This document shows positions 1-64,000 of a DNA stretch of 64,000 bases, piece after piece. A program made the position numbers and the translations under genes. Origin of the DNA: Gottfriedia acidiceleris (lineage in GTDB: Bacteria; Bacillota; Bacilli; Bacillales; Bacillaceae_G); assembly GCF_002128425.1 (NCBI RefSeq), contig NZ_NESS01000004.1:124001-188000 (forward strand), written 5' to 3'. The notes beneath the pieces were generated by a model. It made no database searches. It saw only the letters and a list, made by a program, of their open reading frames with translations, and had not been told where the DNA came from. The first letter of the stretch is position 1; each line of letters opens with the position of its first letter.

Positions 1-53
1 CTCTCTTTTAATAACTACTTGCCCTTGCCCCTTTTCATATAGTTTTTATTTTA

Positions 54-2567
54 TTAGATTCCTTTACCGTGGCAGTTTTTATACTTCTTACCTGATCCAC
101 AAGGACAATCTTCATTACGACCAGTCTCTTCGCCTTTTACGATTGGTTTTTTCTTTACTTCACCTTCACCATCATTACTTACATGAATTGCTTCGCCTTG
201 TACAGCTTCACGCTCTACGTCAGCTTCAATTTCAGCTTTCATAATAATGCGAGATACTTCTTCTTCAATTGAAGCAATCATCTCTTCGAACATTGCGAAG
301 CCTTCCATTTGATATTCACGTAGTGGATCAATTTGTGCATATGCACGTAAATGGATTCCTTCACGAAGTTGATCCATTGAATCGATATGAGCCATCCACT
401 TGCTATCAACAGTACGTAATAATACAACTTTTTCAAACTCACGCATTTGTTCAGCTGGTAAAGCTACTTGTTTTTCTTCGTAACGCTCGAATACTGTTTT
501 TTGAATTAATTCAACCATTTCATCCGGTTCAATTACACGTAATTGTTCAACTGTAATTTCATCTTCATTTAATAAGTTTGCTTCTAAGAAATCAATGATT
601 CCTTCTAAATTCCACTCTTCTTGAAGCTGCTCGTTTGGAGTATGAGCTTGAACTACTCTGTTAATAGTACCTTCAATCATATTCTTAACGATTGGTTGTA
701 GATCAGTTGAATCAATAACTTCAGAACGTTGAGCATAAATAACTTCACGTTGTTGACGTAATACATCATCATATTGAAGTAATTGTTTACGAGCATCAAA
801 GTTATTACCTTCTACTCGTTTTTGTGCAGATTCAACTGCACGAGAAACCATTTTACTTTCAATCGGTTGAGAATCATCTAATCCTAAACGGTCCATCATA
901 ACTGATAAATTTTCTGAACCGAAACGACGCATTAATTCATCTTCCATTGATAAATAGAAAGTTGTCACACCAGGGTCACCTTGACGACCAGAACGACCAC
1001 GTAACTGATTATCAATACGACGGCTTTCATGACGCTCTGTACCAATAACAGCTAACCCACCAAGCTCACGAATACCTTCACCTAATTTAATATCTGTACC
1101 ACGACCAGCCATGTTTGTCGCAATCGTAACTGCGCCACGGTGACCAGCTAATGCGATAATATCAGCCTCACGTTCATGGTTTTTCGCATTTAATACTTCG
1201 TGTTTAACACCTTTACGTTTTAACAATTGAGAAATTAACTCTGAAGTCTCGATCGCTACTGTACCAACTAGAACAGGTTGCCCAGCTTTGTGACGTTCAA
1301 CGATTTCATCAACAACAGCATTAAATTTTCCATTCATTGATTTATATACTAGATCAGGTTTATCCATACGAGCGATTGGACGGTTCGTAGGAATAACTAG
1401 AACATTCATATTGTAAATATTACGGAATTCTTCTTCCTCAGTTTTAGCTGTACCTGTCATACCCGAAAGTTTTTTGTACATACGGAAATAGTTTTGGAAA
1501 GTAATTGTCGCAAGCGTCATACTTTCGTTTTGGATTTTTAATCCTTCTTTAGCTTCGATCGCTTGGTGAAGACCTTCACTGTATCGGCGACCTTTCATTA
1601 AACGACCAGTAAATTGGTCAACGATAACAATTTCACCATCTTGAACTACATAATCTACATCATGAGTCATCGTAACGTGAGCACGTAATGCCTGAGTGAT
1701 ATGATGGTTTAAATTAACATTTTTCAAATCAAATAGGTTTTCAACGCCAAAAGCTTTCTCTGCACGTGAAATACCATCTTCAGTTAATAAAACAGATTTT
1801 GTTTTTACATCGTACGTATAATCTTGGTCTAGTTTAAGCATTCCAACAAATGCATTCGCCGCAATGTAAGCTTGTGCAGACTGTTTTGCTTGTCCAGAAA
1901 TGATTAATGGTGTACGTGCTTCATCAATTAAAATTGAGTCAACCTCATCGATAATAGCATAGTTTAGTGGACGTTGTACTCGTTGTTCAGCGTATACAAC
2001 CATGTTATCACGTAAATAGTCAAAACCTAATTCATTATTTGTACTATACGTAATATCACAAGCATATGCTTCACGCTTTTCATCTGGTTCCATACTATTT
2101 AAATTAAGACCAACAGTAAGTCCTAAAAACTCATATAATTGACCCATTTCACGAGCATCACGACTAGCTAAGTATTCATTGACTGTCACAACGTGAACAC
2201 CTTCGCCACTTAATGCATTTAAGTAAACAGGTAAAGTGGAAGTTAAAGTTTTACCTTCCCCGGTTTTCATTTCTGAAATATTACCTTCATGTAAAGAAAT
2301 TCCACCTAATAATTGTACCGGATATGGAGTCATACCAAGCACACGAGTAGCACCTTCACGAACAACGGCAAAAGCTTCAACTAAAATATCATCAAGAGTT
2401 TCACCTTTTTGAATACGCTCTTTAAATTCAAATGTTTTACCTCTAAGTTCATCATCAGATAACTTTGTAAACTGATCCTGTAAAGATAAAACTTGATCAA
2501 CCTGTTTTTGCATTTTATTTAATTGTCGCTGATTAAGATCAAAAACCTTTTTTATCATTCCAAGCAT
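54..2567 (-). CDS. secA: Preprotein translocase ATPase SecA (housekeeping SecA1)
   Basis: SecA is the cytoplasmic motor that pushes Sec substrates through SecYEG. The 837-residue protein has the full family length. Seen: the Walker A motif GEGKT near residues 103-107, the DEAD-type DEVD box near 205-210, the second helicase domain with [10 protein letters not shown], and the C-terminal zinc motif [13 protein letters not shown] that binds SecB or ribosomes. The ATG is preceded by GGAG about 8 bases upstream, and the N-terminus MLGMIKK resembles the B. subtilis protein, so the start is well supported. It lies downstream of hpf, separated from it by a terminator, as in B. subtilis. A second, shorter SecA (SecA2) is encoded at 28335-30719, so this is the general-secretion copy. 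Confidence 0.98.
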
Positions 2568-2722
2568 TCGTAACGCTCCTCTATTATAAAGTCATAAACT
2601 AAAATGTCATTAAGTTAGTAGATACTATTTCTAATTTTATCATTAAATGAAGATAAGTGACAACCTAATGTCGAGAATGTTCTGTTAGAATTAATTAATA
2701 TTTTAGAAAATAAATAAAAACC

Positions 2723-2760
2723 AAAAAAGGACTAAGCTGATTGTTCAGCTCAGTCCTTTT
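2723..2760 (-). terminator. Rho-independent terminator of hpf
   Basis: An inverted repeat (AAAGGACT-AGCTGA against TCAGCT-AGTCCTTT) with a short loop lies just after the hpf stop codon. On the minus strand it runs into TTTTTTGG. It separates hpf from secA transcription. Confidence 0.85.
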
Positions 2761-2778
2761 ATTATTATTTAGTTAATT

Positions 2779-3324
2779 TTATTTGGCTTCAATTAAACCA
2801 TAACGCCCATCTTTTCTAGCGTAAACGATGTTCGTTTTATTCGTTTCACCGTTTAAGAATACAAAGAAGTTATGACCTAACATATTCATTTGTAGCACTG
2901 CTTCTTCTGCATCCATAGGTTTTAAATCAAATTGCTTTGTTCGAACTAACTCAATATCATTTTCGTGCTCTTCTAATGCAACAGCTGAATCAGTAGTTGA
3001 TGGTGCAAACATGAATTTTAATGAACCTTTTTCTCTTAACTTACGATTCACTTTCGTTTTGTGTTTTCTAATTTGACGATCTAGTTTATCAATAACTAAA
3101 TCGACAGCTGCATACAAATCAGCATGCTCTTCTTCTGCACGTAATAACATATACGTTCCAGGAATAGTTACTTCAATTCTTTGCTTGTCGTGGAATACCT
3201 TAGCATTAACTCTCGCCGTTAACTCTTCGTCAAAATAACGATCAAATCGCGATAATTTTTTATCTACGTAATCACGAATTGCTGGAGTAATTTCAATATT
3301 TTCGCCTCGGATGTTTAGCATCAT
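2779..3324 (-). CDS. hpf: Ribosome hibernation promoting factor, long form (HPF/YvyD)
   Basis: Long-form HPF binds the 30S decoding site and dimerises 70S ribosomes into inactive 100S particles under stress. The N-terminal domain (residues 1-100, MLNIRGENIEITPAIRDY) is the S30AE fold. The C-terminal domain (about 125-181, with FDLKPMDAEEAVLQMNMLGHNFFVF) is the dimerisation domain found only in long forms. An upstream in-frame ATG at 3372 exists, but an ideal AAGGAGG sits 7-8 bases before the ATG at 3324, giving 181 residues, close to the usual size. The gene order hpf then secA is conserved in Bacillus. Confidence 0.96.
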   Translation of the reverse strand: MMLNIRGENIEITPAIRDYVDKKLSRFDRYFDEELTARVNAKVFHDKQRIEVTIPGTYMLLRAEEEHADLYAAVDLVIDKLDRQIRKHKTKVNRKLREKGSLKFMFAPSTTDSAVALEEHENDIELVRTKQFDLKPMDAEEAVLQMNMLGHNFFVFLNGETNKTNIVYARKDGRYGLIEAK

Positions 3325-3527
3325 ATGGGTTTCCTCCTTCATCAAGCTCCAAAAATGAAAGCTGTCATACATATATTCTACACCTCTATCTTAATTTCCT
3401 CCTTGTAATTTTTGTCAATTATGAGAAATCTCTGTGTCTATTTAATGAACTTTTTTAGTTTATATTAGTCTATTTATTTAATGATAATTTAAAGATATTC
3501 TTTAATTTTTTTCCAAACACAAACAAA

Positions 3528-3549
3528 GGCTTACTCAAATGAGTAAGCC
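3528..3549 (-). terminator. Terminator of the cold-shock gene
   Basis: A perfect 9-bp stem (GGCTTACTC / GAGTAAGCC, 4-base loop) follows the csp stop codon. On the minus strand it continues into TTTGTTTGTG. Confidence 0.75.
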
Positions 3550-3598
3550 CTCGTGGTCCGAATCTATATAAGCAAATATTTACTTATTAACGGAAAAA

Positions 3599-3796
3599 TT
3601 AAATTTTAGTCACATTAGCAGCTTGAGGTCCACGGTTACCTTCAACGATTTCGAAGCTAACTGCTTGGCCTTCTTCTAAAGATTTGTAACCTTCTGCGTT
3701 GATAGCTGAGAAATGTACGAATACATCGTCTCCATCTTCACGCTCGATAAATCCAAAACCTTTTTCTGCATTAAACCATTTTACTTTACCTTGCAT
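3599..3796 (-). CDS. cspC: Cold-shock protein, CspA family
   Basis: A 65-residue single cold-shock domain that binds single-stranded RNA and DNA and acts as an RNA chaperone. The RNP1 motif KGFGFIE and RNP2 motif DVFVHFSAI are intact, and the protein ends [10 protein letters not shown]. It closely resembles the CspC/CspD proteins of Bacillus; the exact paralogue letter is uncertain. AAGGGAA precedes the ATG. A leader of about 45-50 bases separates it from the promoter at 3847-3876. It is monocistronic, with its own terminator. In B. subtilis this csp gene is not beside hpf, so the position is part of the rearrangement between flgM and hpf. Confidence 0.96.
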
Positions 3797-3846
3797 TCAA
3801 ATCCATTCCCTTCAGTCGAAAACTTGTGAATCTTCTCCACATTTCA

Positions 3847-3876
3847 ACTATACATCATAAAACTAGGACAAGTCAA
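3847..3876 (-). promoter_or_regulatory. Sigma-A type promoter of the cold-shock gene
   Basis: On the minus strand TTGACT (3876-3871) and TATAGT (3852-3847) are 18 bases apart and lie about 50-80 bases upstream of the csp ATG. The -35 lies inside one arm of a distant inverted repeat, GGACAAGTCA (3867-3876) / TGACTTGTCC (3964-3973). Confidence 0.6.
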
Positions 3877-4074
3877 AAGTAGCTTATCGCCTTTTTTTTC
3901 ACGAATTCGACAAATAACGAAAAATTCTAATTATTTCCTTACCTATCATATTCGCTTACCTTCTGACTTGTCCCATTATTATTTTCCTATTTTTTTAAAA
4001 AGAAAATTTATATCATTTTTCCTACTAAAGTTTTTAATGCACTGCATCTTTTCCTTCTTCAAAACCCACGCCTT

Positions 4075-5895
4075 CTATACCTTAAATCTATAAGGTACAG
4101 TAGTTACTATAACGCTTCGTTTATGAAGTAAATACGCTCGTAGTAATAAGCTTGATTGATTATGTAAAACATTATGCCAATTTTTTCTCGTAATAAACTG
4201 TGGTATTAAAACTGTAATTTCAAAACCTTGTTCATGAGCTTTAGCTTCCATTTCATCTATTACTTTTAAAAGAGGTCTAGTGATTTCTCGATACTCAGAG
4301 TGAACAACAATTAATTTTACGTTAGGATTCCATGCTTCCCATTTTTCTCTCATTACCTCTTCACTTTCTTTATCAAAAGAAATGTAAACAGCATAGACTT
4401 CATCAGCGATCCCTTGCGCATATTGCATTGTACGTTCAACTACTTTTGTAATTCCAGCGACAGGAACAACCATGATATTTCCACTAATTTTTTCAGGAAT
4501 ATCATTATTTAATCTTAATTGGTCACCTACTGCTTCATAGTGCTTACGAATTCTTAAGAATAAAATAACAATCAAAGGCAAGAAAACAAATATTGACCAA
4601 ACTTGATTTAACTTTGTAGTTAAGAAAATAATCGAAACTGTTGCTGAAATAAATGCTCCAACGAAGTTTGCAATTAATTTTGGGAACCAGCCAGCCGGTT
4701 TTTCTCTTATCCATTTAATTACCATACCTGTTTGAGAAAGTGTAAATGGTACGAATACACCAACCGCATATAATGGAATTAATTCTTCTGTTTTCCCTTG
4801 GAAAGCAATAATTAATAAAATTGAAGCTACCCCAAGTGTAATAATACCATTTGAATAACCTAGACGGTCCCCTCGAAGTAAATACATTCTAGGCATAAAT
4901 TTATCACTTGCTAAGTTATATGCAAGTAATGGGAATGCTGAAAATCCTGTATTAGCTGCTAATACAAGGATTAACGCTGTTGTCCCCTGTATAAAGAAAT
5001 AAATTACATTTCGTCCGAAGATATCAGAACCTAATTGAGACATAACCGTTTCTTCAGCATTTGGTACAATTCCATACCAGTAAGCTAAAAACATTATTCC
5101 TGAGAATAGTACTGCTAAAATCGAACCCATCATCAATAGTGTTTTTGCGGCATTTTTATCTGATGGTACTTTAAAGTTCGGAATAGCATTTGAGATTGCT
5201 TCTACACCAGTTAAGGCTGAACAACCAGATGAAAATGCTTTTAATAGAATAAAGAGCGAAATCCCTGGAACAACCGTACCGATAGCTGAATGTGCTGTTT
5301 GTGGTGCATGGCCTGTAAAGACATTATATAAACCTACGATAATGATAATAACAAGTGCTACAACGAATAAATAAACTGGATATGCCAATATCGAAGCAGA
5401 TTCTGTTAGTCCGCGTAAGTTTAAAATTGTAATACATATAACCAAAATAACAGCAATAAAGACTGTATGAGAATGCAAAATTGGAAAGGCAGACGTAATC
5501 GCATCCGTTCCCGCTGACACACTAACTGCTACTGTCAATATATAATCAACTAGTAAGGATCCACCGGCTACTAAACCTGGAATAACACCGAGGTTTTGTT
5601 TAGAAACGACATAAGCGCCTCCACCATGAGGATAACTAAAAATAATTTGGCGATAAGATAAAATTAATGCTAATAATAAAATCAATACGCCTATACCAAT
5701 CGGAACCGAATACCAATATGCTACGGCTCCAACAGTAGTTAAAACGATCAATATTTGCTCTGGACCGTATGCTACTGAAGAAAGCGCATCTGACGATAGG
5801 ATTGCTAATGCCTTCGTATTCGATAACTTTTGTTCACTTAACTCTGTTGACTTAAGTGGTTTACCAATTAAGTATCGTTTTAAAATCGATAACAT
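4075..5895 (-). CDS. kimA: KimA-type high-affinity potassium importer (APC superfamily)
   Basis: The 606-residue product matches B. subtilis KimA (YdaO, 607 residues) throughout, with shared stretches such as IGKPLKS, LSSDALSSVAYG, GSLLVDYILTVAVS and AFSSGCSALTGVEAISNAIP. KimA is a proton-coupled K+ importer of the plasma membrane. It has 12 membrane segments (about residues 30-460) and a cytosolic C-terminal domain (about 470-606) that in B. subtilis responds to c-di-AMP. The start used is the ATG at 5895 preceded by GAGGTG; a longer in-frame reading to 5946 has no ribosome site. No c-di-AMP riboswitch is recognisable upstream, unlike kimA of B. subtilis. It occupies the place where flagellar genes sit in B. 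subtilis. Confidence 0.9.
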   Translation of the reverse strand: MLSILKRYLIGKPLKSTELSEQKLSNTKALAILSSDALSSVAYGPEQILIVLTTVGAVAYWYSVPIGIGVLILLLALILSYRQIIFSYPHGGGAYVVSKQNLGVIPGLVAGGSLLVDYILTVAVSVSAGTDAITSAFPILHSHTVFIAVILVICITILNLRGLTESASILAYPVYLFVVALVIIIIVGLYNVFTGHAPQTAHSAIGTVVPGISLFILLKAFSSGCSALTGVEAISNAIPNFKVPSDKNAAKTLLMMGSILAVLFSGIMFLAYWYGIVPNAEETVMSQLGSDIFGRNVIYFFIQGTTALILVLAANTGFSAFPLLAYNLASDKFMPRMYLLRGDRLGYSNGIITLGVASILLIIAFQGKTEELIPLYAVGVFVPFTLSQTGMVIKWIREKPAGWFPKLIANFVGAFISATVSIIFLTTKLNQVWSIFVFLPLIVILFLRIRKHYEAVGDQLRLNNDIPEKISGNIMVVPVAGITKVVERTMQYAQGIADEVYAVYISFDKESEEVMREKWEAWNPNVKLIVVHSEYREITRPLLKVIDEMEAKAHEQGFEITVLIPQFITRKNWHNVLHNQSSLLLRAYLLHKRSVIVTTVPYRFKV

Positions 5896-5940
5896 ATGTA
5901 CACCTCTACATAAAAAGTTAAAATCTAAACCATTTGAGTT

Positions 5941-5970
5941 TATCACATTATTAGAAGAAATTGTGTGATA
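5941..5970. repeat. TATCACA/TGTGATA inverted repeat upstream of kimA
   Basis: Two 7-base arms (5941-5947 and 5964-5970) are separated by 16 bases and lie 46-75 bases upstream of the kimA start. It could be an operator or an RNA hairpin; no regulator can be assigned. Confidence 0.4.
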
Positions 5971-6150
5971 TATTAAGAAAATCTTTCCATTAATTTATTA
6001 AGTTTTTGTCAAAATAATTAATATTAACTTTCCTCCAAATCAATTTAAAATACTATAAAATGAATGACCACTATAATACTTCGCATCTCGAATGACAGGG
6101 ACTTTCGTTCAGTATGCAAAATCCTTTTTTATTTAGATACCTACACACAG

Positions 6151-6180
6151 AAAGGACTTAACATTTTTGCTAAGTCCTTT
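6151..6180 (-). terminator. Hairpin terminator downstream of flgM
   Basis: Perfect 10-bp stem AAAGGACTTA / TAAGTCCTTT with a 10-base loop, located 28 bases after the flgM stop. The T-run is short on the minus strand and better on the plus strand (ATTTTTT), so orientation is not certain. Confidence 0.65.
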
Positions 6181-6207
6181 CAAATTTTTTCTTCCTTCTT
6201 ATAATCT

Positions 6208-6465
6208 TTATTTCTCCTTAAAATAATTAAGCATTTTCTCTGCTACTTTCATTGGTTGAACTTTGTATGTTCCCTTGTCAATTTGCTTTTTTAATTGCCG
6301 TATACGTTCATTACGTTTTGAGATTATCTGATTGGCGATTTGATTATCGTTTTCTTGAGGGGAGATTTCTATTTTTCCTTCTTGTTCTCTTTTATTTTGT
6401 TCGATTTTTTCTACGTTGTTTTGATTTAAATGAACTTTATCCTCATTCGATGTATTACCCTTCAT
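6208..6465 (-). CDS. flgM: Anti-sigma-D factor FlgM
   Basis: FlgM holds the flagellar sigma factor SigD inactive until the hook-basal body is complete. The 85-residue protein has the FlgM core in its C-terminal half, GTYKVQPMKVAEKMLNYF, the sigma-binding helices, and an N-terminal KIEIS segment like that of B. subtilis FlgM (88 residues). GAGGTGAG precedes the ATG at 6465; a longer GTG reading from 6501 lacks a ribosome site. It follows comFA-comFC as in B. subtilis, but flgN, flgK and flgL do not follow. Call is confident on motif plus synteny. Confidence 0.88.
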   Translation of the reverse strand: MKGNTSNEDKVHLNQNNVEKIEQNKREQEGKIEISPQENDNQIANQIISKRNERIRQLKKQIDKGTYKVQPMKVAEKMLNYFKEK

Positions 6466-6622
6466 TTTTCTCACCTCATCGCTAATCGTTTTATACCTCA
6501 CACTTTATTATTAAGGAAATATCCTTTATCTATTTATTTGTTCTATTTTCTCCAATGATTATTATTTATATCGTTAAAATTCATAGTAGAATTAAATTCT
6601 TTTACACATAAACCGCCATTCT

Positions 6623-7303
6623 TTATGCTCGAATTAAAGTGAGTGAATAAACTTCAGTAGCACCATTTTGTAACAAAATGGTTGCGGCATCTTGTACCGT
6701 TTTACCAGTTGTATATACATCATCTAGTATTACGATCGATTCGTTATCGATTTTTTCATCACCACAAAAAGAAAAAACTTGTTGTCTGTTTAGTCTTTCA
6801 TAGCGGTTTAATTTACTTTGTTTTTCAGTATGAATTCTTTTCAAACAATTTGTTAAATTTAAACCGGCATGTTGTGCAAGCACTTCTACTTGATTAAAAC
6901 CTCTTTCCTTTAGTCTCTCATCACTGAGAGGTACTGGAACTATTTTATAATTTTTGAAAGAATTTTCATAGTATTCCCTCAAATCACTTGCAAATATAGA
7001 TGCTAATTGAACATCACCACAAAATTTAAAATAATTGAGCCACTCTTTTACTTCATTTGTGTAATGAAATATCGACTTATTAATAATTAACGGCATATCT
7101 AACTTTAAACTCATATACTTTATACAATTTTGACAATGCTTTTGATTCTCCATCACGTAACCGCTACAAATCTCACAAACTGGACCAATAATCTTTTTAA
7201 ATTTCGCTAGACATTGTGAACAAGCTGATTCATTGCTTTGAAAAAATAATTTATGTAAGGAAAACTTCTCAACAAATCGAACACCACAATATACACAAAT
7301 CAT
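6623..7303 (-). CDS. comFC: Competence protein ComFC (phosphoribosyltransferase fold)
   Basis: ComFC is needed for transformation and works with the ComFA helicase in DNA uptake. The 226-residue protein begins with a treble-clef zinc region (CVYC at 3-6, then CSQC, CEIC and CQNC pairs before residue 60). It ends with a PRTase domain carrying the PRPP loop VILDDVYTTGKT near 192-203. The ATG overlaps the comFA stop as ATGA, so the two genes are translationally coupled. B. subtilis has comFB between them; here it is missing. Confidence 0.95.
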   Translation of the reverse strand: MICVYCGVRFVEKFSLHKLFFQSNESACSQCLAKFKKIIGPVCEICSGYVMENQKHCQNCIKYMSLKLDMPLIINKSIFHYTNEVKEWLNYFKFCGDVQLASIFASDLREYYENSFKNYKIVPVPLSDERLKERGFNQVEVLAQHAGLNLTNCLKRIHTEKQSKLNRYERLNRQQVFSFCGDEKIDNESIVILDDVYTTGKTVQDAATILLQNGATEVYSLTLIRA

Positions 7304-8643
7304 TTTTTATCCAACCAACCTTTCTCCATACCTAAATGATTCATTAGAAGGATTTGTTTTTTAGCTTTAACCATTTCTTCACTAATTCCATTATGAAAAA
7401 AAACAACCTCACCATTTGTATATTCAATATGCCTACCAGCACGCCCAGCAATTTGAACTAGTGCACTTTCAGTAAAAATCTCCTCATCAGCACCTAATAC
7501 CGCTATTTGGCTATTCGATATCGTTACGCCTCTCTCTAAAATTGTCGTTGTGATTAAGACTTGAATATCACCATTTCGAAATGCACTTACTTTTTCATGT
7601 CTTTGTGGATCTTGACTATGAACTGATGCTGATTTAACTGTTATCTTTTTAATAGCTTCTTCTATTAAGACACATTCATTAATGGTAGGGACAAACAAAA
7701 AGATGGGGCAGTTTTTTTGAATAAATAATTTTATCCATTTTTCTAAAGAATTTGGAAGTTTTTGTGATTTGCGAATTGTTTTACGCCAGTTACCAATCCA
7801 TTCAAAGCTCGGTACCGGTAGAGGTTGCCTATGGTATCTTGCGGGGACCATTACATTTTTGATTTTACCTTTTAGTGCAAGTAGTTGTTGATCACTAGTG
7901 GGGGTAGCAGTCAGTTGAACTGTAGAACCTTTAATAGTTCTTGCTTCATTTGCAACCCAGTGCAAATGTGTTTCAATATTATAAGGAAAGGCATCAACTT
8001 CATCGATAATCAATAAGTGGAATGTATGCCTGAATTTCATTAACTGATGAACTGTACAAATCGTTATCCTATTTCCATCCCATATCTCTTCACTCCCTCC
8101 ATAAAGTACCGCAATTGAAATAGTAGGGAAGGCTTGTCTGAATCTATTGGCTAGCTCTAAAACAACATCTACACGAGGAGTTGTAATACAAACGAATTTC
8201 CCCTGCAAAAGTACAGCTTCAATCCCTTCAAATAACATTTCTGTTTTTCCTGCACCACAAACTGCCCAAAGTAGCAAATTCTGATTTTCACACGCAGCTT
8301 CAACTACTTTAATAGATGCTTCTTTTTGCTGCGGTGAAAGTTTGCCATCCCATTGGAGGCCAGTAATTGAATCATCTAATTTCATATCAACTTCATTAAT
8401 AACAAGCTCTGTACATGTCGACATCTTTCCCATAATGATACATTTTCGACAATACGTACACTGTGACGAACATTTTGCACAAAAATGAGTAGCGAAAAAG
8501 TGTTGATCTTGATTACCACAACGAAAGCATTGATAACGAGTTTTAACTTTTTGAACCGCTTGAATGATTCGACTTGTTAGAGGGATGTCATGAAGGTTCA
8601 TTGCGGGGAGAAGTTGGAGTTTTCTACCGAAGAATTTGTCCAT
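7300..8643 (-). CDS. comFA: Competence DNA-uptake helicase ComFA
   Basis: ComFA is a membrane-associated superfamily 2 ATPase thought to drive single-stranded DNA import through ComEC. The 447-residue protein carries a cysteine-rich zinc module (C39, C42, C55, C58, C62, C65, C68), Walker A AVCGAGKT near 127-134, a DEVD box, the TATPT motif, and motif VI QIAGRAGR near the C-terminus. An AGG lies before the ATG at 8643. It is the first gene of comFA-comFC(-flgM). Expression is expected to need ComK (encoded at 31728-32261), but no clean pair of AAAA-N5-TTTT boxes was seen upstream. Confidence 0.96.
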   Translation of the reverse strand: MDKFFGRKLQLLPAMNLHDIPLTSRIIQAVQKVKTRYQCFRCGNQDQHFFATHFCAKCSSQCTYCRKCIIMGKMSTCTELVINEVDMKLDDSITGLQWDGKLSPQQKEASIKVVEAACENQNLLLWAVCGAGKTEMLFEGIEAVLLQGKFVCITTPRVDVVLELANRFRQAFPTISIAVLYGGSEEIWDGNRITICTVHQLMKFRHTFHLLIIDEVDAFPYNIETHLHWVANEARTIKGSTVQLTATPTSDQQLLALKGKIKNVMVPARYHRQPLPVPSFEWIGNWRKTIRKSQKLPNSLEKWIKLFIQKNCPIFLFVPTINECVLIEEAIKKITVKSASVHSQDPQRHEKVSAFRNGDIQVLITTTILERGVTISNSQIAVLGADEEIFTESALVQIAGRAGRHIEYTNGEVVFFHNGISEEMVKAKKQILLMNHLGMEKGWLDKK

Positions 8644-8841
8644 TTTTAACCTGCTTTCTTTTAATAAATTTTCGAATTAAAAAATGTAGTTGATTATAAC
8701 AAAACTCACATGAGCTTCATTCAATATTACATTCAATCAGTCACTAATAACGTGAACACTAGTGAAAATTTCTTGTCAGCAATTTAAATAATTTGTGTCA
8801 TTATGTATGGTAGCAAGTTTTCCAATTTTCACTGTACAGAC

Positions 8842-8868
8842 AAAAAAAGCCCCTAATCAAAGGAGCTC
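8842..8868 (-). terminator. Terminator of degV
   Basis: The stem AGC-CCT / AGG-GCT has one mismatch. On the minus strand it is followed by seven T residues, directly after the degV stop. Confidence 0.7.
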
Positions 8869-8872
8869 TTAC

Positions 8873-9715
8873 TCAAACAACATACCAACCCAATCCTAAA
8901 GCACCTTCACCAAGATGCGTTCCAATTACTGGGCCAAAATATGAAGTTTCTATTTCAACATTCGGATATGTTTCACTAAGTTGTTGGGCCAACTTTTTTG
9001 CATCTTCTTCACGACTAGAGTGAATAACGACTGCTTTCATTTTTTCGCCTTTTGAAGCAACTTCGCCAAATAAATCTGTAATGCGCTTCATTGCCTTTTT
9101 TTCCGTTCGGATTTTTTCAAATGCTACAATTTGTTTGTCTACAAATGTTAGAATTGGCTTTACTTGCAATAAACTTCCTACAAATGCTTGTGCACTTGAA
9201 AGTCTTCCACCGCGTTGTAGGTGATCTAAATCAAAAACCATGAAGTAAGCATTTGCCGATTGTTTTATTTCATCTAAACGCTCAATGATTTCAGACGGCC
9301 TGGCTCCATTCTTTGCCATTTTCGCTGCCTCAATGACATAAAATCCTTGTACCATGCAACTAATTTCTGAATCATAAGCGACTACATCTAAGTTATCAAT
9401 CATTGAACCAGCTGATACAATACTTTGATATGTGCCACTAATTCCACTTGATAAAGTAATTGCCACTACAGCCTCATATTCCTTTGATAGCTGTTCAAAC
9501 TTTTCAATAATTGTACCGTATGCTGGCTGTGAAGTTTTTGGCAGACCTTTTTGTTCACGGACCTTGAGGAAAAATTGTTCGGCTGTAATTTCAACTTCTT
9601 CTTGATAGGAAGCATCCCCGAAGATTACATTAAGAGGCAACATATGTATATCTAAAGAATCTCTTACTTCCTTAGGGATATAAGATGTACTATCTGTAAC
9701 TATCGCAGTTCTCAT
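8873..9715 (-). CDS. DegV family fatty-acid-binding protein
   Basis: DegV/FakB proteins bind a fatty acid and present it to the kinase FakA for phosphorylation. The 280-residue protein starts RTAIVTDSTSYIP (the family's N-terminal DSxSD-like loop) and contains the ligand-binding sections LPKTSQP, ITLSSGISGTYQS and HLQRGGRLSSAQAF, covering the whole family length. Of two ATGs (9721 and 9715), the second is better placed after AAAGGAT. It lies next to degU as yviA does in B. subtilis. Confidence 0.92.
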   Translation of the reverse strand: MRTAIVTDSTSYIPKEVRDSLDIHMLPLNVIFGDASYQEEVEITAEQFFLKVREQKGLPKTSQPAYGTIIEKFEQLSKEYEAVVAITLSSGISGTYQSIVSAGSMIDNLDVVAYDSEISCMVQGFYVIEAAKMAKNGARPSEIIERLDEIKQSANAYFMVFDLDHLQRGGRLSSAQAFVGSLLQVKPILTFVDKQIVAFEKIRTEKKAMKRITDLFGEVASKGEKMKAVVIHSSREEDAKKLAQQLSETYPNVEIETSYFGPVIGTHLGEGALGLGWYVV

Positions 9716-9957
9716 TGTCATATCCTTTCTTATTATATAGTAACGTTTAACTATGTATTTAATGGTTTAATTTTACACAACTAATTAAGTAAAATCATTG
9801 TATTTCATTCTCTTTACTCTGAGTCAATTCGACAACTCAGTTAGACTTAGAAAGACTTATTATACTTAAAAGCCTATTTATTGAAAAGAAAAAGTGGGCA
9901 TTTTATTAGAGATTCTATATTTCAGACTAAAATTCAATTAATACTTTGTCTACAAAC

Positions 9958-9993
9958 TAAAACAGAGTACCGATCACCCGATACTCTGTTTTT
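9958..9993 (-). terminator. Terminator of the degS-degU unit
   Basis: A strong 12-bp stem (ACAGAGTA-CGG type arms around ATCA) follows degU, with T-runs on both sides; on the minus strand it runs into TTTTAGTTTG. Confidence 0.85.
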
Positions 9994-10003
9994 CGCACAC
10001 TAA

Positions 10004-10681
10004 TTATTTAACTTCTACCCAAGCGTTACGAATTGCCGTTACTACAGCATGAGTTCGGTCATTTACTTCTAGCTTTTGCAGAATATTACTTACATGGTTT
10101 TTGACCGTTTTTTCACTAATGAAGAGAGCTTCACCAATAGCACGGTTACTTTTACCATCTGCTAACATTTGAAGCACTTCACATTCTCTTCTAGTAAGTA
10201 AGTGTAATGGACGACGCACTTCTACTTCGCGGGATTTAAATAATTGTTCTTTAAGTGATAGTCTTCTAAATTCTTCTACTAGGTTATGGGTAATTTTAGG
10301 GTGTAAATAACATCCACCTTTTGTAACGACTTTAATCGCTTCAATTAGTGTATCTGAGTCCATTTCTTTTAATAAATAGCCTCTTGCACCAACTTTTAGA
10401 ACATGAGTTACATATGATTCATCATCATGAATAGACAATATAATTACTTTTGCATCAGGATGTTTTTCTAGTAATGCTTTTGTAGCAGTTACCCCGTTCA
10501 TTGTCGGCATGTTAATGTCAACAATAAATACATCTACTTGATGTTGATCCATAATACTTACAACCTCTGTACCGTCTGAACCTTCAGCAACAACATCAAA
10601 ACTCTCTTCAAAATCTAGGATTCTCTTAATTCCTTCACGAAATAGTTTATGATCATCTACAATTGCAATTCTAGTTTTCAT
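10004..10681 (-). CDS. degU: Response regulator DegU
   Basis: DegU governs exoenzymes, competence, motility and matrix genes when phosphorylated by DegS. The 225-residue protein has a receiver domain (acidic pair D9-D10, phosphoacceptor D55 in VDINMP) and a LuxR-type helix-turn-helix (about 155-225, [38 protein letters not shown]). Its identity to B. subtilis DegU is obvious along the full length. GGAG precedes the ATG at 10681. It lies 149 bases downstream of degS, leaving room for its own promoter, as in B. subtilis. Confidence 0.97.
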
Positions 10682-10830
10682 TTCATTACTCCTCTGGTTA
10701 TTTATTCTAGTTTGCTTATCTATCGAAATTTGTAGAAATTGGTATTTTTTTCTAAATTATAGTATATTTTAACACATTTTGTTGATAGTTTCGACGCAAT
10801 TCTCCTAAAACATGAAATAAAATTTTACTT

Positions 10831-12015
10831 TTAGAAATTTTCAGACGTTTCATTTTGAAATGCCATTTCTAATTCATTCTCTATTTCTACATCTAATGTG
10901 ATTCTAATTGTCGTACCTAAGTCTAGTATAGATTCGATTTTAAAATCACCATTCAATAACTCAACACGTTCTTTTATTCCTATTAATCCAAAAGAGTTTT
11001 CCTTCTGGCTTTCTCCAACAGGAAAACCAACTCCATCATCTTTAACGAAAATATTAATTTTATTTCTTAGAAACTCTAATCTTACAAAAATTGTTGATGC
11101 ATCGGCATGCTTACATGCGTTTTGAACTGCCTCTTGAATGATCCTAAAGATCGCAACTTCTAATTTTGAATTATGTCTTTTTTTGCTTTGACCGTAAAAT
11201 TCAAATTTAATTTCAATATGCTTATACGACTCAAGCGATTGGAAATATTTATTAAGGGCTGGAACTAATCCTAATTCATCTAATGCCAGAGGGCGTAAAT
11301 CGTATATAATTCTTCTTACTTCCCCTAGTGCACAACGGACTTGTTCCTTCATATCACGTAGTTCCTTTCTTGCATCTTCTTCTGGTCTTTGGCGATATGT
11401 TTTAATTAAAAAGTCTGATTGCATTAATATACTGGCTAACGTTTGGGCAGGCCCATCATGTATTTCGCGTGATAACTTTATCCGCTCTTCTTCCTGAGCT
11501 TGTATCAATTGAAATCCGAATTCTTGTTTTCGTTTTGCATCTTCAAGTAAATGATTAACTTGCTTAAAGTCTGTATTAAGGTAGTTTAAAACAATTGAAA
11601 TACGGGCAACTAACAATTCAGCTTTTTGTAGTTTTTCTAACAAAGCCTGAAGTCTATTTTCTAATTCTTTTCTACGATGATTTAGAACTTTTTCCTCCTT
11701 TAATGAAAGAAAATACTGTTCTTGGATATTTTTGGCGGTTTCATATACTGCCTTTACTTCAAATTCAGTACAAGCCCCATCTACTTCAGTTAATTTTTTG
11801 CGTGCCTCTTTAGCTAATAAATCTAATCTAACCGTATTTTCAATCTTCTCTACTACTTGTAACTTTACTTCTTCAAGCTCTACTCTTAATTTCTCGTATT
11901 CAGAGCGAGTATCTTCAACAATTCCAAACACGTGGGACTTACTATCTATAACGGATGAGAGCATACTATCCATGATTTCGTCTAGTGTCTGATTGTCCAT
12001 TTTCCTAGCTATCAT
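10831..12015 (-). CDS. degS: Cytosolic sensor kinase DegS
   Basis: DegS is the soluble histidine kinase/phosphatase for DegU. The N-terminal 150 residues are a coiled-coil sensor, followed by the HisKA_3 motif SREIHDGPAQTLA with phosphoacceptor H186, and an HATPase domain with DDGVGFP and GLIGIKERVELL near the end. No membrane segment is present, as in B. subtilis DegS. The ATG at 12015 sits very close behind AAGGTG. A second ATG at 12000 follows AGGAAA and could be the actual start. Confidence 0.96.
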   Translation of the reverse strand: MIARKMDNQTLDEIMDSMLSSVIDSKSHVFGIVEDTRSEYEKLRVELEEVKLQVVEKIENTVRLDLLAKEARKKLTEVDGACTEFEVKAVYETAKNIQEQYFLSLKEEKVLNHRRKELENRLQALLEKLQKAELLVARISIVLNYLNTDFKQVNHLLEDAKRKQEFGFQLIQAQEEERIKLSREIHDGPAQTLASILMQSDFLIKTYRQRPEEDARKELRDMKEQVRCALGEVRRIIYDLRPLALDELGLVPALNKYFQSLESYKHIEIKFEFYGQSKKRHNSKLEVAIFRIIQEAVQNACKHADASTIFVRLEFLRNKINIFVKDDGVGFPVGESQKENSFGLIGIKERVELLNGDFKIESILDLGTTIRITLDVEIENELEMAFQNETSENF

Positions 12016-12264
12016 TCACCTTTTCCCCCATTAGCCTATTACTAAATGACTAATAATTTTATGTATATCTAATATTATAATGTAATTAGGATTATAATTG
12101 TACAAAAATTTGAAATAAGCAAAAATTTTTATATTTTCCGATTCAACCCTTTTATTACCAATGTATATTGGTATTTTATTATAATTTTTAAAAAATACAT
12201 ACCCTTCTATAACATCCTTAACACAATGTTAACAAGTATTACAATATTATTACAAATTACCTAA

Positions 12265-12300
12265 TAAAAAAGCTGATTCCTGTAAAAGAATCAGCTTTTT
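12265..12300 (-). terminator. Terminator downstream of the LCP gene
   Basis: 12-bp stem AAAAGCTGATTC / GAATCAGCTTTT with an 8-base loop and T-runs in both directions. Confidence 0.88.
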
Positions 12301-12306
12301 ACCTAT

Positions 12307-13350
12307 TTATTGATTGGTACTATTTTCATTTTCAGAACTATTATCTGAATTAATTGAATTTGCTGTATTAGTTGTAGGCGGTTTTTCCAAACCTAAGTGA
12401 ACACGGAATTTGTTAGTAATTTCGCTTACACTTTCCTCTTCAGGAACATAATAGTAAATACCGTGAATCGTATCATCATGACCTTTTAGTTTTATTGTTT
12501 CTAAGTCATTTTCAGTGATATTAGGTAAATGCTTGGCAAGTGAAATACCACCGCTCATTTTCATATTCGTACTAATGTTTTTACTGAACACTTTCGCGTA
12601 TTCATCCATTTTCACGATTGTTTGAGGTGATTTTATTTCATTTAAGATCGCTTTAATTACTTGTTGTTGTCTTTCTTCACGACCAAAATCACCACGAGGA
12701 TCACGTTTACGCATACGAGAATACGCTAATGCCTGTTGCCCATCTAAATGCATCATACCTTTTGTAAAATAAACCTTTTTCCTTGGTGTAGTATCTGTGT
12801 TTTCCCAGAAGTCAAAAGGTACATCAACATCTATTCCACCAACTGCGTCAACTATGTTTTTAAAGCCATTAAAATCGACAGTAACGTAATAATCGATTGG
12901 TACATTTAAGAATTGCTCAACTGTATCAACAGTTAATTGTAATCCACCATATGAATATGCATGGTTTATTTTAGTTTTTTCTGCGTGTCCTGGGATACTT
13001 ACATAAGTATCACGAGGAATACTCATTGTTTTAATTGTCTCCTCTTTAGGGTTGAAAGTAGCAAGGATCATCGAGTCAGTTCGTCCACCCTTTCCACCAG
13101 TTGAATAGTTCTCAATTCCTAAGAAGAGTATCGATATTGGATCTTTCGATATTGCAACTTTTTCATTTCTTAAGTTTGAAGAAATGTCTTCTCCTTTTGT
13201 TGCTTTATTTAATTCAAGATATGTTCTAACGCCTTTATATCCTACAAAAACTAAGGCTACTATAATGATAAGTAATAATACCCTACGGATTAAGCCTCTC
13301 TTTTTCTTTCTTCTTTTCTTGGCCATTTTTCGAGAATATTTCTGATTCAT
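12307..13350 (-). CDS. LytR-CpsA-Psr (LCP) family cell-wall polymer ligase, TagU-like
   Basis: LCP enzymes move undecaprenyl-linked polymers such as wall teichoic acid onto peptidoglycan at the outer face of the membrane. The 347-residue protein has a basic cytoplasmic start (KKRRKKKRG), one membrane helix (about 25-45) and the LCP domain: DPISILFLGIENY, SIPRDTYV, NHAYSYGG, YSRMRKRDPRGDFGREERQQQ with the conserved arginines. A strong AAAGGAGG lies about 12 bases before the ATG. The C-terminus is a short Asn/Ser-rich tail. It lies beside yvyE as lytR/tagU does in B. subtilis. A paralogue is encoded at 40740-41645. Confidence 0.93.
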   Translation of the reverse strand: MNQKYSRKMAKKRRKKKRGLIRRVLLLIIIVALVFVGYKGVRTYLELNKATKGEDISSNLRNEKVAISKDPISILFLGIENYSTGGKGGRTDSMILATFNPKEETIKTMSIPRDTYVSIPGHAEKTKINHAYSYGGLQLTVDTVEQFLNVPIDYYVTVDFNGFKNIVDAVGGIDVDVPFDFWENTDTTPRKKVYFTKGMMHLDGQQALAYSRMRKRDPRGDFGREERQQQVIKAILNEIKSPQTIVKMDEYAKVFSKNISTNMKMSGGISLAKHLPNITENDLETIKLKGHDDTIHGIYYYVPEEESVSEITNKFRVHLGLEKPPTTNTANSINSDNSSENENSTNQ

Positions 13351-13434
13351 ATGTTCGAAGAGACCTCCTTTAAAGTTAGTATGATTGTTCTATTTGAAAT
13401 TAGTCAAAAATTTACTATTAAAAAAGCTATACTA

Positions 13435-14055
13435 CTACATGTATTTAACAATACTTTCATTTATATGGCAACTACCATTCGTTAACTCAATCATCCAGTT
13501 TTTGAATAGATCTACTTCATCAATTTTAATCCAAAGCTCAAAGCTTACTTCTTCCATGTGGTTAACATTTTCTAAATGATAATGTGAGTTCCTTAGGGCG
13601 AACTCTACTTTACCTAACAATTTATAATTAATCTTTATTTGCATTACTTTAACTAATGAGCGCTCTACTATCCCAACAGCGTTTAACCCTTCACTGACTG
13701 CTTGTCCATAAGCACGAATTAAACCTCCTGCTCCAAGCTTTTTACCGCCAAAATACCTTGTAACGACAACAACAGTATCTTTTAATCCTCTCTTTTTCAA
13801 AACTTCTAACATCGGAACTCCAGCCGTACCACTCGGTTCACCATCATCATTGGCTTTTTGAATTTCATCATTTTCACCGATTAAATAAGCTGAGCAATTA
13901 TGAGACGCATCAAAATGCTTTTTTTTAATTTCTGAAATGAATTGTTGCGCATCAACTTCAGTTTTCGCTTCATTTATATAACAAATAAATTTCGATTTTT
14001 CAATCTCAATCTCATGACTTCCAAAGCCACGAACAGTGAAATAATTCGCTAGCAT
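13435..14055 (-). CDS. yvyE: YigZ/IMPACT family protein YvyE
   Basis: This family of unknown exact role is linked to translation control (Impact) or proline dipeptide handling. The 206-residue protein has the N-terminal UPF0029 domain signatures DDGEPSGTAGVPMLEVL and VTRYFGGKKLGAGGLIRAYGQA, and a small C-terminal DUF1949-type ferredoxin-like domain (about 135-200). AGGTG lies before the ATG at 14055. The position next to the tagU-like and deg genes is conserved. Confidence 0.93.
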   Translation of the reverse strand: MLANYFTVRGFGSHEIEIEKSKFICYINEAKTEVDAQQFISEIKKKHFDASHNCSAYLIGENDEIQKANDDGEPSGTAGVPMLEVLKKRGLKDTVVVVTRYFGGKKLGAGGLIRAYGQAVSEGLNAVGIVERSLVKVMQIKINYKLLGKVEFALRNSHYHLENVNHMEEVSFELWIKIDEVDLFKNWMIELTNGSCHINESIVKYM

Positions 14056-15168
14056 TTAACACCTAACCTTTCGACTAAATCAAACAAAATTTCGACTCAC
14101 TTCAATATATTACTACAATTATTCATTCCATTCCTTAAAAATCACTAACATTCTTCAAAAGTAAGTATTTACTGACAAGATTTTATACAGTAACATTAGT
14201 AATAATGCTTAATATACCTGGTTGGAGACTTTAAGCTAATTCGTAGATCAAACTGTTTTCCCACTAAAAAATTTATATCAATTACTAATACCACTTCAAG
14301 AGATTTCTACACAATTTAAATTAAATATAACAATATTGAAAACTAAGTGATAAATCCATTTCATCTCAAGTCAAATCTAACAATGTCCCCACAAATTTAT
14401 TTGTTTTTCCTTTAACAATAAAATTTTTATACAAATGTTTAACCTGCTTGCGTCTAAAAAAAAAAAAAGATTATACTAAATGATCAAAAAATATTAGAAT
14501 CATATTTCTTAAGCAGTAATAAGCTTAAGAATGCGGTAATTAAAAAAGTAAATTAAATAAGAGCATTTTGATTACAATTATTTAATTAAAAAAGTAATAC
14601 TCCACTCTGAATTGTCCTTTATGGGAGACTAAATAAATTATAAATTGTGCCACTTAAATTCAGAGTCAAATATAACAGCAATGAAAAGATGCATAAGTTA
14701 AAAATTATGATAGAGGGAGTTGATATTCGGAAGGAAAGAAAACAGGATTGCTTAAAAAAGGATAAAAAAACTAAATTTATTCATAATACATTATAAGGAG
14801 AATCATCAAAATATTGTTATTACATACTTGATAACAAAAAGAAGGTAAAAAGGATTAATATATGACGCAAATTATTTTCTTACAATAACTTATGATTAAT
14901 ACGTTTAAGTAAGAAGATAAATAGCTGCTAATTCTATATCTATATGGGAGTTTTAAATTTATTTGGAAAAGTGCTATTTAACGCGACGTATTTTTCTACT
15001 TACTTTATGCTAAAATAATAATACCTAAAAAGTCGACCTGGACAAAAATTTGATCAATTACTAATTATTGTAATGCCGATTAATAAATCATTCTTGCACA
15101 CACTATAAGTGTAAGGTACCCTTGTGAACTTTTTATGTGGAGTAATAAGCTTGTAACATAAAAATAAT
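14056..15168. other. Long intergenic region without a recognisable gene
   Basis: About 1.1 kb of very AT-rich DNA between yvyE and the sugar transferase. No ORF with a plausible ribosome site, no tRNA and no clear IS remnant was seen. It holds a run of 13 A (14456-14468) and a 10-bp inverted repeat ACTCTGAATT (14604-14613) / AATTCAGAGT (14657-14666). It may be decayed sequence or carry a small RNA that cannot be recognised by eye. Confidence 0.6.
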
Positions 15169-15196
15169 TTGATTTTTTTCTGCGAACATTTATAAT
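15169..15196 (+). promoter_or_regulatory. Sigma-A type promoter for the sugar transferase gene
   Basis: TTGATT (15169-15174) and TATAAT (15191-15196) are 16 bases apart, about 95 bases upstream of the ATG. The leader can form a hairpin built on TTGCA / TGCAA inside TAGG / CCTA arms (about 15229-15266). Confidence 0.6.
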
Positions 15197-15289
15197 TGTT
15201 ATGATGTTATAAAACGTAAACGTTATACATTAGGACATGTTGCATTGCACTTGCAAAGATGGGCCTAAATTATAAACTGGGGTGTTTAA

Positions 15290-15946
15290 ATGGCCTTACA
15301 GAATACTCAACAAAAGGTTGAAAACCGATATACTATTCAACAATTTGAGTCATTAAAAAAGAAAAGTATTTTTTATTCATTTATAAAAAGAACATTGGAT
15401 ATTGTCTTTGCGTCGCTTGCGTTTGTTATTTCTTTACCATTCGTATTGTTCTTTATCGCATTAATTAAAATTGATTCTCCTGGTCCTGCTCTTTTCATCC
15501 AAGAACGAGTTGGATTAAACGGGAAAATTTTTAATATTTACAAGTTAAGAACTATGCGTATGGATGCAGAGATTAATGGACCACAATGGGCTAGTACGGA
15601 TGATCCTCGCATTACGAAACTTGGTCACTTCCTTCGAAAAACTCGTATCGATGAATTGCCGCAGTTTGTCAATGTCTTACGTGGAGATATGAGTCTTGTT
15701 GGTCCTAGACCAGAAAGAGCGTTTTTTCTAGTTAAATTTAATCATGAAGTACCAGGCTTCACTAATCGCTTAACAGTCAAACCAGGTTTAACTGGTTGGG
15801 CACAAGTAAATGGCGGGTATGAATTAACACCAAAAGAGAAGTTAGTCTTGGATTTACACTATATCGAACATCAATCAATCATATTGGACATACGAATTAT
15901 GTTTAAAACAATTAAAGTTGTCTTAACTGGTGAAGGCGCTCGTTAA
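15290..15946 (+). CDS. Undecaprenyl-phosphate sugar-1-phosphate transferase (bacterial sugar transferase family)
   Basis: It starts a lipid-linked glycan by moving a sugar-1-phosphate from a nucleotide sugar onto undecaprenyl phosphate. The 218-residue protein has one N-terminal membrane helix (about 35-58), then the family signatures FKLRTM-like YKLRTMRMD, LPQFVNVLRGDMSLVGPRPE, and VKPGLTGWAQVNGG. It resembles TuaA/WcaJ-type enzymes, but the sugar cannot be told. It stands alone with its own promoter and terminator. A separate homologue, EpsL (51227-51826), serves the eps cluster, so this one probably initiates another wall or surface glycan. Confidence 0.9.
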   Translation: MALQNTQQKVENRYTIQQFESLKKKSIFYSFIKRTLDIVFASLAFVISLPFVLFFIALIKIDSPGPALFIQERVGLNGKIFNIYKLRTMRMDAEINGPQWASTDDPRITKLGHFLRKTRIDELPQFVNVLRGDMSLVGPRPERAFFLVKFNHEVPGFTNRLTVKPGLTGWAQVNGGYELTPKEKLVLDLHYIEHQSIILDIRIMFKTIKVVLTGEGAR

Positions 15947-15998
15947 GTAAAATAAAACATGTTCAAAATTTCTCTCTTTATTAAAAAAAGAATAGTTT

Positions 15999-16034
15999 AC
16001 AAAGGCCTTTTCTCTAATGGGAAAAGGCCTTTGT
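15999..16034 (+). terminator. Terminator of the sugar transferase gene
   Basis: A perfect 14-bp stem, ACAAAGGCCTTTTC / GAAAAGGCCTTTGT, with an 8-base loop, followed by a T-rich tail. Confidence 0.88.
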
Positions 16035-16103
16035 AATTCTTTAAATAATAAAACTGTATTGAGAATTAAAATATTTAATAAAAAACATTTTAAATTCCGA
16101 AAA

Positions 16104-16292
16104 TTACCCACAATTTCAGTAGTTTATTAACAATTTGTGGATAACATATAATACTTATCCACATGCCACTTGTTTATAAATTAGTTCTAGTCGTGAAGAA
16201 ATATAAAGATACGACAAAATTCTCCTAAAATGAAAAATATTAAACCTTTCTTCCTGTCGATAAATCATAATTTTATTCACAAGTTATCCACA
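16104..16292. promoter_or_regulatory. DnaA-box cluster
   Basis: Three perfect DnaA boxes TTATCCACA (minus 16136-16144, plus 16155-16163, plus 16284-16292), one TTATTCACA (16273-16281) and one single-mismatch TTACCCACA (16104-16112) lie within 189 bases of non-coding DNA. The first perfect pair is inverted across 10 bases. dnaA and dnaN are not nearby, so this looks like a DnaA-titrating or regulatory cluster rather than oriC. The rest of the 16035-16424 gap holds only the terminator of the next gene. Confidence 0.75.
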
Positions 16293-16379
16293 TATTAAAA
16301 ACAAATTGCATTTATCTTAAATAAATTTTATGTAAAAATATATGCCCGTTTATTTTATCGATTGAGAACTCTAAAAATC

Positions 16380-16414
16380 AAAAAAAGATGCAATAAGAAA
16401 TACTCTTATCGCAT
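16380..16414 (-). terminator. Terminator of the transglycosylase gene
   Basis: 12-bp stem GATGC-ATAAGA / TCTTAT-GCATC with one mismatch. Seven T residues follow on the minus strand. Confidence 0.8.
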
Positions 16415-16424
16415 CACATTTTAA

Positions 16425-18062
16425 CTATTTTACAACTTTAATTGTACGAGCATTACTTTTGTTTCCAGATTTATCAATGACATAAACCTTTAAATATGTG
16501 TTTGCTTTCTGTACTTTTATTGACACAGAAAATTTACCACTAGAATTAACTGAGCTTTGACCTATTAATGTGCTTCCTCGATAAACCTTCACCGAAGCAT
16601 ATTTCTCAGCACTACCTGTTACAGTTTTTGATTTTGAAGTAACTTTATTAACAACTGGAAGAGCTGGTGGTGTTTTATCTAATACTTTTAAAGACTTTGT
16701 TGCACTTACATTTCCAGCTTTATCAGTAGCAGTTACACTAACTGTCGTTCCACTTTTTTGCTTTGAAATTGTAAATTTGTAGCTTTTATTTGAAGCAGCT
16801 GTTGTGCTTTTTTGAAGCTTGCCATTAATATATAGTTTAACTGTAGAACCTGCTTCTGCTGATCCTGTTACAGTAGTTGATTGATCTGAAACTGTATTCA
16901 TTGTAGGTGTGGTAGGTTTTGTTTTATCGACCGTAAAGTTGATAGTTGTATTCGCTACTGAACCTTTTACAAAAAGTGTATAACTGCCCGCTTTTGAAAC
17001 TAAATAGTCATTATTAATACGAGTTCCATTTAATGTCGCAACTGCCTCATTAACATGGATTTTTACGTCTTTATTATAGAATGCTCCGTTAGCAACCCCA
17101 GTTACCATAGGATTAAGGTAAGCAGATGGAATAAAGCCTATCTTTCCATTTTTATTTTTCACTTTAAACCAAACGAATTGGTTATGGTCGTTACTTGTAT
17201 CAAACTTAAATACATCATAAATTGTTACGGTTGTGTATTTAGCAAGTGTTTCTAATTCGGTTTTCGAAGTATTTGGGTCAGGTCGGAATTTAACTTTATC
17301 CGCCGTAACGTACGCCATATCTCCCTTTTTCATAAAAAATGGCGATTCATGAAGGCTTTTATTTATTGTATAAAGCGGAGTTTTGAATACAATATCCTCA
17401 TCACTATCAGGACTGTAATCAAAATCACTAGTCGTGAATGGGAATCTTGCTAAAATATTTGGACCATCTTCATCTTTTAAGTAACTCTGCATTTCAAGCA
17501 AATTTAATACAATTTCTTGATAGGCAGTAGTATTTATTTTGCCATAGTTAGCTCCCGGTGTTTTAATAATCGGACTATTAACCCGCTTTATTCCATTATA
17601 GGCCATTATGGGAAAATACCAGTTTTCAATAATATGACGATTTGCATCTTTAATTCTTGGTAATCTGTACGTTCCATCTTGATTTTTCCAATTATATTTC
17701 TCGTTTAAAATCTCAACACCAGCTTGAATATTATATGCAATATCAGTTTTTAATCTCTTCTGATCATATCTAGGTTGATTTGTAATTTGCATAATACCAA
17801 TTCCACCATCAGATGCCAATTTTGATTGTTTCCAACCTGATTCCCTCCACGCAACTGTCTTTACGACCTCAGGCGGAATATCAGCGTTAATTGCAGCGTA
17901 AGTCAGCAAACAATTAATTTGTTGATTCGATGGTGATTTCACTTTACTAGCATCGCCACATTTCGTAGCCCAAGCTGTGTTTGTTTCTGCACTAGCTTTT
18001 CCATTAAACAAACTTACTGTTAAAGCTGTTACTAAGCCAAATTTCAGTAAAAAAGATTTCAT
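16425..18062 (-). CDS. Secreted lytic transglycosylase with SH3 and Ig-like domains
   Basis: The 545-residue protein begins with a Sec signal peptide (cleavage near ASA, residue 25). A lysozyme-like SLT domain follows (about 45-190) with the catalytic Glu74 in AWRESGW and the motif GIGIMQITN. Next comes an SH3-type segment (about 250-320, MAYVTADKVKFRPDP), then three Ig-like modules (about 320-545), of which the last two carry the repeated VTGSAE signature. It is expected to cleave peptidoglycan glycan strands outside the cell, with the C-terminal modules holding it to the wall. GGAGAATAA precedes the ATG. It is monocistronic. Confidence 0.85.
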   Translation of the reverse strand: MKSFLLKFGLVTALTVSLFNGKASAETNTAWATKCGDASKVKSPSNQQINCLLTYAAINADIPPEVVKTVAWRESGWKQSKLASDGGIGIMQITNQPRYDQKRLKTDIAYNIQAGVEILNEKYNWKNQDGTYRLPRIKDANRHIIENWYFPIMAYNGIKRVNSPIIKTPGANYGKINTTAYQEIVLNLLEMQSYLKDEDGPNILARFPFTTSDFDYSPDSDEDIVFKTPLYTINKSLHESPFFMKKGDMAYVTADKVKFRPDPNTSKTELETLAKYTTVTIYDVFKFDTSNDHNQFVWFKVKNKNGKIGFIPSAYLNPMVTGVANGAFYNKDVKIHVNEAVATLNGTRINNDYLVSKAGSYTLFVKGSVANTTINFTVDKTKPTTPTMNTVSDQSTTVTGSAEAGSTVKLYINGKLQKSTTAASNKSYKFTISKQKSGTTVSVTATDKAGNVSATKSLKVLDKTPPALPVVNKVTSKSKTVTGSAEKYASVKVYRGSTLIGQSSVNSSGKFSVSIKVQKANTYLKVYVIDKSGNKSNARTIKVVK

Positions 18063-18152
18063 TGTTTATTCTCCAATCTACCTAAATATGAAACAATATA
18101 TCTATTCTATCATATTTCATTTCTTAACTTTCTATTTCTCTATAAATCTCAT

Positions 18153-18182
18153 AAAAAAATGGCCCAGTTTTTCCTGAGCCAT
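18153..18182 (-). terminator. Terminator of the SH3-repeat glucosaminidase gene
   Basis: 9-bp stem ATGGC-CAG / CTG-GCCAT with one mismatch and a short loop. Seven T residues follow on the minus strand. Confidence 0.8.
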
Positions 18183-18189
18183 TAAAAAA

Positions 18190-21100
18190 TTATTTTAATT
18201 CTTGTTTAACATATTTTGAAGAAACCCATCCAAAGCTACCATTCGGCAATTGGATTTTATACCATTTTTTTGTACTATCCATTGTTAAAGTACCATCTGT
18301 ATTTGTAACAATACTTACATAAGTATTAAGGTTTAACGTATTGATTATGTTGTTTTCAGCTGTAGTTGCAGTTGAGCGTACATTTACTACATCAGTTGTT
18401 CTACCTAAGTTTTTAACAGATAAAGTTTGGCTATATGCATTTAACTTGATACTGTTTGTCCAATATACATTTCCATCAATTGATAATTTAATCCAATAAT
18501 TATTTGTTTTTTCAAGAAGAAGGAAAGCTGTACTAGCTGCTATCGATTTTACTTTACTCGTATCGCCTTTTGCATTGTATAGATCGATGTTTCCTTTTGC
18601 AACCGCTTGGATATTAGCAGGGAATATATCACTACCAACAGGAGTAGATGGACTACCAGGAATCGTAGTATTTGGTTGAGCTTTATCATAGTACGCTTTA
18701 TCAAATGGAAGAATTTTTTGCATATGCTGAGCAATCAATGCACCCCAGTTTGGATCAGTCGCGTAATAAAAATTCATCCCTTCACTCGCTGCATCCATTC
18801 TTACATTATTCATATCTTTTGTACTAAAACCTAGGTATGCACCATGATATTTCCAGTTACTTGGATTTAAGTAAGTTGATTTTATTGAGCGTGCAATATA
18901 TTCTACATTTTCTTGTACACTCATAAATTTGTATGATGCTATATATGGTGTTGTATCATATGAGCCAAATCCAAATAAGTTATTTTTTCCTAGTGAAATT
19001 TGGGAAGTTCCAAATCCACTTTCATGAATTGCATGAGCTGCTAAATAAAGAGCATTCACACCATATTTTTTGCCAGCATCAACAAATAATTGTCCTTGAC
19101 CATTCAGAACGCCACTTTTCACCTTACTAGCAATATAGTTATTAATTTGCGTAGCAGTTACAGTCGATGGTGTACGCAGATCAATAAACTGGTAGCTATC
19201 TCTTGATGTCAATGGGTCACCAGTTTTTACTTGTTTGATATATGATCCTGAAACATATCCCGTTTTCCCATTGTAACTAACCTTATACCAATTATTTGAA
19301 GTTTTATCAGTCACTACTAAAACCATATTAACCGGAACTACTGTAAGCAATGGTGAAGCTGCATCATACGTTTGACGTAAATTTAAATCTGAAGTCGTAA
19401 TATATGTCGTATCTGTTATATTAGTTATCGTTACGACATCGCTTTTTCCGAAATCTCCTGCTCTTACATATCCATTTACATCGTTATATTTCACACTATA
19501 CCAATTACCAATTTTCTTGCTAATCGGAAGAACAGTATCTTTTGGAATTTGAATAAGCTGTTTTGATGCATTGTCGAACGATTGATATAAATAAGTTGCA
19601 TTAAGTGCTTTATAATTCGTAGTTGTAAATGTTGTATAACTATTTGCAGTTACATCTTCACTCTTAACATAAAGATTTTGTCCGTTGTAATTAATTCGAT
19701 ACCAAATCTTCCCTACCAAATCTGTCGCTTTTTGAGTTGAAGCGAAGCCATTATCTCCACTTACTGTAGTTACTACAGGTTTTGTAGCGTCTGGAGTTGC
19801 ATATAAGTTAGTAACTGCTTTCGTAAAATAATATGCCGTACTTGTTGTTTCATATTTTATTTCATTTGCTTTAGTAAAGTTACTCATATAAACATAACCT
19901 GTTTTTCCATTAAACGTAACGTTATACCAATTACCAATTTTCTTGCTAATCGGAAGAACAGTATCTTTTGGAATTTGAATAAGCTGTTTTGATGCATTGT
20001 CGAACGATTGATATAAATAAGTTGCATTAAGTGCTTTATAATTCGTAGTTGTAAATGTTGTATAACTATTTGCAGTTACATCTTCACTCTTAACATAAAG
20101 ATTTTGTCCGTTGTAATTAATTCGATACCAGATCTTCCCTACCAAATCTGTCGCTTTTTGAGTTGAAGCGAAGCCATTATCTCCACTAACTGTAGTGACT
20201 ACAGGTTTTGTAGCGTCTGGAGTTGCGTATAAGTTAGAAACTGCTTTCGTAAAATAATATGCCGTACTTGTTGTTTCATATTTTATTTCATTTGCTTTAG
20301 TAAAGTTACTTATATAAACATAACCTGTTATTCCATTAAACGTAACGTTATACCAGTTACCAATTCGTTTTGATGATGAAACAACGGTACCAATCGGAAT
20401 ATGTGCTAGTACTTTAGACGAATTCCCAAATGATTGATATAGACCAGCCACTTTAATTGCTTTATACTTTGTCTGTGCAAATGTAGCTAAAGCACTTTTC
20501 GTAACATCAGTGCTATTTACGTATAATGTTTTGCCATTATAACTGACTCGGAACCAAGTTTGGCCAATGCTATTTACTACTTTTTGAGTACTGCTAAATC
20601 CATTGTTCGCACCTACAGTATATACTGCAGCTTTTTTTGTATCAGGTGTTGGATATAGCTTTGTAGTTTTATTTGTTAAATAATAAGCCGTGCTTTGAGT
20701 AATATATGTATTATTTACTTTAGTAAAGTTACTTATATAAACATAACCTGATTTTCCATTAAACGTAACGTAATACCAGTTACCAACTCGTTTTGATGAT
20801 GAAACAATAGTACCAATTGGAATTTTCGCTAGAACTTTAGAGGAATTTCCAAATGATTGATATAGACCAGCCATTTTAATTGCTTTATACTCTGTCTGAG
20901 CAAATGTAGCTGCAGTACTTTTCGTAACATCAGTGCTATTTACATATAATGTTTTGCCATTATAACTGACGCGGAGCCAAGTTTGGCCAATGCTATTTAC
21001 TACTTTTTGAGTACTGCTAAATCCATTATTTGCAACTACAGTATATACTGCAGCTTTTTTTGTATCAGGTGTCGGATATAGCTTTGTAGTTTTATTTGTA

Positions 21101-21438
21101 AGATAATAAGCCGTACTTTGAGTAGTATATGTATAATATTCCTTTAAATAGGTACCATTTACCCAACCAGTTTTTGCACTGTAGGTTACTTTATACCAGT
21201 TACCATTTTTCTGTGTTGCAGTAATTACTTTTCCTTTTGGAATCGTCAACAGTGACTTATAGGTTGCACCTGCACCTTGCCTTAAATTGAGATTTGCTGT
21301 CGATTGATACTTCGTTTTAATATTTACGATTGCTGCACTCGCTTTTGGTGTTTCCAAACCAACATTAGGACAGGAAATGCTGGAGGTGCCTACTAAAATC
21401 CCTGTTGATACCAAAAGGACTCTTCCCATTTTCTTCAT
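18190..21438 (-). CDS. Secreted endo-beta-N-acetylglucosaminidase with many SH3 repeats (LytD-like)
   Basis: A 1082-residue exported autolysin. A signal peptide (cleavage near ASAA, about residue 36) is followed by one SH3_3 domain (NLRQGAGATYKSLL). Then come four units of about 141 residues, each opening STAYYxT and closing GYVYxSNFTK, a further SH3 (NLRQTYDAASPLL), the glucosaminidase domain (about 780-930; catalytic Glu in AIHESGFGTS, with NLFGFGSYD), and terminal SH3 modules. It should cut glycan strands at the cell surface, with the repeats binding the wall. The two C-terminal repeat units are almost identical in DNA. A sigma-D-like -10 (ACCGATAT, minus 21630-21623) lies upstream. Confidence 0.88.
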   Translation of the reverse strand: MKKMGRVLLVSTGILVGTSSISCPNVGLETPKASAAIVNIKTKYQSTANLNLRQGAGATYKSLLTIPKGKVITATQKNGNWYKVTYSAKTGWVNGTYLKEYYTYTTQSTAYYLTNKTTKLYPTPDTKKAAVYTVVANNGFSSTQKVVNSIGQTWLRVSYNGKTLYVNSTDVTKSTAATFAQTEYKAIKMAGLYQSFGNSSKVLAKIPIGTIVSSSKRVGNWYYVTFNGKSGYVYISNFTKVNNTYITQSTAYYLTNKTTKLYPTPDTKKAAVYTVGANNGFSSTQKVVNSIGQTWFRVSYNGKTLYVNSTDVTKSALATFAQTKYKAIKVAGLYQSFGNSSKVLAHIPIGTVVSSSKRIGNWYNVTFNGITGYVYISNFTKANEIKYETTSTAYYFTKAVSNLYATPDATKPVVTTVSGDNGFASTQKATDLVGKIWYRINYNGQNLYVKSEDVTANSYTTFTTTNYKALNATYLYQSFDNASKQLIQIPKDTVLPISKKIGNWYNVTFNGKTGYVYMSNFTKANEIKYETTSTAYYFTKAVTNLYATPDATKPVVTTVSGDNGFASTQKATDLVGKIWYRINYNGQNLYVKSEDVTANSYTTFTTTNYKALNATYLYQSFDNASKQLIQIPKDTVLPISKKIGNWYSVKYNDVNGYVRAGDFGKSDVVTITNITDTTYITTSDLNLRQTYDAASPLLTVVPVNMVLVVTDKTSNNWYKVSYNGKTGYVSGSYIKQVKTGDPLTSRDSYQFIDLRTPSTVTATQINNYIASKVKSGVLNGQGQLFVDAGKKYGVNALYLAAHAIHESGFGTSQISLGKNNLFGFGSYDTTPYIASYKFMSVQENVEYIARSIKSTYLNPSNWKYHGAYLGFSTKDMNNVRMDAASEGMNFYYATDPNWGALIAQHMQKILPFDKAYYDKAQPNTTIPGSPSTPVGSDIFPANIQAVAKGNIDLYNAKGDTSKVKSIAASTAFLLLEKTNNYWIKLSIDGNVYWTNSIKLNAYSQTLSVKNLGRTTDVVNVRSTATTAENNIINTLNLNTYVSIVTNTDGTLTMDSTKKWYKIQLPNGSFGWVSSKYVKQELK
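19501..19926. repeat. 426-bp tandem repeat, copy A (inside the SH3 gene)
   Basis: This segment and 19927-20352 are head-to-tail copies of 426 bp (142 codons) with only about seven base differences by eye. That points to a recent in-frame duplication in the SH3-repeat gene. Confidence 0.9.
19927..20352. repeat. 426-bp tandem repeat, copy B (inside the SH3 gene)
   Basis: Second copy of the tandem duplication described at 19501-19926. The two following units (about 20353-20775 and 20776 onward, 423 bp apart) are an older, more diverged pair. Confidence 0.9.
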
Positions 21439-21711
21439 GTATCTTACTTTCCTTTCCTACCATTTTTACTTTAAACCATAGAATAAAACAGTCAAATTCT
21501 ATTAAACTAGTAAAATAAATAAACTATAAGTTCCAAAAACAATTAATTTAACAAAAAAATAAACACTAAAGTTAAGTATAAGTCATAAAATGTCAGAATT
21601 TGAATTGTTTTGTTCAATAATTATATCGGTAAAAAATGGAAATTGTTTTGTTTTATCGAAACGACAACCATTTTGTAATAAAATTGACACAATTCTAAAA
21701 AAAAGTTAAAA

Positions 21712-21749
21712 AGCCCATAAAGAAGACATTTAGCTCTCCTTCATGGACT
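21712..21749 (-). terminator. Terminator overlapping the stop codon of the lysozyme-like gene
   Basis: 14-bp stem with a few G-T pairs (AGTCCATGAAGGAG against CTTCTTTATGGGCT on the minus strand), loop 10, followed by TTTTT. The upstream arm includes two bases of the stop codon at 21748-21750. Confidence 0.75.
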
Positions 21750-22350
21750 ATGGTTTTCCCGCAATATTATGTTTAAGTGGGACTAAAATCTCAAAGAACT
21801 TTGTTTTTTTCATTACTTTTTGACTATATGTGAAGTCACCATAACAATATGGATATCTGAAATTTTTCTTATTATTATTACACGTATAAAGCTCAGGATT
21901 CGTCTCTACCATCGATAAAGAATAAGTTTTAGCAAGTTGAGCTGAATGTTTACCGCCATGTGTTTTTACAAAATCAATATATGCAATTCCCATGTTGTAA
22001 CTTTGTATTATAGTTTGTAAATCAACGCCTTGTTTTTTACCATAAGAATATACGTCTTTAAAGTGACTTACCCCTTGCTGAATGCTTTTTGTAGCATCTT
22101 GAATAGTATCCTTTGCAAGTCCTAGTGACTCTGAAGCCTGCATTGGATCTTTTCCTTTACCCTTCGTTTCTTGCATCATAAGTCCTAGTAATAAAGGAGT
22201 GTATTCTTCTAAATCAGACGTCTTTAATTCGGTATAAACTTGTGTTTCGTATTTCAACACATCTTGGAAATAGTAACGATAGATCGCAAATAACCCTATA
22301 ATTGACATTAGAAGTGTAAATAAAAGAAGTCTTTTAATAAATTTCCACAT
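21748..22350 (-). CDS. Membrane-anchored lysozyme-like protein
   Basis: The 200-residue protein has an N-terminal membrane helix (about 8-26) and an extracellular lysozyme-like domain of the CwlT/YocA type (about 38-195). The likely catalytic Glu lies in LGLMMQETKGKGKDPMQASES, with the later signatures QSYNMGIAYIDFV and YGDFTYSQKVM. This family cleaves peptidoglycan glycan strands, locally or during cell-wall opening. GGAGG lies further than usual (about 15 bases) before the ATG. No mobile-element genes surround it, although related muramidases occur in conjugative elements. Confidence 0.82.
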   Translation of the reverse strand: MWKFIKRLLLFTLLMSIIGLFAIYRYYFQDVLKYETQVYTELKTSDLEEYTPLLLGLMMQETKGKGKDPMQASESLGLAKDTIQDATKSIQQGVSHFKDVYSYGKKQGVDLQTIIQSYNMGIAYIDFVKTHGGKHSAQLAKTYSLSMVETNPELYTCNNNKKNFRYPYCYGDFTYSQKVMKKTKFFEILVPLKHNIAGKP

Positions 22351-22532
22351 TTCTATTCTTTTTCATTACCTCCAAACATTTCTCTTTAATACATTATAAC
22401 GAATATTCATATTTAAAAAAGCAATGTGTCAAAACTACATATATTTGACATTAAAATGTGAAAAAAGAAATATTTCTTATAACAGTCCCCTTATATTAAA
22501 AAATGGCTTTTCCTTTAACTCCGAAGCCATAA

Positions 22533-22562
22533 AAAAAGTCCAACCTGCAATTGGACTTTTTT
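22533..22562 (-). terminator. Terminator of the TcaA-like gene
   Basis: Stem AAAAGTCCAA / TTGGACTTTT with a 7-base loop. Seven T residues follow on the minus strand. A second hairpin, ATGGCTT / AAGCCAT, follows at 22503-22530. Confidence 0.85.
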
Positions 22563-22570
22563 ACTATAAT

Positions 22571-23869
22571 TTATTTTATCTCTTTCACTTCAACTATACG
22601 ATCCATTTTTAACTCATCATTTTCTCTTGAGAAGTGATAAGTAATTTCAAACGATTTCATTTTAGTTTTACCTTTTTTATCAGTTATCTCATACGTCTCA
22701 TTTGTTGTAATGATCATGCCCGAATCATCTTGCTTTGAATTTTTCATAGAAAAACTTGTGAGTTTTTGAGTTGTATCCTTTTTCTTAATTTTGTTTTGAT
22801 ATTCCTTAGACTGTAAGAATGCTTGGCCATTTTGATTAAACAATCCGTTGATTAGTTGGTTTTCTTCTAAATCAGAAGAAGGCTTAGGACTAGGTAAATA
22901 TTTATCAAAAAATCGGTTAAGTCCTGCAAAGAAACCATCTTTTTCATCTGTCTCGTCTGGATTTTCAACTGGCGTATCAAACATTAAATCCACATATTTT
23001 CCTGTAACCGGAATATCATCCGTTTTAAATAATTTACCATTCTTTTCAATTTCAGCGTGAACAACAGTTTTACCATTTAATAAAAACGGACCAAATCGAT
23101 CTAGTTCACTTATTTTTTCTCCAGTGTCTTTTCCATTTACAAAAAGTTCAGCATCAGGTTCGTTTGAGTAAATTTGTACATAACTAACATTAAAGGTTAA
23201 TTCCTGAGATAACCTATTTTTTGAAGCAGCTGAAAAATCAATATCAACTGCGTCCTTAATATCACTATAAATACCTTTATATGAAACAGCCATAGTGTAC
23301 TTTCCTGGTAAAATTTTGTGGTATGTTGTTTCGTACTCGTCTTTTTTCAAATGTGTAATATGATTATTTAATTTTAGTTCAATGTCGTCAATTGGCGAAG
23401 AAATCTTTAATTCAAATGGTTGGGCACTTATTAAATAGGTTTGATAAATCCCTAAAAATTTACTACCTTTTTTTATTGAAAGCACATAATTTCCACGACT
23501 ATCTATTAACTTACTATTAATCACTGAATTATTTTGAACCATTTCGTCTACTTTATCTAACATGTCATTACTATTCATGTAATCCATAAATGCGATCACT
23601 GAGTCTTCATCTAAAGATGCTCCAGTACCGCCTTTTTGTAGCATATGTGTGACTTCTTTATAATTATTATCTGACACAGCTTTATCAAAAATCTTCACCA
23701 ATCTTTTAGGTGAATTCAAGTAATTTAATGTTAAATGTGTAATTAATATCGCAATAATTGGTATAAAAATAAACATCCATTTTCTTTTAAAACTAGGTAT
23801 TCGTTTTTTTCGCATTGTTCGTATACCCGCTCTTGACAAGGAATTTTGTTCTCTTAACTGAGTTTCCAT
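22571..23869 (-). CDS. TcaA/YvbJ-like membrane-anchored protein
   Basis: The 432-residue protein has a basic cytoplasmic start, one membrane helix (about 31-50), and a large extracytoplasmic part made of TcaA-type modules (segments such as KRLVKIFDKAVSDNNYKEV, a middle PEGA-like part EPDAELFVNGKDTGEKI, and a C-terminal NTF2-like part ending YHFSRENDELKMDRIVEV). TcaA/YvbJ proteins affect glycopeptide resistance and wall stress by an unclear mechanism. The zinc ribbon that opens typical TcaA proteins is missing here. GGGGAAG lies upstream of the ATG at 23869. Confidence 0.7.
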   Translation of the reverse strand: METQLREQNSLSRAGIRTMRKKRIPSFKRKWMFIFIPIIAILITHLTLNYLNSPKRLVKIFDKAVSDNNYKEVTHMLQKGGTGASLDEDSVIAFMDYMNSNDMLDKVDEMVQNNSVINSKLIDSRGNYVLSIKKGSKFLGIYQTYLISAQPFELKISSPIDDIELKLNNHITHLKKDEYETTYHKILPGKYTMAVSYKGIYSDIKDAVDIDFSAASKNRLSQELTFNVSYVQIYSNEPDAELFVNGKDTGEKISELDRFGPFLLNGKTVVHAEIEKNGKLFKTDDIPVTGKYVDLMFDTPVENPDETDEKDGFFAGLNRFFDKYLPSPKPSSDLEENQLINGLFNQNGQAFLQSKEYQNKIKKKDTTQKLTSFSMKNSKQDDSGMIITTNETYEITDKKGKTKMKSFEITYHFSRENDELKMDRIVEVKEIK

Positions 23870-24115
23870 TTATTTTTAACTTCCCCTTAAATTTTCATTC
23901 TATAAAATGTTTGTTTTTAATATATAAACTGAATCTAAATAAATACTTAAAAAAGGTAAACTATAGTCTATCATACTATTTTTTAATTAAAGGGTAAAAA
24001 GAAATTTTTTTATAATTTAGTGGAAGTAATTGGTTTCATTTCTCTTAAATATATGTATGACATCCTATCCATTTAATTGTTAAACTAAAAGAATTGAGAT
24101 ATAGGAGGAGAGAAA

Positions 24116-25498
24116 TTGAAGCCGTTAGTTAATCGGAAAGAATCGATTTATTTTATATTACTTTTAATTACTAGTATTCCAATTTATTTATTACTTATTT
24201 TTAGTGGTGTTGGTCTTATTATTTTAGGAATTTTAGTAGTTTTACCGCTCTTTGCCCATTTAATCTTTACTGCCCACATACGGATAAATGGCGTTAAGAT
24301 TACTGAAAAACAATTTCCAGAAGTATATTTGAGAACAAGAGAGATTTCAAAGGAAATGGGCTTTTATTTTCTACCGGATGTTTATGTAATCCAATCTGGA
24401 GGACTATTAAATGCCTTTGCTACACGTTTCTTTGGACGAAATATGATTGTTTTATATTCAGATCTATTCGAAGAAATGGAATCAAATCCAAAAGTAGTTG
24501 ATTTCGTGATTGCACATGAGCTTGCACATATTAAACGAAACCATATTTTAAAACAAGCGGTTGTATTGCCTGCAAATTGGATTCCTTTTTTAGGTTCGGC
24601 TTATTCTCGTGCATGCGAGTATACAAGTGATCGAATGGCTAGTCATTATATAAATGATTTTGAAGCATCGACTCAAGCACTTACAATGTTAGCAGTTGGT
24701 CGCAAATATTATCAACGAATTGATCAGCGTGAATATTTATTAAATAGTAGCAACGAAAAAGGATTTTTAATTTGGTTAAGTGAACGATTAATGTCCCATC
24801 CCACTTTACCAAAACGTATTAATGCTTTATATCATTTTAATAATATAGAGAGCGATATTATATTTAAAACACCAAAACGCGTATACGGGATTGCTGTAAT
24901 GATATTCGCATTGTCAGTCGGAATTATAGTCGGTGCAGGTTTATTAGTAGAAAAAGCGATTCCACTAGCACAATCATTCGTTGATGGTTACTTAGCTACA
25001 GAAACACCTCTAACACAGGCAGTTCTTGATAATGATATTGAACAAGTTAAAGAGTTAATTGATGAAGGCGCAGACGTAAATGAATTGAATGGTGATCACG
25101 AATCCCCACTTCTCAAAACTTCATATACTGATGAGGACCATCTTAACTTAGAGATGGTAAAGTTATTACTTGATAACGGAGCTGATCCTTCTATAGGAGA
25201 TGCAGATGATTGGACAATCTTACACTGTGCTGCTGCTTTGGGAGACAAAGAAGCAATTGACTTACTACTAAAATATGGAGCAGATATTAACCAGCCTGAC
25301 AATGCTGGAGAGCCCCCTATTTTTGATACAATCTATGAAGTAGACGATTTAACTACATTCCAGTACCTTATTAAGAAAGGTGCAGACTTATCAATAGAGA
25401 ATGTGGATGGAATGACAGTAAGAGAAGTCGCAGAGGAAAATGGAGCAAAGAAAATCTTAAAATGGTTTGATAGTCAAGGAACCGAGATTAAACTATAA
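24116..25498 (+). CDS. M48-type membrane metalloprotease fused to ankyrin repeats
   Basis: Residues 1-300 are an M48/HtpX-like protease: two N-terminal membrane helices (about 10-52), the zinc motif HELAH at 134-138, the third ligand Glu168 in ACEYTSD, and a further hydrophobic segment at about 255-285. Residues 305-460 are ankyrin repeats (LTQAVLDNDIEQVKELIDEGADVNELNG and three more units). It probably degrades membrane or envelope proteins, with the ankyrin part selecting partners. The start is TTG at 24116, chosen because AGGAGGAG lies 5 bases before it. Monocistronic with its own terminator. The fusion is unusual for this protease family. Confidence 0.85.
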   Translation: MKPLVNRKESIYFILLLITSIPIYLLLIFSGVGLIILGILVVLPLFAHLIFTAHIRINGVKITEKQFPEVYLRTREISKEMGFYFLPDVYVIQSGGLLNAFATRFFGRNMIVLYSDLFEEMESNPKVVDFVIAHELAHIKRNHILKQAVVLPANWIPFLGSAYSRACEYTSDRMASHYINDFEASTQALTMLAVGRKYYQRIDQREYLLNSSNEKGFLIWLSERLMSHPTLPKRINALYHFNNIESDIIFKTPKRVYGIAVMIFALSVGIIVGAGLLVEKAIPLAQSFVDGYLATETPLTQAVLDNDIEQVKELIDEGADVNELNGDHESPLLKTSYTDEDHLNLEMVKLLLDNGADPSIGDADDWTILHCAAALGDKEAIDLLLKYGADINQPDNAGEPPIFDTIYEVDDLTTFQYLIKKGADLSIENVDGMTVREVAEENGAKKILKWFDSQGTEIKL

Positions 25499-25542
25499 GA
25501 CATACACAAGAATTTTCTTATCATAGGCATTGTATGATATTA

Positions 25543-25580
25543 AAAAAGCAAAGTTCATTAATCACTGAACTTTGCTTTTT
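25543..25580 (+). terminator. Bidirectional terminator between convergent genes
   Basis: 14-bp stem AAAAGCAAAGTTCA / TGAACTTTGCTTTT with flanking A and T runs. It serves the M48-ankyrin gene and could also serve the convergent YARHG gene. Confidence 0.88.
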
Positions 25581-25628
25581 TTAATAGCTTAAATGCATAA
25601 CTTGATACAATTTAAGAAACTTTTCTAA

Positions 25629-26207
25629 CTATTCCTTTGATTTAATTAAATTTATATTATATTTTTCTACATCATTTAGCTCTCCGCCGTATGCTGGATT
25701 AGGCTTATACCATGACTTAGAAGTGAAATAAATCGTCAAGTCACTAGATTTAAATACTAAACCATGCCTAGCATAGATTTCATTTCTGGCTATACGCAAA
25801 TCATTTGGATTTAATTTAATTAGATCTGCATTCGTTAGTTTTCTACTATTACTATCTGGTAATAAATAATCTTTTGATTGCTTTTCTGCATCGGTAGCTT
25901 TTGCTTCCTTAGTAGTAGTTTCTTTAGCGACTTCCTTAGATTTTGTTTCAGTTTTCTTTTCACTATTTGAAACTTTTTTTACATCTTTATTCGCTACAGT
26001 CTCTGTATAAGCATTTTTCGGGGGAATATTACCATCATTCATTATTTTTGGATAAACATAAAATACTGCTGTAGCACCTATTATAAGTACTCCAGCTATC
26101 GAGAGTATCAACGAAAAGTATCGTTTATTAATAAAACCATCTTCCTTATTTTTAAGTTTTCTATGTTCTGAACGACTTTCAACTTTATCTTCTGCCTTAT
26201 AAGCCAA
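25629..26207 (-). CDS. Membrane-anchored YARHG-domain protein
   Basis: The 192-residue protein has a charged cytoplasmic start, one membrane helix (about 31-51), a Lys/Thr-rich linker (about 65-115) and a C-terminal YARHG domain (about 130-192) with IARNEIYARHGLVF and WYKPNP. The domain is thought to be extracellular and to bind an envelope component; no enzymatic role is known. TTG start at 26207, preceded by GGAGTG. Confidence 0.8.
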   Translation of the reverse strand: MAYKAEDKVESRSEHRKLKNKEDGFINKRYFSLILSIAGVLIIGATAVFYVYPKIMNDGNIPPKNAYTETVANKDVKKVSNSEKKTETKSKEVAKETTTKEAKATDAEKQSKDYLLPDSNSRKLTNADLIKLNPNDLRIARNEIYARHGLVFKSSDLTIYFTSKSWYKPNPAYGGELNDVEKYNINLIKSKE

Positions 26208-26357
26208 ATCTTTTCACTCCTCTAATACATTTATAATTAAGTAGGTTCATAATATTATCTAATCATTTTATAAAAAATCCTATTATTTTAATACAAGTTT
26301 AATATGTTATTAACACAATTGAAAAGACCGTTTTAAAAAATATTATATCAAACAAAC

Positions 26358-26389
26358 AAAAAAACCCTACTCTTCAAATGAAAGTAGGG
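26358..26389 (-). terminator. Terminator of the beta-propeller gene
   Basis: 7-bp stem CCCTACT / AGTAGGG, followed on the minus strand by seven T residues, just after the stop codon. Confidence 0.8.
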
Positions 26390-26406
26390 ATTATCCACCA
26401 CTATAT

Positions 26407-28053
26407 TTAGTGTAAATTGACGCTAATATACTTACCTCCTCTAGTTCCTACGACTACTTGCTGTCCAACTACAACTGGAGAAGCTTCGATATTGGCACCT
26501 AGATTAATCTTATTAACAATTTTTCCGCTACTACTAATTAAGTACAAGTTACCAACTGAATCTCCTTGGATTAAGTAAGCCTTACTATCTTTTGTATATA
26601 CTGCTACCGTCGATGACCACGCATAACTAGGTAAGTCCAAATGCCATTTTTCTTTACCAGTAACAGTATCATAACTAATTAGTAAGCCACCATTTATTTT
26701 TTTATACCTTGAAATATTAAAAATAACCTGTCCCTTTAATGGACCAACTCCAACAATTGGTGTTGCTAACAGCCCACCGTTAACAGGGTGATTACCTTTT
26801 ATCGAATAACCCGGTATTTTTTTCTCCCAAATTACTTTACCGGTTAAACCATCTAATTTTTGAATACGTGCGTAGCCTTTAGTGCCTTGTTTATCAATTT
26901 CGGAGCCTGTATATAAATAGGGTTTACCATTAGAATTCTCAATAACAATTGACGCATCAGTATCGTCAAATGCATTATTTGCCCAAATTGGCCTTTTCTT
27001 AATAATATCCAAAGCTTGAATACCACCTCCATTATCAGCGAAATATGCAATATTTTTGAATACCGCTACTGAATTTTCAATTCCTTGGTATGAATTATTT
27101 TTTTGTTTATATCGATATTTTGAAATTACTGGAGAAATATTTATCTTTTTAACCTTTGGATCATATTTGGTATTTAGTTTTATAAAATAAACTAATCCAT
27201 TTTCCCCGCCAACTAACATAGCATCATCATCCCGGTTAAATAACGCTGAGCCATCAAATGCTCCCCATCCACGAAAAGAATAAGAATCAATTCCGGGAAT
27301 AAATGCTAGTTGAGAGCCATCAATTAGACTAAAAATCCTCATACCTATTTTTCCAGTTTGTGGTATACCTTGTCCAACGTATAAAAGAGGATAACCGCGT
27401 GGATCAAGAGCCACGCTACCTTTAATTGGATTTTGTATATTAATTGGATTTCTTGTTTTTTTACCTGTTGCCAAATCTAAAAAGTAAACTCTTCCATCTA
27501 AAGAGCCATAAATTACTTCTTTAAAGTTCGACTTTGTTTTAAATTGAGAATATAAATTCATAATTTTTTGTTCTTGTGGTTTCCATTCAATTACACTAGG
27601 TTGACCAGTCCATCCTGAGCCCCCGCCCCATCCAGATGAAGAAGAAGTTTGAAAAGACCAGCTCTTAACTAACTTTTGCTTTGAAATAACTGTCGTTCCC
27701 ATCGAAGCATTATTTCGGAAGGGTCCGCCTCGAAAGCTCAGTATTCCATTAATAGTTTGATACTGCTCTGGGAAAGGCTTTGTAAAAACTTTTGTACTAT
27801 TACTGAAACTATAAGATAAGTTTTTACTACTTGGGAGTGGGTTTAGTTGAAGTGCTTCCCATTTTTGTTGATTTGTCGCGACTTTTTGAACTGTTACTTG
27901 TCCTCTACTCTTTTGATTTGTTGCAGCTTTTACTTCATTATTACTTATTAAATTAGTCTCATGCTTAGTGCTTCTATGTTTCATCGATGGTGAACTAAAT
28001 ATACTTGTTAAAAGTATTGCAGCAGAAAAGATTATACCGATCTTTGTCTTCAA
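26407..28053 (-). CDS. Secreted PQQ-like beta-propeller repeat protein
   Basis: The 548-residue protein has an N-terminal signal segment (about 5-22, AAILLTSIFS) and then blades of an eight-bladed PQQ/WD-like propeller (repeats such as VIYGSLDGRVYFLDLATGKK, MLVGGENGLVYFIKL, LYTGSEIDKQG, and the C-terminal VVVGTRGGKYISV). No catalytic residues are evident; it is probably a surface or exported binding protein. TTG start at 28053 with GGGAGAG upstream. It is divergent from secA2-slaP, so it may be a substrate of that export route, but this is only inference from position. Confidence 0.78.
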   Translation of the reverse strand: MKTKIGIIFSAAILLTSIFSSPSMKHRSTKHETNLISNNEVKAATNQKSRGQVTVQKVATNQQKWEALQLNPLPSSKNLSYSFSNSTKVFTKPFPEQYQTINGILSFRGGPFRNNASMGTTVISKQKLVKSWSFQTSSSSGWGGGSGWTGQPSVIEWKPQEQKIMNLYSQFKTKSNFKEVIYGSLDGRVYFLDLATGKKTRNPINIQNPIKGSVALDPRGYPLLYVGQGIPQTGKIGMRIFSLIDGSQLAFIPGIDSYSFRGWGAFDGSALFNRDDDAMLVGGENGLVYFIKLNTKYDPKVKKINISPVISKYRYKQKNNSYQGIENSVAVFKNIAYFADNGGGIQALDIIKKRPIWANNAFDDTDASIVIENSNGKPYLYTGSEIDKQGTKGYARIQKLDGLTGKVIWEKKIPGYSIKGNHPVNGGLLATPIVGVGPLKGQVIFNISRYKKINGGLLISYDTVTGKEKWHLDLPSYAWSSTVAVYTKDSKAYLIQGDSVGNLYLISSSGKIVNKINLGANIEASPVVVGQQVVVGTRGGKYISVNLH

Positions 28054-28334
28054 TTAAGCTCTCTCCCTCATATCTTAGTAGACTATTTATATGAAACTAC
28101 TAAGATTATATATAATAGGAAGTAAGCATTTTGTCACATCTTGAAATCATCTAGTTATTTTTACTTAAAGATCGATAGCAACATTTTGAATGCTAAAACC
28201 TAGTACACCAGTATTGACAGTTTAATTTTCAATCTTTTCGATAAATTCCAACTATTTACATCTTGAGTACGTTATAACTTATGATACATTTAAAGAAGAG
28301 GTTTGATAGATTACCAGCTCAGGAGGGAACACCC

Positions 28335-30719
28335 TTGATCCAGACTTTGCAAAAAATAATTGGCAATCGGAAATTAAAGGAGTATGAAAAAATTGTTCAA
28401 GAGATAAATTCAAAGGAGCCATTCTTTGAAAGTCATACAGATCAGTCTTTGCGTGAATTTACTTATCTATTGAAGCAAAAAATATCTAATAACGAAGCTG
28501 TTATTCATGAAATTACGGTAGATGCTTTTGCTCTAGTGCGTGAAGCATCAAAACGTGTTTTAGGGATGCGCCCTTATGATGTTCAATTAATCGGTGGACT
28601 TGCTTTACTAGATGGAAATATTGCTGAAATGCCAACTGGTGAAGGCAAAACATTGGTATCCTCATTACCTGCTTATACTCGTGCGCTAGAAGGAAAAGGT
28701 GTACATATTATTACCATAAACGAATATTTAGCCCGACGTGATGCAGAGCAAATTGGTCAAATTCATGAATTTTTAGGTCTTACTGTAGGTTTGAACATTC
28801 CCGATTTAACTTTAGAAGCTAAAAAAGCTGCATACAAAGCAGATATTACTTATGGAATCGGAACAGAATTCGGATTTGATTATTTACGTGATAATATGGC
28901 CACCTCTTTAATGGAACAAGTTCAACGCCCATATCATTATGCAATTATTGATGAAATTGACGCAATATTAATAGATGAAGCAAGAACACCACTTATTATT
29001 GCAGAAAAAAAACCTGCACATTCACACTTATACTCGCTATGTGCGCGCTTTATAAGTACGTTTATTAAAGATAGGGACTATTTATTAGATGAAGAAACTA
29101 AGGCAATTACTTTAACTGAAGTAGGTATTTCAAAGATTGAAAAAGCCTTTATGATTGAAAATTTATATGAGCTAGAACATACAACACTTTTCCACTATGT
29201 TCATAACGCATTGCGAGCTAATGTAATATTTCAACGCGATGTTGATTATATTGTTCACGAAGGTGAGATTCAACTAATTGATTTATTTACCGGCCGAATT
29301 ATGGAAGGACGCTCATTAAGTAACGGTCTCCATCAAGCAATCGAGGCTAAAGAAGGATTAAAAACAACTGAAGAAAATCATACCGTTGCGTCTGTAACAA
29401 TACAAAATTATTTCCGTATGTACCCTATTCTTTCCGGCATGACTGGAACTGCAAAGACAGAAGCAAAAGAATTCCTACATGTTTATAACATGGAAGTTAT
29501 TCAAATTCCTACTAATAAACCGGTAATTCGTATTGACCACGAGGATCTTGTATTTGATAAAACAGAAGAAAAGCTCATGGCAGTTCTGGCCGATATAAAA
29601 TTACGAAATAAAAAAGGACAACCAATTCTAATTGGTACAACCTCCATTCGTCAATCTGTAATTTTTGCAGAATTATTAGAAAAAGAATCGATAAAATTTC
29701 AGCTCTTAAATGCAAAAAATGTTGAAGAAGAAGCAGAGATGATTGCCCAAGCTGGTCAAATAGGTATGATTACCATCTCAACCAATATGGCAGGGCGAGG
29801 GACTGACATATTACTAGCTGAAGGTGTGTCAGATCTAGGAGGTCTTCACATAATTGGAACCGAACGTCATGAGAGTGTGCGCATAGATTTACAATTAAAA
29901 GGACGTGCTGGCCGACAAGGAGACCGAGGTTCATCTCAATTCTATCTTTCATTAGAGGATGAGTTATTTGTAAGACATAATCCAGTAAAGCTAGAGAAAT
30001 TATATAAGAATCTACAAGTTGATCAATTTGGAAAGGTACTAAACTCTACAATACAAGAGTTTGTTACATCTATACAAAAGTATTGCGAAGGAAATCAGTC
30101 CTCAGTTCGTAATTGGCAGCTTAAATTAGATGATGTCGCGAATGAACATCGCCGTATTATTTATAGATTAAGAAATAATTTCTTACAAAATGAAACTGGC
30201 ATAGACTGGTTTATTGGTCAAGTTGAAGAAACTGTTGATCACTTATTAATGCAATTCTATCCTAAAGATAGTACACCTGAAGATTGGGATCCACTTGCAG
30301 GAAAAACAGCACTTGAACAACTTATACCACCCCTTCGAATAGATGTTGAACATTTTAATAATGAACAAGAGATTTGGCATAACGTCAAAGAAGCTTTTTC
30401 AGTATATAAAGATGTATTACGTGGTATAGAGGAAGAGAAAAAATCTAAGCTTATTAGTATTTTAAAAAGCATGGCATTAAGTACTATAGATTTGTATTGG
30501 ACTGAACATTTAGAACATTTACAACAATTAATTGAAGGGATACACTTAAGACAGTATCAACAAGAAGATCCAATTCGACTATATGAATTTGATGGATTCA
30601 CTCTGTTTGAACATACTTATAACTCGATACAACAAGAAATATCAGCAAGTCTTGCTTCAACATTTCAAGAATTATCTTGTCCACAGGGGGTAGAAAAACA
30701 AAATGTTATCATCGATTAA
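28335..30719 (+). CDS. secA2: Accessory secretion ATPase SecA2
   Basis: Second SecA, specialised for a subset of exported proteins; in B. anthracis SecA2 is needed for S-layer protein export. Walker A GEGKT, DEID box, and [10 protein letters not shown] are intact. The zinc-binding C-terminus of SecA1 is missing, as in other SecA2. A longer in-frame reading starts at ATG 28281 but has no ribosome site, whereas AGGAGGGA lies 8 bases before TTG 28335. That start gives 794 residues and an N-terminus (KIIGNRKLKEYEKIVQEIN) that aligns with the B. anthracis protein. It overlaps slaP by 17 bases, so the two are coupled. Confidence 0.93.
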   Translation: MIQTLQKIIGNRKLKEYEKIVQEINSKEPFFESHTDQSLREFTYLLKQKISNNEAVIHEITVDAFALVREASKRVLGMRPYDVQLIGGLALLDGNIAEMPTGEGKTLVSSLPAYTRALEGKGVHIITINEYLARRDAEQIGQIHEFLGLTVGLNIPDLTLEAKKAAYKADITYGIGTEFGFDYLRDNMATSLMEQVQRPYHYAIIDEIDAILIDEARTPLIIAEKKPAHSHLYSLCARFISTFIKDRDYLLDEETKAITLTEVGISKIEKAFMIENLYELEHTTLFHYVHNALRANVIFQRDVDYIVHEGEIQLIDLFTGRIMEGRSLSNGLHQAIEAKEGLKTTEENHTVASVTIQNYFRMYPILSGMTGTAKTEAKEFLHVYNMEVIQIPTNKPVIRIDHEDLVFDKTEEKLMAVLADIKLRNKKGQPILIGTTSIRQSVIFAELLEKESIKFQLLNAKNVEEEAEMIAQAGQIGMITISTNMAGRGTDILLAEGVSDLGGLHIIGTERHESVRIDLQLKGRAGRQGDRGSSQFYLSLEDELFVRHNPVKLEKLYKNLQVDQFGKVLNSTIQEFVTSIQKYCEGNQSSVRNWQLKLDDVANEHRRIIYRLRNNFLQNETGIDWFIGQVEETVDHLLMQFYPKDSTPEDWDPLAGKTALEQLIPPLRIDVEHFNNEQEIWHNVKEAFSVYKDVLRGIEEEKKSKLISILKSMALSTIDLYWTEHLEHLQQLIEGIHLRQYQQEDPIRLYEFDGFTLFEHTYNSIQQEISASLASTFQELSCPQGVEKQNVIID

Positions 30720-31611
30720 GCGTTTATTACAAATGGGTAAAGATTCAACAGTTTCATCGAGTGATTTATTGCAACAAACATCTACTGATCAAGCAGTTCA
30801 GGTTGAAGAAAACGAAATGGTTGAAATTTTTCCTAAAATTTCATTTCATCCACTAATGCATATTGAAGATGAAAAACGATATGTTTATCAATTTTTAAAT
30901 AACGAGCTTTCTCCTTTAAAACCAAATCAATTGTCATTATCTGCAATCGAACTTGAAACCAATGATGACGGAAGTGCAACTGTTACAGCATTCGTTCGTA
31001 ACAGTTTAGAAAAATTAGTTCGTTTAGAGGATGCTATTCTATTATTGATTAGTGAAGAAGGAGAGCTATTAGCTAAAAAGGGATTTAGATTAGAAGAGCT
31101 TGGCGAAATGCCTCCTTGCAGTAGCCGCCCATGGCGATTTGTATTTGAACGAGAGTATTTACTAAAAGAGGACTTGCCTGAAAAAGGCTTTGAGTTAGCA
31201 TTTGATTTATCAAAAACTATCCACAGATTAGATATCGATCCAACATGGGAAGGCCGACTTAATGACGAACAAATTGCAGAATTAAGCAATCTTGTAAACT
31301 CTTTACCTAAATTACGTATAAATGAAGTAAGCTTACACGCTTTAAGAGCAAGCTATAATGAAGATGGAAACTTAGGAGTTAATATTTTAGTTCGAAATGG
31401 ATCAACACAAGCAGTTAATCTAGAATTACTACCACTAGAATTGTTAAATGAAAATGGCGAAATAATTGCAAAAGGTTTATTCACATTACCACCATTAACA
31501 CTCCATGCTAATACAAGTAAACCATGGACATTTATCTTCCCTAAAGAACTAGTAGAAATAAAAGAGTTCTCACAATGGACAATTAGAATACCAGATCAAG
31601 AAGTTATTTAA
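30703..31611 (+). CDS. slaP: Accessory Sec S-layer assembly protein SlaP
   Basis: SlaP works with SecA2 in S-layer protein secretion in B. anthracis. The 302-residue protein has a short non-hydrophobic start and two tandem SLAP-type beta domains (about 45-165 and 180-300). Both domains carry an FVRNxLEK / ILVRNGSTQ core and end with a PWxFxFxxE motif. No signal peptide is present, so it is expected to be cytoplasmic. AGGGGGT lies within the end of secA2. No S-layer (SLH) protein gene is found in this window, so the substrates must lie elsewhere or be different proteins. Confidence 0.87.
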   Translation: MLSSIKRLLQMGKDSTVSSSDLLQQTSTDQAVQVEENEMVEIFPKISFHPLMHIEDEKRYVYQFLNNELSPLKPNQLSLSAIELETNDDGSATVTAFVRNSLEKLVRLEDAILLLISEEGELLAKKGFRLEELGEMPPCSSRPWRFVFEREYLLKEDLPEKGFELAFDLSKTIHRLDIDPTWEGRLNDEQIAELSNLVNSLPKLRINEVSLHALRASYNEDGNLGVNILVRNGSTQAVNLELLPLELLNENGEIIAKGLFTLPPLTLHANTSKPWTFIFPKELVEIKEFSQWTIRIPDQEVI

Positions 31612-31640
31612 GGCAGAATAAAGACTAGATTCCAAAGTTT

Positions 31641-31686
31641 AAAAGCAGGATTTTTGATCAAGTAAGATCTTGAGGCCTGCTTTTTG
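31641..31686 (+). terminator. Bidirectional terminator after secA2-slaP
   Basis: Outer stem AAAGCAGG / CCTGCTTT with an inner GATC / GATC stem, followed by TTTTT. It separates slaP from the convergent comK. Confidence 0.75.
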
Positions 31687-31727
31687 TATTTCCTGGCCCC
31701 TGCTTAAAATAATTACTTGCCTTTAAC

Positions 31728-32261
31728 CTACCCATCAGCTGAATATCCTTCTATTAACTCCTTAATCATCATTAACTTTTCTTCATCTGATTTTAGTTTA
31801 TACTCTACTTTCTGACTTAAATACATACTAATTATCTTTGTGGCTTTACTGATTTGTTTATCAAAAATGTAATAAGAAATTGGCAAGATCCTCTCTTCCC
31901 CATTCCTAAACTGTATTTTTGTTTTTCTTTTTTCTTTTATATATTTATTTATTTGGATAAAATTTAGCCATTTGCAAGATATGTTATTTTGCGAAGATGT
32001 AGGAATCATAATAATTGATAATGCGGGATTAATCATAAGAGGAATCTTTTTCATAGTTGGATATTTACTTTTTACGACTTCGAGATGACCTTTAATGGAT
32101 TGATTATGGTAGAGGGCGGATTCTTTCAAGATTGCTCTCATTGGCCGTTTTGAATAGATTACTCCTTTGTTTTTATCTGTTATTTTCGTTAAATACTCTG
32201 GGTGATCTGCAGCTTCAATCAACATTGTTTCATATGATACGACATAATCTAATTTTGACAT
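31728..32261 (-). CDS. comK: Competence transcription factor ComK
   Basis: ComK activates the DNA-uptake genes (including comFA) by binding A/T-rich K-boxes. The 177-residue protein matches the ComK family: the opening YETMLIEAA (compare the NGATIAVLPE region of B. subtilis), KIPLMINPALSIIMIPTSS, the conserved CKWLNF, and the segment FRNGEERILPISYYIFDKQISKA. AAGGAGG lies 6 bases before the ATG. It is transcribed divergently from a small sigma-factor gene across 303 bases. Sequence identity to B. subtilis ComK is modest, but the order of motifs is clear. Confidence 0.85.
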   Translation of the reverse strand: MSKLDYVVSYETMLIEAADHPEYLTKITDKNKGVIYSKRPMRAILKESALYHNQSIKGHLEVVKSKYPTMKKIPLMINPALSIIMIPTSSQNNISCKWLNFIQINKYIKEKRKTKIQFRNGEERILPISYYIFDKQISKATKIISMYLSQKVEYKLKSDEEKLMMIKELIEGYSADG

Positions 32262-32564
32262 ATATGCCTCCTTTGAGGATTTTTACATATCGATTATATC
32301 AAAATTATCTTTCCGTATTTTTGAAACTTCTATGACCGTATTGCTAGTGTTTTAGTAAACTTTACTTCTTTTAAAAATATAAATACATAAAATTTCATTT
32401 GATTCTTTCTGGAAAATTTGAAGTTTTAGATTCAATACTCAAATTTCACTTTATTTTTTTTACTTTTAATTCATGTTTCCAAATATGATATATTTCTTAT
32501 ATTTATATATAGTTACTTCACCGCGGAATAAACTTAAGGGCATGCCTTATGAAAGGCAGTAAGT

Positions 32565-33086
32565 ATGAAACGTAGTGAAGAACATGTAGATGATCAAGTT
32601 TTTTCAGGAAAATTGAAACCAAATACATTTGAGGAATGCTTAAACCAATATTCCCGAATGATAAAAGCAATTATGAAGAAGTTACATTTATATAAAAACT
32701 TTGATGAATATTATCAAATTGGTCAAATAGCATTATGGACGGCTTATCAACAGTATCAAAGTGAGAAAGGGAGCTTTTCAACTTATGCATTTTTTACAGT
32801 AAGAGGCTATTTACTAAATGAGTTATCCAAAGCAAGTAAATACGATGAACGAAACATAGTCCTCGAGCACAGTATAGAAGATGTCATATATTGTGAAGAG
32901 GCGTTTTCACTTGTTAATTTTATAAGTTTACTAGATGGTATTTCCCCCTTACAGAAGCAAATTCTAATTAAACGCTTCTATTACAATCACGAGTTTCCTC
33001 AAATCGCAAAATATTTAAATATGAAAGAATCCAGTGTACGATCTAGTTATCGTTATGCATTAAAAAGATTAAGAGAGTCAAAATAA
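32565..33086 (+). CDS. Small sigma-70 family factor (region 2 + region 4)
   Basis: The 173-residue protein has a region 2 (about 35-95, YQIGQIALWTAYQQYQSEKGSFSTYAFFTVRGYL, the -10 binding and core-binding helices) and a region 4 helix-turn-helix (about 118-170, LLDGISPLQKQILIKRFYYNHEFPQIAKYLNMKESSVRSSYRYALKRLRE). Regions 1 and 3 are absent. It resembles SigO/ECF-like minor sigma factors of Bacillus. No anti-sigma gene is next to it. It is divergent from comK and could therefore belong to a competence or stress circuit. The ribosome site is weak (AAAGGCAG), preceded by a GGCATGCC palindrome that may affect translation. Confidence 0.8.
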   Translation: MKRSEEHVDDQVFSGKLKPNTFEECLNQYSRMIKAIMKKLHLYKNFDEYYQIGQIALWTAYQQYQSEKGSFSTYAFFTVRGYLLNELSKASKYDERNIVLEHSIEDVIYCEEAFSLVNFISLLDGISPLQKQILIKRFYYNHEFPQIAKYLNMKESSVRSSYRYALKRLRESK

Positions 33087-33096
33087 AGTGTAAAAA

Positions 33097-33134
33097 ATAA
33101 AGTAATCTAATTTTTGATTACTTTATTTTTTTTA
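33097..33134 (+). terminator. Terminator of the sigma-factor gene
   Basis: Perfect 12-bp stem AATAAAGTAATC / GATTACTTTATT with an 8-base loop and a T8 tail. Confidence 0.88.
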
Positions 33135-33313
33135 GTCAACCAAACACAAGTCCAGTCCCATTCAAATGACCTATTACTTTCCTCCTACTTTCACCAATTT
33201 TAAAACCGTGCCGTTTTAAGTAGAACTTTACACATTTTTAACGTTTTCTTCCATTTTGGCCTAGACTTTAATATTATTCTAAAATTACTAAATTTTACCA
33301 AGTGATATCGATG

Positions 33314-33343
33314 TTTCGACATTTTTTTCAACAAATGTCGAAA
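33314..33343. promoter_or_regulatory. Inverted pair of Spo0A boxes upstream of sinI
   Basis: TTCGACA (33315-33321) and TGTCGAA (33336-33342) are both perfect copies of the TGTCGAA Spo0A box, in opposite orientation, inside 9-base palindromic arms. They lie about 50 bases upstream of the -35 element of the sinI promoter, a position fit for activation. Spo0A control of sinI is established in B. subtilis. Confidence 0.75.
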
Positions 33344-33391
33344 TTTTTTTCCGTAAAATTTTTTTAAATATTTCAAGTGTGAAAAAACTCA

Positions 33392-33419
33392 TTGATTTAT
33401 CTAATGTATTTAATATAAT
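33392..33419 (+). promoter_or_regulatory. Sigma-A type promoter for the riboswitch-sinI transcript
   Basis: TTGATT (33392-33397) and a perfect TATAAT (33414-33419) are separated by 16 bases. Transcription would begin near 33426, giving a leader of about 280 bases that contains the riboswitch. Confidence 0.65.
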
Positions 33420-33542
33420 TGAAATATTATTAATGTTATTGTTTTTTTTGATACTACAAATTCCTACAAACTACGTATTGGATTCATTATATAATTGTTT
33501 TATAAATTTTTTAAAAATTGTAATAATTATATCGGAACTCTC

Positions 33543-33674
33543 TCTAGAAAAAGGCAAACCAATTGAGAGATTGGGACGCAAAGCCACTGATCTTAGTTGT
33601 AAATATAGAGAAAAAGCACTGGTTCACTGTATTTTTTAACTATTAAACGAACTAAGATAGCAGGGTTACCTAGG
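33543..33674 (+). ncRNA. Cyclic di-GMP class I riboswitch (GEMM-I) in the sinI leader
   Basis: The conserved core is present in order: GGCAAACC (33553-33560), a short stem with a GAGA loop, GGGACGCAAAGCC (33573-33585), a stem ATCTTAGTT (33590-33598) / AACTAAGAT (33650-33658) with a long loop, and the 3' segment TAGCAGGGTTACC (33658-33670). Outer arms TCTAG (33543) and CTAGG (33670) can close P1. Downstream, AGGTATTTTATACCT (33672-33686) can form a hairpin that competes with P1, just ahead of the sinI ribosome site AGGAGG (33694-33699). This suggests control of termination or translation; the direction of control cannot be read from sequence alone. Confidence 0.93.
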
Positions 33675-33708
33675 TATTTTATACCTTAATTTTAGGAGGC
33701 CATTATCC

Positions 33709-33846
33709 ATGTACAGTGAATTGGAAAATCATTCTGCCGAATTAAACTGGATCGACTTACTACTAGAGTGCATTGAAGTAGGCATAAGTCCTGATGAAGT
33801 GCGGTCATTTCTTTACAATTGCGTTAAAGATTCATGTCAAAACTAG
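33709..33846 (+). CDS. sinI: SinI-family anti-repressor (45 residues)
   Basis: SinI binds SinR and removes it from DNA, switching cells to matrix production. This 45-residue protein carries the SinI dimerisation motif LNWIDLLLECIEVGISPDEVRSFLYN, matching the WVDLIVEAKEANISPEEIRKYL helix-turn-helix of B. subtilis SinI. AGGAGG lies 9 bases before the ATG. It sits directly after the c-di-GMP riboswitch and 62 bases before sinR. Two to three cysteines near the C-terminus are unlike B. subtilis SinI. Confidence 0.9.
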   Translation: MYSELENHSAELNWIDLLLECIEVGISPDEVRSFLYNCVKDSCQN

Positions 33847-33908
33847 AGGAACTACTCCCTACTATGATATACTTTTTGTAATAGTCAAAAAGATATGGAG
33901 TAGCTTAT

Positions 33909-34229
33909 ATGATTGGAGAACGAATTAAAAAACTACGTTTACAACATGGAATGTCACTTACAGAGCTTGCAGAACGTGCTGGTATAGCAAAATCTTACAT
34001 AAGTTCGATTGAACGAAATCTACAAAGCAATCCTTCAATTCAAGTACTTGAAAAAATTGCTGGCGTCTTCAATACAACGGCAGAAAGCCTCCTGAAAGAT
34101 GATATTGATCCAACAAAAATAATTGATTCTGAATGGATGGACATCCTTCAAGAAGCAATTAATTCAGGTATACCAAAAGATGAATTAATAAAATTTATTG
34201 AGTTTAATAAGTATAAGCAAGGCAAATAA
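33909..34229 (+). CDS. sinR: Biofilm master repressor SinR
   Basis: SinR represses matrix and exopolysaccharide operons. The 106-residue protein has an N-terminal Xre-type helix-turn-helix (residues 1-66, SLTELAERAGIAKSYISSIERNLQSNPSIQVLEKIA, close to B. subtilis SinR) and a C-terminal tetramerisation/SinI-binding region (about 74-103, DSEWMDILQEAINSGIPKDELIKFIEF). That region is similar in pattern to SinI itself. GGAG lies 8 bases before the ATG. A TATGAT-like -10 in the 62-base gap may give sinR its own promoter, as in B. subtilis. Candidate targets carry GTTC-N8-GAAC (see the operator entries). Confidence 0.95.
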   Translation: MIGERIKKLRLQHGMSLTELAERAGIAKSYISSIERNLQSNPSIQVLEKIAGVFNTTAESLLKDDIDPTKIIDSEWMDILQEAINSGIPKDELIKFIEFNKYKQGK

Positions 34230-34275
34230 ACCTTCAAATTAAAATGTTTCCATTTTAATTTGAAGGTTTTTTTTG
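34228..34275 (+). terminator. Terminator of sinI-sinR
   Basis: Perfect 19-bp stem (arms 34228-34246 and 34251-34269) with a 4-base loop and T8. Confidence 0.95.
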
Positions 34276-34284
34276 CACAAAGAT

Positions 34285-34320
34285 AAGAAAGGCGCTCTTC
34301 AAACGGAGAGTGCCCTTCTT
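34285..34320 (-). terminator. Terminator of the matrix operon
   Basis: 14-bp stem with two G-T pairs (AAGAAAGGCGCTCT / AGAGTGCCCTTCTT), convergent with the sinR terminator; on the minus strand it leads into TATCTTTG. Confidence 0.75.
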
Positions 34321-34325
34321 ATTAT

Positions 34326-35504
34326 TTATTTACGTAAATCATATTTTAAAGATATGTTATCGATATATCCAGCATCTTTGCTTGCACTTCCAGACTTATC
34401 TTTAGCATACGTAAGTTTTAACACATGTTTACCTGGTTTAACCCCAAGATTTACTTTAGACCAGTGGTTATCTGTTCCTGATGCATCGACAAGAACATCG
34501 CCATCTAATGAAATTGTTAAGATATCTTTATTTAGTTGTGAAAGAACTAAATAATCAAAAGATAAGAATGCGTTATAAGCGTTATCCGGTACATTAATTG
34601 TCACTTCAGCAGTAGAAGAACTATTATTAGAAATATTATTGCTAATTAAATAATAGTCAGTTTTCCCATCTATATTTGATTTAATTCTTTCCCAATCACC
34701 AGAAATAGAGAAAGGTGAACTTGCACCCTCAAAATCTTCTAAAGTACTGTTTTGTGGCTTATACACATCACCAACAATAGCATCTAACTGGCTAATCGTA
34801 TCGTTTTTAATTGTTGTCGCTTTAGTAGCTAATGCTTTTGATTTTTTAAATTCTAAATCATTTGTTGCAGTATTAATGACATCTGTTATTCTAGCAATTT
34901 CACCTGCTAAATAGTCTTTTAGTTTTGCATCACTAGTGTTTTTTTGTACTTCAATTAATTCTGCTAAACTTGCTTTCGCTTTATCTAATTCCTCTTCTAA
35001 AGCATCAAGTGCCTTTGCTTGCTCAGCAGTTATTGATAGTTTACCGTTTGCAACTTGTGAACTGAAGTCTGGTTTTAATCCGTTTACTTCAGATTCAACT
35101 CCACTAGTAGTTTGTCCATTTAGTCGATCTACTAATTGAGTAAATTCGTTTGGCGTATTTTGTTTAATGCCCGTTAAAGCGTTGTTGATCGCTTCAACGT
35201 GTTCGTTCGACTGATCATTAATTGTATTAACTCCCGCTTGAGATAATTCACCTTGTTTATTATTTACCCCATCTTCTGAGTTAGATAACAAAGAACCTAA
35301 TCGATCTTTCATCGCACCAATTGCATCTGAAGTTTTCGCACCTAATGTACTACTTACAGTTGATTGCGCGTCCTTTAATAGTTGAGAGGCAAAATTTGTA
35401 AATAATTCCCCAGCATTTGTAGATGCAAATGCTGTACCTGTTGTTAAAATTCCTGCAGCCAATATACCGACTACAACTTTCTTTTTAATTGATTTCTTCT
35501 CCAT
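34326..35504 (-). CDS. Secreted coiled-coil protein with C-terminal beta-sandwich, in the TasA position
   Basis: I do not recognise a named family. The 392-residue protein has a signal peptide (cleavage likely after TAFA) and a mature start STNAGELFTNFASQ. A long helical region follows (about 30-245), rich in Ala, Lys and Asp with coiled-coil heptads (ALDALEEELDKAKASLAELIEV). The C-terminal domain (about 255-392, DWERIKSNIDGKTDYYLISNN ... GYIDNISLKY) has the look of a carbohydrate-binding beta-sandwich. The ATG at 35504 follows GGAGG; a longer reading from 35522 has no ribosome site. It is the last gene of a four-gene operon and convergent to sinR, exactly where B. subtilis has tasA. A role as matrix fibre or polysaccharide-binding protein is inferred from context. 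Confidence 0.75.
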   Translation of the reverse strand: MEKKSIKKKVVVGILAAGILTTGTAFASTNAGELFTNFASQLLKDAQSTVSSTLGAKTSDAIGAMKDRLGSLLSNSEDGVNNKQGELSQAGVNTINDQSNEHVEAINNALTGIKQNTPNEFTQLVDRLNGQTTSGVESEVNGLKPDFSSQVANGKLSITAEQAKALDALEEELDKAKASLAELIEVQKNTSDAKLKDYLAGEIARITDVINTATNDLEFKKSKALATKATTIKNDTISQLDAIVGDVYKPQNSTLEDFEGASSPFSISGDWERIKSNIDGKTDYYLISNNISNNSSSTAEVTINVPDNAYNAFLSFDYLVLSQLNKDILTISLDGDVLVDASGTDNHWSKVNLGVKPGKHVLKLTYAKDKSGSASKDAGYIDNISLKYDLRK

Positions 35505-35530
35505 TTTCGTTCGTGCCTCCATTAGACAGA

Positions 35531-36103
35531 TTACACTTTAAGTGGTTTCGCAATTTTATGAATAGGTAATATTGAAATAAGTACATAACCCTTAATGTCT
35601 TTAATAGGTATAAATCCAAAATCTTTACTTCGGCTATCGAAGCTTATTCCCGGCTCTCGATTATCACCAACAACAAATATCTTGTTTTTAGGAACCGTTA
35701 TTTTTTCCATATCTTCAGAAGTCCCGTTTGTCGAGATTTCCGGCACTGGTTCATTATTTACGTAAATAATTCCATTCTTTATAAAAACAGTGTCTCCAGG
35801 AACTCCAATAATTCGTTTTACAACATCAAATCCTTCAGCTTGTAATTTCATAATCGCAACATCACCAAGTTCAGGATCATGAGTGTAACGAGCTAATTTA
35901 TTCACAAATACTAAATCCCCATCGTTCAAAGTAGGGTACATTGAAAATCCGCTAACTTTTGTAAGTCCAACTGTATTTAGTAAAACTACTAAAAGAACAC
36001 TTAAAATAAGAAAGAACCTCATCCATTCTATTAATGACTGACCAATATTTTTTGCGTTTTTATCTTCTACTGTTTTTTGTTCTTCAATTTTTGAAGCATT
36101 CAT
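35531..36103 (-). CDS. Dedicated type I signal peptidase (prokaryotic type, SipW position)
   Basis: The 190-residue enzyme has one membrane helix (about 29-47) and the catalytic Ser54 in SGFSMYP. It also has the general base Lys96 in DVVKRIIGVPGD and box E GDNRE.GISFDSR. It is therefore an ordinary Ser-Lys peptidase, not the Ser-His ER-type found in SipW. Its ATG shares one base with the stop of the preceding gene (TAATG), giving coupling. Placed between the secreted-protein genes, it probably processes them: all three share an F-A-[S/D]-T-N cleavage site. Confidence 0.9.
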   Translation of the reverse strand: MNASKIEEQKTVEDKNAKNIGQSLIEWMRFFLILSVLLVVLLNTVGLTKVSGFSMYPTLNDGDLVFVNKLARYTHDPELGDVAIMKLQAEGFDVVKRIIGVPGDTVFIKNGIIYVNNEPVPEISTNGTSEDMEKITVPKNKIFVVGDNREPGISFDSRSKDFGFIPIKDIKGYVLISILPIHKIAKPLKV

Positions 36104-36678
36104 TACTGTTGACCTTCCCCGCTAGACTGATCTTGGCTGTTTGTATTTTGTGAATCATCATTTTTCGAATTTGATGTTTCATTGGATTTATTTCCATTAT
36201 TTGAATTTGCCTTAGGAACCTGCTTATTAATTTCTTCTTTTGCCTGCTCCTGAGCATTTTGTATTATTTTATCAATTCTTGCTTTTGCTTCTTGTACATC
36301 TTTTTCGTTCTTACTATCTATTTGTTTGATCAATTGATCTCCATACCTTTGAAGCTCTTCTTGTGATTCTAAGCTTTTTTGCGTTGCATATTGTTGAATT
36401 TCTTCTGCAGATTCATAAGACTTTTCTTGCACTTCTTTAACTAAGCGTGCTTTTTGCTTTATTGTTTCTGCTTCTGTCATGCTAATAATATAATCACTTG
36501 CTTCCTGAGTTTGTTTTTTTGTCCATGCAGTCATTGCTGCTGGTAAATTCGTATCAGCAAATGAAAACGTTGTTGCAATTAGTAACCCGCCACTTAACGT
36601 AACAGATCCAATTAAAAGCTTATTAAATTTTTTGGAGATCCATGTTTGTTTTTTAGTTTTTTCAGTATTATTCTGCAT
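36103..36678 (-). CDS. Secreted coiled-coil protein with hydrophilic Asn/Ser tail, in the TapA-like operon
   Basis: The 191-residue protein has a basic start, a hydrophobic signal segment (about 23-42) and a likely cleavage site FSFA followed by DTNLPAAM. A long amphipathic helix rich in Gln, Glu and Lys (about 50-150) follows, then a low-complexity tail of Asn, Ser, Asp and Gln. No known domain is recognised. It resembles an assembly or anchoring partner in composition only. GGGAGGT precedes the ATG. It lies between the 256-residue gene and the signal peptidase gene, coupled to the latter. Confidence 0.75.
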   Translation of the reverse strand: MQNNTEKTKKQTWISKKFNKLLIGSVTLSGGLLIATTFSFADTNLPAAMTAWTKKQTQEASDYIISMTEAETIKQKARLVKEVQEKSYESAEEIQQYATQKSLESQEELQRYGDQLIKQIDSKNEKDVQEAKARIDKIIQNAQEQAKEEINKQVPKANSNNGNKSNETSNSKNDDSQNTNSQDQSSGEGQQ

Positions 36679-36731
36679 AATTTACCTCCCAATGACTACA
36701 ATGAAAAACAAACTTTTAAGGAATTTACTTC

Positions 36732-37502
36732 TTACTTATTAATTGCATCTACTAAATCTTGCAGTTCTTTAGTTGCATTGCTAACAGTTTGCTTTTGTGT
36801 ATCCTCTAAAGTTTTGATAGAAGCAGCTTCTTCGGCATCAATTTCAGCTTTAAGTGAAGCTTCAATACGAGCAATCTCAGATGATAAATGCTCTAATACA
36901 GCTTTTTCAGAATCAGATGATTGTCCATTAATTAAAGTAGAAATCTCAGTTTTAGCATCATTAATTTTTTGCGTTAAAGTGCTCACAGCTGATGTACGAG
37001 ACGAATTTAAATTAGACTGAAGTTTTGAATCCGCACCTTTAGCAACCGCTGATAGTTGCGCGTTAAAGCTACTGTTTAATGTATCTGCTAAAGCATTTAA
37101 ATCAGATGTTGTTTTACCATTTGTTGTTGAAACATAGTTAGCAAAATCAGCTGGAATACTCATATTTAAAGCTGCCATAGCTTCAGAAATTGCAGTAATA
37201 TGTTCATTTAACGCTGCACTAATTTGTTGATTTGCTAATTTTGTTTGAGCATCTCCTACTGATTCGATCGTGTTTGCAGCATCAACTTTGTAGTTATTTA
37301 CATCAGTTTTCATATCTGCAACAGAAGTATCATATTTTGATTTATATGATGAAGAAAGATCTGTTTTCGCATCAGAAGTTTTCGAATTAGCCCAGTTCGT
37401 TAATAACTCCCCTGCGTTAGTACTTGCGAATGCAATTCCTCCAGAAATAACTAAACCAGCAGATACAATCCCTATTACAACTTTACTCTTAACTTTTTTC
37501 AT
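36732..37502 (-). CDS. Secreted helical protein, first gene of the matrix-type operon
   Basis: No named family is recognised. The 256-residue protein has a signal peptide (cleavage after IAFA, residue 26) and a mature start STNAGELLTNWAN. This start is almost the same as that of the 392-residue protein encoded at 34326-35504 (STNAGELFTNFAS). The rest is predicted almost all helix, rich in Ala, Ser, Thr and Asp and without Cys. The two proteins are clearly paralogous over at least the first 60 residues and in their helical part (ANQQISAALNEHITAISEAM against NDQSNEHVEAINNAL). AGGGAG precedes the ATG. A SinR-type operator lies 40 bases upstream. Suggested role: structural matrix subunit. Confidence 0.78.
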   Translation of the reverse strand: MKKVKSKVVIGIVSAGLVISGGIAFASTNAGELLTNWANSKTSDAKTDLSSSYKSKYDTSVADMKTDVNNYKVDAANTIESVGDAQTKLANQQISAALNEHITAISEAMAALNMSIPADFANYVSTTNGKTTSDLNALADTLNSSFNAQLSAVAKGADSKLQSNLNSSRTSAVSTLTQKINDAKTEISTLINGQSSDSEKAVLEHLSSEIARIEASLKAEIDAEEAASIKTLEDTQKQTVSNATKELQDLVDAINK

Positions 37503-37541
37503 TTCTTTCTCGCTCCCTAAAATGTATATAGTTTGTATTTT

Positions 37542-37557
37542 GTTCTTCTATGAGAAC
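37542..37557. promoter_or_regulatory. SinR-type operator upstream of the matrix operon
   Basis: GTTC-N8-GAAC palindrome, with a GTTCTTC half-site, 40 bases before the first ATG of the secreted-protein operon. This matches the inverted GTTCTYT half-sites and 8-base spacing of the known SinR operator at B. subtilis epsA. Confidence 0.7.
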
Positions 37558-37972
37558 GTATACATTTTAACTATACAAAAGACTAAATAATCTAACAATT
37601 GAGTTGAAACCTTATAAAAAGTGTTATTACGACAAAAAACATCATAATTATCATTTTTTTATATCATTTTTTGACAAAAATTGTATTTATTCGTTATTTA
37701 TTGTTGTCAAAACAGAACTTTACTATCTACTACTCTATTTATTAGTACTTTTTACATATAAAATTAGAATTTACACAGACGTAAATACTTTTTAGTCTCA
37801 ATTTAGTGTCATATTTCAGTGGAAAAACCGGGATTAAGTACTAGTTCTTTTGTAATAGGGATTTACATGCGAATAACAAAAATGTAGAAATTTGTAGAAA
37901 TAACCGAGGACTAGTGAAAGGACTTACCTAATCGTTCTAATTCAACATGAGTAGGTCCAATCGAACCAAAAA

Positions 37973-38022
37973 AGCACCCAATATGTAAATGTACTTTTAA
38001 ACTACATTACATATCGGGTGCT
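37973..38022 (-). ncRNA. Strong hairpin with T-run, candidate small RNA 3' end, in a gene-free 0.9-kb gap
   Basis: The arms AGCACCC-ATATGTA-TGTA and TACA-ACATAT-GGGTGCT form a stem of about 20 bp with few mismatches; on the minus strand TTTTTT follows. No ORF precedes it on that strand. A 9-base segment CCAATCGAA about 60 bases upstream can pair with TTCGATTGG just after the hairpin. It may be a terminator of a small RNA or a relic of a lost gene. Elsewhere in 37558-38433 I see no gene. Confidence 0.4.
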
Positions 38023-38433
38023 AAATTTTACAGCCTAGAATTAAAAACTATTGTGTAACCCCAACTGTTCTCGCAATTCGATTGGTGCTAAATATAGCTT
38101 TTATCTATTAAAGTTTATATAAAAATTTAGTTTATAGTACTAAATCTTTAAAGTAATAAAACCTAAAATTATTAAATTTCTTTTGGTTTATTTTCTTGTA
38201 CTACATTTATATTAATCTTTAAAAAAAATTATCTAATTCTAAAAAAATTATTGAAATTGAATAAACTTCTATTAATCTGTTAATCCTATTAATATGATTT
38301 ACTTAAAAAGAATTGCAACAGTTAAGTAAATTGATATAGCTATGCAACTAATTTCCACTAATCTACTATCACCATAATAGATTAAGACCATAATATATTA
38401 CATATATCAAAAGTAATTGGAGATGTTAAATTC

Positions 38434-40674
38434 TTGAAAAAAACATTATTTCTATTTATTAGTGCAATATTATTGCTTGCTATAGTAATAGGAAATGTTG
38501 TTGCAATTAAAAATCCACAGAAATCAACTTCAGGAACCGATAAAACACAACAAGCAAAAATAGTTAGTCTCACTTCTCTATCATTTAATTCATCAAACTA
38601 CGCATTTACCAAAATTAATCAAACCCAACAAGTTAAAGTAACGGCTACTTATTCAAATCAAACTAAAAAAGACGTCACAAACTCAGCTAAATATTCAGTC
38701 TCAAACAAATTAGTAGCATCAATAAGTAGTGCTGGTTTAATAAAGTCTAAAAGTAATGGGATAACAACTTTAACGGCAAGCCTGAATGGTGTAATTGCAA
38801 CTACTACCATTAAGGTTAATACTACTGCTCCCCCTATCAAGACATTAGTATCTTTAAATATCGCTCCAAGTAGTCTCGATCTAACGACGAACCAATCTAA
38901 ACCCCTCGTCGTTCAAGCAAACTATTCAGATCAATCAGTAGTAAACGTGACTTCTCAAAGTGTATTTTCATCTTCTAACCTAAATGTGGCAACCGTCAAC
39001 ACTTCAGGTGTTGTAACGACTACTAATGCTGGGTCAGCTACAATCAGCGCTAGTTTCGGCGGCTTAACTCAGTCAATTCTAGTAAATGTCTCAGCTCCGA
39101 TTGGGCAAGTCAATGTTAAAAATTTTGGTGCAGTTGGTAACGGTACAACTGATGACACTGCCGCTTTTCAATCAGCAATTGATTATCTTGGCTCAAGAGG
39201 TGGAGGTACTGTATTTGTTCCCGCAGGCACTTATAGCTTAAATCCAATCTTTTTAAAACCATTTGTAAACATAGTTGGTGATAACCGTGATACTGTAACT
39301 TTAAAATTATCCAATACAAGTGGTTCTGGTTATTATCGTGTCATAACAATGGCAAATGATACAAAGATACAAAATATTACATGTGATGGAAATGCAATAA
39401 AACACCCGGATGGTATTGAGCATATGCATTGTATTTTTGCATATGATGCGGATCGAATCGTAATAGATAACAACCGATTAATAAATGCTGTTGGTGATGG
39501 AGTCTCTATATCTGGCTCCACACTTGCTAGTAACGATGTGACAATTTCTAATAATATTCTAGAAAATAATGGTCGTTCAAATATAGTAGTTGAACAAGCA
39601 AATCATTTAAAAATCTTCAATAATATTAGTACAAGCACAATAGGACGTCCTGCATTACACTTTGAACCTTGGGAAGAAATGAATTTTGATGATGCAAAAA
39701 TATACAACAATACTTTTACCTCTAATGCAACCGATGGAGCATACTGTATTCAGCTTGAAGGTGGGAAGAATGATAATAACTATTTTAATCATGTAGAATT
39801 TTACAATAATACAGTTACTTGTACTACTGGCGGATTTTTAGTAATGGAAACAAATGGCGCAAAAATTCACGATAATAATATAAATGTTGAACAATTTTTT
39901 ATTTGGATAAAAAACAAGGAACTAGAAATTTACAATAATAAAATTCATACAGAGGAAGGTTTTAGAGTAGAGGGCACTTGGGGAATCAATTCTGTAAATA
40001 CTCAAGTTTACGATAACGTCATTTCTACAAACCAAAATGCAGTTACAATCGTGGCAGGGTCAGAAGGCACAAAATTTACGAGAAATAACTTTACTGGAAA
40101 TGGTACTGGCGCAGCTGTATATACTTTTGCATCCGTGACAGATATAAAAAATACTTCCTTCATTGATAATACGTTTACGAATTTTGATACCGGGATTGTC
40201 ACTGATTATAATATTTATGACGTTCTAAAAGTAGATGGACTCACGGTTCAAGGCAATACGTTTAAAAATATTAGCTCTTATGGAGTAAATATTAAGGGAA
40301 CTACAAAAAATGTAACAGTTGATCATAATACTTTTAATGGAGTTTCCGGTGTTTCAATAATTGTTCAAGATGGGCCTATGACTAACATAAATATAACAAA
40401 CAACTCGATTTCCTCTGGTAAAAATGGATTTTACCAAACAGCCAGTGGAAAAAAAGGCTCGTTATCTGGGTTAATTATTTCAGGGAACCTTATTTCTTAC
40501 ACTACAGATAAAGGTGATGCATGGCACACTGGCGCAGCAATTGAATTAGACCAAAATACTACTCCGCCAACAAATGTCTCCATTATAAATAATACCTTAA
40601 CTGGTAATGCGGTCAATAAGATTACTGTTCCAAAAGTCTTACTACCTTCTGTTCAAAATAATATCTTTAACTAA
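38434..40674 (+). CDS. Secreted right-handed beta-helix (pectate-lyase-like) protein with Ig-like domains
   Basis: The 746-residue protein has a signal/anchor segment (about 4-25), two Big_2-type Ig-like domains (about 47-130 and 135-222, both with the ATI/STI-type ends) and a long right-handed beta-helix (about 225-746). The helix opens with VKNFGAVGNGTTDDTAAFQSAI, the standard entry of pectate-lyase 3/GH28-like folds. The repeated IxxNxxxxN rungs are typical. It probably binds or cleaves an acidic polysaccharide, perhaps the EPS made by the neighbouring cluster. TTG start with GGAGATG upstream. Monocistronic. Confidence 0.82.
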   Translation: MKKTLFLFISAILLLAIVIGNVVAIKNPQKSTSGTDKTQQAKIVSLTSLSFNSSNYAFTKINQTQQVKVTATYSNQTKKDVTNSAKYSVSNKLVASISSAGLIKSKSNGITTLTASLNGVIATTTIKVNTTAPPIKTLVSLNIAPSSLDLTTNQSKPLVVQANYSDQSVVNVTSQSVFSSSNLNVATVNTSGVVTTTNAGSATISASFGGLTQSILVNVSAPIGQVNVKNFGAVGNGTTDDTAAFQSAIDYLGSRGGGTVFVPAGTYSLNPIFLKPFVNIVGDNRDTVTLKLSNTSGSGYYRVITMANDTKIQNITCDGNAIKHPDGIEHMHCIFAYDADRIVIDNNRLINAVGDGVSISGSTLASNDVTISNNILENNGRSNIVVEQANHLKIFNNISTSTIGRPALHFEPWEEMNFDDAKIYNNTFTSNATDGAYCIQLEGGKNDNNYFNHVEFYNNTVTCTTGGFLVMETNGAKIHDNNINVEQFFIWIKNKELEIYNNKIHTEEGFRVEGTWGINSVNTQVYDNVISTNQNAVTIVAGSEGTKFTRNNFTGNGTGAAVYTFASVTDIKNTSFIDNTFTNFDTGIVTDYNIYDVLKVDGLTVQGNTFKNISSYGVNIKGTTKNVTVDHNTFNGVSGVSIIVQDGPMTNINITNNSISSGKNGFYQTASGKKGSLSGLIISGNLISYTTDKGDAWHTGAAIELDQNTTPPTNVSIINNTLTGNAVNKITVPKVLLPSVQNNIFN

Positions 40675-40693
40675 TATATGAATTGGACAAGCT

Positions 40694-40728
40694 AAAAAAA
40701 GCGAGATCAAATGATCCCGCTTTTTTTC
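40694..40728 (+). terminator. Bidirectional terminator between the beta-helix and LCP genes
   Basis: Stem AAAAAGCG-GATCA / TGATC-CGCTTTTT with one mismatch and T runs on both sides. Confidence 0.88.
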
Positions 40729-40739
40729 TAATCAAACCT

Positions 40740-41645
40740 TTACTCTAATTCTAGTTGTGCACGTAATTCACTTGAGAGTGCTAGGCGATTCTTTTCAGGG
40801 ACTTGATAATAGTAGATCCCTTTAATCATTTCTCCGCTTCCTTGCAACTGTTCTTGTTCAACATTCCCACCCGCTTGGCGATAGTCTTTTTGAATATTAT
40901 ACATTTCTTGTAATGTAAAATTTGTTACCAAATTATTTTGAATGGATTTTAAAATATCATTATAAGCAATTAAATTTTCAATTTTTGCCCCCTGGTGGAT
41001 AACAGCTTCTATAATTTGTCTTTGTCTTTCTTCTCTACCAAAGTCACCTCTAGGGTCATCGTGGCGCATACGTGTAAAACTAAGTGCATCTTGCCCATCA
41101 AGTGAAATAGACCCCTTTTTGAAATGAACTCCATCATTCCAAAAATCTAATCCGTTATCAACCTTTACACCACCAATTGAATCTACAACATCCTTAAACC
41201 CTTCCATATTTACTTCCATATAATAGTCTATTGGAATATTTAAGAATTTTTCTACTGTATTAATTGACATTTGTACTCCACCAAAAGCATAGGCATGATT
41301 AATTTTATCTACCTTATTTTTCCCAACAATTAATGTACGGGTATCACGAGGAATACTTATAATTTTCGTTGTATTAGTATTTGGATTCACAGTTAATAAC
41401 ATTAATGAGTCAGACCGCCCTCTATCACCTTCACGTTTATCAACACCCAGTAACAAGATAGAAAATGGATCTTTCTTAACGACATTTACTGGCTCAGGCC
41501 TTCTAGTTGTTTTTTTAATCGGTTGATAGATGACTTTGCCTGTACTCTCTACTTGATGATAAATGAACAAGCCAGTCAAACCAGCCACTACTACTAAACC
41601 TATTAATGTTAAACCCAATCTTAAAAGGATCTTTTTCCACGTCAC
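40740..41645 (-). CDS. LytR-CpsA-Psr (LCP) family polymer ligase linked to the biofilm locus
   Basis: The 301-residue protein has one membrane helix (about 8-28) and a full LCP domain with LLLGVDKREGDRGRSDSLML, ISIPRDTRT, NHAYAFGG, and FTRMRHDDPRGDFGREERQRQ. It lacks the tail found in the paralogue at 12307-13350. Two SinR-type operators lie directly upstream (41672-41687 and 41710-41725), so it is probably coregulated with the exopolysaccharide. The likely job is attachment of that polymer, or of a teichoic-type polymer, to peptidoglycan. The target polymer is inferred. Confidence 0.92.
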   Translation of the reverse strand: MTWKKILLRLGLTLIGLVVVAGLTGLFIYHQVESTGKVIYQPIKKTTRRPEPVNVVKKDPFSILLLGVDKREGDRGRSDSLMLLTVNPNTNTTKIISIPRDTRTLIVGKNKVDKINHAYAFGGVQMSINTVEKFLNIPIDYYMEVNMEGFKDVVDSIGGVKVDNGLDFWNDGVHFKKGSISLDGQDALSFTRMRHDDPRGDFGREERQRQIIEAVIHQGAKIENLIAYNDILKSIQNNLVTNFTLQEMYNIQKDYRQAGGNVEQEQLQGSGEMIKGIYYYQVPEKNRLALSSELRAQLELE

Positions 41646-41671
41646 AATTACTTACTCCTTTTACACTATAT

Positions 41672-41687
41672 GTTCATAAATAAGAAC
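41672..41687. promoter_or_regulatory. SinR-type operator 1 of the LCP gene
   Basis: Perfect GTTC-N8-GAAC (inner ATAAATAA), 27 bases before the LCP start. Confidence 0.65.
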
Positions 41688-41709
41688 AGCTCTCTTTTAC
41701 CAACAGACG

Positions 41710-41725
41710 ATTCTTTATTAAGAAC
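41710..41725. promoter_or_regulatory. SinR-type operator 2 of the LCP gene
   Basis: ATTC-N8-GAAC, one mismatch from the palindrome, including the half-site ATTCTTT. It lies 38 bases from operator 1. Confidence 0.55.
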
Positions 41726-41811
41726 AAAACTTAGTTGAATTTTTAATTACTACAGCATATTAGAAAATTGAACCTTCGCCCCAAAAATTTAAATAGATTA
41801 TAAAATAAACT

Positions 41812-42465
41812 CTATAAATCTAAGAATTTCATAATGTCTTTGACATTTTCTGCTATAAAAACATTTTTACTATTTAATACTTCTTCCTTATTTTTAAAAC
41901 CGTACCCATATGTTACAGCTATAAAATCAACACCGGCGTGTTCAGCCCCAACTGCATCATGTATGCTGTCACCTATTAAAACAACTTCTGATAAATCATT
42001 CTGCTGTAAATCTTTTAGACACATTTGAATAATGTCCGCTTTACTAAGCGTATCCATCTCATCAATCCCATTAATGGAATCAAAGTATGACATTAACTCA
42101 AAATTTAATAAGATTTCCTTTGCTAAATCGTCTCTTTTAAGAGTAGCTACTGCAGTTTTAAACTCTTTCTCTTTTAATGTAACTAATAGTTCACGAATAA
42201 ATTCATAGTGTTTTGCTTCAAATTGACCTTTTTCCTTATATCTTTCTCTATAAATTTTTACAGCTTCTCTCGCTTCGCTTTCATTATAACCACATTCTCG
42301 GATAAAGGAATAAAAAGGTGATGGACCAATAAAGCTTTTTTGTTGAGCTGATGTTAAATCTGGACCACCCATCTTATTTGCTGTATAACTAGCGCCTACC
42401 ATAATTCCTTCTGATGTGTCCAGTAATGTTCCATCTAAATCAAATATAACAGTAGAATATTTCAT
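41812..42465 (-). CDS. HAD-family phosphatase (phosphoglycolate-phosphatase-like)
   Basis: The 217-residue protein has the HAD motifs DLDGTLLDT (nucleophile D10 and D12), a T/S in the second motif (AVATLKRD), a conserved Lys (K146 region), and GDSIHDAVGAEHAGVDFIAV. The helical cap is of the phosphoglycolate phosphatase type. It is the last gene of the three-gene unit with the aldolase and the cytidylyltransferase. Its likely substrate is therefore the phosphorylated ulosonic acid intermediate, as KdsC acts in Kdo synthesis. GGAGG precedes the ATG. Confidence 0.85.
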   Translation of the reverse strand: MKYSTVIFDLDGTLLDTSEGIMVGASYTANKMGGPDLTSAQQKSFIGPSPFYSFIRECGYNESEAREAVKIYRERYKEKGQFEAKHYEFIRELLVTLKEKEFKTAVATLKRDDLAKEILLNFELMSYFDSINGIDEMDTLSKADIIQMCLKDLQQNDLSEVVLIGDSIHDAVGAEHAGVDFIAVTYGYGFKNKEEVLNSKNVFIAENVKDIMKFLDL

Positions 42466-42487
42466 TTTACCTCCAGTTATTTAAAGT

Positions 42488-44107
42488 TTAAGCCTTATTA
42501 AGTAGGCTCATATCACAATACATAGTGGGCGTTACAAAGTTTATTTTCATTGATTTTTCAAGTAATGTTAATTGCTTTCCCATATCTTCGTTCTTCTTTA
42601 CAAGCTCTTCCATCTCTATATTGTTAATCAAATCAGCAGAAAAATAGTTTGTCCTTTTATCTAGAGTAAAACCATCAAAGCCAGCAAGATATACTGTATC
42701 TACCGACAAGCGATTTAATAGATTTAATAACATTAAACCAGCATTATCGGATATTGTTACCTTGTCTACGAGTAAGTCAGAATAATTGACTATAAGTGAG
42801 CCAGACTCTAACGTATTAGGAATATTTGAAGTAGTTATAATTGATGTAGAATTTTTTATCTCTTTGATAGAATCCAACATACTATTGAATCTTTTGATAT
42901 TACTTATGAATAACGCATCAATTTTATACTGTTCTGGCATAAAATTTACACTAAAAACGTAAGGGGTTTGATTTTCAATAAAATTAGAAATTTTTTCTCC
43001 TTCTGATTCAATGGATTTACCTGGCGCGATTATTAGTATCTTTTTATTGGATATTCTTTCGGTTAAAACTTCTAGTTCTTCTGAATCGTCAACCAAATGA
43101 ATTTGATGATTAATATATAAATCTTCTATATATAACTCATCATAAATATCCCTTTTCTTAATTGGGAGTTGTTTTAAAATTGTATTGATAGATTTTACTG
43201 AAATGGTTTGTTTATTTATTAAGAATGAAGCATAATTGGGATGGCAATTATTTATAGCTGCAATATAGTATGGGACCGAGTATCCCCAATTAGACTCGGT
43301 TGAAAACTTACTTAAATACTCATCAACAATTTCCAGTAAAGGGACAACATTGTACTTTTTCTCTATATTTTCATTAATATATTGAGTTACCAGCTCAGTA
43401 CATAGATTGCCCGCTCCTCTCCCCATTCCAAATACTGAGGAATCAATAATGATATTTCGCTTAGTATGGAGTGTTAGTAGTTCCTGAGCATTTGAAAATG
43501 ATAATTGGAGATTATTATGTGAATGAAACCCTATACTTATTGATTCATCTAAATTATGATCAGTTAGGTGGTACATTCTTAACAAATTATTTTTATACAT
43601 AATGCCAAGTGTATCGACTAAATAAAATGCAAATGGCTTTAACTTATTTACTTTTTTAATTAACTCTAGGAGCTTTTCATCAGAATAGCTAGTAGTACCA
43701 ACTGGTTGTATGAAAACTTTGTATCCTTTATCCATTAACATTTGCCCATAAGCTAAGGCCTCTTCAATTTCTTTTTCGTTCTCGTGAAATGTTATTCGAA
43801 AACCGTCTATGGATGTACCATCATTATCCTTAATTTTATCGATTGAAATATAAGGTTGATCGATCATACCTACATAAGTAATGTTTTTATTCTTTGGGCT
43901 TATAAATTCTTTAATCCTTTCAACATCATTAAAAATTGATTGGTTTTTATCAAAATCAACATCTCTGACAAAACCACATTCAATAATATCAATATTTGAT
44001 CTCGCTAATTTTTCAATTATTTTCTTTATGCTCTTTTGCCCAAAATTCCAATTATTTATATAACCACCGTCGCGTAATGTACAGTCGAGTAACCTAATAT
44101 TATTCAT
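42488..44107 (-). CDS. DRE-TIM aldolase fused to a DUF115/MptE-like domain
   Basis: Residues 1-280 form an HMGL-like barrel as in 4-hydroxy-2-oxovalerate aldolases: the opening LLDCTLRDGGY (D8, R12, D13), the metal motif GFHSHNN, and GMGRGAGNLCTE. Residues 285-335 look like the family's helical extension. Residues 340-539 carry KKILIIAPGKSIESE, a Rossmann-like start as in DUF115/MptE proteins, and end in a helical part. The enzyme should join pyruvate to an aldehyde sugar, making a 3-deoxy-2-keto acid. The start at 44107 follows GTGGTG; a reading from 44122 would overlap the upstream gene. Operon neighbours are a cytidylyltransferase and a phosphatase. The fusion is unusual. Confidence 0.8.
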   Translation of the reverse strand: MNNIRLLDCTLRDGGYINNWNFGQKSIKKIIEKLARSNIDIIECGFVRDVDFDKNQSIFNDVERIKEFISPKNKNITYVGMIDQPYISIDKIKDNDGTSIDGFRITFHENEKEIEEALAYGQMLMDKGYKVFIQPVGTTSYSDEKLLELIKKVNKLKPFAFYLVDTLGIMYKNNLLRMYHLTDHNLDESISIGFHSHNNLQLSFSNAQELLTLHTKRNIIIDSSVFGMGRGAGNLCTELVTQYINENIEKKYNVVPLLEIVDEYLSKFSTESNWGYSVPYYIAAINNCHPNYASFLINKQTISVKSINTILKQLPIKKRDIYDELYIEDLYINHQIHLVDDSEELEVLTERISNKKILIIAPGKSIESEGEKISNFIENQTPYVFSVNFMPEQYKIDALFISNIKRFNSMLDSIKEIKNSTSIITTSNIPNTLESGSLIVNYSDLLVDKVTISDNAGLMLLNLLNRLSVDTVYLAGFDGFTLDKRTNYFSADLINNIEMEELVKKNEDMGKQLTLLEKSMKINFVTPTMYCDMSLLNKA

Positions 44108-44109
44108 AT

Positions 44110-44850
44110 TTACACCACGCATTCTAACCGATTTTTAATGATCAATCTCACTTTATCTAAATCCTTAGGGGTATCAACGGATAATGTAGTAACTTCAGCC
44201 TCAATAAATTTGATTTTTTGTCCGTTTTCTAAAAATCTAAATTCATCGATATCTTCCGCTTCTTCAATAGGTCCCCTTTTAGCGTTATAACAAAACTCTA
44301 AAGCACTTTTAGTAAAACATTGCACGCCGACAAATTTTTTAAAATTAAATTCATAAGTACCTTTTGGATATGGAATTGGACTTCTAGCCATATACAGTCC
44401 ATAACCGAATATATCTGTTGTAACCTTTATTTTTGAAAAGTCTACCGCTTCTAACGGATTTTTTAAAACCGTCATAAGATTCGCTACATAAATTGAACTT
44501 GGATTAGCATCTTTTGGTAATATTTTAGAAATAGCTTCAGAATCGATTAATGGTTCGTCTCCATTTACATTTACATAAAAATCAGCATCTACCTTAGTAG
44601 AAACTTCATAAAGTCGATCTAAATGTGTTTTATGACTTTCAGACGTCATCACCGTTTTAATACCATACTCCTCGCAAACAGTTTGAATTCTTATATCATC
44701 TGTTGCTACATAAACTTCACTAAGTTCCTCCACCATCTTTACTTGTTGATAGACCCACCATATCATTGGCTTCCCACATATATCAGCTAAAGGTTTACCT
44801 TTAAATCTTGATGAATTAAATCTAGCCGGAATAACTCCAATCATTTCCAT
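44110..44850 (-). CDS. CMP-ulosonic-acid synthetase (KdsB-like cytidylyltransferase)
   Basis: It should transfer CMP from CTP to a 3-deoxy-ulosonic acid. The 246-residue protein matches the CMP-Kdo synthetase pattern: IPARFNSSRFKGKPL at the N-terminus, the VATDD motif, VNVNGDEPLI, IPYPKG, and the late VDTPKDLDKVR. GGAGGAGG lies upstream. It heads a unit with the aldolase and phosphatase, and two SinR-type operators precede it. Kdo itself is not expected in a Gram-positive bacterium, so the product is probably a different ulosonic acid of the exopolysaccharide. Confidence 0.88.
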   Translation of the reverse strand: MEMIGVIPARFNSSRFKGKPLADICGKPMIWWVYQQVKMVEELSEVYVATDDIRIQTVCEEYGIKTVMTSESHKTHLDRLYEVSTKVDADFYVNVNGDEPLIDSEAISKILPKDANPSSIYVANLMTVLKNPLEAVDFSKIKVTTDIFGYGLYMARSPIPYPKGTYEFNFKKFVGVQCFTKSALEFCYNAKRGPIEEAEDIDEFRFLENGQKIKFIEAEVTTLSVDTPKDLDKVRLIIKNRLECVV

Positions 44851-44879
44851 AAAATCCTCCTCCTAATTTCATGAACTGT

Positions 44880-44895
44880 GTTTCTTATAACGAAC
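44880..44895. promoter_or_regulatory. SinR-type operator 1 of the cytidylyltransferase unit
   Basis: GTTT-N8-GAAC (one mismatch); on the minus strand it includes GTTCGTTATAAG, so it may cover a -10 box. It lies 29 bases before the start codon. Confidence 0.55.
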
Positions 44896-44952
44896 AAAAT
44901 TATATAAAAGTTATGATAATTACTTACAAAAAATTAATAATTAAACCAATTT

Positions 44953-44968
44953 GTTCACAATAAAGAAC
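44953..44968. promoter_or_regulatory. SinR-type operator 2 of the cytidylyltransferase unit
   Basis: Perfect GTTC-N8-GAAC flanked by TT and AA (inner ACAATAAA), 73 bases from operator 1. Position in the 232-base gap suggests a separate transcription unit for the ulosonic-acid genes. Confidence 0.65.
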
Positions 44969-45082
44969 AATTAGTAAAATTAAATTATCACTTATTTATA
45001 GTAGTGTCAATTAGCAAAGATAGAATTTTTTTGTTTCAATTCTATACTTAAAATCTAAATCTTAATGATCCAGCTTTTATAA

Positions 45083-45952
45083 CTAAATGGTCCTCTTACT
45101 TAATAATGGCTGGTTATCATTCTTATTTAAAATATCATCTAGGTTTACCCTTTCAAATACATCAAGCATTCCCCCTCTTGTAGCATTATAGATTTTGATT
45201 TGATTACGCTCTGCATATTTCTTTGCTTCTTTATATGCACTAATCATTCTAATAACTGCCTCAGATGAAGTTTCTTTATATCCATAGTCCTTAAAATGTT
45301 GTGGACTATTAAGTGAATAGTTACAATCTACACCTAACAAATAGATTTCACTAAATCCCATATAGACTGCTAATTGGATCATTGAATATGTAATGGAATA
45401 TCCATCATATATTACTTTAAAAGCGTCTCCACTAAATTTTGTTTTATATTTTTTATGAAAGATCATGTGATTTAACAAATTTAATGGAAAAACAAGATAT
45501 CCCTTCGTTACCTGCTTTTGTTTCGAAATTGAATTACTTATAAATTTATGTTGTAAATCATATTTTTCAATCGAAGGTTGCAACAAATTAAATACACCTA
45601 CATCCTGAATACCATAGTAGGTTGGTCTCCAGTCTGTCTCGTCAAACACTAAGCAGATTGAATTCATACTTAGCGTTACTTCCTCTTTTAATAGCTCAAG
45701 GTCCGTGGTTGTTAAGCTAGGACCAGTAGCTACAATAAAACATCTCTGACCTTTATGTTTATTTTTTACTAATTTCAATTGTTCATATTGGCTATTTTTA
45801 TATAGTCTAATCACTCGAAAGAATTTATTTAGGTTAAAAATGCTTCTAGGTAATACATGATTAAGTAGTTTTGTTTTAGTTCGGCTTATATGGTAAATAA
45901 AAAAATATGTAAATCTATTTTTACGTAGTGCTTCATAGAGTTTCAGAATCAT
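45083..45952 (-). CDS. DUF115/MptE-like protein, possible ulosonic-acid transferase
   Basis: The 289-residue protein has a Rossmann-like opening RCFIVATGPSLTTTDLELL, then SMNSICLVFDETDWRPTYYGIQD, and a later YLLGVDCNYSLNSPQHF. These are features of DUF115/MptE-type proteins and of the Maf and CstII-type sialyl transferases that use CMP-activated ulosonic acids. Family membership is seen; the transferase activity is inferred from the adjacent CMP-sugar genes. Two positions match the N-terminal half of the fused domain in the aldolase gene (APGKS against ATGPS). GAGGGGTGA lies directly before the ATG. Confidence 0.7.
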   Translation of the reverse strand: MILKLYEALRKNRFTYFFIYHISRTKTKLLNHVLPRSIFNLNKFFRVIRLYKNSQYEQLKLVKNKHKGQRCFIVATGPSLTTTDLELLKEEVTLSMNSICLVFDETDWRPTYYGIQDVGVFNLLQPSIEKYDLQHKFISNSISKQKQVTKGYLVFPLNLLNHMIFHKKYKTKFSGDAFKVIYDGYSITYSMIQLAVYMGFSEIYLLGVDCNYSLNSPQHFKDYGYKETSSEAVIRMISAYKEAKKYAERNQIKIYNATRGGMLDVFERVNLDDILNKNDNQPLLSKRTI

Positions 45953-45981
45953 TCACCCCTCGCGTTTACCTACTTTTTTTA

Positions 45982-47175
45982 TTATCTTTTTGCAATTTTT
46001 TTAGAATAATAGTGCTCATCGTTTCCTGGATTGTTGTTAATATCTAGCTTGTTTAATTTTGGGAGTTTATCCAAAAGTCTAAAATCAGAAATATTATTAT
46101 TACTTAGATTAACCTTTTCTAGATTTATAAAATATTGAATTCCATCTAGGTTACTAATGTTTCTTCCACTTAGATCTAGTTCTGTAATCTCAATTAGTTT
46201 TGAAATTGATATCCACTGTTCAAATGGGGTTTCTATTTTTTCTCTTACTGCTTTTTCCATATTTCGATCAATAAAAGTAGCTACACCCCCAATTTCTGCG
46301 GTTGTATAAAACTCTAAGTCGAGCTTTCTAGCCTCCTCAATAATAGATTTCATTGTATCGGTAGATATTCTCCATTTCCCACTTTCCTCTGATTTTTCGC
46401 CCCAACCAAAATCTTTCCAGTCTACATCATTTGGTAAGATTGAATGACACATAAAGATTACATTCTTTCCAGCAACTTTTGCTATTTTAAGGATCTTTTT
46501 AACGGAACTAACATCATCTAATATTAATTGATCTATACAAATCGATGGAACAAAGCCTGTATGATTTAACGAAACTAGATTAGTACTGTTTAATTCTCCT
46601 CTAACACATTTAAAGTATTTGGGACAAATTTCTAAAATAATATTTTCAGTGTAACTGGAAAATGGAAAAGCAAAGGAAACAGGTTTTTTTAATTTTTCTC
46701 TCGTTTTTGAATGAGCCTGATTTTCAACCCAATTAAATAAAGCTTCTATTTCATTATCAATCCATGTACTTAATCCATTTTCTTTGACGTAATTAGCAGC
46801 ATTTTGATGTCTGAATCCATGGTGAGCTATTTCGTGTCCCATTGCTTGCAACTCAATTATTCTATCTATTTCCTCTTGTGTATGCTCCCTTTCATCTTCA
46901 TGATGATGGAAGGCATTTATATTAAAAGTTACTTTTACATCATAATGTCCAAACATATCTTTTCCGTATTTATACCAATCGTTTACTCTAAAACTATCGT
47001 CAAATGAGAATGCAATACCTGGTTTATTAACATATGTAATACTTTGCTCATTAAAATTTAACTCATTAGATTTCTTATTGTCATTTTTAATATTTGAAAT
47101 CACCTTTCTCCAAAACTTCCTTTTATAATATATCGAAATTATATCTCTAAAAGTTTCATTAATTTGCCTCTTCAT
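45982..47175 (-). CDS. Polysaccharide deacetylase (NodB-like) fused to leucine-rich repeats
   Basis: Residues 50-285 are a NodB-like carbohydrate esterase 4 domain: IAFSFDD (D59, D60), the metal His motif GHEIAHHGFRH, and FPFSSYTENI. Residues 325-390 form three leucine-rich repeats (ITELDLSGRNISNLDGIQYFINLEKVNLSNNNISDF). The protein has no clear signal peptide; a short basic N-terminus is followed by a hydrophilic part, so its location is uncertain. The domain should remove N-acetyl groups from a polysaccharide, as PNAG/EPS deacetylases do. The LRR part is unusual in this family and may bind a partner. Confidence 0.82.
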   Translation of the reverse strand: MKRQINETFRDIISIYYKRKFWRKVISNIKNDNKKSNELNFNEQSITYVNKPGIAFSFDDSFRVNDWYKYGKDMFGHYDVKVTFNINAFHHHEDEREHTQEEIDRIIELQAMGHEIAHHGFRHQNAANYVKENGLSTWIDNEIEALFNWVENQAHSKTREKLKKPVSFAFPFSSYTENIILEICPKYFKCVRGELNSTNLVSLNHTGFVPSICIDQLILDDVSSVKKILKIAKVAGKNVIFMCHSILPNDVDWKDFGWGEKSEESGKWRISTDTMKSIIEEARKLDLEFYTTAEIGGVATFIDRNMEKAVREKIETPFEQWISISKLIEITELDLSGRNISNLDGIQYFINLEKVNLSNNNISDFRLLDKLPKLNKLDINNNPGNDEHYYSKKIAKR

Positions 47176-47211
47176 TTTTTACCCCACAATCTCTTTATTT
47201 ATTGTACAACC

Positions 47212-48993
47212 CTATATCACTGACATTCCTAGCTTATTCTCCATCGATACTAATCTACCATTACTCATTTTAAAAACTGTATCGCAATTTTTAATTGTAC
47301 TTAATCTGTGTGCAATTATAATTAAAGTCTTTTCCCCTTTTAAACCATCAATTGCAGTCATGATATCTTTTTCGGTGTCAGTATCCAAAGCTGAAGTTGC
47401 TTCATCCATAAATATTATTTCCGGATTATGATATAGAGCTCTAGCAATTCCAATTCGTTGACGTTGCCCTCCAGAAAGCCTTATTCCGTGTTCTCCTACT
47501 GGTGTATTCAATCCACTTGGTAAACTTTTAACAAAACCTTTTAGCTGAGCTTGCTCTAATGCTTTCCAAACTGCATGATCATCAATCTGATCTTTCAGAA
47601 TTCCAAATGCTACATTTTCTCTAATCGAATCATCAGTTAAGAATATTGTTTGTGGAATATAACCAATCTTCTTTTGCCATACAGATTTCAATTCAACTAT
47701 ATTTTTACCATCCACTAAAATACTGCCTTTTTCTGGTTCGAATAACCCCAAAATCATATCTACTAATGTCGTTTTACCAGCACCCGACTCACCAATGAAT
47801 GCCACAGAATGTCCTATTTGAATTGATAATGAAATATCTTTTAAAGAGTATTCCTGTTGATTCGGATAACGAAATGAAACATTCATTAACTCAATAGAAT
47901 CTGTAAATGCTTTATTTTCATTTATATTTAATTTAGAATCACAATTTATTTGAGTTGGGTAAATATTATTATTAGTAAATAAGTCCTCGTAAATTACAGA
48001 TAAAGAAGGCTTACTAAAGCGAATGCTTGTTATTGCTGCCATAACACGATTTATTGATGGCATTAATCGAAACGCCGCCATGGCAAAGAGTGCCATTGTA
48101 GATACTATGTTAGATGTATTTTTACCTTGCAAAATAATGATTAAAACCATTACTAATACTATTATTACTAAAATAGTTTCAATAAAAAGACGAGGAGATT
48201 GTTCTAACATTATTTTATACCTTTTGATATTTGCATTAATTTGGCTTTTACTTGTATATGCATTAACAAAAAAGCTTTCTTTGCCTGAAACTTTTACTTC
48301 CTTGCTTGCTCCTAAACCTTGATTAACCCATTTGATCATCGTACCGCTAACAGCCTGTTGCTCTTTTGCAAGTTCGTTTACTTTTTTTCGAAAAACTTTA
48401 AAAAATAAATACACGCTTCCCCCTAATAAAATAGAAGCCACAAGGGTTGAAAGTGTGTTTGTATAAAGTAGCAATCCTAATATACAAGCAATTACAAGCA
48501 ATTCTGTTAATAACAAAAATGCCGACATAATAATTCCTTGAAATAGATTCTGCACTTCTATATTTACATTTCGAAGTAAATCTGAGGAATTTCTTTGAAT
48601 ATGGAATATGTATGGCTTAGATAAATACTCTCTAAATAATCTTCTAGATAGTTTAACTTGTTGATTTAAAATAACTCGATTTTGTGCATTTTGGAAAAGA
48701 ATGATATATAAGTTTTTCAAAATAAAAATTATAAGTAGTATACATACCGAAAATATTAAAAAAGATGTAGTAGATTGGAAATTAAACAATTTATATAAAA
48801 AATTGATGCTAGAATGTTCTTTGATAATGGAAGGGTTTGTTACAATTCCTACGAAAGGTACGATAACTCCTATTCCAAAAGTTTCAAAAAGTGCAGCAAT
48901 TATCATCATAAAAAATAATATAAGTAATTTTTTCTTTTCCCCTCTGTCAAATAAGAGAAGTAATTTCTTCGTAGTATCTACCAATTCATTCAC
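47212..48993 (-). CDS. ABC transporter, fused membrane and ATPase domains (lipid/glycan exporter type)
   Basis: The 593-residue protein joins six membrane helices (about 20-320) to an ATPase domain with Walker A GESGAGKTT, signature LSGGQRQR, Walker B IIFMDEATSALD, and the H-loop HRLST. It is a homodimeric exporter of the MsbA/PglK type. It sits within the exopolysaccharide operon, between the SinR-like regulator and the deacetylase. No Wzx-type flippase is found in the window, so this exporter may flip the lipid-linked repeat unit as PglK does. AAAGGTG lies before the ATG. Confidence 0.85.
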   Translation of the reverse strand: MNELVDTTKKLLLLFDRGEKKKLLILFFMMIIAALFETFGIGVIVPFVGIVTNPSIIKEHSSINFLYKLFNFQSTTSFLIFSVCILLIIFILKNLYIILFQNAQNRVILNQQVKLSRRLFREYLSKPYIFHIQRNSSDLLRNVNIEVQNLFQGIIMSAFLLLTELLVIACILGLLLYTNTLSTLVASILLGGSVYLFFKVFRKKVNELAKEQQAVSGTMIKWVNQGLGASKEVKVSGKESFFVNAYTSKSQINANIKRYKIMLEQSPRLFIETILVIIVLVMVLIIILQGKNTSNIVSTMALFAMAAFRLMPSINRVMAAITSIRFSKPSLSVIYEDLFTNNNIYPTQINCDSKLNINENKAFTDSIELMNVSFRYPNQQEYSLKDISLSIQIGHSVAFIGESGAGKTTLVDMILGLFEPEKGSILVDGKNIVELKSVWQKKIGYIPQTIFLTDDSIRENVAFGILKDQIDDHAVWKALEQAQLKGFVKSLPSGLNTPVGEHGIRLSGGQRQRIGIARALYHNPEIIFMDEATSALDTDTEKDIMTAIDGLKGEKTLIIIAHRLSTIKNCDTVFKMSNGRLVSMENKLGMSVI

Positions 48994-49037
48994 ACCTTTA
49001 CTTTCGTAGATTAATGGTTAGAAAAGATTATCTCCTT

Positions 49038-49376
49038 CTAAAAATTAATCTTTGTATTTTTCCATTTCACAAATTCAAAAACCGGTTTATATTCACGAAG
49101 TTCATCAAGCTCAATTCCAGATTCTTTTAATTCTTTGGCTAATTCAAGCCAATCACTTTCTGGAGAAAGCGAGGTTTCAGATTTTTCATTTAACAGGTTT
49201 TTTAACTCTACCCCTAATACTGTCGCGATTTTTTCCATTACATGTATTGATGGGTTGTCATTAATTTCACGTTCAATATTACTTAAGTAAGATTTAGATA
49301 TGTTAGCCTGTTCAGCTAATTGAGTTAAAGTAAGCCCTCTCTTTTTACGGATATTATGAATATTTTTCCCAATCAC
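49038..49376 (-). CDS. SinR-like Xre regulator embedded in the exopolysaccharide operon
   Basis: The 112-residue protein has the SinR helix-turn-helix (SKSYLSNIEREINDNPSIHVMEKIATVL) and a C-terminal SinI/SinR interaction region (ESDWLELAKELKESGIELDELREYKPVFEFVKW). It could act like SlrR of B. subtilis, a SinR paralogue that forms heteromers with SinR. In B. subtilis slrR lies upstream of epsA, divergent; here the gene lies downstream of epsN in the same direction. It may therefore give feedback on the operon. It is not identical to sinR, so a slrR-like role is inference. Confidence 0.88.
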   Translation of the reverse strand: MIGKNIHNIRKKRGLTLTQLAEQANISKSYLSNIEREINDNPSIHVMEKIATVLGVELKNLLNEKSETSLSPESDWLELAKELKESGIELDELREYKPVFEFVKWKNTKINF

Positions 49377-49398
49377 TATCTTTCACCTCTTTCATACG

Positions 49399-50568
49399 TT
49401 ATTTCATACTTAGTTTATTCTTGCTCTTATCAATATTTTGCATGAGACAACTGATGATCCTGTTTTGTTCCTCATCTGTTAGACTTGATCCAGATGGAAG
49501 ACACATACCTTTTTCAAATAATTGTTCAGCTATATGTTCATGCTTTGTGTGGGAGTAATATTTGATATTCTTAAAGATCGGTTGTAAATGAAGTGGTTTC
49601 CAAACATGGCGCGTTTCGATATTGTTAGTGTTTAGTATATTAATTAAAGTTTTAGAGGAAATTCCTGTTTCCTTCTCATTAATTGTTAATGTAGTTAGCC
49701 AACGGTTACTTCGTGTATTTGCTAACTCAGGCATAAAACTAATCCCGGGTATATGAGCCAGTTCCTCAAAGTATCGATTAAATATTTGTCTTCTAGTATT
49801 AACTCTGTCATCTAACACTTGAAGTTGCGCTCTTCCAACTCCTGCTAATAGATTACTCATTCGATAATTAAATCCACTCTCAGAATGCTGATAGTATGGT
49901 GCTGGATCACGAGCCTGTGTAGCTAAAAAACGTGCTTTCTGTATCAGCTCTTTATTATCTGATACTAAAGCTCCACCACCAGAAGTTGTAATAATTTTGT
50001 TACCATTGAAAGAATAAATTCCTAAATTTCCTAATGTACCACTTGCTCTCCCTTTGTACATAGAACCTAGTGATTCCGCTGCATCTTCAACAATTGGAAC
50101 TTCATATTGATTACATATAGATAGAATTTCATCCATTTTTGCGCTTTGACCGTATAAATTTACAACAATTACAGCTTTCGGTAGTTTGTTCTCTATGTAT
50201 GCATCATATAATGCTTTTTCAAGTGCTTTCGGGGACATATTCCATGTTTCTGGTTCAGAATCAATAAAGACCGGCTCAGCACCTAGATAAAGAATTGGAT
50301 TTGCACTTGCAATAAATGTGAGACTTGAACAAAATACTTTATCTCCCCTTGTTACGTTTAATAAAGAAAGAGCCAAATGAATCGCTGCCGTACCCGAACT
50401 TACGACCATTGCTTCACTGACTCCTACATAAGATGCTATCTCTTTTTCAAATGTATCCACATTTGGTCCAAGGGGTGCAATCCAATTTGAATCAAATGCT
50501 TCCTGTATATATTTTTGTTCATTCCCACTCATATGAGGTGGTGATAAATAAATTTTTGTCGATGTCAC
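49399..50568 (-). CDS. epsN: Sugar aminotransferase EpsN (DegT/DnrJ/EryC1/StrS family)
   Basis: A PLP enzyme that converts a UDP-4-keto-6-deoxy sugar (made by EpsC) into the 4-amino sugar. The 389-residue protein matches B. subtilis EpsN from its first residues (IYLSPPHMSG) through SNWIAPLGP, the PLP lysine in SFNGNKIITTSGGG, and the NYRMSNLLAGVG segment. GTG start at 50568 with GGGGG upstream. It is followed by the SinR-like gene after 22 bases and preceded by epsM. Confidence 0.95.
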   Translation of the reverse strand: MTSTKIYLSPPHMSGNEQKYIQEAFDSNWIAPLGPNVDTFEKEIASYVGVSEAMVVSSGTAAIHLALSLLNVTRGDKVFCSSLTFIASANPILYLGAEPVFIDSEPETWNMSPKALEKALYDAYIENKLPKAVIVVNLYGQSAKMDEILSICNQYEVPIVEDAAESLGSMYKGRASGTLGNLGIYSFNGNKIITTSGGGALVSDNKELIQKARFLATQARDPAPYYQHSESGFNYRMSNLLAGVGRAQLQVLDDRVNTRRQIFNRYFEELAHIPGISFMPELANTRSNRWLTTLTINEKETGISSKTLINILNTNNIETRHVWKPLHLQPIFKNIKYYSHTKHEHIAEQLFEKGMCLPSGSSLTDEEQNRIISCLMQNIDKSKNKLSMK

Positions 50569-50601
50569 AAAATTACCCCCTTTTAATAAAAATTTTATTT
50601 C

Positions 50602-51225
50602 TTAACTTTTATTAATAATTTTTGTTGGGGATCCAACGGCTTTACTGTATGAAGGGATATTTTTAATAACTGTTGATCCGGCCCCAACAACGGACCAATC
50701 TCCAATGCTAATTCCAGGAATTAATGTTGCTGATGCTCCAATATGGACACCTTCACCTAATGAAACGTTACCCGTTAGTGTTGAATTAGGCGAAACATGA
50801 GAATAGTTGTCAATATAATTGTCGTGCTCTACAATTGATCCGGTATTAATAATACAGTGATTACCTATTTTTGTTTCTGCATTAATAACTGCTTTTGGCA
50901 TTACAACTGTACCATTTCCAATAACTGCTGACTTACTTATTACTGCCGATGGATGGAAAATTGAAATATATTGATCAGCTCGTAATTTTAATGTATTAAC
51001 AATTTTTTTTCTAGAAGAATTGTCACCTACCGCAATGACAACTCTAGTATCATTACTCATTAACTTTATAATCGAAGAAATCGGTGCATAAATTATGCCG
51101 TTTTCTTGTTTTTCAAATTCATACTTTTCATCTAGAATGGCAATAATTTTATGGGTTTTTAGTGCAGTAATCATTTCTTGGACGACCTTACTATGGCCAC
51201 CATTTCCTAATATAATAATCTCCAT
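50602..51225 (-). CDS. epsM: Sugar N-acetyltransferase EpsM (PglD-like)
   Basis: It acetylates the 4-amino sugar made by EpsN, completing UDP-bacillosamine-type synthesis (EpsC, EpsN, EpsM). The 207-residue protein starts with a Rossmann part (MEIIILGNGGHSKVVQEMI) and continues as a left-handed beta helix of hexapeptide repeats (about 85-200, IGNGTVVMPKAVINAETKIGNHCIIN). It begins directly after the epsL stop codon. In B. subtilis the same order epsL, epsM, epsN occurs. Confidence 0.93.
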   Translation of the reverse strand: MEIIILGNGGHSKVVQEMITALKTHKIIAILDEKYEFEKQENGIIYAPISSIIKLMSNDTRVVIAVGDNSSRKKIVNTLKLRADQYISIFHPSAVISKSAVIGNGTVVMPKAVINAETKIGNHCIINTGSIVEHDNYIDNYSHVSPNSTLTGNVSLGEGVHIGASATLIPGISIGDWSVVGAGSTVIKNIPSYSKAVGSPTKIINKS

Positions 51226-51226
51226 A

Positions 51227-51826
51227 TTACATTACTTCGCTTGAGCCTTTAAATTTTTCCATCGTTACATGATCTTGTTGACTAACACCTTCTCTTTTAA
51301 TAACCTTAAAAAAAGTTAAGAAGAGAATTTTCAAATCTAGAAGCGTATTTCGATTTTTTACGTACCAAATATCCAATTTAAATTTCTCCTCCCATGTAAT
51401 TTTGTTTCTACCATTCACTTGAGCCCAACCGGTTATTCCAGGCTTAACATTATGTCTCAACATCTGATCTTTTGTATAAAGAGATAAATACTCCATTAAG
51501 AATGGTCTTGGGCCAACTAGACTCATTTCCCCTTTTATAATATTTAGCAACTGGGGAAACTCATCTAAACTATATCTTCTTAAAAACTTTCCAAAGCTCG
51601 ATAATCTTTTGTCGTCTGAGAGTAAATTACCTTTCTCATCATATAAATTACTCATTGTGCGAAATTTATAAAGAGAAAATGGCTTTCCATATAGGCCAGG
51701 TCTTTGCTGGGTAAATAATATAGGTGATCCCATTTTTAACCTTATTGTAATGGCTACTAAAATTAAAATTGGAAGTAATAAGATTAACAAGGTCAGCGAA
51801 ATAACTAAATCGATTACTCTTTTCAT
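51227..51826 (-). CDS. epsL: Undecaprenyl-phosphate sugar-1-phosphate transferase EpsL
   Basis: It starts exopolysaccharide repeat units on undecaprenyl phosphate. The 199-residue protein has an N-terminal membrane helix (about 6-28), YKFRTMSNLYDEKG, LDEFPQLLNIIKGEMSLVGPRPFLMEY, and VKPGITGWAQVNGRNKITWEEKFKLD, all typical of the family (PglC-like short form). It matches the order in B. subtilis, immediately before epsM. A paralogue without the eps context is encoded at 15290-15946. Confidence 0.93.
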   Translation of the reverse strand: MKRVIDLVISLTLLILLLPILILVAITIRLKMGSPILFTQQRPGLYGKPFSLYKFRTMSNLYDEKGNLLSDDKRLSSFGKFLRRYSLDEFPQLLNIIKGEMSLVGPRPFLMEYLSLYTKDQMLRHNVKPGITGWAQVNGRNKITWEEKFKLDIWYVKNRNTLLDLKILFLTFFKVIKREGVSQQDHVTMEKFKGSSEVM

Positions 51827-51852
51827 ATTTCTTATCTCCTATAATGTATAAT

Positions 51853-52014
51853 TTATTTTTTATCCCCAGAGTTTGTAGCACAGACAGTTAATATGCTTTG
51901 CTTTATTTCATTTACAGCTTCCTTTGTTTCCAAATCATTTAATTCATTACCCTTTTGAAAAATGTTCTCCATAATCTTAAATAATTGCTCTTGTGTCAGA
52001 TTAATTGAAATCAA
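51853..52014 (-). CDS. Small helical protein of unknown role in the eps operon (53 residues)
   Basis: The reading starts with TTG at 52014, 5 bases after GAGGGG, and runs to TAA at 51853, 26 bases before epsL. The product opens MISINLTQEQLFKIM and continues with two predicted helices (ENIFQKGNELNDLETKEAV and NEIKQSILTVC); it has one Cys and a polar end. It has no recognised domain. Good ribosome site, coding-like composition and tight operon position support it as a real gene. It is too short for the usual gene cut-off. Confidence 0.6.
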   Translation of the reverse strand: MISINLTQEQLFKIMENIFQKGNELNDLETKEAVNEIKQSILTVCATNSGDKK

Positions 52015-52146
52015 AAAAACCCCTCACTTATTAAAAAATACTCATTAAAAAATGCTCAAGTATAATAAAACAGAAAAATATTTATACCTGCTAGTCTAAT
52101 TCCTAGTTTTGGATCCTTTTCTTGCATTGATTTTTAAATAAAACAA

Positions 52147-52177
52147 TAAAAAAATCCGCTCCAATATTTGGTACGGA
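52147..52177 (-). terminator. Terminator-like hairpin inside the eps operon
   Basis: Stem CCG-CCAA / TTGG-CGG with 2-base internal loops lies after the glycosyltransferase stop at 52203. On the minus strand seven or more T follow. It lies between the glycosyltransferase genes and epsL, so transcription must read through it or restart. The EAR RNA at 61800-61905 could provide read-through. Confidence 0.6.
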
Positions 52178-52202
52178 AATCTATGGTTTATAATATTAAG
52201 GT

Positions 52203-53207
52203 TTATTCAAAAAATAAGTTTTTTAGTTTAAACACTAAATAAAATATAAAACTTTGTTTATATCTTAAACAAAAAATAACAAAATTGTTGAAAGTAGAAA
52301 AATCTAGAGTACCTGTAAAAAGGGACCTGGTTTCTTTACTAGTCATGCATTTTTTAATTTCTTTAAGCTTTTTAAAAAAGTTCCTTTTATACCCTCTTCT
52401 AGTTGCTTCATACATAGCGCGAATTAAACCTGTAGCAAATTCCGTATGGATTTTATTTATATACTCTACCTCTTTTATACTATACTTGCTTAATAATCCC
52501 AAAGACTCTCTATATACAGCTAATGCAATATCAAATTTATTATAAAATACTTTAGTTGAAATACTATCATTATGTCTAACATAGTAATACAAAGGCGTTT
52601 TTATACTACAGCCTTTCCTAGCAGCATCAATATATTCCATGTTGAATAAATAATCTTCTGCTATACAAAAGTCCTCATTAAATAAAATATTATTATTTTT
52701 AATAACCTCCGCTTTATATATCTTATTTACTGGTGAAGCTAATAAACCAGATTTTAGCCAAACTTCTTTTAAGAAACCTTTTTTACTTTCTTCGTCATCA
52801 AAATAACTTTCAGCAATATTATATATTTGAATGACTTCACCCTTTTTTTCAAATATAGGGAATACTACTATATCTGCACCAAATTTTTCTGCTTCAAAAT
52901 TTACTATTCTAAAAGTATCTTGATCTATATAGTCATCGGCATCAATAAACATTATATATTCCCCTGAAGCTTTTTTAATCCCTAAATTTCTGGCACTACT
53001 AGGTCCAGAATTCTCTTTATGATAGACTTTTACTCTTTTATCTTTATTTGAATACTTGTCACAAATAACTGCTGATCTATCAGTTGAGCCATCATTAATG
53101 AGCAATACTTCAAAATCAATCATCGATTGTGCTAGGACTGAATCTAAACAAGTGCTTATATATTTTTCCACATTATACACTGGGATTATTACCGAAATAA
53201 GTGGCAT
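52203..53207 (-). CDS. Family 2 glycosyltransferase
   Basis: The 334-residue protein has the GT-A fold opening PLISVIIPVYNVEKYISTCLDSVLAQS, the INDGSTDRS motif, the metal-binding FIDADDYID, and a catalytic-region EDYLFNMEY. It probably adds one sugar of the exopolysaccharide repeat at the cytoplasmic membrane face. The C-terminus ends in a hydrophobic segment (FIFYLVFKLKNLF) that may touch the membrane. The family resembles EpsJ/EpsH-type enzymes; the sugar is unknown. A terminator-like hairpin follows. Confidence 0.85.
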   Translation of the reverse strand: MPLISVIIPVYNVEKYISTCLDSVLAQSMIDFEVLLINDGSTDRSAVICDKYSNKDKRVKVYHKENSGPSSARNLGIKKASGEYIMFIDADDYIDQDTFRIVNFEAEKFGADIVVFPIFEKKGEVIQIYNIAESYFDDEESKKGFLKEVWLKSGLLASPVNKIYKAEVIKNNNILFNEDFCIAEDYLFNMEYIDAARKGCSIKTPLYYYVRHNDSISTKVFYNKFDIALAVYRESLGLLSKYSIKEVEYINKIHTEFATGLIRAMYEATRRGYKRNFFKKLKEIKKCMTSKETRSLFTGTLDFSTFNNFVIFCLRYKQSFIFYLVFKLKNLFFE

Positions 53208-53243
53208 CTAAATTTTTACCTCCAACTTTATTTATTGCTCATT

Positions 53244-54266
53244 TTATATAGGTAATGGCTTTTTATAGAATCTGTTATGGCAGTATAAAAATAACATGAG
53301 TAAAGTTTCACACTTCATTTTTAAAAAGAATAGAATTAATCGCTGCAAAGAACTGTAGTAATAACTACTTTTAGCTACCGCTTTAAATTCTGGACGTTTA
53401 ATAAACTTTTTAGTATCTTTAACTTTGTTAAAAAAATCACCTATACTTTTAATCCCAATGCTATTTTGATAGATGATAAAACTAAATTCCATAAGATAAT
53501 ACGCGTTTAGTTCTCTTACCGTATCGGATGCTAATTCATTACCTAAAAATTCTGTCATCTTTTGATATAACAACATTTGTGCCATTTCTTTTTCATGAAA
53601 AATCCTTTTCGTTAAACTTCCTACCCTTTGATGATAAATGTATAGCGGCTTATCATATATAAAAACTTTACTGCATTTCGAAAAATATTTGATATTAAAT
53701 AATGCATCTTCTCCAATTAATAAATCATCATTAAATTTGATGTTATACTCATCAATAATAGACTTTCTATACATCTTATTTACAGGTGAATAAGCCAGAC
53801 CTAATTTAAGTAGATGAACAAAATCATTTTTAATTTCGTTATCTAGTGAAAGCTTTGCAGGATAGGAACTAATAGTTGCCTGATTAGGCGGGTCTAGATT
53901 CTTCATTCCACAGACTACTACTTCAACCATCTCACTTATCATGTATTTTACCAATTGCTCAACCATATTAAATTCAATTGAATCATCACTATCGACAAAT
54001 TGTATATAATTTCCTTTCGCCAATGATATACCCAGATTTCTTGCATTCCCAGGTCCATTATTGGAGATGTGATGTACTTGAATTCTATGATCAATCTTAG
54101 CGAAGGCATCACATATTTGAGCACTTGTATCAGTTGAGCCATCATTAATTAATATTAATTCAAAATTTTCATATGTTTGATTTAAAACGCTCTCTACTGT
54201 ATTGTTGAGAAATTTTTCAGAATTATAAATAGGAATTATGATACTAACTAAAGGTTTATTAGGCAT
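53244..54266 (-). CDS. Family 2 glycosyltransferase
   Basis: The 340-residue protein has VSIIIPIYNSEKFLNNTVESVLNQT, INDGSTDTS, FVDSDDSIEF and GEDALFNIKY. The ATG at 54266 is preferred because GAGGTG precedes it, and it overlaps the upstream gene by 8 bases (coupled translation). A TTG reading from 54284 has no such site. The C-terminus has a hydrophobic stretch (LRLILFFLKMKCETLLMLFLY). One step of repeat-unit assembly; the sugar is unknown. Confidence 0.85.
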   Translation of the reverse strand: MPNKPLVSIIIPIYNSEKFLNNTVESVLNQTYENFELILINDGSTDTSAQICDAFAKIDHRIQVHHISNNGPGNARNLGISLAKGNYIQFVDSDDSIEFNMVEQLVKYMISEMVEVVVCGMKNLDPPNQATISSYPAKLSLDNEIKNDFVHLLKLGLAYSPVNKMYRKSIIDEYNIKFNDDLLIGEDALFNIKYFSKCSKVFIYDKPLYIYHQRVGSLTKRIFHEKEMAQMLLYQKMTEFLGNELASDTVRELNAYYLMEFSFIIYQNSIGIKSIGDFFNKVKDTKKFIKRPEFKAVAKSSYYYSSLQRLILFFLKMKCETLLMLFLYCHNRFYKKPLPI

Positions 54267-55371
54267 TTTCAAAAAACACCTCAATTTTAGAAATCATTTC
54301 ATCCAAACTAAAATCTTTGCTTCTTTCCGAACTTTTTTTAGTATAAATTTCTTTTAATAATAGTTTTTTTTGAATAAACTGCCTAAGTCCATGGTAAATA
54401 CCCTCCTGGCTATTTTCTACCAATATACCAAACTCAGAATCTCCAATTATTTCAGTAACCCCTCCACAATTTGTAGATATAACCGGAAGATCTAATGCCA
54501 TCGATTCAATCACTGAAATACATAGTGCTTCACTTCTTGATGATAAGATAAATGCATCACTTCCATTTATATACTTAAATGGATTACTTTTCGCGCCAAG
54601 AAGCGTAATATAGTCATTTAAGCTTCTTTCATTAATCATATCTTGCAGGTCATTTTTTAAGATTCCACCACCTACAATATAAATGTGGAAGTCCGACAGT
54701 TTTTCCTTAACAAGTCTTTCAACAGCAAGAATTAAACGATCAATACCTTTTTCATAATTAAGTCTAGATATTGTAGAAAATATAACTTTATTAGAAGAAT
54801 AATCTAATTTTTTTTGTTCATTGGATAACAGTCGTACGTTATCTATATCTACACCATTATATATAACACTAAATTTTTTTAAGTCTCCGATAACCTCTCT
54901 GAAGCCTTCAACACACTTTTTCGAAACAAACACTATGCGATTAAATTTTGAATAACAGTCTAACTGCCTCTTCTTTGATCTATGACTTTCCAGTCCATAA
55001 TTCTGATATGTCATATCACCATGTATCCAAGCTATTTTTAGTGATTTTTTATTAGGTGACGCTGCTACAATCTTCTCTGGCATACCCGTTTTAAAGGAAA
55101 TTTCGATATCAAATTCCTCTTTAATATTTTCTGTATATATTTTTTTTGGATCCATATACTTAATAATCCTGTATATTCCTCTATATTGTTTATTAAACCA
55201 ACTAATCTTTTTTACACCATTATGAATTTGGTTACTCAGTTCACCTCCATCAAATAGTGTAAAAATGGTTATTTCATATTTATTTTTTGGTAGATTATTT
55301 ATTATATCTACTAATACTTTCTCAGCACCACCTAAGACCATCTTATCCACTACAAATAATACTTTTTTCAT
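54259..55371 (-). CDS. Family 4 glycosyltransferase
   Basis: The 370-residue protein has a GT-B fold: the opening KVLFVVDKMVLGGAEKVLVD, TISRLNYEKGIDRLI at the domain join, and the EX7E-like donor segment SRSEALCISVIESMALDLPVISTNCGGVTEII. It resembles EpsF-type enzymes in being headed by a GGAEK motif, but this is not enough to use the symbol. It overlaps the next gene by 8 bases. Confidence 0.85.
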   Translation of the reverse strand: MKKVLFVVDKMVLGGAEKVLVDIINNLPKNKYEITIFTLFDGGELSNQIHNGVKKISWFNKQYRGIYRIIKYMDPKKIYTENIKEEFDIEISFKTGMPEKIVAASPNKKSLKIAWIHGDMTYQNYGLESHRSKKRQLDCYSKFNRIVFVSKKCVEGFREVIGDLKKFSVIYNGVDIDNVRLLSNEQKKLDYSSNKVIFSTISRLNYEKGIDRLILAVERLVKEKLSDFHIYIVGGGILKNDLQDMINERSLNDYITLLGAKSNPFKYINGSDAFILSSRSEALCISVIESMALDLPVISTNCGGVTEIIGDSEFGILVENSQEGIYHGLRQFIQKKLLLKEIYTKKSSERSKDFSLDEMISKIEVFFENA

Positions 55372-55385
55372 AAAAAGTTTCGCTC

Positions 55386-56390
55386 CTATAACAGCTTTAA
55401 TGATCTTTGATAAACATAATTTTTAACAATCGTCGTTTTAAACAACATTCTCATAAACGGATAACCCCCGTAACTAAATGGAGCTAATATTCTAAATGTG
55501 GTTGGTATATTTGTACCCCCTATAAAAAAAAAGCTATTTTTCCTTACCTCTTTTGTAAGTTTTGAGCCAATCTCATTAAACTCACAATTTCCATAAAGGG
55601 ATTCAGATTTTAGCATATCTAACAATGAATTCATTTTAGACAAATTTAAACGCCATAATAAATCCCTACTAAGTTCTGGGAATTCTTGATCGACATAGGA
55701 TTTAAACTCACTAAAGGCTTGAATACAATCTAATTTTCTTACGTTGTATTTTGACCTTAATATACTACCTTCTCTTTGAATATAGTAATAGCCTATTTTA
55801 TTGGAGTATACTAATTGATTCGCACGAGCAAATAGCTTATAAGTTGTAAAAATATCTTCGTACAACTTACCTTCTGGATATCTAATATCTTGAAATAGAG
55901 TAGCTTTATAAAGTTTATTAACTGCGTAATGTTTTATATATTTTTCTTCAATTAAAGCACTTAAAGCTTCTATTTTATTTAAAATTACTAATTGATCAAT
56001 TATACTATCGGGCTCAGTATAATCGTTATAGACTTTTAATACAGCACACATAGCAATTTCGCACTTATGTTTAATCATTTCTTCTAAAAGGCCTTCGTAC
56101 ATATCAGATACAATATAATCATCGCCATCAACAAAGCCTACATAATCTCCCGTGACTAGATCTATTCCTGCATTCCTAGCTGAGCTAAGTCCCCCATTTG
56201 ACTTGTTTACAATTACAATTCTATTATCAGTCTTTGATATTCTTTGAGTGACCTCAAGTGTATGATCTGTAGAACCATCATTGACCACTATGATTTCAAG
56301 ATTTTTATATGTTTGATCGATAATCGATTTAAGACATTTTTCAATGTAATTCTCAACGTTATATGCCGCTACTATAATACTTATTTTCAT
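55386..56390 (-). CDS. Family 2 glycosyltransferase
   Basis: The 334-residue protein has SIIVAAYNVENYIEKCLKSIIDQT, VNDGSTDHT, FVDGDDYIV and LYEDIFTTYK. It shares the layout of its neighbours, so the four GT2 genes here probably arose partly by duplication. Its ATG overlaps the stop of the preceding gene by 4 bases (56387-56390). Confidence 0.85.
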   Translation of the reverse strand: MKISIIVAAYNVENYIEKCLKSIIDQTYKNLEIIVVNDGSTDHTLEVTQRISKTDNRIVIVNKSNGGLSSARNAGIDLVTGDYVGFVDGDDYIVSDMYEGLLEEMIKHKCEIAMCAVLKVYNDYTEPDSIIDQLVILNKIEALSALIEEKYIKHYAVNKLYKATLFQDIRYPEGKLYEDIFTTYKLFARANQLVYSNKIGYYYIQREGSILRSKYNVRKLDCIQAFSEFKSYVDQEFPELSRDLLWRLNLSKMNSLLDMLKSESLYGNCEFNEIGSKLTKEVRKNSFFFIGGTNIPTTFRILAPFSYGGYPFMRMLFKTTIVKNYVYQRSLKLL

Positions 56391-57406
56391 CTCATCGCTC
56401 GCCTTGTATTAAAAATTTTCGCTAATAACAATATAAACATACTATTATTAGTCCTAAGTATTAGTTTTATTAGGCTTGTAGCAAAATCCTTAATCTCGTT
56501 TTTGACCATTACTTCTTTAATTTCATTTCTATTAATAACCTCTTTAATTCGTTCAAGCTTTTCACTATAAGAGAGTTCGCAGCTAGTCTTATAAAAGTCC
56601 ATAAAATATCCCATGATATCCCTAATTAACATTTGGTCTACCATAGGTTTATTTTTAGAATATAACTCCCAATAAGTTAATAATTCCTTTATATCATTGA
56701 TAATGTTATATCTAATATCAAATCGGTTTATTCTAAAGTGTGATACAAGTCCTTCACCTTTTTTTACACAATAATTTATTAAAGCCTTGTTTATTACACT
56801 TACATATTTAATATCGCGTATTACGGATAAGTTAAACTTTAAATCTTCACCAATATTTATAGTCGAATCAAATAAAATATCATTCTCTTTTAAATAACTA
56901 GTTAAATAAACCTTATTCCAAGGGGCATTAATCAGTTCATTCTGTATTAACGTAACTACATAGCTTCTGAATTGCTCCTCATTCGAGAATTGGACCGATT
57001 CTTTGTTCGGAGATCTAATTAAGGAAATTTTATGATCTGACTCAACATTATATCCAAATATGATTAGTTGGGTCTTTTCATCAAGATCCCTTAAAATTTC
57101 ATCAAAAGCATTTTCATTATAGTAATCATCAGCATCTATAAATGTAGTATATCTTCCATTTGCATGCTTAAGACCATAGTTCCTCGCATTACTTACACCC
57201 GAATTTTGTATATCATAAACCTTAATACGCGAATCATTTATTGCTATTTCGTTCATTCTTTGTAAACTATTATCATTTGAACCGTCATTTATAAGAATTA
57301 ACTCAAAATCCTGGAACGATTGTATTATAACGCTGTAGATTGTACGGACAATTGTTTTTTCAGCGTTGTATACTGGTACGATTATGCTTAATAACGGTAG
57401 CTTCAT
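56387..57406 (-). CDS. Family 2 glycosyltransferase
   Basis: The 339-residue protein has LLSIIVPVYNAEKTIVRTIYSVIIQS, INDGSNDNS, FIDADDYYN and NIGEDLKFNLS. Its start lies inside the end of the polymerase gene, a 47-base overlap, and it overlaps the next gene by 4 bases. The long overlap suggests coupled translation. Confidence 0.85.
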   Translation of the reverse strand: MKLPLLSIIVPVYNAEKTIVRTIYSVIIQSFQDFELILINDGSNDNSLQRMNEIAINDSRIKVYDIQNSGVSNARNYGLKHANGRYTTFIDADDYYNENAFDEILRDLDEKTQLIIFGYNVESDHKISLIRSPNKESVQFSNEEQFRSYVVTLIQNELINAPWNKVYLTSYLKENDILFDSTINIGEDLKFNLSVIRDIKYVSVINKALINYCVKKGEGLVSHFRINRFDIRYNIINDIKELLTYWELYSKNKPMVDQMLIRDIMGYFMDFYKTSCELSYSEKLERIKEVINRNEIKEVMVKNEIKDFATSLIKLILRTNNSMFILLLAKIFNTRRAMR

Positions 57407-58604
57407 TACCTTTACCTCCCTTACTTTTTAAACTTAGAAAATAAAACAAGATAAAATAAAACCATAAAACCGTTCTTCGCAAGTCATTTATACCTAGTCC
57501 ATAAGAAATTAATGATACTACTGCACACAAAATATAAACATTCACGGATGCCATTTTAGTTAACTTTTTTACTAAAAAGATATAAGCAATCCCTCCCATA
57601 ATACCTCCCTGTGTTAATATTTGTAGAAAAGTATTATGCGCTTCATACCCAAAGAACACCTCTTGCCCACTAAATGATCCAGGCCCTAACCCAAAAATAG
57701 GGGAGTGCTTCCAAGCTTTTATAGCATTACTCCATATGACTAGCCTATTCTCGCCATTTGAATCTCCTTTAAAGAAATCATTAATAAATAATATTATGTT
57801 TTCATAATTAATGATTAACATTAAAATAACAAAACAAAAGAATGCGATAATAATACTCTTAGATCTACTTAACCCTTTTAAATTCTCTAAAACCTTCAAC
57901 ACGCAAAACAATAATGTTGTAATAATCCAAGACGATTCTAATGTGGAAGATGTTGTAGCCATCCCGATTTTTATACATAAAACTATTCCTAATAATGCTA
58001 CAATCTTATAAAAAAGATTACGCTCTTTGCCAACCATATATAGTCCAACAAATGGTAAAGGTGCTACAAAATAAGCAAACTGATGATAGTCATTTGCAAA
58101 TGGGGAAAAAATGCTTGAACCTGCATACGTTAATGGAAAGCCAAATAGGCTATAAACTCCTTTTAAATAAATAAAGTACAAAGATCCAATTACAACAATA
58201 CCTCCGAAATAAATAATACGTAGTAAATTATATAAATTAGAAAAACTACTTTTCTTAAAAGCTAGTTCAAAAGTAAAACATAAAAATAAGATTACAGTAT
58301 AAGACATAAGGTCAAATTTTATAAACTGTGGATTGATTGCTAAAAATGTATTTACTGTGTAGCCTATAATAATGACTCCAATATAATAAACCCAAAATAT
58401 CGTAAATAAGTGCTTTTCTGTCGTTATATAAATCTCCTGTTGACTAAATATTTGAGTGATGCAAAAAAATAATAAAATTGCTTCACCAATTCCAAACATA
58501 CCGATTCTTAGAGTTGTGAAACCGAAAAATAGAATCATTATTAAAACAAAAATATGTTGTATATTAAAGGTAATATCTTTTTGCAGTTTTATAATATTTT
58601 TCAT
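57360..58604 (-). CDS. O-antigen ligase/polymerase-type membrane protein (Wzy_C family)
   Basis: The 414-residue protein has about 11-12 membrane segments and the Wzy/WaaL signature NRLVIWSNAIKAWKHSPIFGLGPGSF, followed by AHNTFLQILTQGG. It probably joins lipid-linked repeat units outside the membrane. B. subtilis EpsG fills this place but with a different sequence type, so the symbol is not used. The hydrophilic end (KSKGGKGNEATVIKHN) overlaps the next gene. Confidence 0.88.
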   Translation of the reverse strand: MKNIIKLQKDITFNIQHIFVLIMILFFGFTTLRIGMFGIGEAILLFFCITQIFSQQEIYITTEKHLFTIFWVYYIGVIIIGYTVNTFLAINPQFIKFDLMSYTVILFLCFTFELAFKKSSFSNLYNLLRIIYFGGIVVIGSLYFIYLKGVYSLFGFPLTYAGSSIFSPFANDYHQFAYFVAPLPFVGLYMVGKERNLFYKIVALLGIVLCIKIGMATTSSTLESSWIITTLLFCVLKVLENLKGLSRSKSIIIAFFCFVILMLIINYENIILFINDFFKGDSNGENRLVIWSNAIKAWKHSPIFGLGPGSFSGQEVFFGYEAHNTFLQILTQGGIMGGIAYIFLVKKLTKMASVNVYILCAVVSLISYGLGINDLRRTVLWFYFILFYFLSLKSKGGKGNEATVIKHNRTSIQR

Positions 58605-58632
58605 AAGAACACCTATAACATCGTATTTTTTA

Positions 58633-59754
58633 TTACCCGTAAACTTCGAGAAGATCTTCTATAACATGCTCCACATGATAATCTAAGATAAACTTATAAG
58701 CATTATCGCCCATGTCGTTTAGCTGGTCCCTTTTATTAAACAAAACTTCAATTTTTTTTGCAGTTTCCTCAGAATCATTAACGTTAACCAAAAATCCATT
58801 TACTGAATCAATTACTAAGTCCTTCACACCACGAATATTTGTCCCAATGACCGGCTTTTTACAGGCCATTAATTCCATAATATTTCTTGGGAGCCCTTCC
58901 CTAATTGAAGTAAGAATACCTATATCGCATGCTGCAATAAGTTCATTAATATCATTTCTAAAACCCAGCAATTGAATATTTTCTTTTAATCCTCTTTCAA
59001 CAATTTCTTTCTCTAAACCAAAAAGTAATGGTCCATCACCTGCACAAATTAATTTGACATTAATCCCTTTCTCTTTAAGAATCTCAATTGCATGAATCAC
59101 TTGTTTATGATTCTTATTCTGATTAATTTCGGCAATCATTAGAACTACAAAATCATCTATATCTAAATTTAATCTACTTCTAATTTCATTCTTTTCTACT
59201 AAATCAGGATTATACAAATCTAAATCGAGACCTACTCCATTTAACTTATATGTTTCCTTAACATTAAATTTCTGAGCTCTTTCATAATCTTCCGAGTTCA
59301 TCGTAATCATCTTATCAGTAAAATTCCCCATTAACCTTTCAATAGGATAGTATAGACCCCAATTAATAATCGGGGCCCCTTTGTAAAAGTGAAAACCATG
59401 AACAGTATAAATTGTTTTTAGTTTAGTAAATTTTACTTTTAGGAGTCTACCGTATAAAGCAGCAATTGGAGTATGTACGTGAACAATGTCATAGTCAAAC
59501 TCTTCTTGAATTTTAATAAGCCCCATTAAAGCTTTAATATTTATAGGATGAAATGGATTCCTTTTAAAAGGTATGTCAAAAAACTTAACTCCCATGTTCG
59601 TAAGCTTCTGATTAACTGCCATATCAATTGAGCAAGCACAATCGACGATGTTTCCATCACTTATAAGCTTTTCAATATGTGGAACTAAAAATGCATTAAT
59701 TGTTCTACTTAGGGTTGTAATATATAGAATTTTAATAATGATCCCCCGCTTCAC
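58633..59754 (-). CDS. epsD: Family 4 glycosyltransferase EpsD (PglA-like)
   Basis: The 373-residue protein opens ILYITTLSRTINAFLVPHI and has VHVHTPIAALYGRL, TVHGFHFYKGAPIINWGLYYPIERL and the donor segment GIGILTSIREGLPRNIMELMACKKPVIGTNIRGVKD. It follows epsC by 4 bases as epsD does in B. subtilis. It is expected to add the second sugar after the initiating sugar. The GTG at 59754 has no good ribosome site, whereas a GGGGG run begins just after it, followed by ATC ATT ATT; a rare ATT start cannot be excluded. Confidence 0.82.
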   Translation of the reverse strand: MKRGIIIKILYITTLSRTINAFLVPHIEKLISDGNIVDCACSIDMAVNQKLTNMGVKFFDIPFKRNPFHPINIKALMGLIKIQEEFDYDIVHVHTPIAALYGRLLKVKFTKLKTIYTVHGFHFYKGAPIINWGLYYPIERLMGNFTDKMITMNSEDYERAQKFNVKETYKLNGVGLDLDLYNPDLVEKNEIRSRLNLDIDDFVVLMIAEINQNKNHKQVIHAIEILKEKGINVKLICAGDGPLLFGLEKEIVERGLKENIQLLGFRNDINELIAACDIGILTSIREGLPRNIMELMACKKPVIGTNIRGVKDLVIDSVNGFLVNVNDSEETAKKIEVLFNKRDQLNDMGDNAYKFILDYHVEHVIEDLLEVYG

Positions 59755-59758
59755 TTAA

Positions 59759-61582
59759 CTAAGAAATTGGAAGCAATTCTTTTGGTTCCATTCGATTATT
59801 TGCAACTTCTAACAATTTAACTCTTAGAAACTCTTTTTCATATGTAGAGTAAGTTAACATTATTTCCTCAATCTCTTCGATTAATAAATTCGATGTTTTA
59901 CCAATATAAATCTTAGGGTGTACCTGCTTTTCGTAAATTTCTTCTTCATTTAAAAGTTCCTCGAATAATTTTTCTCCAGGTCTGATTCCTGTAAATTCTA
60001 TCCCGATTTCTTCTACTGTGTTTCCTGAAAGCTTAATTAAATTTTTAGCAAGATCCACAATTTTTACTGGCTCACCCATGTCGAGAACAAATATTTCTCC
60101 ACCTTCCGCTAGTGCCCCAGCTTGGATCACCAATCTAGATGCTTCGGGAATTGTCATGAAATATCTAACCATTTCTGGATGAGTTACAGTAACTGGCCCC
60201 CCTTTTTCAATTTGTTTTTTGAAAAGTGGAATGACACTTCCACGGCTGCCTAATACGTTACCAAAACGTACTGCAACAAATTTTGTCATAGTATTTTTAT
60301 TCATATTTTGAATCATCATTTCCGCAAGTCTTTTAGATGCACCCATCACACTTGTTGGATTTACAGCCTTATCAGTCGAAATCATTACAAAGGTTTCAAC
60401 TCCAAATAGATTAGCTGCATTTGCAACATTTACCGTTCCGATAATATTGTTTTTGACTGCTTCTTCGGGATTTCGTTCCATTAAAGGTACGTGTTTATGT
60501 GCAGCAGTATGGTATACCACATTCGGACTATATTTCTCCATGACTAATTTCATTTTTGCTTCATCTTGTAAATCAGCAATTTCTGTAACAAAATCAATCT
60601 GATCTGTTCCAAATTGTTCTTTCAATTCCATTTCAATATTATAAATACTGTTTTCACCGTGTCCTAACAGTACTAGCGTTTTAGGTTTGAACCGTGAAAC
60701 TTGACGACAAATTTCAGAACCAATTGAACCACCAGCTCCAGTTACTAACACAACATTATTTGATATTGAACTTGAAATTCTTTCAATGTCTAAAATTATT
60801 GCTTCTCGTCCTAAAAGATCATCAACCTTTACTTCACGAAACTGGTTGACGGATACTTTACCAGTTACTAGATCTTCTAACATAGGTAAAATTTGTGTTT
60901 TAGCTTTTGTTTTTGTACACTCTAGAAAAATCTTGTTTAGTTCTTTTCTATGAAGAGAAGGAATAGCAATGATTATATTTTCAATGTTTAATTCTTTTAC
61001 AAAAGATTCAATTCTATTAACTCCACCTACAACAGGAATACCTAAAATATGCAGATTTTGTTTTTTTAAACTATCATCTATAAATGCAACAGGTAGTAAT
61101 TCTGACTCAGAATGTTTTATTAACTGTTTTGCGACCATTGTACCGGCTGCACCTGCTCCAACAATAAGCGTGCGTTTTTTATTTTCAGCCTTCTTATATG
61201 ATAAGTCTCGATAAACTCTCCAAAACAAACGCGCCCCACCAATTAATAAAATATGTAAAAACCAAGTTACAAATAAAAGGCGGTAATACGTATCTTTAAC
61301 TAGGAGTGCTTGCACTATTGCTGTACAAAAGATTGAATAAGTTATCGATTTTGTTATAATTATCAATTCTCCTATACTTGCATACTCCCACGCCTTCTTA
61401 TACAGCTTGAATAAAAAGGAAAAGAAATGATGGCTTACCAATAATGTAATTGAACTAATGACGATTGGAATTGTAATAACATCGATCGTCGCGTTTACTA
61501 AAAATCGACTAAAGAAAACAGTTGTTAAAACAATAAAAGAATCTACAAAAATAATAAAAGAAACTCTCTGTCTATATGTCAT
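59759..61582 (-). CDS. epsC: UDP-sugar 4,6-dehydratase EpsC (CapD/PglF family)
   Basis: It converts UDP-GlcNAc to the 4-keto-6-deoxy intermediate used by EpsN and EpsM. The 607-residue protein has four N-terminal membrane helices (about 8-120), a Rossmann part (TLIVGAGAAGTMVAKQL), and an SDR domain with VTGAGGSIGSEICRQ and the catalytic region STDKAVNPTSVMGASKRLAEM. Length and domain order match the B. subtilis protein. It is separated from epsB by 413 bases that hold the EAR-type RNA. Confidence 0.95.
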   Translation of the reverse strand: MTYRQRVSFIIFVDSFIVLTTVFFSRFLVNATIDVITIPIVISSITLLVSHHFFSFLFKLYKKAWEYASIGELIIITKSITYSIFCTAIVQALLVKDTYYRLLFVTWFLHILLIGGARLFWRVYRDLSYKKAENKKRTLIVGAGAAGTMVAKQLIKHSESELLPVAFIDDSLKKQNLHILGIPVVGGVNRIESFVKELNIENIIIAIPSLHRKELNKIFLECTKTKAKTQILPMLEDLVTGKVSVNQFREVKVDDLLGREAIILDIERISSSISNNVVLVTGAGGSIGSEICRQVSRFKPKTLVLLGHGENSIYNIEMELKEQFGTDQIDFVTEIADLQDEAKMKLVMEKYSPNVVYHTAAHKHVPLMERNPEEAVKNNIIGTVNVANAANLFGVETFVMISTDKAVNPTSVMGASKRLAEMMIQNMNKNTMTKFVAVRFGNVLGSRGSVIPLFKKQIEKGGPVTVTHPEMVRYFMTIPEASRLVIQAGALAEGGEIFVLDMGEPVKIVDLAKNLIKLSGNTVEEIGIEFTGIRPGEKLFEELLNEEEIYEKQVHPKIYIGKTSNLLIEEIEEIMLTYSTYEKEFLRVKLLEVANNRMEPKELLPIS

Positions 61583-61799
61583 AACGCCATTTCCTTCCCT
61601 TCTATCCTTTTGTAAGCTATGAATATATTTACTAATATCTATTCCTTTTATAAATGACTCACTTTACTAAAATGCTTTTGCAGAAAAACAACATAACGCT
61701 CATTTTTTATAAAAAGAGCACTGTATAGTTACAGATTCAAAATTTAAATTCCTTAACTATACTGTTTATGAAAAACAACATAGCTTAAGATTTAAAAAA

Positions 61800-61905
61800 A
61801 TTAGGCATCTAACCTGCCCTCACACTACACTTTCGACGACTGGCGTCTAAGGTTTATTCAACCCACAGCATAACCGAGTGCCTTCGTTGATAAAGGTTAG
61901 AAGAC
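61800..61905 (-). ncRNA. EAR (epsC) processive antitermination RNA, probable
   Basis: The epsB-epsC gap holds a patch that is clearly more GC-rich than its flanks. A perfect 8-base long-range pairing (61808-61815 with 61894-61901, TCTAACCT / AGGTTAGA) closes it. Inner hairpins GGTT-AACC and GACG-CGTC can form. The patch ends in GGCA-TGCC followed by TTTTTTT. In B. subtilis and relatives the EAR element occupies this exact position and lets RNA polymerase read through terminators in the eps operon. Position and foldability are seen; family membership needs a covariance search. Confidence 0.72.
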
Positions 61906-61936
61906 ATCACCTACAAACTTTTAATCGTCAAGATTT

Positions 61937-61952
61937 GTTCATTATAACGAAC
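61937..61952. promoter_or_regulatory. SinR-type operator between epsB and epsC
   Basis: Perfect GTTC-N8-GAAC (with TT and AA flanks, a 10-base-each-side palindrome). On the minus strand it contains TATAAT, so binding would cover a -10 box of an internal promoter just upstream of the EAR RNA. The -35 (TTTAAA) is weak. Confidence 0.65.
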
Positions 61953-61995
61953 AACATACTATTTTAAACTATTAATTAATAGTTCTAATTCCTCA

Positions 61996-62652
61996 TTATT
62001 TTTTTTCATTTATTACTACACCTAATATTTTGATACAATTTGTTAATTTTTTTTGAGCTAATGCTATTTCTTTATTTTTCGTTCTACCCCACTGTGCAAT
62101 TAGTATTAGTCCATCACAATTACTAGCTATAATTTTTGTATCTGCAAATTCAAGTGCGGGTGGGGTATCAATTAGGACTACATCATATTCATCCGTCACC
62201 TTATTAATTAAACTTTTTAATGTTGCTAATCCTAATAAATCTGCCGGATTATATGGAACTGGACCACATGGCAATAAATTTAATCCACTAACCTCCGTTT
62301 CTACAATTACTTCCTCAAGAATTGTTTTGCCTAATAAGATACTACTTAGCCCTACAAAATTACTCTTATTGAAAGATGTATGTAATGTTGGTCTTCTAAG
62401 ATTTGCATCTATTAAAAGAACCTTTTTTCCTAATTGCGCTAATGATATTCCAATGTTAGCAACTGTAGTAGACTTGCCTTCCCCTTGATTCGGAGAAGTT
62501 ACAATTAAAGACTGGTTTTCTTGTACCTCCATGGAAGTAAGAAAATTAGTACGAATCGTTCGGTATTCCTCTGATATTTTGCTATTTTTGTACCTCGCTG
62601 TTACTAAATTTAAATTAGTTAAGTGAGATAACTTTCTGTTCACTATTCCCAT
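61996..62652 (-). CDS. epsB: Exopolysaccharide tyrosine kinase EpsB (BY-kinase)
   Basis: The 218-residue protein has the BY-kinase ATP-binding motifs SPNQGEGKST (Walker A), VLLIDANLRRP (A') and DVVLIDTPP (B). With its membrane modulator EpsA it should control polymer length and export. The C-terminus ends NCIKILGVVINEKK without the usual tyrosine cluster. The ATG at 62652 follows GGGGAG; an earlier in-frame ATG at 62673 lies inside epsA without a site. It overlaps epsA by 38 bases. Confidence 0.92.
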   Translation of the reverse strand: MGIVNRKLSHLTNLNLVTARYKNSKISEEYRTIRTNFLTSMEVQENQSLIVTSPNQGEGKSTTVANIGISLAQLGKKVLLIDANLRRPTLHTSFNKSNFVGLSSILLGKTILEEVIVETEVSGLNLLPCGPVPYNPADLLGLATLKSLINKVTDEYDVVLIDTPPALEFADTKIIASNCDGLILIAQWGRTKNKEIALAQKKLTNCIKILGVVINEKK

Positions 62653-63337
62653 ATGTTTCTCCCCTATCTTCACGTCTTATCATTTCGCCCTTCTCAAGAG
62701 TTGTATTTCTTTTATTAAATTTTGAAATAATTCCAAAGACTGGGATACCTAATAATAGTTCAGTGTTCTCCTCAGATTTTACCGTATCGTCGAAAAAGTC
62801 TAGTAAAAATATAATACCAGCGCCTGAAATAATTCCTACTACAAGGCCAAGTAGAGCTTTCTTTATATAATCATTGTTTGTAGGTTGTTCATTTATTTGA
62901 GCATATGAATAAATTTTTGAGTCTTTAAATCCTAAAATTTTTGGTATTTGACTTACGAATACATCAGCTGTTGAATTCGCAATTTGCGCCGCTAAACTAG
63001 GATTCGTATTAACAACTTTTATTTCAACAAGCTGTGATCCTGATACATTTTCAGGAGTTATATTAGTACTTAATTCTTCGGGAGATATACTTAAATCAAG
63101 TTCTCTAACAACGCCCTCTAATAATGTTGGCTCTTTTATCATAACTAAAAGAGTATTCATCATTTCAGGAGTGGTTGCATTTACAATTAGTTTAGAAGAT
63201 GTTTCATATTGAGTCTTTGTAAAATAATAACTATAAACTCCCCCTAATGTAGAAAAGAAGATAGAAAATATCACTAATATCCAAATTCGTTGTTTAATAA
63301 GCTCAAATATCATTTTTACGCTTAACTCGTTTTCCAT
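62615..63337 (-). CDS. epsA: Chain-length modulator and BY-kinase activator EpsA (Wzz type)
   Basis: The 240-residue protein has two membrane helices (about 20-40 and 175-195) flanking an extracytoplasmic Wzz domain (YETSSKLIVNA opening). Its cytoplasmic C-terminus, which should activate EpsB, includes DDTVKSEENTELLLGIPVFGIIS. The ATG at 63337 follows GTGGTGG; the longer reading from 63379 would start inside a SinR-type operator and has no ribosome site. It is the first gene of the eps operon. Confidence 0.93.
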   Translation of the reverse strand: MENELSVKMIFELIKQRIWILVIFSIFFSTLGGVYSYYFTKTQYETSSKLIVNATTPEMMNTLLVMIKEPTLLEGVVRELDLSISPEELSTNITPENVSGSQLVEIKVVNTNPSLAAQIANSTADVFVSQIPKILGFKDSKIYSYAQINEQPTNNDYIKKALLGLVVGIISGAGIIFLLDFFDDTVKSEENTELLLGIPVFGIISKFNKRNTTLEKGEMIRREDRGETYGNSEQKVISLN

Positions 63338-63361
63338 GTTTCCACCACTTTCAACATTTTT

Positions 63362-63377
63362 GTTCTTATTAAAGAAC
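63362..63377. promoter_or_regulatory. SinR-type operator 1 of epsA
   Basis: Perfect GTTC-N8-GAAC, 25 bases before the epsA start; one half contains GTTCTTTA, the published GTTCTYT core. Confidence 0.72.
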
Positions 63378-63451
63378 ATCTCAGTAAAAATTTACCATTA
63401 CCTAATTAAATTAGTGCATTTTTCATATGAATATTGTATGTAAACATGATA

Positions 63452-63467
63452 ATTCTTTATAACGAAC
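63452..63467. promoter_or_regulatory. SinR-type operator 2 of epsA
   Basis: ATTC-N8-GAAC (one mismatch); on the minus strand it includes GTTCGTTATAAAG, so a -10-like TATAAA lies within it. It is 90 bases from operator 1. Confidence 0.6.
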
Positions 63468-63660
63468 AAGTCAATCACACTTCCTCTGTTATTGTTTGAT
63501 TTTTTAAAAATTTACAAACTTTATAAATTTATTTACTTTTCATCCATTAATCTACCAATTAAATATATTAAAAATTACTTAATCTAATTCCATTTTTCTT
63601 AACTGAAACCTTCAAAATATATTAAAAATTTTTAACAAAATTTTATTTAAGAGGAAGTGA

Positions 63661-63676
63661 ATTCTCATTAAAGAAT
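63661..63676. promoter_or_regulatory. Degenerate SinR-type palindrome before the acyltransferase gene
   Basis: ATTC-N8-GAAT: same spacing and symmetric arms, two mismatches from the consensus, 39 bases before the acyltransferase start. It may be a weak site. Confidence 0.35.
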
Positions 63677-63714
63677 ATATTTGAGGAAACCATTTGATTT
63701 TAGGAGAGATTACT

Positions 63715-64000
63715 ATGAAAAACCGAATTGAACAATTAGACTCGATTAGTGGAATTGCGGCTTTTTGTGTTTTAGTAAGTCACGCAATTTCATTAATACC
63801 GCTATCAATAATAATAGACAAAGTGCTTAAGGCAACAGGTGCAACCAATGCCCATGGCGCAGTAATGTTATTTTTTGTATTAAGTGGCTTTGTTTTATCA
63901 ATACCCTTCTTTACAAAAAAATAAAGTAGATTATCCCTCGTTTCTCATAAAAAGATTATTTAGAATCTATGTTCCGTACATTATCTCAATTTCACTTGCA
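63715..64000 (+). pseudogene. Acyltransferase family 3 gene, frameshifted and cut by the window edge
   Basis: The protein opens MKNRIEQLDSISGIAAFCVLVSHAISL and continues HGAVMLFFVLSGFVLSIPFF, the start of an integral membrane O-acyltransferase that decorates polysaccharides. The frame stops after FTKK. One base over, it continues as VDYPSFLIKRLFRIYVPYI to the edge, which is the expected family sequence. The change falls in an A7 run (63915-63921); removal of one A restores the frame. AGGAGAG precedes the ATG at 63715. A mutation, phase-variable slippage or a sequencing error could explain it. It is divergent from epsA, so EPS decoration is likely. Confidence 0.75.

Follow-up and report, generated by a model that had tools for sequence, protein, structure and literature searches.

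Judged from its sequence, the leader of sinI in Gottfriedia acidiceleris is a real and conserved class I c-di-GMP (c-di-GMP-I) riboswitch, with c-di-GMP as the predicted ligand. Folding models suggest that this sinI(-sinR) leader acts as a translational ON switch, a reading to which we assign a probability of about 0.7. In the window, i.e., the whole 64,000-nt stretch of DNA analysed here, the elements of the locus follow one another between positions 33313 and 34229 in the order (5′ to 3′) Spo0A-type box pair, sigma-A-like promoter, aptamer, Shine-Dalgarno (SD) sequence, sinI, and sinR.

The aptamer and the gene it precedes

The initial annotation proposed a class I c-di-GMP aptamer upstream of sinI, and both Rfam models score it above their curated cut-offs. 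The plus-strand segment 33544-33674 matches RF01051 (GEMM-I) at 68.1 bits (cut-off 35; E 5.8e-13 for the genome) and, over its full length, RF03167 (c-di-GMP-I-GGC) at 64.8 bits, above the gathering score of 59 (E 4.8e-13). The covariance model R1, built from an alignment (A2) of 30 aptamers of other genomes, 22 of them from sinI loci, with the window excluded, gives 69.2 bits (E 3.4e-15). The window aptamer is the sole RF03167/RF01051 match in the 4.77-Mb genome, and the match is far above chance. A c-di-GMP-II search of the same genome gave no match; the control genomes for that search were equally without a match, and hence the result is uninformative.

The core motifs GGCAAAC, GACGCAAA, and GG-YUACC are present together with a GAGA loop (GNRA-type) on P2. 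The ligand position is occupied by G33554, which we take to be the ligand-contacting G20; a G at this position is invariant in the 30 A2 aptamers and is kept in 11 of the 12 aligned Gottfriedia aptamers. The 131-nt aptamer has a P3 about 50 nt longer than that of RF03167, and the sequence UCUAAGG..CUAUGA, common in A2 and presumably the tetraloop receptor on P3, is replaced by a helix. The long P3 and the replaced receptor sequence are consistent with the match to RF03167 and the GGC type, from which the window aptamer differs by its enlarged P3 and by its target gene, sinI. In the Gottfriedia alignment (12 of 13 genomes; G003 left out) the core, P1, and the platform vary less than the 5′ flank and the P3 loop, and P1 has undergone a compensatory change from CUAG/CUAG to CCAG/CUGG in L005 and L016.

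In Bacillus sp. AFS041924 the aptamer preceding sinI (L014 1501-1630; L148 1636-1765) carries several G-to-A changes, including one at the presumed ligand-contacting G20, and scores 41 bits; its sequence suggests decay or an altered ligand. A decayed or re-targeted aptamer, binding another dinucleotide or none, would fit this case, but the conservation of the G in Gottfriedia and in A2 noted above makes such a fate very improbable for the window aptamer.

The end of the aptamer lies 34 nt from the start of sinI. As first annotated, this gene has 45 codons (33709-33846, plus strand, ATG at 33709) and is preceded by the SD sequence AGGAGG (33694-33699), whose GGAGG is invariant in the Gottfriedia alignment. 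The product scores 30.0 bits against the SinI family PF08671, just below the cut-off of 31.4 (E 4.3e-7), and 26.8 bits against the subtilis-type SinI equivalog NF046031, below the required 80. These scores identify it as a SinI relative, apparently outside the NF046031 equivalog. A SinI HMM built from 18 seeds, mostly ORFs found behind aptamers, also recovers the window sinI, which is a seed member there. The downstream gene sinR (33909-34229, plus strand) encodes an HTH repressor (PF01381, 64.1 bits) with a PF08671-like tail at residues 72-99 (28.7 bits, cut-off 31.4, E 1.1e-6), and the name sinI is supported because the ORF precedes a sinR that encodes such a tail. Sites of the form GTTCTYT, which we take to be the SinR operator consensus, number 25 in the window vs. 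25.3 expected, i.e., without excess.

Spo0A-type boxes, promoter, and genomic neighbourhood

The paired Spo0A boxes described at the outset were found as an inverted pair, with TGTCGAA on the minus strand at 33315-33321 (TTCGACA on the plus strand) and on the plus strand at 33336-33342. We take TG[TA]CGAA to be the Spo0A box consensus; the 7-mer TGTCGAA occurs in 7 exact copies on both strands of the window. The plus-strand box is present in all eight named Gottfriedia-clade loci, while its minus-strand partner is present in L144-L148 and degenerate in L149 and L150. A terminator scan flags the pair as terminator-like. The reading that the pair is a mere terminator of the upstream sigma-like gene was nevertheless rejected, since L149 and L150 keep the plus-strand box alone with the other arm broken. 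Among 63 named loci, the 300 nt upstream of the aptamer hold 27 exact boxes vs. 2.6 expected from shuffles. At least one exact box is found at 21 of these loci (2.6 by shuffles) and none at the other 42, in a count that includes related loci repeatedly, eight of the 21 being from Gottfriedia.

The sigma-A-like promoter, TTGATT-16-TATAAT (33392-33419, plus strand), lies 5′ of the aptamer where a sigma-A promoter had been noted, and is a consensus match alone, at 10 of 12 positions. The A+T-rich stretch yields many such sites (16 vs. 6.1 in shuffles), and the match alone is therefore weak evidence; the promoter scan found no plus-strand promoter-like site within the aptamer. The initial annotation also suggested that c-di-GMP and Spo0A converge at sinI. 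Given the covariance score, the upstream promoter-like site, the conserved leader-sinI order, and the box enrichment, this convergence is well supported as an inference.

Three GGDEF proteins with GGEEF motifs and one EAL-family match were found in the genome, and c-di-GMP is therefore probably made in this organism. Beside sinR, an operon on the minus strand (34326-37502) includes a signal peptidase (35531-36103), and we take it to resemble the tapA-sipW-tasA neighbourhood of sinIR in Bacillus subtilis. The genes flanking the signal peptidase (34326-35522, 36103-36678, and 36732-37502, minus strand) gave no Pfam match; their products look secreted and are possibly matrix proteins. An epsC (EAR) RNA (61802-61912, minus strand; RF01735, 109.6 bits) leads a long exopolysaccharide operon, which thus shares one 64-kb window with sinIR and the signal-peptidase operon. 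A sigma-70 family factor gene (32565-33086, plus strand; PRK06759, 133.1 bits, cut-off 133) is located just 5′ of sinI and is itself preceded by a ComK-family gene (31728-32261, minus strand).

Expression platform and direction of the switch

The sequence elements and their conservation are observed, while the alternative pairings discussed here are folding predictions. In most relatives the 3′ strand of P1 continues as CUG(G/A)AAUAC, which can pair with GUAUUUUAG; the last bases of GUAUUUUAG form the beginning of the ribosome site. Among 44 aligned non-Gottfriedia leaders, the nine base pairs of this alternative hairpin are standard in 33-43 rows each. Its predicted energy is -5.8 vs. -1.5 kcal/mol in shuffles, and it reaches a level of 0.05 or below in 38 of 54 non-Gottfriedia leaders. 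When P1 was imposed on the folding of these 54 leaders, the openness of the ribosome site rose by 0.28 vs. 0.12 in shuffled leaders, which also open somewhat when P1 is imposed. The rise exceeded the shuffles in 43 of the 54; openness increased by more than 0.1 in 37 and decreased in 2. A first set of 47 leaders behaved similarly (33 up, 3 down; rise 0.25 vs. 0.12; above shuffles in 32 of 47). L194 was skipped in the platform folding, its called start being far away.

A platform that excludes P1 is hence clear in the folding of relatives and weak in that of Gottfriedia. At eight Gottfriedia loci imposing P1 changed the openness by +0.08 vs. +0.03 in shuffles, and at none of them did the hairpin reach 0.05 or below relative to shuffles; in a set of 12 loci, two moved in the opposite direction by about 0.1 or more (L013, -0.19; L014, -0.10). 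With such a weak folding effect within the genus, the direction of the switch in Gottfriedia rests partly on homology.

In the predicted ligand-free minimum-energy fold of the window leader (-43.9 kcal/mol), the 5′ side of P1 pairs with UUUUAGGAGGCC and the platform hairpin AGGUAU-UUU-AUACCU (33672-33686) is closed; the fold with P1 imposed has -37.6 kcal/mol. More precisely, the P1 5′ strand UCUAG (33543-33547) with its flanks (33534-33549) is modelled to pair with the SD region (33690-33701), and the P1 3′ strand CUAGG (33670-33674) is common to P1 and the platform hairpin. Pairing between the P1 5′ strand and the SD was rejected as a general rule (-5.15 vs. -5.12 in shuffles; 47 loci); pairing of this strand with the ribosome site is seen at the single loci L131, L067, L088, L093, and L125 and in the minimum-energy fold of the window.

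The platform hairpin also bears on a transcriptional mechanism, in which the hairpin followed by UUAAUUUU would act as a weak terminator or pause, its 5′ arm overlapping P1, such that c-di-GMP prevents or causes attenuation. Its overlap with the P1 3′ strand and the U-rich stretch behind it are in keeping with this possibility, as are the GGUAU/AUACC stem, invariant in 12 aligned Gottfriedia sequences around a variable loop, and a hairpin at the same place but with different letters in G. endophytica. However, the hairpin has only -4.1 kcal/mol, not above shuffles, and is missing from the output of the terminator scan, and relatives with the other hairpin also commonly have UUUU ahead of their ribosome site. 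We consider transcriptional control unlikely. An OFF switch, by which c-di-GMP would lower SinI, is less probable still. Folds that fit it were obtained for three of the 47 leaders of the first set and, in the second set, for two of the 54 non-Gottfriedia and one of the eight Gottfriedia leaders, whereas imposing P1 opens the ribosome site in most leaders. Moreover, in Bacillus thuringiensis 407 high c-di-GMP was accompanied by increases in sinI expression and in biofilm (PMC7793685, the available text of which names no riboswitch for sinI). An effect in the reverse direction, from sinR-type genes to c-di-GMP, is described for Clostridioides difficile, where a sinRR' mutant has more c-di-GMP (PMC5864091, in the text available).

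For the translational ON switch we infer ligand binding, the direction of switching, and the phenotype as follows. Phosphorylated Spo0A would start the transcript. In the absence of c-di-GMP, P1 would open, and in most relatives the freed 3′ strand CUG(G/A)AAUAC would pair with GUAUUUUAG, masking the beginning of the ribosome site; the model of the window leader instead has the 5′ side of P1 paired with UUUUAGGAGGCC. Binding of c-di-GMP would close P1 and free the ribosome site, resulting in more SinI, which would neutralise SinR and thereby derepress matrix genes.

Occurrence among relatives and relation to known systems

A c-di-GMP-I aptamer precedes sinI in all 13 Gottfriedia genomes. In 12 of these the arrangement is aptamer-sinI-sinR, and the thirteenth (G003, L141) has the same order with a 174-nt aptamer. 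The best alignment matches of sinR are from G. acidiceleris, G. solisilvae, G. endophytica, and close Bacillus sp. records. G. solisilvae and Bacillus sp. EAC (L151, L152) carry second sinR-like paralogues at distances of approximately 8 and 12 kb from the first copy; neither sinI nor an aptamer was found in the stretch examined there.

The search of related genomes proposed with the initial annotation showed conservation of the leader-sinI order well outside Gottfriedia, in three sample sets that have some genomes in common and were counted without weighting for relatedness. The named set comprises the best 80 of at least 551 SinR-like loci. R1 finds an aptamer (E < 0.001) at 64 of the 80, among which L157, L159, L164, and L217 match by construction, as their aptamers (L081, L084, L100, and L097) belong to A2. 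A sinI-like ORF is present at 75 of the 80 loci and has the aptamer directly upstream at 60 (gap -20 to +35 nt), sinI being in tandem with sinR at 24 of these and convergent at 36. The other four aptamer loci comprise three with a sinI-like ORF whose start was called early (L178, L201, and L220) and one without an ORF (L222). No R1 aptamer was detected at that threshold at 16 loci (L214 has a weak match of 18.2 bits), 12 of which carry a sinI-like ORF (12 of 75 overall). Genera with the aptamer-sinI arrangement include Neobacillus, Peribacillus, Cytobacillus, Mesobacillus, Niallia, Sutcliffiella, Salirhabdus, Oceanobacillus, Fredinandcohnia, Alkalihalobacillus, and Evansella.

The order sample consists of 80 regions picked by hand among the PF08671 matches listed, mostly one or two per genus, with L141 picked for its aptamer. 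The regions extend only about 200-300 nt past the match, and because of these short flanks a convergent sinI can be missed, as at L083, where the L181 region shows one. An aptamer at or above the gathering score was found in 32 regions, in 31 of which a sinI-like ORF starts -30 to +60 nt from the aptamer end; at L094 the ORF was called too early and runs through the aptamer. Altogether 52 of the 80 regions have a sinI-like ORF, 32 with and 20 without an aptamer, three of the latter being truncated by the end of the region, and sinI directly precedes sinR in 39, with an aptamer in 27 of the 39. In the class sample, 45 of 250 genomes had a SinI match and 30 loci were taken. Each of the 14 R1 aptamers found there is followed or overlapped by a called sinI-like ORF on its own strand, and eight of them represent as many families beyond the order (L230, L232, L234, L237, L241, L248, L249, and L256); 10 of the 24 loci with a sinI-like ORF are without an aptamer.

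Since it lies upstream of sinI in both the tandem (24) and the convergent (36) loci of the named set, the aptamer goes with sinI and not with sinR. This bears on the reading that the leader lies outside the sinI mRNA or that the aptamer is an antisense element for sinR, as proposed in 2023 for a c-di-GMP-I element at a SinR homologue in Paenibacillus (PMC9943018, in the text available). Like the window, that locus has a c-di-GMP-I aptamer beside a sinR gene, there read as antisense to it. Against such a reading stand the spacing of only 34 nt between aptamer and sinI, the 36 convergent loci with the aptamer before sinI on the sinI strand, and L256, from another order, where a small sinI ORF lies between aptamer and sinR in the convergent layout. 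For the window we regard it as the least probable of the explanations considered. Convergent layouts such as that of L256 suggest, on the contrary, that the Paenibacillus element may act on a small sinI overlooked at that locus. Among the loci with more than one unit, L067 has two c-di-GMP-I aptamers in series (738-826 and 1441-1531, minus strand), each before its own sinI-like ORF, with sinR after the second, and L196 and L207 each have two sinI-like genes, tandem and convergent to sinR, with an aptamer found at the tandem one only.

On a SinR tree of 80 rows, aptamer presence requires 11 changes and sinI orientation eight; many forks are unresolved, and these counts cannot separate gain from loss. 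In genus g2 of the same family, two genomes have a tandem sinI-sinR without an aptamer (L068, L076) and, in each, a separate sinI with one (L026, L027); L024, L026, and L027 are aptamer-sinI units without sinR in the stretch examined. Two further genera of the same family (G017, G018) have SinI matches without a c-di-GMP-I match. No aptamer was found at L246, L252, and L255, whose SinI comes nearest to that of the B. subtilis equivalog (57.8, 83.8, and 77.7 bits, respectively, with a cut-off of 80), while another genus of their family, f43 (L231, L243, and L244), carries the aptamer.

In B. subtilis, sinI and sinR are in tandem. The initial annotation knew of no riboswitch at sinI there, in agreement with the lack of a c-di-GMP-I match in the 14 control genomes, B. 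subtilis among them. B. subtilis sinI has the Spo0A-linked control and the SinI-SinR antagonism (PMC8876208 and PMC4879592, in the text available) that are predicted for the window sinI, and differs from it in having no c-di-GMP-I match in the genome searched. Loss of the aptamer in the B. subtilis lineage would be the simplest reading of these sequences. Such a loss would fit the statement that c-di-GMP is present in B. subtilis and not involved in biofilm control (PMC4879592, 2016, in the text available).

The aptamer-sinI arrangement is not wholly new, as riboswitches of this kind are known and an example was published in 2015. Table 4 of an RNA-seq study of Bacillus methanolicus MGA3 (PMC4342826) gives a predicted "(c-di-GMP)-sinI" riboswitch, directly upstream of sinI as in the window. 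In the text available, this report is a single table row for one species and includes neither a test nor a platform, a link to Spo0A, or a broader survey. It is the only mention of a c-di-GMP riboswitch at sinI in the open-access literature searched, which covers few subscription journals and no bioRxiv. The Bc2 riboswitch of cbpA/cap in the B. cereus group (PMC7423583, in the text available) is likewise of c-di-GMP-I type, from a Bacillus relative, and ON, the direction predicted for the window; it differs in controlling transcription, and of an adhesin gene rather than a matrix switch. What was not found in the literature searched is the breadth of the arrangement, the shared platform, the pairing with Spo0A, and the reading of "antisense" riboswitches as those of a missed sinI.

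Collectively, we lean toward the view that direct control of SinI translation by c-di-GMP is usual in much of Bacilli and probably of early origin, that Spo0A acts on this transcript as well, that the B. subtilis lineage lost it or never had it, and that some "antisense" c-di-GMP riboswitches at sinR would be sense riboswitches of an overlooked sinI. The breadth, the shared platform, and the pairing with Spo0A make the arrangement more than a single curiosity. SinI/SinR is the textbook biofilm switch, and sinI starts the Bacillus biofilm programme. As the aptamer is present in many Bacillus relatives and was not found at the sampled subtilis-type sinI genes, a direct link of two routes of biofilm signalling may have been largely overlooked, and B. 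subtilis may be atypical rather than representative. With a c-di-GMP riboswitch in the sinI leader, a single short mRNA would integrate the signals of c-di-GMP and Spo0A, providing a direct and testable route in many genera.
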